Made by a program: the position numbers and the translations under genes
Notes under the pieces: model-generated
Seen by the model: the letters and a program-made list of their open reading frames with translations, nothing else
Databases searched by the model: none
What the model was told of the DNA's origin: nothing
From: Candidatus Chloroploca sp. Khr17
Lineage (GTDB): Bacteria; Chloroflexota; Chloroflexia; Chloroflexales; Chloroflexaceae
Reading direction: 5' to 3'
Length of the DNA stretch: 35,439 nt
Assembly (NCBI RefSeq): GCF_004138165.1
Contig: NZ_RYFF01000051.1
Coordinates: forward strand, 1 to 35,439
Shown: in pieces, positions 1 through 35,439 of the stretch
Position numbering within the stretch: position 1 is the first letter of the stretch
Layout: the number at the start of each line of letters is the position of its first letter

Positions 1-123
1 GCAAGCCGGCCCGTGTTTGTTCGGTGTGGTTACCCAAAATCGGGTTGGACGATCTGGCTGGGTAGTCTAAACGTCAAATTCTCAGCACATCATTCTTATC
101 TCTGAAACTCAAGTTATGTACCC
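1..123. other. Short unassigned left edge
   Basis: No open frame, RNA or convincing promoter is recognised here. It is the region downstream of the FHA regulator, which is read on the minus strand, and it runs off the window. Confidence 0.4.
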
Positions 124-150
124 TTGAAGGCCAGCAAAGCTGGCCTTCAA
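124..150. terminator. Hairpin at the 3' end of the FHA gene
   Basis: A perfect 12-bp stem (124-135 pairing with 139-150) encloses a 3-nt loop. It overlaps the stop codon of the minus-strand FHA gene. No clear U-run follows on either strand, so a terminator is plausible but not proven; it could also be a small repeat palindrome. Confidence 0.45.
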
Positions 151-773
151 CTCATCAACTCATACCCCTGGCCGCGGTGGGTGATGATCAACTCGGCTTC
201 GGGATCGGCGCGACGTAGGGTGCTCCGCAGGCTGTTGATGGCGCGATCGAGCGCTCCGGCGTCGCGCCCTGGTTCGTACGTTTGCCCCCAGAGGGCCGGT
301 GCGCAGCTTTCGCGGGTGCAGATGGTGCCTGCATGGTCGTAGAGGTGGCGCAACAGGCGCGTTTGCATCACCGTCAGGGCAAGCGCCTCTTCGCCGAGGA
401 AGAAGATGAGCCGTTGTTCGTCGTACCGTAAGCGCCCGACGGGAATGAAGGTTGGATCAGGATCGCTAAAGACCAGGATCGCTTCGGGGCTGCCCAGGCC
501 GATCTGGTCGCGATCTTTCAGTTGGTGCGCTCCTTTGAGGCGCCGCTGATTGACAAAGGTGCCGTTTGCGCTGTCGGCGTCGTAGAGCAGGTAGCGTAGC
601 GCGGTTCGCTCGATGCGGGCATGCAGCCGCGAGACGACCGCCCGCTTGACGATGATCTGGCATAGTGTGGCGCGCCCCAGGCTGCAGAGTTCGTCCCGCA
701 GCAGGAAGTTCGCTGGTTCGACGTCAGGCACGAGCGCACGGATCTGCGGGTAGATGGTTTCACCGGGTGTCAT
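147..773 (-). CDS. FHA domain - winged-helix DNA-binding protein
   Basis: A 208-residue protein. An FHA phosphothreonine-binding domain is visible at about residues 25-105, with the key residues G33-R34, S48-R49-x-H51 and N70-G71. It is followed by an OmpR/SARP-type winged helix (about 112-208) with the recognition-helix pattern RAINSLRSTLRR near 178-188 and a terminal GQGYEL wing. This fits a transcription factor whose activity depends on binding a phosphothreonine partner. Its start overlaps the 3' end of the upstream kinase-ATPase-TPR remnant by 14 bp, so the two were one operon, and the lost kinase was probably its phosphorylation source. Domain calls are from motifs; the target genes are unknown. 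Confidence 0.85.
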   Translation of the reverse strand: MTPGETIYPQIRALVPDVEPANFLLRDELCSLGRATLCQIIVKRAVVSRLHARIERTALRYLLYDADSANGTFVNQRRLKGAHQLKDRDQIGLGSPEAILVFSDPDPTFIPVGRLRYDEQRLIFFLGEEALALTVMQTRLLRHLYDHAGTICTRESCAPALWGQTYEPGRDAGALDRAINSLRSTLRRADPEAELIITHRGQGYELMS

Positions 774-2518
774 TGGGCTCCTCTAGGGCGAGCGCGGTGG
801 CGTTGGTCGGGTTGAGTTGTTCGCCTTCTGTCCATGCCGATGCGAAGACCGGGGCGGTCAGTTGCGCCTGGGTGAGCGCGACAAAACTGTCGTAGCGTTC
901 GCGTTCGGCTGGCGTGAGCGGTGAATTCGCCTGTGTGCGCATGGCTGCGGCGGCACCAAAGAGCCGGGCCGCCTGGATGGGTTGGCCGCGTAGCGTGGCG
1001 ACCGCCGCCAGCCCCTCGATTGCTGAAGGCGCGTATTGCCAGTTGCTCAGGTCGCGGTAGTGGGTCAGGCTCGCCTGGAAGAACGGGGCGGCCCGCTCCG
1101 CTTCGCCCTGGTAGAGCGCGGCCAGTCCGCGGTTGTTGAGCGCAACCGCAATATAGGCCCGATGCCCCAGTTCTTCAAAGGTCTTGAGGCATTCAGCGAA
1201 ACAACTGTCGGCTTGATAATAGTCGCCTTGATAGAGCGCCGCCATGCCCAGGTTACCCAGCGCAATGCCGATCCCCCGTGGGTCGCCCGTGGCGCGGTGG
1301 ATCGCGAGACTCTCGCGAAAGACGGTAGCCGCTTCGGTGTGGTTGCCAAGTTCGTTGGCAACAATGCCCAGGTTGCTCAGTGCCGTCGCGATGCCCCGCT
1401 GGTCGTTGAGGCTGCGTCGCACGGCGAGGTTTTCACGGTGTAGCACCGCCGCCCGTTGATAGTCGCCTTGCATATCGGCAAGCACGCCCAGGCTGTTCAG
1501 GACAATGCTGACCCCGCGCTCGTCACCGAGGCGGCGTCGCAAGGCAAGGCACGCCTCGTAGTGGCTGGTCGCTTCGGCAAAGGCGGTCTGGTTGACGGCG
1601 AGCATGCCGGCCCCTTCCAGCACCTGCGCCAGGGTGGCATCAGCAGCGTGCCCTTGCAAAGCCAGGATCTGCGCCAGCCAGGTGCGGCCTTCGCTCCAGT
1701 GCCCACGCGCATACCAGAACCGCCAGAGCGCGGCCCCTAGCCGCGCCGCCAGGTTTACCTCGTTACTGGTAAGCAACCAGCGCAGTGCCGCCCGTAGGTT
1801 GGCGTGTTCGCCCTCAAGCAACGCCAGCCAGGTCGCCTGATCCGGGCTGCGCAGGTGCGGATGCGCCCTCTCTGCGAGCGCAAGCATGGCGTTGGCGAAG
1901 GCAGCCGCGACAAGTGTGTGTTCCTTGCGCTCGGTCAGGTGTTCCAGCGCCAGCGCTCGCAAGCTTTCGAGCATCGTATAGCGTGGCGTTGGCCCGCTCG
2001 TCGCGCACCGCAGCATGTTGCGGGCAACAAGCATTGCCGTCAGTTCGACAAGATCCGCTCTGTCCAACGTAGGTAAGGCGGCCCCAACCTCGGTCGCAAG
2101 TTCGAGCGAGCAGCCGCCGCCAAAGATGCCGAGACACGCAAAGAGCGCCTGCTCTGGCCCACTGAGCCGCTGGTAACTCCAGGCCAGCGCGTCGCGCAGG
2201 GTGCGCTGGCGTGCAGGCAGGTCGAGGGGGCCGTCAACAAGCACGGCGAGTTGTTGATCGAGGTCGTGCAGCAGCGCCTCGGGCGGCGTGATGGCGATGC
2301 GTGCGGCGGCCAGTTCCAGGGCCAGCGGCAACCCTTCAAGTCGTACACAGATGGCCGCGATCGCGGGCGCGATAGACCTCACCCATGCCACCCCGGGCCA
2401 GCAACCCCTCGATCACATAGGGCGTCTTAGCAATAGCTGTACCTGGTACCAGAGACGAGAGGATATTTGTATATAAATACCGGTAACTATACCATCTTAA
2501 AACAGAACACGTATGCAC
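760..2518 (-). pseudogene. Kinase-ATPase-TPR regulator with internal deletion (PknK-like remnant)
   Basis: Two incompatible halves are joined. The 5' part (about 2518-2360) encodes a Ser/Thr kinase glycine loop, ARGGMGEVYRARD. A different reading frame then takes over, with an ATG at 2391, and encodes the second half of an NB-ARC/AfsR-type signal ATPase: the ICVRLEGLPLALELAAARI motif, then a winged-helix-like segment (DALAWSYQRLSGPEQALFACL). About five TPR repeats follow, near residues 250-430 of the 543-residue frame. The kinase catalytic core and the ATPase P-loop are absent. The junction lies in the palindrome CCGCGATCGCGG (2355-2366), which reads correctly in both frames. The 543-residue C-terminal piece could still be translated from 2391. 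The kinase fragment would start near a GTG at 2518, almost at the predicted transcription start. Confidence 0.8.
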
Positions 2519-2523
2519 GTAAA

Positions 2524-2552
2524 AGTATACACGACTGACTTTTGAGCGTCAA
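2524..2552 (-). promoter_or_regulatory. Sigma-70-type promoter for the kinase-ATPase remnant
   Basis: Read on the minus strand, TTGACG (2552-2547) and TATACT (2529-2524) are separated by exactly 17 bp. Transcription would start near 2517, so a GTG start at 2518 would be essentially leaderless. The -35 box lies at the edge of a dispersed repeat that also abuts the argG promoter. Confidence 0.65.
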
Positions 2553-2617
2553 GACGTAAGACCGAAGCGTCCAGGGCTGTTGCATCATACGAAACCGGAT
2601 GCAAAAAGACGCTCTAT
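2547..2617. repeat. Half copy of the dispersed repeat also found at 12129-12200
   Basis: About 70 bp matches 12129-12200 closely. The core TGCATCATACGAAACCGGA is identical, flanked by matching CCGAAGCGT and AAAAAGACGC blocks. The right half of the element seen at 12140-12335, with its long hairpin, is not recognisable here. Confidence 0.75.
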
Positions 2618-2935
2618 CGTGACAGCACTGGCAGGCAGCGCAACACGCTTGTGGTAGGTGATGGCACCGCTTCATACGAGTATCCAAAAAGGTATCTTAG
2701 AGGCCGTTTAGTTTGTAGATGCAAGGCTTCGTATAGCAGCCCTAACGGGCTTGTAAAAGCAGTTGTATGCTTGCTCGCGGTTACGCCGCGAGCAAGCATA
2801 CAGCATGCGTTGCGCCATGGGGACGCGGGCACCGCGCCCGCTTCGGGAGCAAAAGCGGGCGAGAAGCGAAAGTCAGAAACCTTCCTTTCCAGGCTACTGA
2901 TTCTATCTTGTGTGAGTTTGGTAAGTTCAGCGCTG
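2618..2935. repeat. Gene-free stretch with GC-rich hairpins
   Basis: No convincing gene is seen. A perfect 17-bp stem with a TTACG loop spans 2764-2802. A smaller AGCCC/GGGCT hairpin lies at 2738-2751. A cluster of overlapping GCGGGC/GCCCGC and CGCCCGCTT/AAGCGGGCG stems lies at 2825-2861. These resemble REP-type palindromes. The long stem ends about 190 nt before the histidine kinase start. Confidence 0.6.
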
Positions 2936-2941
2936 TATAAT
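2936..2941 (+). promoter_or_regulatory. Candidate -10 box for the hybrid histidine kinase
   Basis: A perfect TATAAT occurs 50 bp before the ATG of the histidine kinase, immediately preceded by CAGCGCTG. No good -35 hexamer sits at 16-18 bp, so the promoter may depend on an activator or another sigma factor. Confidence 0.4.
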
Positions 2942-2991
2942 TAGTGACAGCAAATGCTCTTGCATAGGGTTGAGCACGAAATATATCCACT

Positions 2992-5820
2992 ATGAATCTC
3001 GTTTCGTTACGCCTCCGTATTTTGCTGGCGACCTGTTTGTTGTTTGGACTCTTGCTCGGCGCACTACTCTGGCTAGCAGGTACCATTATTGGGCAGGGTT
3101 TTGCTGAAGCCGAAGAGCGTACGGTCACGATCCGGGTTGAACAGGTCGTCAATGCGCTTGATAATAATCTCGCTGATCTGACCCGCGTTACGCGTGACTA
3201 TGCGACCTGGGACGACGCGTTTGCGTTTGTTCGTGAACCTGATCGGGTCTTTATTGAAAATAATTTTCTTGATTCAACATTTCTGAATAATAATATCACC
3301 TATATTGCTTTTATTAATTTTGAAAATCAAATTGTTTATGAAAGTTTTTTTGATGTAGATCTAGGTAAGCAGACGGTACCACCGGTGGCCTTCCATCAGT
3401 TTGATGGACCTAACGCGCACTTGTTGCAGCACGACGAGTCCGCCGATGGCCTTACTGGCCTACTCGTGCTTGAGGATCGCCTCTGGTTGCTCGCGACTGA
3501 ACCGATTCTCACGAGTCTCGGTGAGGGGCCGCCCGCCGGGACGTTGTTGATGGCGCGGGAGCTTAACCCTGCTGAACTTGCCCGCCTGGCTGAGTTGACG
3601 CGCCTGCCCTTTACGCTTACGCGCTTTGATGATCCGGCAAGCAGTGCCGAGTTTGCTTCGTTGGTGACCGAACTTGCTGCCGGTGAGTCCGTAGCGATCA
3701 TGCCACGCGATGCGCAAACGATCGTCGGGGCGACCCGGCTTGACGATCTCTATGGTGGATCGGGGGTGCTGCTGACGGTCGAGTTGCCCCGCGAAGTGTA
3801 TCAACTTGGTCAACAGGCTTCGCGCCAGTATATGCTGATGCTCGTCGGGGTCGGTTTGCTCTTTGGGTTGCTCATCTTTGCGTTGCTCGAGCGCACCGTC
3901 TTGATCCGCATCATTGCGTTGAGCGACCAGGTTGGCGCGGTTGAACCTGATCAGCCCAAGGCGCGGGTGGCCGTGAGGGGCCGTGATGAAATTGCCCAGC
4001 TTGCCACCTCGATCAATGCGATGCTTGAACGCCTGACTCAGGCCCAGCAGCGCATCAGCGAGAGCGCCGAGCGCTATCGCCAGTTGACCGAGTTGTCGCC
4101 TGATGCCATCATTGTTCATGATGGGCAGACGGTGCGCTATGCCAATTCAGCCGCAAGCCACCTGTTAGGCCACCCTCCCTCGCAACCACTCGTCGGGCGG
4201 CCTGTTGATCCTGTGTTTGGTGAGCTTGTGCCCCGTGCCGATGGAACACCTGCCTTGTGTGATCGTATGTTGCTGCGCCCTGATGGTTCGGTGGTCGAGA
4301 CCGAGGTTGTGGTCTTGCCCTTTCGTGAGGGTGATATCGTCGCGATCCAGGCGATTGTTCGCAATATTACCCAGCGCAAACAGATCGAGCACGCCCTCCG
4401 CAATGCTAGAGATGACGCTGAGGCAGCGAATCGCGCCAAGAGTCAGTTTCTTGCCACAATGAGCCACGAGTTACGTACGCCGCTCACGGCGATTATCGGC
4501 TATACCGAACTTTTGATGCGCTCGCTTAAAGAGACGGCCCCGGCAGAAGTGATGCATGATCTGGGCCGCATCAAGAGTGCCGGTAAACAGCTGCAAATTC
4601 TGATCGATGATGTGCTTGATCTCGCGAAGATCGAGGCCGGACGTATGCAACTCGAGCTTAAACCGTTGAATGTGTCTGAATTGATCGCGGCAGTACTTGA
4701 TACCGCAAGACCTCTTGCCGAACAGAATCAGAATGTGCTCGGCAGCGTTCTGCATCCCCGGGCGGATGCGATGATAACTGATGAAGTGCGCTTACGCCAG
4801 ATTTTGCTCAATCTGCTTAGCAATGCCTGCAAGTTCACGCATCAAGGCACGGTTACTCTTGAAGTTACGGTCTTCGCTGGTGAGGCTGATCCTACCTCTG
4901 AGTGGATCAGTTTTGCGGTGCATGATACCGGTATTGGCCTTAGTCCGGCCCAACTGCCCTTGCTCTTCCAGAATTTTATGCAGGCCGATGCTTCGACAAC
5001 TCGCAAATATGGTGGCACGGGGCTTGGTCTAGCGCTGAGTCAGCGCCTCGCGTATCTGCTCGGCGGCGAGGTTACCGTGAAGAGCCAGCCCGGGGTTGGC
5101 TCGACGTTTACCCTGACCTTGCCGCGGGTGCTTGATCTCGAGGCGGCTGAACTGTTACGCGCCGGCGTTTTGCACGAGGTTATACCATTTCAGATGGCAG
5201 ATTTTGGATTGCAGATTGCCGCGCATGGCGTTCCAGTGCGCTCTGGCACCAATACCTATGCGGATTCCTCAATTCCAATTGGTATTACTCCATTGGTGAG
5301 CGCTCCGTCGTCTGAACCTGCGGCGGCCATCGCAACACAGATGGTGCTCTGTGTGAGCGAGGATGCAACGCTGGCCGAGCGTATTCCACGCCTCCTTGCC
5401 CATGTGGGTCTTCACGTGGAAATGGCAGGCTCGCCATCTGAGGGCGAAGAACTTGCTGCCGTTCTGTTGCCTGATCTCATCCTGCTTGATATGCGCCTCG
5501 CTATCTTTGAGCGTGCGGCGCTCCTTCACCATCTGCAACAGGATGCGTCCACCAGTTCTATTCCGGTTGCGATGCTCTTCCCTGATCCGCCTCTTGCCGA
5601 TACCCCGTTTGGTGCGCCTGCTCAGGTGAGTGAGGCACACGCACTAGCACAGGGCTCGGCTGAGCCAGGCGTGAGTCTTCGCCCATTGGTGACTCGCGAC
5701 ACAACCGATCTGGTCAAGTTTTTGCGTCAGATTCTGGCCCCCACTGGCTGGATCGTTGATGTGCCTACCTTTGATGAGCTACAAACGCGCACGGCGATAT
5801 ACCCTTCCGAGCGTGCGTAA
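2992..5820 (+). CDS. CHASE4-HAMP-PAS hybrid histidine kinase
   Basis: A 942-residue membrane sensor. TM1 is at about 7-30. A periplasmic CHASE4-type domain (about 35-270) carries the typical RDYATWDDAFAF motif. TM2 is at about 280-302, followed by HAMP and PAS (about 365-465). The HisKA box is MSHELRTPL with phospho-acceptor H492. HATPase_c has an N box near 606 (LLNLLSNACKF), DTGIGL near 645 and GGTGLGL near 674. The C-terminus (about 783-875) resembles a receiver domain with SED acidic residues and LILLDMRL containing the candidate phospho-Asp. The lysine expected after the last strand is not obvious, so the receiver may be degenerate. No Shine-Dalgarno is clear before the ATG. The coding segment 3253-3360 is only about 19% GC. 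No cognate regulator gene is adjacent. Confidence 0.9.
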   Translation: MNLVSLRLRILLATCLLFGLLLGALLWLAGTIIGQGFAEAEERTVTIRVEQVVNALDNNLADLTRVTRDYATWDDAFAFVREPDRVFIENNFLDSTFLNNNITYIAFINFENQIVYESFFDVDLGKQTVPPVAFHQFDGPNAHLLQHDESADGLTGLLVLEDRLWLLATEPILTSLGEGPPAGTLLMARELNPAELARLAELTRLPFTLTRFDDPASSAEFASLVTELAAGESVAIMPRDAQTIVGATRLDDLYGGSGVLLTVELPREVYQLGQQASRQYMLMLVGVGLLFGLLIFALLERTVLIRIIALSDQVGAVEPDQPKARVAVRGRDEIAQLATSINAMLERLTQAQQRISESAERYRQLTELSPDAIIVHDGQTVRYANSAASHLLGHPPSQPLVGRPVDPVFGELVPRADGTPALCDRMLLRPDGSVVETEVVVLPFREGDIVAIQAIVRNITQRKQIEHALRNARDDAEAANRAKSQFLATMSHELRTPLTAIIGYTELLMRSLKETAPAEVMHDLGRIKSAGKQLQILIDDVLDLAKIEAGRMQLELKPLNVSELIAAVLDTARPLAEQNQNVLGSVLHPRADAMITDEVRLRQILLNLLSNACKFTHQGTVTLEVTVFAGEADPTSEWISFAVHDTGIGLSPAQLPLLFQNFMQADASTTRKYGGTGLGLALSQRLAYLLGGEVTVKSQPGVGSTFTLTLPRVLDLEAAELLRAGVLHEVIPFQMADFGLQIAAHGVPVRSGTNTYADSSIPIGITPLVSAPSSEPAAAIATQMVLCVSEDATLAERIPRLLAHVGLHVEMAGSPSEGEELAAVLLPDLILLDMRLAIFERAALLHHLQQDASTSSIPVAMLFPDPPLADTPFGAPAQVSEAHALAQGSAEPGVSLRPLVTRDTTDLVKFLRQILAPTGWIVDVPTFDELQTRTAIYPSERA

Positions 5821-5860
5821 AAGCCAGCAGCGCTGGCTTTTTACGCACGCTCGGAGGGAA
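5805..5860. terminator. Bidirectional palindromic terminator shared by two convergent genes
   Basis: A near-perfect inverted repeat of more than 20 bp per arm, with a 3-nt loop around 5829-5831, covers the stop codons of both the plus-strand kinase (5818-5820) and the minus-strand acetyltransferase (5841-5843). An A/T-run in each arm gives U-rich RNA on both strands. Because of the symmetry both proteins end in PSERA. Confidence 0.75.
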
Positions 5861-6374
5861 TCTCACGCACCATCGCGACTTCGTCGCAGCGATCTTGCTT
5901 GAAGCATGTGTTGCAGTCTTGCCAGATTTTGTGCGGCAGGCGTAACTTCGGCACTTCGCGAAAGCCGAGACGACTGAAAAAGCCGACTTGCAGTGTCAGG
6001 GCAAAGATCGTCGGGATGCCCAGTTCACGGGCTTCGTCAAAGAGTGGTTCCACTAAATGGCGACCTAACCCGCGCCCCTGGAAGTCGGGATGCACAGTCA
6101 GGCTCACCACTTCTGCCAGGTCCGCCCAGGTGATGTTGAGCGCCGCAGAGCCGACGACTTCGCCGTCGGCTTCGGCGACGTTGAAAGAACGTACCCGATT
6201 GTAGAGCTGATCGAGCGTTTTGGGTAACATATCGCCGCGCAGGGCGTAGTAGTTGATCATCTCATATAACCGCGGTATATCACTGACCCGCGCACGCCGA
6301 ATGATGACGGTGGCTTCAGAACTTACATTCAGGCGAGGCAAGGTTACCGGTGGCTGATACAACGGACTGGTCAT
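5841..6374 (-). CDS. argA: GNAT N-acetyltransferase, probable ArgA-type N-acetylglutamate synthase
   Basis: A 177-residue GNAT protein. The acetyl-CoA pyrophosphate-binding motif QGRGLG is at 99-104, preceded by the strand VVSLTVHPDF. The C-terminus has the PHKIWQDCNTC...CDEVAMV pattern (Cys154, 157, 163) seen in the short, stand-alone N-acetylglutamate synthases of the Rv2747 type. That function fits its place as last gene of an arginine cluster, 15 bp after argH. It would feed acetyl groups into the cyclic pathway alongside ArgJ. An alternative is another GNAT specificity. The last five residues are encoded inside the shared terminator palindrome. Confidence 0.75.
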   Translation of the reverse strand: MTSPLYQPPVTLPRLNVSSEATVIIRRARVSDIPRLYEMINYYALRGDMLPKTLDQLYNRVRSFNVAEADGEVVGSAALNITWADLAEVVSLTVHPDFQGRGLGRHLVEPLFDEARELGIPTIFALTLQVGFFSRLGFREVPKLRLPHKIWQDCNTCFKQDRCDEVAMVREIPSERA

Positions 6375-6389
6375 GGGTGGGCTTGCTCC

Positions 6390-7769
6390 TTATTCATCAA
6401 GCAGATCGCGCCAACGGGCACACTGTTCCAGCACGCGATCCGGTGCCGTGCCGCCCAGGCTATCTTTGCGCGCAACACTCTGGGCCATATCAAAGAGACT
6501 GTAGACGGTATGGTCAAGTTCCGGCTGTACCGCCTGATATTCAACCAGGGGCAATTCGCGCATCGGCAGATGCAATTCAAGCGCTCGCCGTACGAGGCGC
6601 CCTACTTTGCCGTGCGCCTCGCGGAAGGGCACGCCTCGGCGCACCAGTTCATCCGCCAGGTCAGTCGCGAGCATCGCATCATCAAGCGCCGCCCGCATCC
6701 GCTCGTGCCGGGCCTCCATTGTTGCTACGACCGCTGCTGCGACCTCAAGGCTCAGATCAAGTGTGTCCAGGCTGTCAAAGAAGGGCTCTTTGTCCTCTTG
6801 CATGTCTTTGTTGTAGGTCATCGGCAACCCTTTGAGCACGGTGAGCAGCGTGACGAGATTGCCGATGAGCCGTCCGCTTTTGCCGCGTAGCAGTTCCATG
6901 CTATCCGGGTTCTTCTTTTGGGGCATTAGACTCGAGCCGGTGCTGTAGGCGTCGGCCAGTTCGACAAAACCAAACTCGGCGCTGCTGTAGAGCACCAGAT
7001 CTTCGGCGAGACGGCTGAGGTGGACGCCGGTCAGCGCAAAGGTGAAGAGCAGTTCGGCCACGTAATCACGATCCGAGACGGCATCAAGCGAGTTGCCGGC
7101 CACCGCGTCGAACTCATCAAGCGCCTCGGTCAGCCGTTCGCGCTCGATGCCCAGGCTGTTACCCGCCAGTGCGCCCGCACCGAGCGGGAGCGTGCGTGCC
7201 CGCGCTGTTGCTTCATGCACGCGCTGACGGTCGCGCTCGAACATCTCGACATACGCGAGGCACCAGTGCCCAAAGGTGATCGGTTGCGCCCGTTGCAGGT
7301 GTGTATAGCCCGGCATCAGCGTCGAGGCATGGGCTTCGGCCTGGGTCAGCAGGGCGAGTTGCAGCCCGAGCAGCCGCTGATCGATCTGCCGCCCTGCGCT
7401 GATCGCAAAGAGCCGCATATCGGTGGCGACCTGATCATTGCGCGAACGCCCAGTGTGCAGTTTGAGCGCGACAACGCCGACGAGTTCGTGGAGCCGGCGC
7501 TCGACGGCGGTGTGAATATCTTCGTCGCCTTCGATCGCCACAAAGCTGCCATCGGCAAATTCACGGCGCACCAGTTCCAAGCCTTGACAAAGCGCTTCGT
7601 GCTCTTCGCGCTTGATCAGATCGGCTTCGAGCAGCGCTCCAGCCCATGCGATGCTCCCGTCAATGTCGACCTCGGCCAGGCGGCGGTCAAAGCGAAACGA
7701 ATCATTGAAGCGACGCATTGTCGCTGCCGTCGGCTCGGCAAAGCGCCCTCCCCAGAGTTTGTGTTCCAT
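6390..7769 (-). CDS. argH: Argininosuccinate lyase
   Basis: 459 residues, the normal length. It catalyses the last step of arginine synthesis, argininosuccinate to arginine plus fumarate, in the cytoplasm. The fumarase/aspartase superfamily signature GSSLMPQKKNP lies at 278-288, with the flexible-loop catalytic Ser in it. The HTGRSRNDQ motif (105-113) and TH at 156-157 are present. The N-terminus LWGGRF is typical. The gene begins 10 bp after the upstream NTase-like gene ends and is followed within 15 bp by the ArgA-like gene, so it is co-transcribed. Confidence 0.97.
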   Translation of the reverse strand: MEHKLWGGRFAEPTAATMRRFNDSFRFDRRLAEVDIDGSIAWAGALLEADLIKREEHEALCQGLELVRREFADGSFVAIEGDEDIHTAVERRLHELVGVVALKLHTGRSRNDQVATDMRLFAISAGRQIDQRLLGLQLALLTQAEAHASTLMPGYTHLQRAQPITFGHWCLAYVEMFERDRQRVHEATARARTLPLGAGALAGNSLGIERERLTEALDEFDAVAGNSLDAVSDRDYVAELLFTFALTGVHLSRLAEDLVLYSSAEFGFVELADAYSTGSSLMPQKKNPDSMELLRGKSGRLIGNLVTLLTVLKGLPMTYNKDMQEDKEPFFDSLDTLDLSLEVAAAVVATMEARHERMRAALDDAMLATDLADELVRRGVPFREAHGKVGRLVRRALELHLPMRELPLVEYQAVQPELDHTVYSLFDMAQSVARKDSLGGTAPDRVLEQCARWRDLLDE

Positions 7770-7779
7770 GCGTATGTCC

Positions 7780-8508
7780 TTAGATCTGCTCGATCTTCTG
7801 ATATCTTTGAATGCTCATATTTTGTGCGACCAACAAGCGCCAGTAGGCGGCCATAAGTTCTCCTGCACTTGGCACAAGCTCACTGAGTTGCTGCGCTGTC
7901 AGCAGGGCGTTGACGAGGTGTGCGTAACCCTCGGGTCGCACCGCAAACGCCATGCTCTGTTCGAGGGCCGGGTACCCTTCGCTCGTCACCCAGCGCCGGT
8001 TGATTAGACAAAGTGCTTGACATAATTCTTCGATCATGGCGCTAACGACCAACCTGGCATCGAGTTCATCGTTGCGTGCCGCTGCAGCGCGGAGTCGCCC
8101 ATAGGCTTGGAAGACCAGGGCGGGCAAATGTGTTGCGACGCCGATCAAAAAGGCTTCGTGGTTCAGGCTCATCCCGAGGGTGCGCCATTGAGCCACAAGG
8201 TCGGCGTCGCCCACCAGTGGGTGCAGTTGATCGAGCCGCCCCATCATTGTCGCCCACTGCAAACCGGGATCCGCTAGTTCGGCTTCAAGGTGACGACGCT
8301 CGGTCACGAGCATCGCCACCGTCACCTCTTGAAAAAGCAGATGGCGCTCGCGCAATACCAGGCTATCCTCAACCACAAACCAGAGCTTCAGCGCTGACCA
8401 GGGATCGTGCTCGCCTGGGATCGTTAGGCTCCCACCGAGCACAATTTGATCACCGTGGGTTGCATGCATCCGGCGGATCAGCTCGCGCGCCAGATCAATG
8501 CGGGTCAT
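7780..8508 (-). CDS. Degenerate nucleotidyltransferase-fold protein in the arg operon
   Basis: 242 residues, family not firmly recognised. Residues 23-44 resemble the start of a nucleotidyltransferase domain (hGGS at 25-27, then a spaced D-x-x-S-x-L-x-L segment). The catalytic D-h-D/E pair is replaced by SALKL (38-42), so transferase activity is unlikely. The rest is predicted mostly helical, reminiscent of the helical C-terminal domain of kanamycin-nucleotidyltransferase-like proteins. Its ATG overlaps the argJ stop (ATGA, 8505-8508), implying translational coupling, and argH follows after 10 bp. A regulatory or structural role is possible but unproven. Confidence 0.6.
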   Translation of the reverse strand: MTRIDLARELIRRMHATHGDQIVLGGSLTIPGEHDPWSALKLWFVVEDSLVLRERHLLFQEVTVAMLVTERRHLEAELADPGLQWATMMGRLDQLHPLVGDADLVAQWRTLGMSLNHEAFLIGVATHLPALVFQAYGRLRAAAARNDELDARLVVSAMIEELCQALCLINRRWVTSEGYPALEQSMAFAVRPEGYAHLVNALLTAQQLSELVPSAGELMAAYWRLLVAQNMSIQRYQKIEQI

Positions 8509-9725
8509 GTCCGATACTCGGCGTTAATAGTAACATATTCTGGGCTGAAATCGCATGTCCAAACGGTTGCCTCACCCTCGCCGAGGCCAAGGTCGGCCTC
8601 AATGCTCACTTCGGGCACATTGAGCAGGTCGCTGGCTGCTTGTTCGTCAAAGGGCAGCGGCAGGCCGCGTTCAAGCACCCGCAGGCCCCCAAAGTGCAAC
8701 ACCACTCGTTCGGGATCAAGGTGCGCCCCGCTATAGCCCATCGCACAGAGCACCCGTCCCCAGTTGGGATCAGCCCCATAGAGCGCCGTTTTGACCAGCG
8801 GTGACTTGGCAATCGTCATTGCCGCCAGGCGGGCATCGGCGACACTGACCGCGCCACGGACGGTGATCGTCACAAAACGGGTTGCTCCCTCGCCATCGCG
8901 CACCACGGCCTGTGCCAGATACTGGCAGAGCGCCGTCAGTCCGGCGAGAAACGCAGCCCCATCGGGGCTTGCGAGGTCGGTAATTGGTGCATTGCCGACC
9001 GCGCCATTGGCGAGCACTAGCAGCGTATCGTTGGTACTCGTATCGCCATCAATGCTAATACTATTAAAGCTCACCTCGACGGCCTGGCGCAACGCGGTAT
9101 CGAGCGCCTCACGACTAACAGCGGCATCGGTTGTCACCAGACTCAGCATTGTTGCCATGTTAGGATGGATCATGCCGGCACCCTTCGCCATCCCGCCCAG
9201 GGTAAGCGTATACCCCGAAGGAAGCTCTACGCGCAGCGCGGCATGTTTCGGGCGCGTATCGGTCGTCATGATTGCCCGTGCCGCCGCAGGCCCATTGGCC
9301 GCATCAAGCTTCTGTGCAGCGGCGTGAATCCCGCTCATCACCTTGGCGACGGGCATTGGCACGCCAATCGTCCCCGTTGACATCACAAAAACCGTATCAA
9401 CGGGCAACCCCAGGGCTTCTTCAGTCGTGCGCGCCATGGTCAATGTTGCCACCTCGCCCTCGCTGCCGGTGCAGGCATTGGCATTGCCCGCATTGACGAC
9501 GAGCGCACGCAACCCGGTGGGGTTGCGCGTTATCAGTTCCATGTCATAGCGTACGGGGGCTGCCTTGACCAGATTGGTGGTAAAGACAGCGGCTGCCGTA
9601 CATGCACGTTCGCTCACCAGCAAGGCAAGATCATCACGATTGCGATACTTGATGCCACAGTCGTGGGTTGCTGCCTGCCAACCCAATGGCGACGTGGGGT
9701 GACCATCTTCGATCCATGTATCCAT
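8505..9725 (-). CDS. argJ: Glutamate N-acetyltransferase (ornithine acetyltransferase) ArgJ
   Basis: 406 residues. It transfers acetyl from N-acetylornithine to glutamate, and in bifunctional forms also uses acetyl-CoA. The precursor self-cleaves at the conserved KGAGMIHPNMATML segment (181-194), exposing Thr192 as nucleophile. The oxyanion-hole motif STGTIG (116-121) and VVNAGNANACTG (76-87) are present. The length and the C-terminal YVTINAEYRT are standard. It lies 17 bp after the histidine phosphatase gene and overlaps the next gene by 4 bp. Whether it is mono- or bifunctional cannot be read from the sequence; a separate ArgA-like gene in the cluster makes either possible. Confidence 0.95.
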   Translation of the reverse strand: MDTWIEDGHPTSPLGWQAATHDCGIKYRNRDDLALLVSERACTAAAVFTTNLVKAAPVRYDMELITRNPTGLRALVVNAGNANACTGSEGEVATLTMARTTEEALGLPVDTVFVMSTGTIGVPMPVAKVMSGIHAAAQKLDAANGPAAARAIMTTDTRPKHAALRVELPSGYTLTLGGMAKGAGMIHPNMATMLSLVTTDAAVSREALDTALRQAVEVSFNSISIDGDTSTNDTLLVLANGAVGNAPITDLASPDGAAFLAGLTALCQYLAQAVVRDGEGATRFVTITVRGAVSVADARLAAMTIAKSPLVKTALYGADPNWGRVLCAMGYSGAHLDPERVVLHFGGLRVLERGLPLPFDEQAASDLLNVPEVSIEADLGLGEGEATVWTCDFSPEYVTINAEYRT

Positions 9726-9742
9726 GACCGTCCGTTATTCCT

Positions 9743-10456
9743 CTACTCGGTTGGTACCGGTGATGCCGGATGCCCACCAGGTGCTTGCAAATCCGTATCT
9801 TCCCAGCGCACCGACTCGGTTGCGCCGATATCGTGCAGATGGGCAATATCATTGTAGCTATTCAACCGCCAGAGCAACCGCCCCCGGCGATGAACCTGTT
9901 CCCAGTGGGTCAGGCTCGTATTGCGGGTATGAAAATCGGTTGGAGGCAAGACATTCGAGGGCAATCGGAAGAAATGCATGAAGGCCCCGTCAATCACGCC
10001 CCCATGACAGACAACCACAATTGATTTGCCCGCGTGTTCACTGGTAATTCTGGTCAAGGCTTCGGCGACCCGCAGCATAAAGCCGCCCCAACTCTCGCCG
10101 CCCGGGGCGATTGGGCGCAGCGGATACTGCTCAAAGTCAGGCGGGCCAAAGATCGCCCACGCTTCCTGGTTGGTCATGCCGTCAACCTCGCCGAGGCGCA
10201 ATTCCTGCACCTCATCATCCAAGATGATCGGCAACCCCAGCGCTGGCTGGATAATTTCGGCGGTCTGGCGAGCGCGCGGCAGCGTGCTGGCAATCAGCAC
10301 ATCGGCCTGTAGCTCGCCGTGGGCCAGCCGATCCCGCAGCCGCTCGGCCTGGGCCACACCCCGCGGGGTTAGCCCTTTGTCGCCCCGCATCCCTGCCAGA
10401 ATTGGTTGCACATTCGCCCACGCCTCGCCGTGACGAATCAGATAGAGATTGGTCAT
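9743..10456 (-). CDS. Histidine phosphatase (phosphoglycerate-mutase-like) family protein
   Basis: 237 residues with the complete histidine phosphatase set: LIRHGE with phospho-acceptor H9, RARQTAE (61-67), the acid near E85 and HGG (H151). This indicates a small-molecule phosphatase or mutase; the substrate cannot be deduced. It sits between argG and argJ on the same strand, 17 bp before argJ, so it is probably in the same transcript. Nothing ties it directly to arginine synthesis. The C-terminal tail (about 215-237) is Pro/Gly-rich and looks disordered. Confidence 0.88.
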   Translation of the reverse strand: MTNLYLIRHGEAWANVQPILAGMRGDKGLTPRGVAQAERLRDRLAHGELQADVLIASTLPRARQTAEIIQPALGLPIILDDEVQELRLGEVDGMTNQEAWAIFGPPDFEQYPLRPIAPGGESWGGFMLRVAEALTRITSEHAGKSIVVVCHGGVIDGAFMHFFRLPSNVLPPTDFHTRNTSLTHWEQVHRRGRLLWRLNSYNDIAHLHDIGATESVRWEDTDLQAPGGHPASPVPTE

Positions 10457-10478
10457 ACCTCGCTCACCCTTCCCCGTG

Positions 10479-10640
10479 AGGGTTGCGTGGTGGCAGCGCA
10501 GCGTACCTGTTCAGACTTGGGGTAAAGCCTCATCCTGGGAGCGCGGGTGGCTCGCCCGCATCCAGACCCGAGCGGGCGAGCCACCCGCGCTCCCAGGAGA
10601 AGTGTGAACCCATACAGCGCAGCCGTCACCACGCAACCCT
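10479..10640. repeat. Nested inverted-repeat element between argG and the phosphatase gene
   Basis: Outer arms of 14 bp are perfect (AGGGTTGCGTGGTG at 10479-10492 and its complement at 10627-10640). They enclose a perfect 26-bp inner palindrome (10534-10559 with 10572-10597, 12-nt loop). The two-layer layout is like that of the element at 12140-12335, although the sequences differ. It could act as an mRNA processing or attenuation point between argG and the downstream genes. Confidence 0.8.
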
Positions 10641-10652
10641 GTCGCATCCACT

Positions 10653-11855
<1,203 letters not shown>

Positions 11856-11892
11856 GGTACGCTCCCTTGTTTGCTTCTGTCTCCAGGACATT

Positions 11893-11926
11893 AAAAGAGC
11901 CAGCCCTGCGCTCTAGCAAAGCTGGC
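11893..11926 (-). terminator. Terminator-like hairpin in the argG leader (candidate attenuator)
   Basis: On the minus strand GCCAGC (11926-11921) pairs with GCTGGC (11904-11899). The loop can also pair partly, and the hairpin is followed by TCTTTT. It lies between the leader ORF stop (11954) and the argG ATG (11855). The CTGGC at the leader ORF's end (near 11957-11961) could pair with the left arm as an antiterminator. Confidence 0.5.
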
Positions 11927-11953
11927 CTGATCCCCAATGGTCAACAAGCACAA

Positions 11954-12067
11954 TTAGCCAGGGCAGAAAGCCGACTGGAAGTTGGTACGACGGTCTCGAC
12001 GCAGGCGCAGACTGCTCACGGGTGAGCTATGGATGCGCAGAAACTGGTGCGAGAAGATCGATGCCAT
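11954..12067 (-). CDS. Candidate arginine-rich leader peptide upstream of argG
   Basis: A 37-codon ORF begins about 32 nt after the predicted transcription start. It encodes six arginines, five of them clustered as RLRRDRR at residues 21-27 (codons CGC, CGT, CGA, CGT, CGT), and ends with FQSAFCPG. A GAGG lies 11 nt before the ATG, rather distant. An overlapping 22-codon ORF starting at 12084 is an alternative. The order promoter, Arg-rich ORF, hairpin with U-run, argG is that of a transcription attenuator, where ribosome stalling at Arg codons would prevent termination. This is inference from layout; no homologue of the peptide is recalled. Confidence 0.45.
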   Translation of the reverse strand: MASIFSHQFLRIHSSPVSSLRLRRDRRTNFQSAFCPG

Positions 12068-12105
12068 GTGTGCTTTTGCCTCATAAACGATGTCGCCGTG
12101 GGCAG

Positions 12106-12134
12106 AGTATACCACACGCCCTGAGAGGCGTCAA
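12106..12134 (-). promoter_or_regulatory. argG promoter
   Basis: On the minus strand TTGACG (12134-12129) and TATACT (12111-12106) are spaced by exactly 17 bp, giving a start near 12099. The same two hexamers and spacing occur at 2524-2552, and in both cases the same dispersed repeat begins immediately upstream of the -35. Confidence 0.7.
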
Positions 12135-12139
12135 CGTCA

Positions 12140-12335
12140 GGCCGAAGCGTGGGCAGGGCGATTGCATCATACGAAACCGGATACAAAAAGACGCGCTATC
12201 AGGGCACCCGCAAGGGGTGCCCCTCCAGGCCGGGGGCCGGGATCGGTGTAGGGGCACCCCTTGCGGGTGCCCTGGCGGGGTACATACACGGAAGATGCAA
12301 TCGCCCTGGAAGCGTGGGTGGCGTGTGCTTCGGCC
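12140..12335. repeat. MITE-like nested inverted-repeat element
   Basis: Outer GGCCGAAGC (12140-12148) mirrors GCTTCGGCC (12327-12335). Inside, CAGGGCGATTGCATC (12154-12168) mirrors 12294-12308. The centre is a perfect 24-bp palindrome arm pair (12201-12224 with 12250-12273). The direct repeat GAAGCGTGGG abuts both 15-bp arms (12144-12153 and 12309-12318). The left half recurs at 2547-2617. No transposase is encoded, so it would be non-autonomous. Confidence 0.75.
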
Positions 12336-12342
12336 CTAATGG

Positions 12343-12360
12343 TATAATACAGCGCTGTAT
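12343..12360 (+). promoter_or_regulatory. TATAAT box with overlapping 14-bp palindrome
   Basis: TATAAT (12343-12348) lies 37 bp before the membrane-protein start. ATACAGCGCTGTAT (12347-12360) is a perfect palindrome overlapping its end, placed where a repressor dimer would block initiation. No good -35 is seen. Confidence 0.4.
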
Positions 12361-12384
12361 TCATGTACGTGGTGGGAGTCGTCT

Positions 12385-14532
12385 GTGCCAAAGGTTGTCT
12401 CAGCTCTGAAGCTCCATCTGCTTGCGCTGGGCTGTTATCTTGTTCTGAGCCTCGTTGTGCTCTGGCCGATGCCGTTGCATGTGCTGACGCATGTCATTGC
12501 CGAAGGCCCTGGTCAGGTGGATGCCTACCTGGGGATCTGGAATGTTTGGTGGACAGCGGAGGCGTTGACGACCGGGCAGAATCTGTTTGTGACGCCGCTG
12601 CTCTTTTATCCCCATGGCCTCGATATCTTCTGGCTCTGGCTCAGTTTGCCCCAGGGTTTGTTGGCGTTGCCGGTGACGCTTACAGCTGGCCCGTTGCCGG
12701 CCTATAATCTGCTGATCGTGCTCAGTTTTGTGCTGGGGGGCTATTTTAGTTTTCTCTTTGCCCGCACGGTGCTGCGGCAGATCTATGCTGACCCTGCGCA
12801 TCTGCACCTCATCAATTATGCGGCACTTGTTGGGGGCGCGGTCTATGCCTTTGCGCCGTTTCATATGCAAAAAGTTCTTGATGCGCAACTCGAGGTGGCT
12901 TCGATTCAATGGGTACCCCTTTGGGCGCTAGCAACCTTGAAGCTCTTTACCAGGCCTACCTGGTTCTGGGCGCTGCTCAGTGGGTTGCTGTTGCTCTGGG
13001 TTGGCCTGGGCACGTGGTACTATGGCCTCTTTACGCTGATCGCCGCCGGCGTCTTGGCCGGTCTCTGGGCGTTGCAACCGCGTGAGGCGACGCGGCCCGC
13101 AAAGGCTGTGGTGCGCTTGCCCATCAAGGGATGGCTCCTTGATCTCCGTCTGATCGCCTGGGGCCTAGTGCCGATTCTGCTCTGGTTTCTGTTGATGACG
13201 CCGCGCTTGCTCCATTTGATCCAGGCGGGCGATGAGGTGCTCGGCGATACGCGTACCGAGCAACACGCGCTAGCCGATCTGATTTCGTTCGGGCTCCCTA
13301 ACCCTAACCATCCGCTCTGGGGTGAGGCGGTGACTGCGTTTTATACCAGTCTCCATCCTGGTGAGATTCTCTGGAATGTCGCCTTCGGGCTGGTCGGGAT
13401 TGCGCTGGCGTTGGTTGGGGTCGCGGCGACCTGGCGAACGCAGTGGCGCTGGCTGGTGCTCGGGGTGCTGGCGTCGGCGATGGCGCTCGGCCGCGAGATC
13501 ATGTTCTTTGGGTGGCATACGGGGATGCCTGGTCCCTATGCCTTGATCGAGGATCTGCCGGGGGTGCGTTCGAGTCATCGCCCGAATCATTTTGTTGTGA
13601 TCGCGATCTTGACGACGGCACTCTTTGCGGCTGTGGGTACCTATCACCTTGTGCGGCGTACAAGTCGGCGTGGGGCGCCGTGGCTCACGACTGCCCTGCT
13701 GGCTGCCGTGGTGCTGATTGATGGCTGGGCAGGGCCGCTGCCGCTCTTTCAACGCCCAATGCCCCAGGCTTATCTGATGATGCCTCCTCCTGATGGCACT
13801 GGAGGGCTGCTGCCCATTCCGATGCATCTCAATGTCTCGAATAGCGAACATCTTTGGTACCAGACCGCGCATCGCTGGCCGATTGTGGGCGGCTTTATCG
13901 GGCGCGAGCCACCCTATTCTCTCGGGCGTTATGCCCCCGGCGTGCGCGAACTGCGTTTTGGTGAGGTGCAACGCGATGATATCCTTACCCCAGGTTGGCC
14001 CGAACTGGCCCGCGAAACGCTTGCTGCCTATACGATTCGCTCGGTCGTCTTTCACCATGCTTCGATGGGCACGACCCTGACTTTTATGCGCGACCTAGTT
14101 GACGAGATGGGCCTGGTGCCAGGTGTCCAGGATGACGAACTGACCTTCTATCCGGTGCCCGATCCGCCGGTGAAACGTCCATTGGCCTACCTGGGCAGCG
14201 GTTGGGGTGATCTGGAAGAAGACCGGGGAACCCGCTGGCGCTGGATGGAACCGACTGCGCAGCTCTTTCTGCTCAACCCCGAGCCAACTGCGCGCCCCGT
14301 ACGGCTTTCGCTTGACCTCGAAGCCTTCGCCCAGACGCGCCCGCTGACGCTCCAGGTAGGAGACGCCCCTCCCTTTATTATCGACGTCGCCCGCCAACGG
14401 AGCGTGCGTCACCTGCGGTTGATCCTGCCGCCTGGTGAGACTATGGTATACTTAAGCGCCCCGGCGGAGAGTTCGCCCGACCAATCCGGGCGACAATTGA
14501 GCATTGCGGTGATGGGGATTGCGATTGAATAA
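12385..14532 (+). CDS. Polytopic membrane protein, GT-C glycosyltransferase-like
   Basis: 715 residues beginning with GTG, preceded by GGTGGGAG. About ten or more hydrophobic segments fill residues 8-460. The first outer loop contains an Asp (GQVDAYLGIWN), as in GT-C enzymes that use polyprenyl-phosphate sugars. A soluble, probably extracytoplasmic C-terminal domain (about 470-715) follows. The family is not firmly identified; it resembles large uncharacterised membrane proteins of Chloroflexota. The stop directly abuts the next gene, so it is in an operon with a methyltransferase and a second GT-C-like protein. Together they suggest surface glycan or glycolipid assembly. Confidence 0.65.
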   Translation: MPKVVSALKLHLLALGCYLVLSLVVLWPMPLHVLTHVIAEGPGQVDAYLGIWNVWWTAEALTTGQNLFVTPLLFYPHGLDIFWLWLSLPQGLLALPVTLTAGPLPAYNLLIVLSFVLGGYFSFLFARTVLRQIYADPAHLHLINYAALVGGAVYAFAPFHMQKVLDAQLEVASIQWVPLWALATLKLFTRPTWFWALLSGLLLLWVGLGTWYYGLFTLIAAGVLAGLWALQPREATRPAKAVVRLPIKGWLLDLRLIAWGLVPILLWFLLMTPRLLHLIQAGDEVLGDTRTEQHALADLISFGLPNPNHPLWGEAVTAFYTSLHPGEILWNVAFGLVGIALALVGVAATWRTQWRWLVLGVLASAMALGREIMFFGWHTGMPGPYALIEDLPGVRSSHRPNHFVVIAILTTALFAAVGTYHLVRRTSRRGAPWLTTALLAAVVLIDGWAGPLPLFQRPMPQAYLMMPPPDGTGGLLPIPMHLNVSNSEHLWYQTAHRWPIVGGFIGREPPYSLGRYAPGVRELRFGEVQRDDILTPGWPELARETLAAYTIRSVVFHHASMGTTLTFMRDLVDEMGLVPGVQDDELTFYPVPDPPVKRPLAYLGSGWGDLEEDRGTRWRWMEPTAQLFLLNPEPTARPVRLSLDLEAFAQTRPLTLQVGDAPPFIIDVARQRSVRHLRLILPPGETMVYLSAPAESSPDQSGRQLSIAVMGIAIE

Positions 14533-14544
14533 GTGAAGGAACGG

Positions 14545-15381
14545 ATGGCTCAAGCGGTGACAAAATCAGGACGTGCGGTGCGTTTGCCTGCGTGGCGAAC
14601 AGTCGCCTACGAGATTGCCCTCAACGGCTGGCGCATTCTGCGTGAGACCGTCAATGATTTTAGCCTCTGGCGCTTGATCGAGTATCCCTGGGCGACTAGG
14701 GCGCTCGAACTGCAGCCTGGTGATCTTGTGCTTGATCTTGGCTCGGGCACGTCGTCGTATCCCCACATGCTCGCGAAAGAGGGCGTTGATGTGATCGTGC
14801 TCGAACTTGATGCCGATCGGGTGCGTTGGCAACTAGCCAAGCGGCGCGCCACGGCACGTCGAGGCGATGGGCGCTTCTTTCCTCTTGTGGCGAGTGCAAC
14901 GGCGATGCCGATCCGCGACGCAAGCGTACAGCGCGTTGCGGCGGTCTCGTCGCTCGAACATATTCCCGACGATGAGGCCGTTGGGCGTGAACTGGCGCGT
15001 GTCCTGGCCCCCGGTGGTCTCGCGGCGCTGACCTTGCCCTTTACCAGCAAAGGCCGCACCGACTTTTTCAAGGGGATCAGGAAATTCATTCCGGCTGGCC
15101 CAAATGCCTTTGTGCAAGAGGGCAAAGCGGGTTCGTTTTTCCGCTTTTATACCGAGGCCGATCTGCATCGGGTCTATGTGGCCCCGGGTGCACTGAAGAT
15201 GAGCCGACTCGAGGGCTTCGGGCGCTCGATCCTGAATGGCCGCTATCACGAGACGCGCCTGACGCGCTACTGGCGGCGTTTTGTGCTGAAAGATCTGGTT
15301 CTGGCCCTGCTTGTGCATCCCCTGGAAGAACGGTTTGATCGCAGCGATCCGCTCTATGTGATGTTTACGCTGCGCAAATAA
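14545..15381 (+). CDS. Class I SAM-dependent methyltransferase
   Basis: About 278 residues. The SAM-binding motif [17 protein letters not shown], an acidic strand-2 end (VLELDADR), SLEHIPDD and LAPGGLAAL are the expected Methyltransf_11-type landmarks. ATG 14545 is chosen because AAGGA precedes it; a GTG at 14533, abutting the previous stop, is possible. The substrate is unknown. Position between two GT-C-like membrane proteins suggests methylation of a sugar or lipid-linked intermediate. The next gene starts 2 nt after its stop. Confidence 0.85.
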
Positions 15382-15383
15382 TC

Positions 15384-18026
15384 ATGGGGCCTGTTTCGCC
15401 CATGTCTTCTGATCAGTTTTCGGTCGTTACCCAGGTCACTCAGCGCGACATAACGCAAGGCTGGCGTCGGCTTATCCGTAGCTTGCCGCTGCTCCCGATC
15501 GTGCTGGCGGCACTTGCGGTTTTGTTGCTCGGGTTGCGTTCACCGACCTTCGCACCGGTTGCCAACGGCTACCTTGACCCTGGGCCGACGTTTCTTGATG
15601 GCGTCTATGGCCCAGAAGTACACCCGGATGGCTACACCTATCGCTGGACGACCGGGGCACCGCTGCTGCAGCTGCGCGGCGCTTTTTATGCCGCCCCGGC
15701 CTACCTGGCCGAGATGCGCCTGCGTGCCGAGCATCCCGAGGCGCCGCAGCCCTTCACCATGCTCATCGGCGGTCGTCCGGTCGCCGCGGCCACCCCCGAG
15801 GCCGAGTTTCGCACCTACCGGATGCTGCTCGGGCCGGGGAGCGGCGAGGGTGCCGAACTCTGGTTGGCCTTGCAGACGCCGACGTTTGTGGCGTCGGGTG
15901 AAAATCCGCGCCCGCTCGGGGTGGTGCTTACCGATCTGCGCCTGATGCCGGTAGCCCAGCTTGAGCTGCGTGGGGCCATGGCAACGGCCCTGGGCCTACT
16001 GCTGCTCTGGGGGGCGTTGCGGCTCGCGGGGGTACCAGTGCCGACGACGCTGGCGCTGATGACGCTGGCGGCCAGCGCCCTCGTCGCCCTCGTCGCCTTG
16101 CCGCGACCGCCGGTGGTGCCATTGCTGGGCCTTGGGGCCATTGGTTTGATCAGTGTTTTCATTGCGGCGCTGGTTGCCCAATCCTCCACGCTTGCAGCGA
16201 GAGCGTTTTTGTCGGATCGCGCTCTGATGTCTGTTTCCCCTCACCCCCCTGCCGCCCTCGCCCACACGTTGCTCCTGAGCTTCTTCACGCTGCTGGTCGT
16301 CTTGAGCGGGCGCATCTGGCCGCCGTGGCTCTCGGATGATGCCTTCATCTCGTTTCGCTATGCGCAGAATTTCGTGCAGGGGCATGGTTTGGTCTATAAC
16401 CCTGGCGAACGGGTCGAAGGCTACACCAACTTTCTCTGGACGATGCTGGCGGCGCTTGTCCTGCGCCTCGGCGGCGATCTGGTGATCTGGAGCCATCTGG
16501 CTGGTGTGGTGCTTGGCGTGGTGCTGGTGCTGCTCACCTTTGCGCTGGCAACCCGCTTGATCGGGGCACCGTGGGGTCTCGTTGCCGCACTCATCGTCGC
16601 TACCAGCCAGAGCGTTCTGCTCTACACGGGGCGCGGCTCGGGGTTAGAGACCGGTTTCTTTGCCGTACTGACGCTTGCCGTCGCCTGCGCCTATCTCTGG
16701 CCTGAACAAGTGACCGCACGCTCTGCGATGGTGACGGGCTTGATCGCTGGCCTGGCGGCCTTGACCCGACCCGAAGGCGCAATGATCTTTGCGTTGACGG
16801 CCGCGCATCTCTTGGTCAAGGCGATCATCGCGAGCCGGTTTGCTCCCTCACCCCTACCTCCTCTCCCAGGGGGCGAGGGGCGTGCAGGGCATTCTGATCC
16901 CGGAATTGTGCCTTCTTCGCGACGACAGCGAGGCGAACCGGGGCCGAAGAGCGTAGGCCCACCTCGGCGTGCGAGCGCACTTGGGCAACGTATCACCTAT
17001 GTGCTGGCAACCGTGCTGCCGCTGGTCGGAGCATTTGCCTTGCTCTTTGGGCCCTATCTGCTCTGGCGTTTGAGCTACTATGGCGATCTGCTACCGAACA
17101 CCTTCTATGCCAAGACCGGCGGCGGGCGCGAGCAGATCTGGCGTGGCCTGGCGTATGTCGGAGCCTTCACGCTCACGCTGGGTGGCCCCCTGATGTTGAT
17201 CATCCTGGTGCCGTGGGTGACAGGGTTGCGGCACGCGTTGCGATCATGGCGCAGTTATATGCTACTGGTGGTCGTCATCTACACCCTCTATATCATCATA
17301 GTGGGCGGTGATCACTTCCGTGGCGAGCGCTTTTTTGTCCCCCTGATAGCCTGGTTTGCGATCCTATTGGCCGATGGCCTCGCCCAGATCATGCAGCTAC
17401 TGCCGGTGACACATGTTCACCCGTCGCCTGGGAGCGAGCCGTACGAACGTCCCGGCCCCGATTTCACGGAAATAACGCCGGTGGCACGTGTTCAATCTTC
17501 GCCTGGGAGTGCGGGCGTCCCGCCCTCGAATGCACCCCGAGGGCGGGACGCCCTCGCTCGCAGGATGGCGTCCAGCGTGCTGATCATCAGCCTGCTGATC
17601 GCGGGGAGCCTAGCCGTCACGCGGACGATGCGGAGCGACACCGACATCATTATGCAAGGGCTTGACGAAAGCGTCTGGATCTGGCGCGAACTCGGGTGGT
17701 GGCTCGCAGATCAAGACGATCCAACGGCGACGATGGCCGCAGCGGGGGCCGGGGCGGTGGCCTTTTACAGCGAGCGTACCATCATTGACATGCACGGGTT
17801 GACGGATCTGCATATCGGGCGCCTAGCGATCGCAGGCATGGGGAGTGGCGTTGCGGGGCATGAAAAACGCGACCCAGACTACCTCCTCAACGTACGGCGC
17901 GTCACCTACATCCCCGCGTTATGGGACTACTATTTTCAACCGGGCTTCGACCTGAACGAGCAGTACGAACTGCGCAGCATCACAACGCGAACAGGGCGCG
18001 GCATGGGGATGTGGGTGCGGCGGTAG
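15384..18026 (+). CDS. GT-C membrane glycosyltransferase (AftB-like) with repeat-derived insertions
   Basis: 880 residues, polytopic. The conserved segment [20 protein letters not shown] (about 318-337), then [12 protein letters not shown], matches the first catalytic loop of GT-C proteins of the mycobacterial AftB kind. These transfer sugars from polyprenyl-phosphate donors on the outer face. The C-terminal [13 protein letters not shown] is also typical. Two Pro/Gly/Arg-rich stretches look alien. One (16846-16985) begins with [14 protein letters not shown]. The other (17403-17575) contains two 25-residue repeats ([11 protein letters not shown].. and [11 protein letters not shown]..) and an embedded 16-bp palindrome. 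Both sit in loops between membrane segments and keep the frame. An in-frame ATG at 15402 is an alternative start. Confidence 0.8.
16846..16985. repeat. Repeat-like in-frame insertion in the GT-C gene (first)
   Basis: The DNA CCCTCACCCCTACCTCCTC followed by CCAGGGGGCGAGGGG is the type of palindromic GC-rich sequence normally found between genes. Here it is translated as [12 protein letters not shown] and runs on as a low-complexity basic linker. No stop or frameshift results. Confidence 0.55.
17403..17575. repeat. Repeat-like in-frame insertion in the GT-C gene (second)
   Basis: A 75-bp unit starting CCGGTG at 17403 is repeated from 17478 with divergence. The second unit carries a perfect 16-bp hairpin (17513-17528 with 17538-17553), built from GGGCGTCCCGCCCTCG. 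Its TGGGAGTGCGGGCG motif resembles the palindrome at 10534-10597. Confidence 0.65.
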
Positions 18027-18058
18027 GGATGAGGCACTGCTGAAGATTGCCCCCCGTG

Positions 18059-18126
18059 TTGACGCCAAGGCGCAGAGGCGCAAAGGTTTAATCCATCTCC
18101 ATACACAACTTCGCGCCTTTGCGTCA
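18059..18126. repeat. Inverted repeat in the gap before the GT4 gene
   Basis: TTGACGCCAAGGCGC (18059-18073) faces GCGCCTTTGCGTCAA (18112-18126) with one mismatch. Both arms recur singly around the Asp-box gene (29662-29676 and 30339-30353), so this is a dispersed repeat family. It may also terminate the preceding operon. The rest of the gap 18027-18280 shows no gene. Confidence 0.7.
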
Positions 18127-18280
18127 AAAAAACCACCTTATTGGCCCTCGCCCGCCGCTAACAGGCAGCTATCAGGTTCCTGGGGGGAACTTTTTACGCA
18201 CGCGAGCGTTATATCATGGTAGCATCGTACTATCATTCTGCCTTGCGTGTCGGGTCGCCACGCTGCGCCACTGGGACATC

Positions 18281-19513
18281 ATGCGAGTTTTGTATTGTAT
18301 TCCGCGCTATGAGAGCGCTGCGATGGGTAATCGCATTCATACGGAAATCATCGCCGAGTGGCGACGCTTCGGGGTTGAGACCGAGGTTGTTGCGCTGGCG
18401 GCGGGCCTTGCGCGACGGACAACGACTGTCGAAGAGGGCATTACCGTACACCGCTTGCCCGTCAGTGCGGGTCTTCCGCTGAAACTGGCGAACCGCTTGG
18501 TTGCCGGTCTTCTCCCTTACCCGTATCTGGCTGGCGCAGGGTGGCACTATCGTCAGTTGCTCGCCGAGCGCCACTACCATCTTGTGCATATCGAGACCGC
18601 CTTTCCGCTTGGCCTGGTTGCCGCGCTTGTGCCCCCCCGTCAGTCTCCACCGTTAGCAGTTACCTTGCCTGGGGCCGATATTATGGCCGAGCCTGAGTTC
18701 GATTACGGGTATGGGCGTTTTCGGGCTGTTCGTGCTGCGCTGCCCTGGATCTTCGCGCGGGCCGCTGTCATCAGGGCTGATTCGCCGCAACTCAAAAAGC
18801 TCGCGATCACACTCGGCGCCAGCCCAGCAAAGGTCACGTCGATCCCGTATAACATCACGGCCGACAGCTTTCCGCCGACTGATGATCTCGTCGGTTTGCG
18901 CAAGCAGAGTCGGGCGATGGTTGTCGAGCGCCATCACCTCGATCCTGACCGGCCCATCATTGTCAGCATGAACCGGTTGCATCCCTTCAAGGGCATTGCG
19001 TACCTGGTTGATGCCATGCCGCTCGTGCAACGTCAGGGTCTTCGTCCGCAGTTGCTTATCGTGGGGCCAAACCGTACGACCCCCCGGTTCGGTGATTATG
19101 GAGCCTATTTGCGTCAACGTGCGCTTGCGCATGGCGTAACCAGTGATGTCCATCTGGTTGGTGGCGTGCCGCACCACGAAGCGATGAGTTACATGGCGGC
19201 GGCTGAGCTAACTGTGGTACCATCAGTTGCTGAGTCATTTAGTCGGGTGGTTGTCGAGGCGGCGGCCGTTGGAACGCCGGCGGTGGTCACGCGTACGACC
19301 GGGGTCAGTGACTACGTGGCGGCGTATGGGACTGGGCGCGTCGTTGAGCCGCGTTCGGGGGCGGCGCTTGCCGAGGCGATCACGGCCTTGCTGCAGGATG
19401 CTGCGGCCTGGCAGACGTGCAGTCGTCATGCCGTTGTGCTGGCAACGGCCTTTCGTTCATCCGAGATTGCCACCGATCTGCTTGCGCTCTATCGTCGGGC
19501 GATTTTTCGTTGA
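18281..19513 (+). CDS. Glycosyltransferase family 4
   Basis: 410 residues from the ATG at 18281 (GGGA 5 nt upstream; the N-terminus MRVLYCIPRYES is the usual Rossmann start, so longer starts are rejected). The GT-B fold is seen as an N-terminal acceptor domain, then the nucleotide-sugar domain with IVSMNRLHPFKGIAYLVDAM, LLIVGPNRTT and HHEAMSYMAAAELTVVPSVAESFSRVVVEAAAVGTP (E-x7-E motif). It probably adds a hexose to a glycan or glycolipid in the cytoplasm, supporting the neighbouring GT-C proteins. Confidence 0.9.
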   Translation: MRVLYCIPRYESAAMGNRIHTEIIAEWRRFGVETEVVALAAGLARRTTTVEEGITVHRLPVSAGLPLKLANRLVAGLLPYPYLAGAGWHYRQLLAERHYHLVHIETAFPLGLVAALVPPRQSPPLAVTLPGADIMAEPEFDYGYGRFRAVRAALPWIFARAAVIRADSPQLKKLAITLGASPAKVTSIPYNITADSFPPTDDLVGLRKQSRAMVVERHHLDPDRPIIVSMNRLHPFKGIAYLVDAMPLVQRQGLRPQLLIVGPNRTTPRFGDYGAYLRQRALAHGVTSDVHLVGGVPHHEAMSYMAAAELTVVPSVAESFSRVVVEAAAVGTPAVVTRTTGVSDYVAAYGTGRVVEPRSGAALAEAITALLQDAAAWQTCSRHAVVLATAFRSSEIATDLLALYRRAIFR

Positions 19514-19574
19514 ACGAGCGGCGTGCTTTGCGCGCTGCTATGGGGTAAGTTCTTTCATTAAGGAGTGTCTATCT

Positions 19575-20354
19575 ATGAAGCAATACCGAATGCCAACCAT
19601 CATCACGGCGATCGTCGCCGTGCTGGTGGCAAGTGCCCTGGCGGTCGCGCTCTGGCATGTGCCTCAGGGCATCGCGCAAGAGCAGCAACCCATGTTGACC
19701 TATCCTCCCCAGGAGCCAACGCCGACCGTTGGGCCGAATCCGACCACAGTCCCGGCGCTGGCGAGTGTCACCTTGGCCGAAGCGACCTTTGACACCCCCG
19801 AGGCGCTCGATGCCTGGGAGGTGGTTGATCTCGAATTTGTGCTTGCGGATAACCGGGCCAACTGGCAGGTCAGCGAGGGCCGGTTGATCCAGAATCGGGC
19901 CGGGCCTGCGTTCAGCCCATCGATCCATCACACGGCTGCGTTGATCGGTGATGAGACGTGGCGCGACTATACCGTGCAGGTCAGCTTCTATGACCAACTC
20001 AATGGCACGGCAGGCTTGATTGCCCGTTATCAGGGCGATGATCCGCTGACGGCAACCTACTATCGCTATCGCATCATCAAGAACAGCTTCCGCGATACCC
20101 CCCGGCAGGTGCTTGAGCGGGTCGAACGCGGTGTGGCTGTGCCTCTGGCTGAAGTCACCGACGTCGGTTTTGATGAGCGCATGTGGCATGTTTTGAGCAT
20201 GCAGGTTGATGGCAATACGATCCAAATTCGGATGAATGATGAAGTCATGCTCGAAGCGGTTGATGCCAACCCCTTGCCCGCTGGCAAAGCCGGGATCGCT
20301 ACCCGCGCCGTGGGCACGATCCTCTTTGATGACTTCACGGTTGTGACCCCCTGA
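19575..20354 (+). CDS. Secreted LamG/concanavalin-like domain protein
   Basis: 259 residues from ATG 19575 with AAGGAG about 10 nt upstream. Residues 1-33 form a signal peptide (basic start, hydrophobic VAVLVASALAVAL), followed by a Pro/Thr-rich linker (about 36-60). The rest is a beta-sandwich with the pattern of family-16-like/DUF1080-type domains: WRDYTVQVSFYDQ, GLIARYQ, and a closing GKAGIATRAVGTILFDDFTV. No catalytic residues are recognised, so a carbohydrate-binding or structural surface role is likely. It lies 49 bp before another secreted protein. Confidence 0.75.
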   Translation: MKQYRMPTIITAIVAVLVASALAVALWHVPQGIAQEQQPMLTYPPQEPTPTVGPNPTTVPALASVTLAEATFDTPEALDAWEVVDLEFVLADNRANWQVSEGRLIQNRAGPAFSPSIHHTAALIGDETWRDYTVQVSFYDQLNGTAGLIARYQGDDPLTATYYRYRIIKNSFRDTPRQVLERVERGVAVPLAEVTDVGFDERMWHVLSMQVDGNTIQIRMNDEVMLEAVDANPLPAGKAGIATRAVGTILFDDFTVVTP

Positions 20355-20403
20355 TGCGCACAGTACTGGCTGACCTTTGTTCAAGCCTGGAGGATGACAT
20401 TCA

Positions 20404-22710
20404 ATGTTGCGAAGAATATTACTAACGCTTTCGAGTGTGTTTATGCTGGCTGCCATCGTAGCCGTCACAGCCTTCCCCTCGATGCTTCAAGCGCAGACGC
20501 CCCCGCCGTTGCGGGTGCTCAGTGAAGCGATCGTTCCCGGATCGGATCAGGTCAAGTACCCTGATATTGCGGCTGGCAATGGTCTGGTGCATATGAGTGG
20601 CAATGCCGAACGTCGCTCGGCCTTTGCCTGGACCAAAGTACCCAATGCCGGTAATTTTGCTGGGCGCGATGAGTTAGGTCCGGCAGGTGGTGACCCGGAC
20701 TATTCGAGTACCGCGATCACGACCGCCCTTGATGGATCTGTCTATGCGGCATGGATCAATCAGCCCGAACGGGTAATCTATGCTCGACGTCGTAGCCCCG
20801 AAGGTGTGTGGGGGCCAACGAGTGTGGTGACCCGTGGCGAGCCTTTTGCGGTACGGCCAACGATTGGCGTTACTGGCAATGGACGAGTCTTTGTCGCCTG
20901 GCGTAACCCCGATCAGCCGGTTAGCTACAGCTCTTCGCTCAACGGCGGAGCAAATTGGAGCAGCCCGCTCTATGCTTCGACGCTCCCGTCTTTTGGTTCG
21001 GGATCCCAGCTTTCGGGTGGGCCTGGTGATAACATGGCAATCACGTTTACGGCAGCGGATGGCGACAGGTTGCACATCTTTGTAGGCCTGTGGAATGGGA
21101 CATCGTTTACGATTGAACGGGTCACGCAGCCCAATAATGATGGATGGGCCGACTCTTCGGTGACCTTTGCGCCCAATGGCAAAGTCTATGTTGCCTGGCG
21201 GGGCATTGCGACTGGCGGGCCAGAAGCAGGCTACTTTTTTGCTGAACGCCAACCTGATGGGAGTTGGCCCCGTTCACGCCTGGTTGGTGGTGGAGTCGCT
21301 GGCCGTGCTGCAATTACCAGTGACGAGCAGAGCAATATCCACTATAACTGGCTCTCAGGTTCATTATTTTATGCCTTTTTGCCGGTAGGCCAGCCACCAA
21401 TAGGCCCGATCCAAGCAAGTTCCAGCGGAACCTTCTTTAACGGGACAAATGCCGCCAGTATTGCCAATTCAGCCTTCAGCCATATGGTCGTCGAGGACTT
21501 TGGTGGGGGTGGGCTCTCAACACGCTATGCCCTCTTTGAAGCGGCGGTCAATCTCTTTGGTGGTACCCCAGTCATTGAAGATGGTGAGCCATTGATCGGG
21601 CGCTCGCTTGATCGGGCCGTGAAGTTGACCTTCACCAATGTTCAGGGCCAGCCAACCCACTTCCGTTATGCCTGGAATCGAGTGCCGACCGAGGCTGATC
21701 CGCTGATTCCATATGAAGCGACTGTGCGTATCACGATCCCTGCCGACATTCTTGATAGCACCAGGTGTGAGCCGGTGACCCTCTATACCCAATTGTTCGA
21801 CACGGTGAATGGTCTCGTGCAAGAACAGGTACGCAGTGATACGATCCAGATTGATGGTCTGGTGGGCGTCGAGGTCAATTCGTTCAGCGTCTTCTCTGAT
21901 GAGGCCCAAGCCGCCCTGGCGAATGAACCGGAACTGGCTGGAGTGAGCGGGTCGCCAATTACTGACCCCAACTATACCCGTTTGCCACTGGTTTATCTGC
22001 GGGTGACACCGCAGAATGACTGTTCAGGCTTGACCAGTTTTGTCGTGGCGAGTTCGGCAGAAGCCGATGGCGTGGAGTACCAGCTGGCACCAGAGGGCTT
22101 TGCTGGGATTGTGATGTTGCCTGATGTGCTTAACTTGCGCCCCGGGCCGGTGCCCTTCAATGTGCGGGTGAAGGATGGCGCAGGTAACTTGCGAGGCTTC
22201 GACTTCTCGATCATCTTTGATGAGACCCGCCCTCGCGTCAATTTGCCCCGGCTCAACAGTGATCCCGAGCGTTACGTGATCACCTCGACCTTTGCGATCA
22301 CAGCGCCAATGCTTCAGAAGGTCGCGTTGTCCAACATTGATGAGTTGGTGACCGACGATCTCTATCGTGCCCCCGGTGATCCAACCCGTCAGTTCTGGGC
22401 CCTCTGGATGGCCAATTCACGCACACGGGTCAATGATCCGCTGAGTACGGCGTTGCCGTGGGTCTTTGTGCCGGCACCGGCAAGCCGACCCGATGGGAGC
22501 CTGACGAATCGGGTGACTGAGGTGGGCAACTGGAGCCTGGCGACTGGTCTGGCGAGTGCGCAGTTGCAGCGAGGCCAGTACTACATCTATGTCCGTTTCG
22601 TTGATGCAGCTGGCAATGTCTCGGATGACGTGCTAGAAATCCCGGTCTTTATTGAAGGCACAGGGGCGTTGCCCAGACTCATGAACTATATCCCGCTTGT
22701 GAATCGGTAA
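20404..22710 (+). CDS. Secreted sialidase-like beta-propeller protein with YIPLV C-terminus
   Basis: 768 residues, preceded by GGAGG about 10 nt from the ATG. A signal peptide (about 1-31) precedes repeated propeller-type units (about 45-330) with SVYAAWINQP, RVFVAWRNPDQ and KVYVAWRGI strands typical of BNR/exo-sialidase-like folds. Classical Asp-boxes are weak, and the rest is Ig-like beta structure. The protein ends LMNYIPLVNR, like the (Y/F)(L/I)PLV-x-R endings common on secreted Chloroflexota proteins. No enzyme active site is recognised. It probably belongs to the cell surface or matrix. Confidence 0.7.
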   Translation: MLRRILLTLSSVFMLAAIVAVTAFPSMLQAQTPPPLRVLSEAIVPGSDQVKYPDIAAGNGLVHMSGNAERRSAFAWTKVPNAGNFAGRDELGPAGGDPDYSSTAITTALDGSVYAAWINQPERVIYARRRSPEGVWGPTSVVTRGEPFAVRPTIGVTGNGRVFVAWRNPDQPVSYSSSLNGGANWSSPLYASTLPSFGSGSQLSGGPGDNMAITFTAADGDRLHIFVGLWNGTSFTIERVTQPNNDGWADSSVTFAPNGKVYVAWRGIATGGPEAGYFFAERQPDGSWPRSRLVGGGVAGRAAITSDEQSNIHYNWLSGSLFYAFLPVGQPPIGPIQASSSGTFFNGTNAASIANSAFSHMVVEDFGGGGLSTRYALFEAAVNLFGGTPVIEDGEPLIGRSLDRAVKLTFTNVQGQPTHFRYAWNRVPTEADPLIPYEATVRITIPADILDSTRCEPVTLYTQLFDTVNGLVQEQVRSDTIQIDGLVGVEVNSFSVFSDEAQAALANEPELAGVSGSPITDPNYTRLPLVYLRVTPQNDCSGLTSFVVASSAEADGVEYQLAPEGFAGIVMLPDVLNLRPGPVPFNVRVKDGAGNLRGFDFSIIFDETRPRVNLPRLNSDPERYVITSTFAITAPMLQKVALSNIDELVTDDLYRAPGDPTRQFWALWMANSRTRVNDPLSTALPWVFVPAPASRPDGSLTNRVTEVGNWSLATGLASAQLQRGQYYIYVRFVDAAGNVSDDVLEIPVFIEGTGALPRLMNYIPLVNR

Positions 22711-22728
22711 GCGAGCTCTCGCTTTCCG

Positions 22729-22790
22729 CAGGATATCCAAGACTGGGGGGTTGGGGCACAAGCCCCAACCCCCCAGTCTTGGATATCCTG
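22729..22790 (+). terminator. Perfect 29-bp hairpin terminator
   Basis: Arms 22729-22757 and 22762-22790 are exactly complementary around an ACAA loop and are followed by TTT. It ends the secreted-protein transcript before the ParA gene. Its length and perfection exceed an ordinary terminator, so it may be a repeat palindrome in that role. Confidence 0.75.
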
Positions 22791-22860
22791 TTTCTACCTG
22801 TTACCAAAAATGGTACAATCGGGGCAAGACGCGAGAAACATTGAACAAGAGGAAGCTCCC

Positions 22861-23622
22861 ATGGGTCATGTGCTCGCATTGGCGATGCAAAAGGGTGGGG
22901 TTGGCAAGACGACGACGACCTTGAGCCTCGGCTTTGTTTTGGCTGAACGTGGACGACGGGTGTTGCTGATTGATCTTGACCCGCAGTCAAATTTGACGCA
23001 GGGGCTTGGGGTTGATCCGTCAGCGCTCGATTATAGTGTCTACGAGGTGTTGCTGAACCCTGAGCGTGGTACGGCGTTCGCAACCATCACGACATCGTCT
23101 GGGGTGGATCTCATCCCTTCGTCGCTCGATCTGGCCGGGGCCGAGCTTGAATTGGCCGGCAAGGTCGGGCGTGAGTTGCTGCTGCGCAAGGCGCTGCGGG
23201 AAACTCGGACGAAGTATGATTATATTCTGCTTGATCCACCGCCAAGCCTGGGCCTTTTTTCCCTCAATGCGCTGGCTGCCGCTGATGCGGTGCTGGTGCC
23301 GATGCAAATGCATGCCTATGCGCTCAAGGCGATGCCGCAGTTGGAACAGACGATTGAACTGGTGCGCGAGATTCAGCCGTCGCTCGTGATTGGTGGCATT
23401 GTCTGTACGCTGGCTGATCGCCGGACGAATTTGAGTCTTCAGGTTGAACAGCAGGTGCGTGAACAGTATGGCGATCTGGTCTTTACGACGGTGATTCCGA
23501 TCAATGTGAAGCTTGCCGAAGCACCAACGGTTGGTATCCCCATTGGAAGTTATGCCCCTCATAGTGCCGGGGCCCTTGCGTATGCGGCCCTTGCAGATGA
23601 GTTGGAGGCTCGCTATGGCTGA
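22861..23622 (+). CDS. ParA/Soj-family ATPase (orphan)
   Basis: 253 residues from ATG 22861 (GAGGAA 8 nt upstream). The deviant Walker A KGGVGKTTTT is at 11-20 with signature Lys11 and Lys16, LLIDLDPQ at 35-42, and DYILLDPPPSLG as Walker B. This is a nucleoid-binding ATPase that positions DNA or protein cargo. No ParB and no visible parS sites accompany it. Instead it overlaps by 8 bp an alpha/beta hydrolase with a basic repeated N-terminal peptide. A TACAAT at 22814-22819 may be the -10. It could be chromosomal Soj separated from ParB or a cargo-positioning homologue. Confidence 0.9.
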   Translation: MGHVLALAMQKGGVGKTTTTLSLGFVLAERGRRVLLIDLDPQSNLTQGLGVDPSALDYSVYEVLLNPERGTAFATITTSSGVDLIPSSLDLAGAELELAGKVGRELLLRKALRETRTKYDYILLDPPPSLGLFSLNALAAADAVLVPMQMHAYALKAMPQLEQTIELVREIQPSLVIGGIVCTLADRRTNLSLQVEQQVREQYGDLVFTTVIPINVKLAEAPTVGIPIGSYAPHSAGALAYAALADELEARYG

Positions 23623-24688
23623 TGATCCGTCCATCATTCGGCGTGGTAAGGGTCTGCGCCTGTCAACTGAGTCCCCTGAACCCGCTACTGACGCTGCTCG
23701 CCCTGAGGCCGCGCCAGCGGTTCAACCCGCGACCGAAGCTGCGCCACAGATTCGCCGCGGAACCGGGTTTCGTCTCTCGACCCAGGCTGCGCTGGAGCCA
23801 GAAGAGGTTGATGAGGTCATGCGTGAACGCGATGCGCTGGCCCGGTCTGGGGCGGTGCGCTGGCGGATTCAAACGTCGCGGGGGTCGCTGAGTTATCTGC
23901 ATGCCGGCAGTGGCCCCCCCCTGTTACTCATTCACGGTTGGGGTGCCTCGGCGCGTCTTTGGGCTGGCACGCTGGCTGATCTCGGTCAGCAGCGCAGTGG
24001 CTATGCCCTGGATCTGCCAGGTTTCGGTCAGTCGCCCGCCCGCCCCGCCCCGCCGACGCTCAAGACGCTGGCCGAAGATGTGATCGCTTTTGCTGATACG
24101 GTCGGCCTCACGACGTTTGAATTGGCAGGCCATTCGCTCGGGGCGGCGGTGGCGGCCTGTGTCGCCGGTAGGTACCCAGAACGGGTCAGCCGTCTTGCGT
24201 TGGTAGCGCTTGGGGTGCGCACGTTTGCCCCCGAGTTGACGACGCTCGATTGGTCACGTTCACCGGTTGATCTCTCGCTTGGCCTTGCCCGGCCTTTCTT
24301 TGAATGGTGGGAGCCGGTGAATCGGCTGTTGATGCAGAGTCCACCCCTGGCGCTGACGCTCAGTGCGTTGCTGTTGCATCATGAACCGGCTGATCCTGAG
24401 TTATGGCGCGAATATCTGGCCGATCATGCAGCGGTTGATGCGCGGGCGTATGTGACTGCCCTGACGGCGGTGGCGGCACCGCAGTTGCGTGAGGCCTTGC
24501 AGCATATCATCGCGCCGACGCTCTTTGTGGCGGGGCGTGAAGATCGGGTGGTGAGCCTGGCCGAAGTGACGTCGGCGCACCAACTGATTGCGCATAGCAG
24601 CCTGACGGTGCTGGATCAGTGTGGTCACCTACCGATGATCGAACGCCCCGCGCAACTTGACCAGGTACTGCGCGGGTTTTTCCGGTGA
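23615..24688 (+). CDS. Alpha/beta hydrolase with duplicated basic N-terminal motif, coupled to ParA
   Basis: 357 residues, starting inside the ParA stop region. The hydrolase domain (about 85-355) has a full triad, S174 in GHSLGA, D310 (GREDR) and H338 (QCGHLP), with oxyanion motif HGWGAS (107-112). Residues 1-80 are a Pro/Ala/Glu-rich, probably disordered extension with two copies of a basic motif, IRRGKGLRLST (8-18) and IRRGTGFRLST (46-56). Short basic N-terminal peptides activate ParA ATPases in ParB and similar cargo adaptors, so this extension may be the ParA contact. The substrate is unknown. Confidence 0.85.
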   Translation: MADDPSIIRRGKGLRLSTESPEPATDAARPEAAPAVQPATEAAPQIRRGTGFRLSTQAALEPEEVDEVMRERDALARSGAVRWRIQTSRGSLSYLHAGSGPPLLLIHGWGASARLWAGTLADLGQQRSGYALDLPGFGQSPARPAPPTLKTLAEDVIAFADTVGLTTFELAGHSLGAAVAACVAGRYPERVSRLALVALGVRTFAPELTTLDWSRSPVDLSLGLARPFFEWWEPVNRLLMQSPPLALTLSALLLHHEPADPELWREYLADHAAVDARAYVTALTAVAAPQLREALQHIIAPTLFVAGREDRVVSLAEVTSAHQLIAHSSLTVLDQCGHLPMIERPAQLDQVLRGFFR

Positions 24689-24724
24689 GGCAGCGCCGGG
24701 TCACGTTTTGCGCCGATTGGTGGT

Positions 24725-24868
24725 ATGTTGCTAGAGGCGCTCGGATGTTTTGGTTCGGCGGCGCGGTCGGAGGCGACTGCCGATAGCGATGTGGATGTGA
24801 TCGAGTTGCGCAATGGAATGTCGGCACGCTTGAAAGAACGCGTTGAGAAAGAGGCGGCTTATGCTTGA
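24725..24868 (+). pseudogene. Decayed MntA-like nucleotidyltransferase antitoxin
   Basis: The frame reads GCFGSAARSEATADSDVDVIE, the complete GS-x-DxD nucleotidyltransferase core, then NGMS, and jumps directly to ARLKERVEKEAAYA, which is the usual C-terminal end of MntA-type proteins. About 50-60 middle codons of a normal ~100-150 residue protein are missing, and there is little N-terminal sequence before the core. The frame is intact, but the product would be too short to fold normally. Confidence 0.55.
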
Positions 24869-24968
24869 CAACCACTGACTGGAGGCCATACTCGAAGCGA
24901 TCACCGCACAGGAATCCGTCGATCCCGCACGGCCATGCCGAGAACACGTTCGGTCACACATCCTCTTG
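24861..24968 (+). pseudogene. HepT-like (HEPN) toxin remnant
   Basis: An ATG at 24861 overlaps the end of the MntA remnant, as in intact pairs. It reads MLDNH, a TGA stop (24876-24878), then LEAILEAITAQ, the typical first helix of HepT. After that no HepT sequence is recognisable. It is therefore a dead fragment. The weak, short match makes this tentative, supported mainly by the adjacent MntA remnant. Confidence 0.35.
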
Positions 24969-24998
24969 GTGAGTATACACATTTCATGGTATGATACC
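24966..24998 (+). promoter_or_regulatory. Candidate promoter and small palindrome before the Uma2 gene
   Basis: TTGGTG (24966-24971) and TATGAT (24990-24995) are 18 bp apart, upstream of the Uma2 ATG at 25040. The -10 sits inside GGTATGATACC (24988-24998), an 11-bp palindrome that recurs at 35314-35324 upstream of the restriction gene. Confidence 0.4.
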
Positions 24999-25039
24999 TA
25001 GCGACAGAACGTGTGTTTTACCTGAATGCGGAGGCCCAT

Positions 25040-25645
25040 ATGACCGCACAACCAAAGCATTATGTGACGAGCGCTGAGTATTTAGCATTCGAGCGCACCG
25101 ATGACAAAAAACATGAGTACCTCGCAGGAACGATATATGCGATGGCCGGTGGAAGTGCACGCCATAATCGTATTGCAGGGAGTACCTATGCAACACTTTA
25201 TGCGCAACTACGCCAGCGTCAGTGTACCGTATATCCGAGTGATATGCGGGTAAAAGTGCTTCAGACCGAACTATACACGTATCCTGATATTACCATTGTT
25301 TGCGGTAATGAACAATACGAAGACAAGAAAGAAGACACCCTCCTTAATCCGACAATTATTATCGAGGTATTGTCGCCGTCAACTGAAAAATATGATCGCG
25401 GAAAGAAATTTCAGCATTACCGCACGATCCTTTCACTGCGCGAATATATCTTAATCGCTCAGGACACCTATCATATCGAGCGATTCGCACGACAAAGCGA
25501 TAATACATGGGTCTTATCGGAGGCATCCAGCCGAGAAGACAGCATTGATATCACAACTATTCAGTGTGTTCTCCGTCTTGAAGAAGTGTATGAGAAAGCA
25601 CTGTTTTCATCAACAACAGAAGAAGAGGAAAGTGAAACAGAGTAG
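25040..25645 (+). CDS. Uma2 family (DUF820) PD-(D/E)XK nuclease-like protein
   Basis: 201 residues from ATG 25040 with GGAGG 5 nt upstream. It has the Uma2 pattern: an early E-Y-L-x-G (E26), PD at 82-83, IIIEVLSPSTEKYDRGKK around 106-123 with E109, and a following Tyr-rich helix. Its function in bacteria is unclear; such genes are often multi-copy and mobile. Base composition is clearly more AT-rich than the flanking hydrolase and LGFP genes, suggesting separate origin. The C-terminus is an acidic tail (TTEEEESETE). It stands next to MntA/HepT debris in a small accessory patch. Confidence 0.85.
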   Translation: MTAQPKHYVTSAEYLAFERTDDKKHEYLAGTIYAMAGGSARHNRIAGSTYATLYAQLRQRQCTVYPSDMRVKVLQTELYTYPDITIVCGNEQYEDKKEDTLLNPTIIIEVLSPSTEKYDRGKKFQHYRTILSLREYILIAQDTYHIERFARQSDNTWVLSEASSREDSIDITTIQCVLRLEEVYEKALFSSTTEEEESETE

Positions 25646-25703
25646 CCCGGAAATAGCTGCCAAAGGCAGTGTTGGAACGTGCTACCAGTTACGCGTTGCA
25701 CGT

Positions 25704-26858
25704 CTATGGTGTGACTTTGCGCACCTGGGTTGGGATCGCCGGGTTGCCAAAGGCATAGACGGTGCCGATCGCTTCGCCTTCGTAGAGGCGTACCATCAGA
25801 CCGCGCCCCATGATCTGATACTCGGCCTTGCGCATCTGTGGCTCGGGCTCGATGGCCCAGCCAAGGGCTTGCGCTACCTCGGGATGGTTAGTCCAGACCT
25901 TGGCAAAACCGCGTACTGGCGCATAGAACCCTGGTGGCGGCGTGGGCGCTGGCCGCTCTGGGTCGCGTCCGGCTTCCCAGTCATCAAAGAAGGGGCCCAG
26001 AAAGCGCGGGTGCGGTTCTCCATAGAGATAGACCATGATTGTCCGGGGCAAAACCCCGCCGGGTATGATGATGGAAGGCGGTTGGAACCAAATCATCTCG
26101 CCGCGCTCGAAGTGCTGGATCGAGCCGGGCATCCCTGAGGGCGCATAGAGTTGGGCGCAGCCGAGCACTTCGGGTACAGGCAAGAGCGAGTGCGCCAGGC
26201 GCATCGCGGTGCTTATATATTCGAGACACTGCGGGTAGGCCCACGGGCTTGACGGAATCAACTCTTTGAGCACCGCATTGCCGAGCAAGCCCAGCAGCAC
26301 ACTGGATGAGCCGGGGGGCAGATCGGGATGCAGTTCCATGCGGCGGCGCTCGAAATATTGAACCTGATAAACGCGGCCTTCGAGTTGCTCTTCAAAGACC
26401 GGCGTGAGCGGATAGCCAAAGCGTTCGAGGCCGCCGTTGCGCTCCCAGTAGCGCAAAAAATCACCACAGGCGTGGTAACCGGTTTCGGCAAAAAAGCGAC
26501 ACGCGCCGGTACGTGGCGGCTCATTGCCCATCTGCCAGGGACGCCACTGCAGCTCGAGCACGCGTGTCCCGAGGCGCCCGGCGGTGAGGGTTCCATCGGC
26601 CTGGATCTCGAGGCGGTCGCGTTCGAACCATTGCACCGTAATGGTGCGATCCTCGACCCGTTCGACCCGCTGTTCGGTGATGGGAAAGCCAAAGACCGCC
26701 AGGCCACCGTTGCGTTCCCAATAGGCCCGAATTGGCCCACTGATGCAAAAGCCTGTCTCGGCAAAACAGCGCTGCGCGGTCTGGGCCGACGCAGGTGTGG
26801 GGAGACTGGTGAGGGCAAGAGTAACGATCATCATCGTTGCCAAGAGGAAGCGTTGCAT
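25704..26858 (-). CDS. Secreted protein with two LGFP-like repeats
   Basis: 384 residues. It has a signal peptide (about 1-25, ending SASAQ-like as PASAQ). Two homologous units follow: CFAETGFCISGPIRAYWERNGGL..FGFPIT (about 31-60) and FFAETGYHACGDFLRYWERNGGL..FGYPLT (about 122-150). Each contains a Cys pair and ends in a VQWFERDRLE/VQYFERRRME strand. This repeat is widespread in secreted Chloroflexota proteins, often attached to peptidases or SCP domains. The C-terminal part (about 200-384) has a third, diverged unit (IQHFERGEMIWF) and no known catalytic motif. A cell-wall or surface-binding role is inferred. Confidence 0.75.
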   Translation of the reverse strand: MQRFLLATMMIVTLALTSLPTPASAQTAQRCFAETGFCISGPIRAYWERNGGLAVFGFPITEQRVERVEDRTITVQWFERDRLEIQADGTLTAGRLGTRVLELQWRPWQMGNEPPRTGACRFFAETGYHACGDFLRYWERNGGLERFGYPLTPVFEEQLEGRVYQVQYFERRRMELHPDLPPGSSSVLLGLLGNAVLKELIPSSPWAYPQCLEYISTAMRLAHSLLPVPEVLGCAQLYAPSGMPGSIQHFERGEMIWFQPPSIIIPGGVLPRTIMVYLYGEPHPRFLGPFFDDWEAGRDPERPAPTPPPGFYAPVRGFAKVWTNHPEVAQALGWAIEPEPQMRKAEYQIMGRGLMVRLYEGEAIGTVYAFGNPAIPTQVRKVTP

Positions 26859-26881
26859 AGGTGGGATTTCTTTCTATAGGC

Positions 26882-26932
26882 TGATGTGGGTGGGCACAAA
26901 GCAGCTTTGCTGCTTTGTGCCCACCCACATCA
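26882..26932 (-). terminator. Perfect hairpin terminator after the ABC exporter operon
   Basis: Arms 26882-26905 and 26909-26932 (24 bp) are complementary around a TTT loop. The stop codon of the last permease gene lies inside the right arm. No long U-run follows on the minus strand. It separates the exporter operon from the LGFP-repeat gene. Confidence 0.7.
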
Positions 26933-27715
26933 AGCCGAAGCACCTCCATACTGGCGCAGGCCAATGCGCCAGACGAGGCGGGAGAGCATGAGCAGGCCGA
27001 CGGTGAGCAGCGCGGCCAGGCCAAGGGTCGCCCCGGAGAGCCGCCCGGTCAGCGCCTCGGCGGGGACAGTGACGGCGAAGGCGATGGGTACCAGGAAGGT
27101 GAGCAGGCCGCGCAGCCAGCCGGGGTAAATGCCGACGGGCCAGCGTCCGGCGGCATAGATACCTTCAAAGAGATTGAGCATTTCATCAACCCGGACGACC
27201 CAGAAGGCGACGCTGGTGAGCATGATCCAGAAGCTGTAGATCATCAGGGCACCAAAGATAGTTGCGACGACAAAGCCCGCCGCTTGGAGCGGGCCAATGG
27301 CGTCACCGAGCAAGACAAGGGCAGTGCCCAGGAGGATCGCGCCCAGGATTACATCAACGAGACGCCAGAGACGGATCTCGCGCACACTCACCATCATCTG
27401 CGCATCTTCGGGTTTGGTCAGGGCAAAATCGAGCGTGCCCTCACGGATATCTTCCATCAGGCGCAACATATTGGGTTGAATGACGGCGCCGATCAAGCCG
27501 CCCATCATAATATGGACGCCCATCACAACGAGCAGCTCGGTTTGCGACCAGCCGGCGAGATCGGTGGTATGGCTAAAGACAAGGGCGAGGCTAACGAGGC
27601 CAACGGCGAGCGCGACGCCGGATTGCAAGAGCTGGATCCAGAAATTGACCCGATACTGAAGCTCATTCATCGCCCCAATGCGAAAAAAGTGGTACATCAA
27701 CCGAAACATGCCCAT
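26930..27715 (-). CDS. ABC-2 type exporter permease (second subunit)
   Basis: 261 residues from ATG 27715, chosen because GGAGGG lies about 6 nt upstream; a longer frame to 27787 would overlap the previous gene widely. Six hydrophobic segments and a start MGMFRLMYHFFRIGAMNELQYRVNFW match the COG3694-type permeases that partner COG4587 and COG4586 proteins. It forms the membrane channel with the neighbouring permease. The gap to the upstream permease stop is only 4 bp. The substrate is unknown; export is inferred from the family. Confidence 0.88.
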   Translation of the reverse strand: MGMFRLMYHFFRIGAMNELQYRVNFWIQLLQSGVALAVGLVSLALVFSHTTDLAGWSQTELLVVMGVHIMMGGLIGAVIQPNMLRLMEDIREGTLDFALTKPEDAQMMVSVREIRLWRLVDVILGAILLGTALVLLGDAIGPLQAAGFVVATIFGALMIYSFWIMLTSVAFWVVRVDEMLNLFEGIYAAGRWPVGIYPGWLRGLLTFLVPIAFAVTVPAEALTGRLSGATLGLAALLTVGLLMLSRLVWRIGLRQYGGASA

Positions 27716-27719
27716 CGCG

Positions 27720-28514
27720 TTACCCTCCCACGGCACCATAGCGGCGCACCCCGGCGCGCCAGACAAGCTGCACCAACCCAAGGCCAATAAGGATCCAGAG
27801 CACCTGGATCGCCAGGCCGGTCAGAAGTTCGGTGGTGCTGAGCGCACCGACGAGCGCCTCGATGGGAAAGCCAAACGTCCATTGGAACGGCATAAACATG
27901 GCGAGATCGCGGGCCCAGGGCGGCAAAAGACTCATCGGCACGAGGCGTCCCGAGAGCAGCAGTTCAACCGCGAAATAGAGCTCGTAGAGCGCACTGACGC
28001 GGGTTGTCCAGAACGTAATCATGCCGAGCAGCCAGAGGAACATCGAGCGAATGAGATAGGCCCCCCAGATCGCGATCGCAAAGACGCCAATCTCGAGCGG
28101 CGTCGGGTTCAGCGTGGGTTGAAAGATGAGGGCCAGGATCGCCGCAATGGGCAACCAGAGCACAATCACCACCAGCTTCCAGCCGCCAAAATAGGCAAGA
28201 TCCTGATGGAGCGGATGGATCGGGCGGAGCAGCGAGGCAGAGAGATCGCCGCGCTTGATGCGCCACTCCCAGCCATAAGGAGTGAAGACGATATTCATAT
28301 TGCGCACCAACGTCCACACAATATAGTAGGCTGCAAAGGCTCCTGGCGTAAAACCGCCCACCTCGCCGCCCTGCGCCGTCGCGATGGTACTCCAGACCAC
28401 CAGATAGATCACCGGCTCGGCGATCATGCCAATCATATAAAAATAGTTGGCGGTGCGGTATTGAAACTGGGTGATAATCGCCGTACGCGCCATCGTCCAG
28501 TAATAATCGAGCAT
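27720..28514 (-). CDS. ABC-2 type exporter permease (first subunit)
   Basis: 264 residues with about six transmembrane helices. The N-terminal region ARTAIITQFQYRTANYFYMIGM and the loop RIKRGDLSASLLRPIHPL (a coupling segment contacting the ATPase) fit the COG4587 permease family. It is the partner of the next permease. It lies 8 bp after the ATPase gene and 4 bp before the second permease, so the three are one operon and probably one complex. Confidence 0.88.
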   Translation of the reverse strand: MLDYYWTMARTAIITQFQYRTANYFYMIGMIAEPVIYLVVWSTIATAQGGEVGGFTPGAFAAYYIVWTLVRNMNIVFTPYGWEWRIKRGDLSASLLRPIHPLHQDLAYFGGWKLVVIVLWLPIAAILALIFQPTLNPTPLEIGVFAIAIWGAYLIRSMFLWLLGMITFWTTRVSALYELYFAVELLLSGRLVPMSLLPPWARDLAMFMPFQWTFGFPIEALVGALSTTELLTGLAIQVLWILIGLGLVQLVWRAGVRRYGAVGG

Positions 28515-28522
28515 AGTTTTCC

Positions 28523-29518
28523 TTACGTTGACAGGGCAGGCTGGTCTGCCTTGGTGGCAAAGACCTGGGCGATCACGTCGTCAATCGGTGGTTCTTCGAT
28601 GGTGAGGTCGGTAAGCGCATAATCGGCGAGTAGACGGGCAGTAATGCGACTCGCCTCGGCTCTGGGGACGCGGAGCACAACTTTACTCCCCTCGGCACTG
28701 ACGACTTCGCCATACGCACCGAGATCGGCTGGCTCGGCCAGCGTAAGGCCAAGTTGGCGATAGGCGGCAAAGCGGTCAACGAGCCCGCTCAACGCCCCAT
28801 CGTAGAGTACCTTGCCGTGGTGGATGACGATCACGCGTCGGCAGAGCGCCTCGACATCGGCCATATAGTGACTGGTTAACATCACTGTTGCGCCGTGGCG
28901 CTTATTATAGTCAGCGACAAAGCTACGGATGCGGCGTTGCATCGTCACATCGAGGCCAAGCGTTGGCTCATCGAGAAAGAGCACCTGGGGCCGATGGAGC
29001 AACGCCCCGATGATCTCCATCTTCATACGTTCGCCAAGAGAGAGGTTGCGTACAGGCTTGCGCACGAGGTCGCCGACCTCCATCATCGCGATGAACTCAT
29101 CGCGGGTTGTCTGGAACTGATCCGCCGGGATGCGATAGATAGCGCGTTGCAATTCAAACGAGTCGAGCGCCGGTAGATCCCACTGGAGCTGGTTGCGATT
29201 GCCCATCACGAGCGTAATCTGCTTGAGATAAGCTGCCTCGCGGCGCGAGGGCACATGGCCGAGCACGCTCACCTCGCCGCTACTAGGAAAGAGCAAGCCG
29301 GAGAGCATCTTGAGGGTGGTAGTTTTGCCGGCCCCGTTCGGCCCGAGAAAGCCGACAATTTCGCCGGGGGCGAGGCTAAAACTGACCTTTTCGACCGCGT
29401 GAACCTCGCGCACTTTGCGTTGGACAAGGCTGCGCAAGGCAGCGACCAAGCCCGCCTGGCGTTCGGGGACGTGGTACACTTTAGTGAGATCATTGACCTG
29501 AATGGCAGCTGTTTGCAT
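28523..29518 (-). CDS. ABC transporter ATP-binding protein
   Basis: 331 residues from ATG 29518 (AAGGAT just upstream; a TTG at 29533 lacks a ribosome site). Walker A GPNGAGKT is at 59-66, signature LSLGERMKME near 157, Walker B VLFLDEPTLGLD near 178-189 and the switch His in LTSHYM. The N-terminal insertion HVPERQAGLVAALRSLVQRKV and the C-terminal extension (about 245-331) are those of COG4586 ATPases that work with paired COG4587/COG3694 permeases. It powers the exporter encoded downstream. Confidence 0.93.
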   Translation of the reverse strand: MQTAAIQVNDLTKVYHVPERQAGLVAALRSLVQRKVREVHAVEKVSFSLAPGEIVGFLGPNGAGKTTTLKMLSGLLFPSSGEVSVLGHVPSRREAAYLKQITLVMGNRNQLQWDLPALDSFELQRAIYRIPADQFQTTRDEFIAMMEVGDLVRKPVRNLSLGERMKMEIIGALLHRPQVLFLDEPTLGLDVTMQRRIRSFVADYNKRHGATVMLTSHYMADVEALCRRVIVIHHGKVLYDGALSGLVDRFAAYRQLGLTLAEPADLGAYGEVVSAEGSKVVLRVPRAEASRITARLLADYALTDLTIEEPPIDDVIAQVFATKADQPALST

Positions 29519-29702
29519 ACGATCCTTAGACAAGGATTTAGGTGTTAGAAAATAGAAAATAGGTTAAGCGCATTAGGGTACAGGGCAGGTTGTTGAGTGA
29601 TAATGGTAGCATCATTTGTGGTATGTGCCATGGGGCTGAAGGCTGATTCTGGATGAGGGTTGCGCCTTTGCGTCAACAAATTGTATTGAGAAGGAGAAGC
29701 GT
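29519..29702. other. Divergent intergenic region with one arm of a dispersed repeat
   Basis: It separates the ABC operon (minus) from the Asp-box gene (plus). GCGCCTTTGCGTCAA (29662-29676) is a repeat arm shared with 18112-18126. No clear promoter hexamer pair could be fixed, though the AT-rich part 29545-29630 would be the place. Confidence 0.5.
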
Positions 29703-30326
29703 ATGGCGAAAGCTGGTCTGGTGTATGTCGGCACAACGGATGGTCTGGTGATCTACAGTGATCCGGGCGGGATAGGTCGGTGGCGACGTGTAGGGCGTGT
29801 GCTTGACGGACAGGCGATTGATGCGATGCTGGCCGTCGATGCGCTGGTGGTGATGGTGGTGACCCACGAGGGCCCAGTCTTACGCACCCTGGATGGGGGC
29901 GAACACTGGGCTGAAGCCCCGGCTGAGGATGCCGAGACGTTACTGGCCCTGGTCAACTCGGATGAGCCAGTGATTGCAACGGCTCAAGGACCAGCGCGCT
30001 GGCGTGATGCCAATGTGGGGGTGACCGATGCCCGTGCCCTCGCGTTGCTGTCAGGTAAGCAAGAGGTTTTGCTGGCCGCAACTGCAGGTGGAACCATGCT
30101 CGTACGCAGCGAGGATGGGGGCTCCTCGTGGGAGTCGGCTGAAGTTGCGTGCCCTCTCGCGGGCGGGGTCTGCACGATTGTCCCGGCGAGTTATCACATG
30201 GATGTAGCGTGGGCTGGCACCGACGGCGGCCAACTGCTCTGCTCGGATGATCGCGGACGCCACTGGCGCGAGGTGACTCAGGAGGGGGCCGGGGTGTTGA
30301 GTCTTGCGGTGGTGCGTTTGATGTGA
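29703..30326 (+). CDS. Small Asp-box (BNR/YCF48-like) repeat protein
   Basis: 207 residues, preceded by AAGGAG 6 nt from the ATG. Three Asp-box turns are visible: RTLDGGEHW (about 62-70), RSEDGGSSW (about 138-146) and CSDDRGRHW (about 181-189), each closing a propeller-blade hairpin. There is no signal peptide, so it is probably cytoplasmic. The chain is too short for a full six- or seven-blade propeller and may oligomerise or be partial. It is bracketed by inverted copies of a 15-bp dispersed repeat. Function unknown. Confidence 0.75.
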   Translation: MAKAGLVYVGTTDGLVIYSDPGGIGRWRRVGRVLDGQAIDAMLAVDALVVMVVTHEGPVLRTLDGGEHWAEAPAEDAETLLALVNSDEPVIATAQGPARWRDANVGVTDARALALLSGKQEVLLAATAGGTMLVRSEDGGSSWESAEVACPLAGGVCTIVPASYHMDVAWAGTDGGQLLCSDDRGRHWREVTQEGAGVLSLAVVRLM

Positions 30327-30338
30327 GGCGCGGAGGTT

Positions 30339-30353
30339 TTGACGCCAAGGCGC
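30339..30353. repeat. Dispersed repeat arm downstream of the Asp-box gene
   Basis: TTGACGCCAAGGCGC, identical to 18059-18073 and inverted (one mismatch) relative to 29662-29676. It begins the repeat-rich gap that follows. Confidence 0.7.
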
Positions 30354-30400
30354 GAAGGTTTCAATCGGGATGTAGGGGCGCAGCAACCCCTGGCCCACTT

Positions 30401-30833
30401 GGGGTGAAGCGGCACGGCTCATCGCTGCTGCGCCCACCGGCCCAGCGGGTGCGCTGCCATCGTTCACGCGAAGACGCGAAGGGGCGCGGTGGGGATCGGG
30501 GATCGGGGATCGGGGATTGGGGGGGCATGGCACGGTGCGTGGGGGCACGGCACCGCCGTGCCCGTACATTGGCCGTGGTGTAGGGGCACGGCTTGCCCGT
30601 GCCCCCGCCTGGGGTGAAGCGGCACGTCTCATCGCTGCTGCGCCCACCGGCCCAGCGGGTGCGCTGCCATCGTTCACGCGAAGACGCGAAGGCGCGCGGT
30701 GCGTGGGGACACGGCACCGCCGTGCCCGTACATTGGCCGTGGTGTAGGGGCAGGGCTCGCCCGTGCCCGCCTGGGGTGAAGCGGCACGGCTCATTGCTGC
30801 TGCGCCCACCGGCCCAGCGGGTGCGCTGCCTGC
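30401..30833. repeat. GC-rich tandem repeat array
   Basis: Three copies of a block opening GGGGTGAAGCGGCAC and running through CACCGGCCCAGCGGGTGCGC start at 30401, 30611 and 30773. The last is truncated at its 3' end. Between them a second block, GGCAC/CGCCGTGCCCGTACATTGG, occurs twice (about 30537-30610 and 30698-30772). The basic period is 162 bp. The first interval is 210 bp because it contains a GGGGATC microrepeat. There is no credible gene inside; long minus-strand frames here arise from composition. Confidence 0.85.
30491..30528 (+). repeat. GGGGATC microrepeat, G-quadruplex-like
   Basis: Four G4 runs separated by ATC/ATT end in a longer G run. The spacing satisfies the usual quadruplex pattern. 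The same tract occurs at the right end of the window (35398-35434). Confidence 0.7.
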
Positions 30834-30874
30834 CCTCGCGAGCTTCGGGGTGGTTGACGGATTGATCCATGCGC

Positions 30875-30902
30875 TTGACAAGTTGCTCATTTGTGCTATT
30901 AT
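30875..30902 (+). promoter_or_regulatory. Promoter for the Rpn/DUF4351 gene
   Basis: TTGACA (30875-30880) and TATTAT (30897-30902) are separated by 16 bp. The start would be near 30909, about 43 nt before the ATG. It lies immediately after the tandem array. Confidence 0.65.
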
Positions 30903-30951
30903 GAGCTTATGCGAATACGTGTAGGTCGCCAAAGAACAATGGGCAACAACG

Positions 30952-31869
30952 ATGGCAGCAACGGATCATCCGCTCAAACGGGTTGTGGCGCTGGCGGGGT
31001 TGGATTTGGCCGCGTGGGTATTGGGGCAGGCGGTGCAGGCAGTGGAGTCGGGTCAGGGTGCGTTGCTGGCGGAACCAGAGATTCTGGATACGGATCTGGT
31101 GCTCCGGGTGACGCTGGCGACGGGGGAGGAGGTCATCCTGCACGTGGAGTTTCAGGGGCCGGGCAGCAAGCGCCCGATGCCATTGCGCGTGCTGGAGTAT
31201 CAGGCGCGACTGGTGGATACCTATCGTGGGAAGCTGCTCCAGAGTGCGGTGTTCTATCTGGGCGGCGCGGGAACCAGTGACTCTGGTGAACACGCGGTGT
31301 ATACTGGAAATGGCACCATCGCCGTGGGGTGGAACTATGTGGTGATCCACCTGTGGCAACTGCTGGCCGAGGACTTACTGGCGTTGGATCGCCCGGCGCT
31401 GTTGGTGTTGATTGGGCAGACGCAGATCGGGCAGCCAGTCGCGACGTTGACGGCGGCGGTGGCGCGGTTGGCGCAGCACGCAAAAGGGGTTGAGCGGGAG
31501 CGGTTGCTGACTGAATTGCTGATCTTATGCACCGACAAGGAGATTGCCGCAATGGCCGAACAGATCATTGAGCGTGATTATGGCTTGCCCGAGACGCCGA
31601 TGATGCGCAAATGGCGCGAGCAGGGGCTTGCGCAGGGGCTTGCGCAGGGGCGGGAAGAGGGGCGGGAAGAGGGGCGGGAAGAGGGGCGGGAAGAGGGTCA
31701 GTTGGCCGTACTGGTGCGCCTGTTGCAGCGGCGCTGTGGCCCGCTGCCCGCTGCGCTGCTCGTGCAGGTGCAGCACCTTGACCCAGCGCAACGGCTGGAT
31801 CTGGCCGAGGCGGTCTTTGATTTCACCAGCGTGGCCGATCTCGAAGCGTGGTTGGGGCAGGTCGGCTAG
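30952..31869 (+). CDS. Rpn-like PD-(D/E)XK nuclease/transposase-family protein with DUF4351 tail
   Basis: 305 residues. The N-terminal part shows the nuclease pattern: D48 in ILDTDLVLRV, then E66-F-Q68 in ILHVEFQG. Such proteins are related to recombination-promoting nucleases. The C-terminal 50 residues (LVRLLQRRCGPLP...DLEAWL) match DUF4351. In between is a hinge of GLAQGLAQG followed by four REEG repeats from a 12-bp microsatellite (about 31647-31700). No clear ribosome site precedes the ATG. It is convergent with the damaged restriction gene, whose stop lies 32 bp away. Confidence 0.82.
   Translation: MAATDHPLKRVVALAGLDLAAWVLGQAVQAVESGQGALLAEPEILDTDLVLRVTLATGEEVILHVEFQGPGSKRPMPLRVLEYQARLVDTYRGKLLQSAVFYLGGAGTSDSGEHAVYTGNGTIAVGWNYVVIHLWQLLAEDLLALDRPALLVLIGQTQIGQPVATLTAAVARLAQHAKGVERERLLTELLILCTDKEIAAMAEQIIERDYGLPETPMMRKWREQGLAQGLAQGREEGREEGREEGREEGQLAVLVRLLQRRCGPLPAALLVQVQHLDPAQRLDLAEAVFDFTSVADLEAWLGQVG
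31647..31700 (+). repeat. 12-bp coding microsatellite
   Basis: The unit CGGGAAGAGGGG is repeated four times in frame, encoding REEG. It follows two copies of a GGGCTTGCGCAG unit encoding GLAQ. Changes in copy number would leave the frame intact. Confidence 0.85.
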
Positions 31870-31901
31870 GGTTGAGGTTTCAGGATGTCGATGGGGCGTG
31901 C

Positions 31902-34900
31902 TTATTGCTCGCCCCCTGGCATGCGCGGTGGGGCGGTTGCCCAGATGAGCGCGATTTCTTCGGGGGTCAGGCCGTAGGCGGTGTTGACAAGTGTGGCGAG
32001 ATGGCGTTCGAGTTGTAGGGCGTTGGCGCGGTTCTGTTGTATGGGTGGGGCTTGCTCGTGGTAGCCGTTGCGTAGGGCGCGTAGCCCCGATGGCGAGAGT
32101 TTGCCTGCTGTTTTGGGGCGGCGCTTTTTGACTTCCTCGATAAATTCGGTTTCGCTTAGGCTGGCAAAGTCGGTTAGTTTTTGGCCTAGGTTTTCTAAAT
32201 CGAATTCGCTTCGCAGCCAGTCGAGGGTGTCTCGGCGCGCCGCTTGTTCGCGCTGCGTGATGGCGATTAGTTGTGCCACCGCTGGTTCGACTGCTTCGCG
32301 GATGGCGTCGGTCGCTGGTGCGATGGGGAGTTTTTCGTTTGATGTCTTGCCCGCGTAGGTAGGGCTTGATGATCGCGGCACACTGGGGGTCGTCGCGAAT
32401 CAGGCGGTCTCTGGTTGGGGTGTCGATGAGAAAGGCTTCGTTGAAGCCGGTCAGGACACCACGGTATGGTTTGACCCCGGCATACTCTGCGAGCGTTGGG
32501 CCGGCCTGGCGGATCTTCTCCATGAGATCATCAATGCCACTGGCCTCCAGGCTCCAGGCGTTGCGCCCGAGGCGGCGCTGTGGGACGCTGTGGCTGTATT
32601 GGGTGACATAGCTGTCGAGATTGATCACGCCGAGGGCTTCGCGTGGGAAGTTGCTTACCTGGACCTGGTGATCTTCGACGGCGGTGCCCTCGGCGGGGCG
32701 TTCGACGACGATGATGACGGGGAAGACATCGGCATCGGCGAAGATCGGGGCGTGCCCAAAGTCAATGATGCGTTCGAGTTTTGCTTGTGCGGCGAAGTAG
32801 GCCCGTAGACCTTCGCCATAGCCTGAGCGCAGCCATTTGTTGGTCACGATGTAGCTCATACGGCCACCTTCGCGCAAGAGCCGGAGCCCTTGCTGGTAGA
32901 AGTAGACGTAGAGATCGGCAACGCCGTGGTAGGTTTCGGGGTAGGTGGCCTGGAGGTAGGGTTTGAGTGGGCCGAGTTGTTCCTGGCGGACGTAGGGTGG
33001 GTTGCCGATGATGGCGTCGAAGCCGGCCTGGGAGCCGAGCGACTGGCCGTGACGGTTGAAGAAGACGTCGGGAAATTCGAGATCCCAGTGGAAGAAGCGC
33101 CATGTCTCGCCGAGGGTGCGTAGCGCGGTGAGCAGCGGCTCATAGGCGGGCATCGCAAAAGCACCGGCTTCGCGGCGGGTGGCGTAGTCAATCAGGCTCT
33201 TCCAGAGCTTCTGATCGGGGGCCTGGCCAAAGGCGGCGGCGGTGCGCAGATCGGCCTGGACGGCGTAGCGGTCGGTGAGATCGCGGCGTACCAGGTCGTA
33301 GAGTTGCTCTTGTTCTTTGACATCGGCGACGGTGCGACTCGCCGAGCCTTCGATGAGCCAGATGCTACCCACGGCACTCGACATCGCTCCGGCGAAGGCG
33401 AGGTCGTCGAGCATCGAGATCTGGCCTGCCTCGGCGGCGGCGGCTTCTTGTTTGCTGCGGCGGCTCTTTCTGGCCGGGGTGGGTTCGAGGTCGGTGACGC
33501 GGGTTCCAACCAGGGCGTTGCCGCAGCGCAGGTGGTGATCAAGAAACGAGAGCGGACGGCCTTTGGCGGCGGTGGCGAGCCAGAGCGAGAGGCGGGCGAG
33601 ATCGACGGCGAGCGGATTGAGATCGACGCCATAGATGCAACTCTGGGCCACGCGGCGCTTCCAATAGACCAGGTCAGGCTCGTCGCCGGCCTCGGGGGGT
33701 GGCGGCACGCCGAGTTCAAGCAGGAAACGGGCGATATATTCGGTGGCAGCGACGGGGAAGTGCCCGCTGCCCATCGCCGGGTCGAGACAGTTGAGCCTGA
33801 GGATCGCCGCGACCTGGGCCTCCCCGGTCTTTTCCCCCTCAAGCGCGGCTTCGAGCACGGGCCGAAGCGTCTGTTCAACGATGTATTGCACAACAAAGTC
33901 GGGCGTATAGTAGCTACCGGTGCGATGGCGCTCGCCTTTGTCGTTGAAGAGATCGATGCTAAAGCCATCGGCGGTGCGCTCGATTGGCTGGAGGTGATAC
34001 TCTAACAGACCCTCGTAGATCGTACCGAGGTGGCGTTCGGCGAGATCGCGGTAATCAATGTAGGTCTTGTCGATGCGGGCGAGCTTGTCGAGGGCCGACT
34101 GAAGCTGCGCGTCGCCAAGCGTGGACTGTTCGAGCAAGGGATGCCGCTGTGGATCAAAGAGCCCGCCGTTAAAGGTGCTGACCTGGAGCGGTGGACTGCC
34201 ACGATTAATGATGTCAAAGAGATCGCGGAGCCGCGCCCAGGTGCGGCCCGTATCGGTCAAGAGGCTCATGCCACTATCGAGGCGACGGGCCGCCTCGCGC
34301 ACCACCGCATAGAGACTGTATTCTTCGCGGTACGTCTGGCTTGCACGCAGCGGCAATAACTCACGGGCCTCGGCATAGAGAATAAAGAGCAACCGATAGA
34401 GCACAATCAGGCTCTGGCTATAGACTTCGTTGAGCGTAGCGGGGGTAGGCGTCAACGCATTGCGCGGATAATCGAGCAAGCCCTGGGCAAGATGGCGGAG
34501 GGCATCAAAGACCTGGATTTTGAGACTATCGCTGACCCCACGGGCATAATCGCTGCTCTCGCGGAGCATCGCCTCGAGTGTGAGGGTCTCGGCGACTGGC
34601 GGTGCAAACGCGGCGGGGCGAAAGAACGCATAAAAATAGAGGAACGCATCAAGGTCATTGCTTTCGACCAACGCAGGCAAATCGACCTCATAATAACGAT
34701 CCTGCTTTTCCACCGTATCCTGATGATAGAGGCGCCAGTGGCGACCATTGGTCAGCATGCCCCAGGGCACCCTGGCATGGCGCATATAGAACGCAATCTG
34801 ATCGGCGGGCACCCTGGTGAGCTCATCGTTCTCGCCGGCACTCGACACATCGAGCTTGCGGCCCCAATATTTGGCATCGCCAACGGCAAAAGCGGCAGCG

Positions 34901-35259
34901 AGATCGGCGTCAGTCAGCACGCGGCCCTTATTGGCGACGAGGGCCGCGTGATCGCGGTAGAAGACATAATCAGGCTTGCGCGTCCCTTTGGGCGTCTTGA
35001 GGGCGGCCTGGATCTCGAAGGCATGGCCAAGGGCGAGCAACACCGGACGCACCAACTCGTGCTCGGTCTGGGCCTCATTTGGTGCCGGCGAAAACGCGGC
35101 GAAGATCGCCCGCACCTGGACGAAGACCGGGGCCGCCTCGTCGCGCAGCGCGAGCCAAGCGTCACGCTGAGGCAGCGTCACATCGAGGTAACGGTCGGCG
35201 AACAACTGGCGATTCTGGTGGCGCTGCACGAGCACCAGTGGAAGTTGCGATGCTGACAT
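31902..35259 (-). pseudogene. Type IIG restriction-modification gene with deleted target-recognition region
   Basis: The first frame (35259 to about 32336, ~974 codons) has an N-terminal PD-(D/E)XK nuclease (PD at 96-97, DAK at 128-130). The adenine-methyltransferase motif I DPAMGSGHF is near 492 and NPPYVRQ near 752. The TRD start follows, up to IKPYLRGQDIKR. In related enzymes well over 100 residues follow there. Here the DNA passes directly into a different frame coding the conserved end (EKLPIAPATDAIREAVEPAV ... IWATAPPRMP, about 32335-31902). The deletion at 32331-32340 thus removes most of the TRD and shifts frame, so a normal specificity domain cannot form. The first frame runs on to 31525 as nonsense. 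ATG at 35259, weak ribosome site. Confidence 0.85.
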
Positions 35260-35301
35260 ACAAGAATTCAGGGGTAAAAGCTAGGGCTTGTTTCTTTTAT
35301 T

Positions 35302-35324
35302 AGTATAACGGAGGGTATGATACC
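35302..35324 (-). promoter_or_regulatory. Candidate promoter region of the type IIG gene
   Basis: TATACT on the minus strand (35307-35302) lies about 45 bp before the ATG. The palindrome GGTATGATACC (35314-35324), shared with the Uma2 promoter, occupies the spacer. No consensus -35 is seen. Confidence 0.4.
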
Positions 35325-35337
35325 ACTCGATGGAGGA

Positions 35338-35439
35338 GGATGCAAAGGCGCGGAGGGGCACGGCGCCGCCGTGCCCGTACGGGGGCGGGGGGCACGGCGG
35401 GGATCGGGGATCGGGGATCGGGGATCGGGGGGGGCACGG
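35338..35439. repeat. Right-edge copy of the GC-rich repeat family
   Basis: It contains GCAAAGGCGC (like the 18112/29662 arm), a GGGCACGGC/GCCGTGCCC hairpin followed by CGTAC as at 30541-30565, and a GGGGATC microrepeat ending in a long G run (35398-35434). It continues beyond the window. Confidence 0.75.

Follow-up and report, generated by a model that had tools for sequence, protein, structure and literature searches.

The ParA-type ATPase and the hydrolase-fold protein described here are best read as a ParA positioning system, and we consider it likely that the hydrolase-fold protein is the cargo adaptor and that two peptides on its head take the place of both tails of a dimeric partner. 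The cargo of this self-contained module is probably not DNA. Comparison among relatives shows that the pair and the peptide motif are conserved, that the same motif occurs on a probable ribbon-helix-helix (RHH) partner with iterons, that roughly half of the ParA-linked hydrolases no longer have the catalytic serine, and that most of the ParA peptide pocket is kept.

Architecture of the gene pair

In the window, the whole 35,439-nucleotide stretch analysed, a gene on the + strand encodes a ParA-type ATPase of 253 residues (22861..23622, from translation). On the same strand, the next gene encodes a partner of 357 residues, in which a disordered head precedes an α/β-hydrolase domain (23615..24688, from translation). 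The genes overlap by 8 bp (23615..23622, + strand), as the first-pass annotation had stated, and are probably translationally coupled; a GGAGG sequence lies at 23604-23608, 6 nt 5' of the hydrolase ATG. Across 25 pairs, with start codons picked by a script that preferred an ATG near the ParA stop, the overlap is 8–17 bp in 18 and a gap of 1–7 bp separates the genes in 7, in one of which (L024) an upstream in-frame ATG would make the genes overlap. A terminator-like perfect 29-bp inverted repeat (22729..22790, assigned to neither strand) sits between the upstream gene and ParA, and a search for direct repeats in 22711-22861 found none. The ParA had been called an orphan, which is right in that no ParB is adjacent but does not hold for the genome, where a separate canonical ParA/ParB locus lies on contig C51. 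The genome also carries a second ParA of the same clade, with another partner, on contig C161.

Conservation of the pair in Chloroflexales

The first-pass annotation named a non-conserved pair and a motif missing from relatives as outcomes that would speak against its reading, and neither was observed. Among 82 genomes of Chloroflexales, most members of which are photosynthetic, 27 carry a hydrolase-linked ParA, as 25 complete pairs and two contig-cut ones, whose heads (L103, L104) were counted apart. One locus with a contig-cut hydrolase (L011) and four ParA-free paralogues (L034-L037) were left out of the 25. The pair is missing from the other 55 genomes and is therefore dispensable. In all 29 genomes whose ParA shares 72% identity or more with that of the window, the partner bears the motif; it is of the hydrolase type in 27 and of the RHH type in 2.

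Only ParA and the hydrolase are common to all of 14 longer loci. Neighbour genes were considered as cargo and rejected, as, once frames antisense to the gene pair are set aside, none occurs in more than three of these loci. Plasmid-borne close relatives of the ParA were likewise rejected, since the 26 matches in plasmid records at E 1e-40 or better are all less than 60% identical. In the titles and opening lines of abstracts of the open-access papers matching a ParA-hydrolase link in these bacteria, we found no description of this pair, nor was it described in those of the best 10 of 147 and the best 8 of 187 matches on ParA with PHB/PHA granules.

Two copies of a basic peptide in a disordered head

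The first-pass annotation proposed a disordered head of 80 residues with two copies of IRRG-x-G-x-RLST. The disorder and both copies are borne out, and the length is reduced to about 60 residues: the AF2 model has pLDDT below 50 over residues 1–60 (23615..23794, + strand), followed by a helix at residues 62–78. The first copy, IRRGKGLRLST, occupies residues 8–18 (23636..23668, + strand), and its R9, R10 and G11 are invariant in 25/25 heads. The second copy, IRRGTGFRLST, at residues 46–56 (23750..23782, + strand), also has a counterpart in 25/25. With both contig-cut heads likewise holding two copies, the motif is present in every ParA-linked relative examined. The copies are 26–43 residues apart in the 25 heads, joined by variable linkers of Pro, Ala and acidic residues.

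When residues 2–80 were shuffled, none of 200,000 shuffles gave even one match to RRGxGxRLST, and the two copies in the head are thus more than chance. Back-translated into a degenerate DNA pattern (CGN for Arg, TCN for Ser), RRGxGxRLS has two matches in the 6.4 Mb genome, and both fall in the hydrolase head; the reversed control has none. Among 400 genomes of the phylum, 17 have a match to the pattern at a window-type ParA locus and 24 have one elsewhere. The reversed control also matches in 24 of the 400, equal to the off-locus count (counted by eye). Off-locus sites were read in 13 of the 24 genomes, together with a second site in G024, and fell in short frames or partway through longer ones. 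Given these frames and the equal control count, the sites read are taken as chance. In the searches made, genuine copies were seen only beside ParAs of the window's clade.

We predict that this short basic motif, conserved within a disordered head, is probably a ParA trigger. It is only ParB-like: GxGL is shared with ParB, the residue aligned with ParB R13 varies (R/K/Q/T/H/G), and the charge register differs. The repeats might instead target a membrane, nucleic acid or a kinase, the link to ParA being merely operonic. The varying R13 position would suit such a role, as would the basic character of the motif and its conserved terminal Ser followed by Thr/Val, for many kinase sites are a basic stretch ending in Ser with Thr/Val next. 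However, an AT-hook core has a proline and a Tat signal a hydrophobic stretch, both of which the head motif lacks. The genuine copies also occur on partners of two unrelated folds, all linked to one ParA clade, and ParA partners are known to act through disordered basic peptides at the N terminus, as described in the consulted parts of PMC12204374, PMC12462528 and PMC7308502. We therefore regard targeting without ParA as very improbable.

The ParA and its peptide pocket

By its sequence the ATPase is a member of the ParA family, with a Pfam AAA_31 match at 1.8e-52 and a deviant Walker A (KGGVGKT) containing the signature lysine. K11/K16 and the catalytic residues D38, D40 and N44 are present in the window ParA. 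Across the hydrolase-linked ParAs they are found in 25/26, the remaining sequence being cut there. In the tree, from which two short sequences (L053, L105) were left out, the Chloroflexales ParA clade comprises 48 rows with support of 100/100.

The ParB-peptide pocket of Myxococcus xanthus ParA has been mapped, and each dimer is reported to offer two sites for the peptide, with an effect of avidity (PMC12462528, in the part consulted). Reading these residues from an alignment to that protein (8ray), we found 9 of the 10 kept in kind across 26 ParAs at the dimer edge: Y61, E62 and E97 occur in 26/26, and six hydrophobic positions are kept. The tenth, D90, corresponds to the R13-pocket residue D110 of M. 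xanthus and is not constant, being Asp in 12 ParAs, Glu in 6, Leu in 7 and Ala in 1. As the R13 equivalent in the head and D90 in ParA both vary, the binding mode may differ from that of ParB. The pocket is largely kept in canonical ParAs too, namely in 8 phylum rows and the genome's own ParB-linked ParA, and hence provides no specific test of the RRGxGLRLS peptide.

At E97 we notice a difference between partner types. Glutamate is found in 26/26 hydrolase-type, 2/2 RHH-type and 7/7 third-type rows and is lost in 13/13 DUF3102-type rows, whose partners carry mostly QKGxP-like peptides; this covariation may reflect a single event and is not counted as independent evidence. On the putative surface for non-specific DNA binding, the equivalent of R238 (K217) is K or R in 26/26 ParAs, and equivalents of the M. 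xanthus C-terminal basic residues R235, K247 and K257 are missing in the window ParA. Overall ParA charge was discarded as a marker of partner type, since neither pI nor net charge separates the types.

Probable RHH-type sister loci and iterons

Two loci (L101 and L102, in genomes G033/G053) have a ParA 74% identical to that of the window and one motif copy on an RHH-like partner. This partner is probably a ribbon-helix-helix DNA-binding protein, on the basis of a Pfam match at E 0.0015, which is below the cut-off and in one of the two proteins; with a best Foldseek E of 3.1 and no strand modelled, the assignment is weak. RHH partners are of a kind known to be dimeric. Directly upstream of both loci, the only two found for this comparison, lies a tandem iteron array of period 16 (TTGTGCGT). 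The same peptide on hydrolase-type and probable RHH partners looks like a portable, swappable coupling to ParA.

The pair could be a DNA partition system after all, with the hydrolase or a third protein recognising a centromere. The nearest ParA relatives, with their probable RHH partner and iterons, point in this direction. Other partners in the clade also hint at DNA binding, through DUF3102 and through a match to HTH_ParB at E 0.028, short of the cut-off, and their loci mostly lack upstream iterons too (DUF3102 type 0/13, third type 1/6), so that missing upstream iterons are compatible with DNA cargo. Meanwhile, at periods of 7–21 bp, no iterons were found upstream of 26/26 hydrolase-type loci (one of the 27 regions was skipped), and downstream 24/25 are without a short-period array, the exception being a short period-8 self-match (L023). 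No HTH or RHH domain was found in the hydrolase protein, for which Pfam gave only α/β-hydrolase-type families and the 50 fold matches shown were all hydrolases. Moreover, the genome already has its own ParA/ParB, and homologous pairs in G006 and G064 reside on replicons assembled as one contig, of 4.7 and 5.8 Mb. Taken together, DNA partition appears highly unlikely.

Loss of the catalytic serine

The partner matches Pfam Abhydrolase_1 at 1.3e-28, and from residue 81 onwards the block means of its AF2 model are 86–98. Its Ser-Asp-His triad is complete, with S174 in GHSLG (codon 24134..24136), D310 (codon 24542..24544) and H338 (codon 24626..24628), all on the + strand. The Asp and His are kept in 25/25 ParA-linked proteins, which seems odd for a simple scaffold. 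S174, in contrast, is Ala or Gly in 12/25, compared with a loss in 2/35 ParA-free paralogues (Fisher p 3e-4, for non-independent sequences). On the tree, this loss took at least two changes, most simply three, with both peptides kept throughout. A cap motif, R215-x-P217-x-D219 (24257..24271, + strand), is present in 23, 24 and 23 of the 25, respectively, and each of its residues in fewer than half of 29 close ParA-free paralogues.

It is conceivable that the system distributes an active esterase, lipase or depolymerase, the hydrolase being the cargo and its activity being what matters. The triad is kept in the window species and in 12/24 other ParA-linked proteins, and the fold lies near membrane phospholipase A, esterases and PHB depolymerase, with PhaZ (8ynv) among the top folds. 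On the other hand, the serine is replaced in the ParA-linked proteins while their peptides persist, and it is kept in 33/35 paralogues that have no ParA. The unequal loss indicates that catalysis is not the shared function of the ParA-linked hydrolases, and we consider the active-enzyme explanation rather unlikely. The earlier suggestion that an enzyme is distributed along the cell thus finds no support as a function common to them. Of its alternatives for the hydrolase, cargo or adaptor, the adaptor is well supported, if by inference, given the peptide on a probable DNA-binding partner with iterons and the mostly kept pocket. With the serine gone from about half of the ParA-linked proteins, the family may represent an enzyme fold that has taken on the role of cargo adaptor.

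PHB granules as a possible cargo

We speculate that an ATP-driven ParA system may position PHB granules in Chloroflexales, with a depolymerase-like, catalytically dispensable protein as the granule adaptor and the peptide pair in place of dimer and iterons; we hold this to be a rather small chance. PhaC occurs in 26 of the 27 pair genomes, compared with 21/55 (PF07167) or 27/55 (TIGR01836) of the others; the sole pair genome without it (G062) is 83% complete. Within family f4, a PHA synthase is found in 8/9 pair genomes versus 0/17 others. Within family f1, TIGR01836 gives no separation (18/18 versus 23/23) and PF07167 a weak one (18/18 versus 17/23). The correlation is a lead confounded by phylogeny, and PHB as cargo is a weak lead. 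The hydrolase itself scores 95.4 bits against the intracellular PHA depolymerase model NF050089, below the curated cut-off of 300. Phototrophy was rejected as a correlate in f4, where Photo_RC occurs in 9/9 pair genomes (one weakly) and 14/17 others and gives no separation. If PHB is the cargo, the pair would be relevant to whether ATP is required for the spacing of granules, a dependence listed as unknown in the consulted part of PMC13052382.

Proposed mechanism

In the mechanism that we propose, ATP-bound ParA dimers would coat the nucleoid, and the hydrolase-fold protein would sit on the cargo, its floppy head presenting two RRGxGLRLS peptides. The peptides would enter the ParB-type pocket at the edge of the ParA dimer, stimulating ATP hydrolysis and release, and the cargo would then follow the ParA gradient along the cell. 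With two peptides per chain, both sites of a ParA dimer could be filled, so that tandem peptides on one, presumably monomeric, chain may do the work of the paired tails of a centromere-binding dimer. As for its origin, we suppose that the partner's DNA-binding domain was replaced by an α/β-hydrolase domain, which would be used for cargo binding or ligand sensing and not as an enzyme.

Comparison with known systems

According to the consulted part of PMC10241942, ParA/MinD ATPases differ so widely in their partners that many of them are still orphans. The RRGxGLRLS peptide is directly searchable and assayable. The chromosomal ParABS of M. xanthus shares the ParA family and most of the peptide pocket with the window system, and an N-terminal G-x-G-L peptide on the partner is common to both; the genome's own ParB begins MSRRRGLGSGLDALM. 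Unlike ParB, the window partner has no CTP-clamp or HTH domain and does not conserve the R13 position, and no centromere repeats were found at the window locus.

In McdA/McdB, which positions carboxysomes, and in other ParA/MinD cargo systems, an ATPase of the ParA type works with a protein that serves a cargo other than DNA, as proposed for the window pair. The first 20 residues of McdB are enough for it to interact with McdA (PMC12204374, in the part consulted). The window partner differs in having an enzyme fold with tandem peptides, and no conserved neighbour gene names the cargo in the 14 loci. The PHB-granule tethers PhaM, PhaF and PhaH would perform the same task if the cargo is PHB; they bind DNA directly and are described as having no homology to ParA (PMC13052382, in the part consulted).

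The RHH-type ParABS systems, pSM19035 ParA/omega and TP228 ParF/ParG, also pair a ParA with a small partner, and the unstructured N-terminal tail of ParG activates ParF (PMC7308502, in the part consulted). The heptad arrays of pSM19035 find a likeness in the upstream tandem repeats of the sister loci. In contrast to these systems, the window partner has an α/β-hydrolase domain instead of a DNA-binding domain and two peptides instead of one, and the window is without iterons. The tandem peptide suggests how a partner could do without dimerisation; the probable RHH partner has one copy. Close ParAs thus occur with the same candidate trigger peptide on two unrelated cargo domains, a near-controlled natural swap in which one comparison separates the trigger from the cargo part.

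A conserved gene pair in the Chloroflexales

The window corresponds to contig C167 of a 6.4 Mb Chloroflexales genome. Its ParA gene (22861-23622, + strand) overlaps the gene of its alpha/beta-hydrolase-fold partner (23615-24688, + strand) by 8 bp, as the first-pass annotation had read, and a GGAGG lies 6 nt 5' of the hydrolase start. Using both window proteins as queries against 82 Chloroflexales genomes, we find that the pair is conserved: a hydrolase-linked ParA is present in 27 of the 82, where 25 pairs are complete and the other two truncated at contig ends. In one cut pair (G001), the hydrolase domain is located on another contig; in the other (G062), the N-terminal head alone is visible of the hydrolase partner. 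With start codons picked by script, 18 of the 25 complete pairs show an overlap of 8-17 bp, and a gap of 1-7 bp separates the genes in the other 7, one of which (L024) could also overlap from an in-frame ATG further upstream.

Among 14 longer loci, the pair is the sole content common to all, and, frames antisense to the pair aside, no neighbor is shared by more than three. The pair thus moves as a two-gene unit among differing neighborhoods, and this favors a functional link. Since 55 of the 82 genomes lack the pair, four of the eight in genus g4 among them, it is not essential to the order.

Between ParA and the upstream gene, the window holds a perfect, terminator-like 29-bp inverted repeat with a 4-nt loop (22729-22790), of which we detect no other copy in the genome. 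A Uma2-family putative nuclease and a DUF4351 protein (25013-25645, 30952-31869) are also encoded near the pair.

The twofold peptide of the head

The head carries a basic peptide of the RRGxGxRLST type twice, as IRRGKGLRLST (aa 8-18) and IRRGTGFRLST (aa 46-56). Both copies had been recognized in the first-pass annotation, whereas the 80 disordered residues described there are too many: in the AF2 model, disorder covers residues 1-60, a helix spans residues 62-78, and the remainder is a confident alpha/beta-hydrolase fold. One motif copy arose in none of 200,000 shuffled heads, and the motif DNA pattern has no match outside the head in the window's genome.

The motif is conserved as well. By a relaxed pattern, all 25 complete heads contain exactly two copies, 26-43 residues apart, and both cut heads contain two. 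In nearly all 25, the first copy follows I/L-R-R-G-[RKQ]-G-L-R-L/I-S-[TV]; its R9, R10 and G11 are invariant. Averaged over columns, the commonest residue reaches a frequency of 0.87 and 0.79 in the two motifs, compared with 0.50-0.55 for the rest of the head and 0.61 for the hydrolase domain. A pattern search finds the motif in none of 35 ParA-free paralogues. In genus g11, the heads of L014 and L016 show an apparent third, degenerate copy (RRRKTRPATA and RRRKMRLSTSP, respectively).

The peptide pocket of ParA

Structurally, the window ParA is best matched by chain 8ray, which we take as M. xanthus ParA because it has the D60A change of the PMC12462528 study and its numbering fits. According to that study, the ParB peptide sits in a hydrophobic pocket of M. 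xanthus ParA (V116, L150, L152, L155, L187, L192), with Y81, E82, D110 and E117 close to ParB R13 (PMC12462528). The window ParA has L96, L130, L132, L135, L167 and I171, and Y61, E62, D90 and E97, at the equivalent positions. Across 26 hydrolase-linked ParAs, Y61, E62 and E97 are invariant and the six hydrophobic positions remain hydrophobic; D90 is D in 12, E in 6, L in 7 and A in 1. The pocket is thus available, but this is no proof of its use by the motif, since canonical ParAs largely keep the same positions. As the motif residue aligned with ParB R13 is variable, R9/R10 or R15 probably make the charged contacts. DNA binding by these ParAs is plausible from the equivalent of M. xanthus ParA R238, which is K or R in 26/26, although certain other basic residues are absent.

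The hydrolase domain and its possible cargo

The window hydrolase has a complete triad (S174-D310-H338), and D310 and H338 are invariant in all 25 ParA-linked hydrolases. Position 174 is Ser in 13 of these, Gly in 7 and Ala in 5, compared with 33 Ser and 2 Ala in the 35 ParA-free paralogues. The tree calls for three changes at this position, of which well-supported branches force two. Because S174 varies while the Ser-less members retain both peptides, catalysis is not the common function, and the loss of Ser174 in 12 of 25 weakens the part of the earlier proposal in which the system distributes an enzyme. The Asp and His kept without Ser may serve ligand binding. A cap motif, R215-x-P217-x-D219, distinguishes the ParA-linked set and is a candidate cargo surface. 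The closest structures are a membrane phospholipase A, esterases and a PHB depolymerase, with no clear winner.

PHB is a weak lead as cargo. PHA synthase occurs in 26/27 pair genomes versus 21/55 (PF07167) or 27/55 (TIGR01836) others, an association confounded overall by ancestry. It is found in 8/9 pair genomes versus 0/17 others in family f4 and, by TIGR01836, is universal in family f1. The photosynthetic reaction centre, considered as another correlate in f4, does not separate pair genomes from the others. A recent review lists the ATP need of PHB granule spacing as unknown (PMC13052382). Chloroflexales class III PhaC falls into two TIGR01836 score classes (~490-540 and ~315-370 bits), both present in some genomes.

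A probable partner exchange within the ParA clade

In 29 genomes, a ParA shares 72% or more identity with that of the window, and each of these genomes encodes a partner bearing the motif: hydrolase-type in 27, of another type in two. The latter two (L101 and L102, ParA 74% identical) are probably ribbon-helix-helix (RHH) proteins, each line of evidence being weak taken singly: one of the two matches Pfam Antitox_RHH at E 0.0015, below its cut-off; the AF2 model has two helices and no strand; and the Foldseek list (best E 3.1) holds 8/14 entries that are CdbA, SvtR, Arc or CopG chains, which we take to be RHH proteins. Period-16 iterons built on TTGTGCGT lie directly upstream of ParA at both loci (L101:1961-2040; L102:1648-1705), in two genomes of different families, and at 0/26 hydrolase-type loci, one further locus being skipped, which strengthens the RHH assignment. 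These arrays probably serve as centromeres for partition of the RHH type. A profile built from both RHH-type proteins matched the motif region in three of the hydrolase heads (E between 7e-4 and 4e-3), a range in which unrelated weak matches scored equally. The linker of the L101 partner (L101:2822-3244), from motif to C-terminal domain, consists of about six eight-residue repeats (TQDRTIAE/TQDRTVAE).

Elsewhere in the clade, ParA is accompanied by partners of two further domain types, whose head peptides are related to the motif. The DUF3102-like type mostly carries a QKGxPFxVS form in one or two copies; the other has a ParB-like head peptide, for example RRGRGLDGML. The window's genome has a DUF3102-like locus on C161, where a second ParA of the clade (C161:28301-29050, 69% identical) is followed downstream (L081:2547-3392) by a partner with the peptides LQKGAPYTVSS and LQRGAPFTIST; tandem repeats of 41 bp and 97 bp also lie downstream. 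Upstream iterons are found at 0/13 DUF3102-like and 1/6 ParB-like-head loci, whose partners may bind DNA, so they mark the RHH type and not DNA cargo generally. Downstream of the hydrolase, 24/25 loci have no short-period array; at L023, the 300 bases 3' of the stop contain a short self-match of period 8, probably minor, whose run of 11 exceeds that in all 100 shuffles.

In the midpoint-rooted ParA tree, the 48 rows of four partner types form one Chloroflexales clade (support 100/100), from which the ParB-like-head type splits off first (87/91 for the rest). The hydrolase-type rows require two label changes, and four rows are unresolved. The simplest reading is that the cargo domain of a DNA-partition partner was replaced by the hydrolase domain.

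Comparison with known partition systems

The earlier suggestion that the hydrolase may be a ParA adaptor is well supported by comparison, and the pair is predicted to behave as a ParA/partner positioning system would. On two tested features, the hydrolase partner differs from centromere-binding partners: no DNA-binding domain and no centromere repeats were found for it. As described for M. xanthus, a ParA dimer has two peptide sites, and single peptides stimulate more than tenfold more weakly than closed ParB clamps (PMC12462528). RHH partition proteins are reported to be dimers, and the pSM19035 partner binds contiguous 7-bp repeats, at least four of which are required for efficient stimulation (PMC9499535). 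A partner without dimer and iteron array could reach the same effect through a peptide carried twice. The peptide is present once in the RHH-type partners (2/2) and twice in the hydrolase-type partners (25/25), which is consistent with a tandem peptide replacing dimer and iterons.
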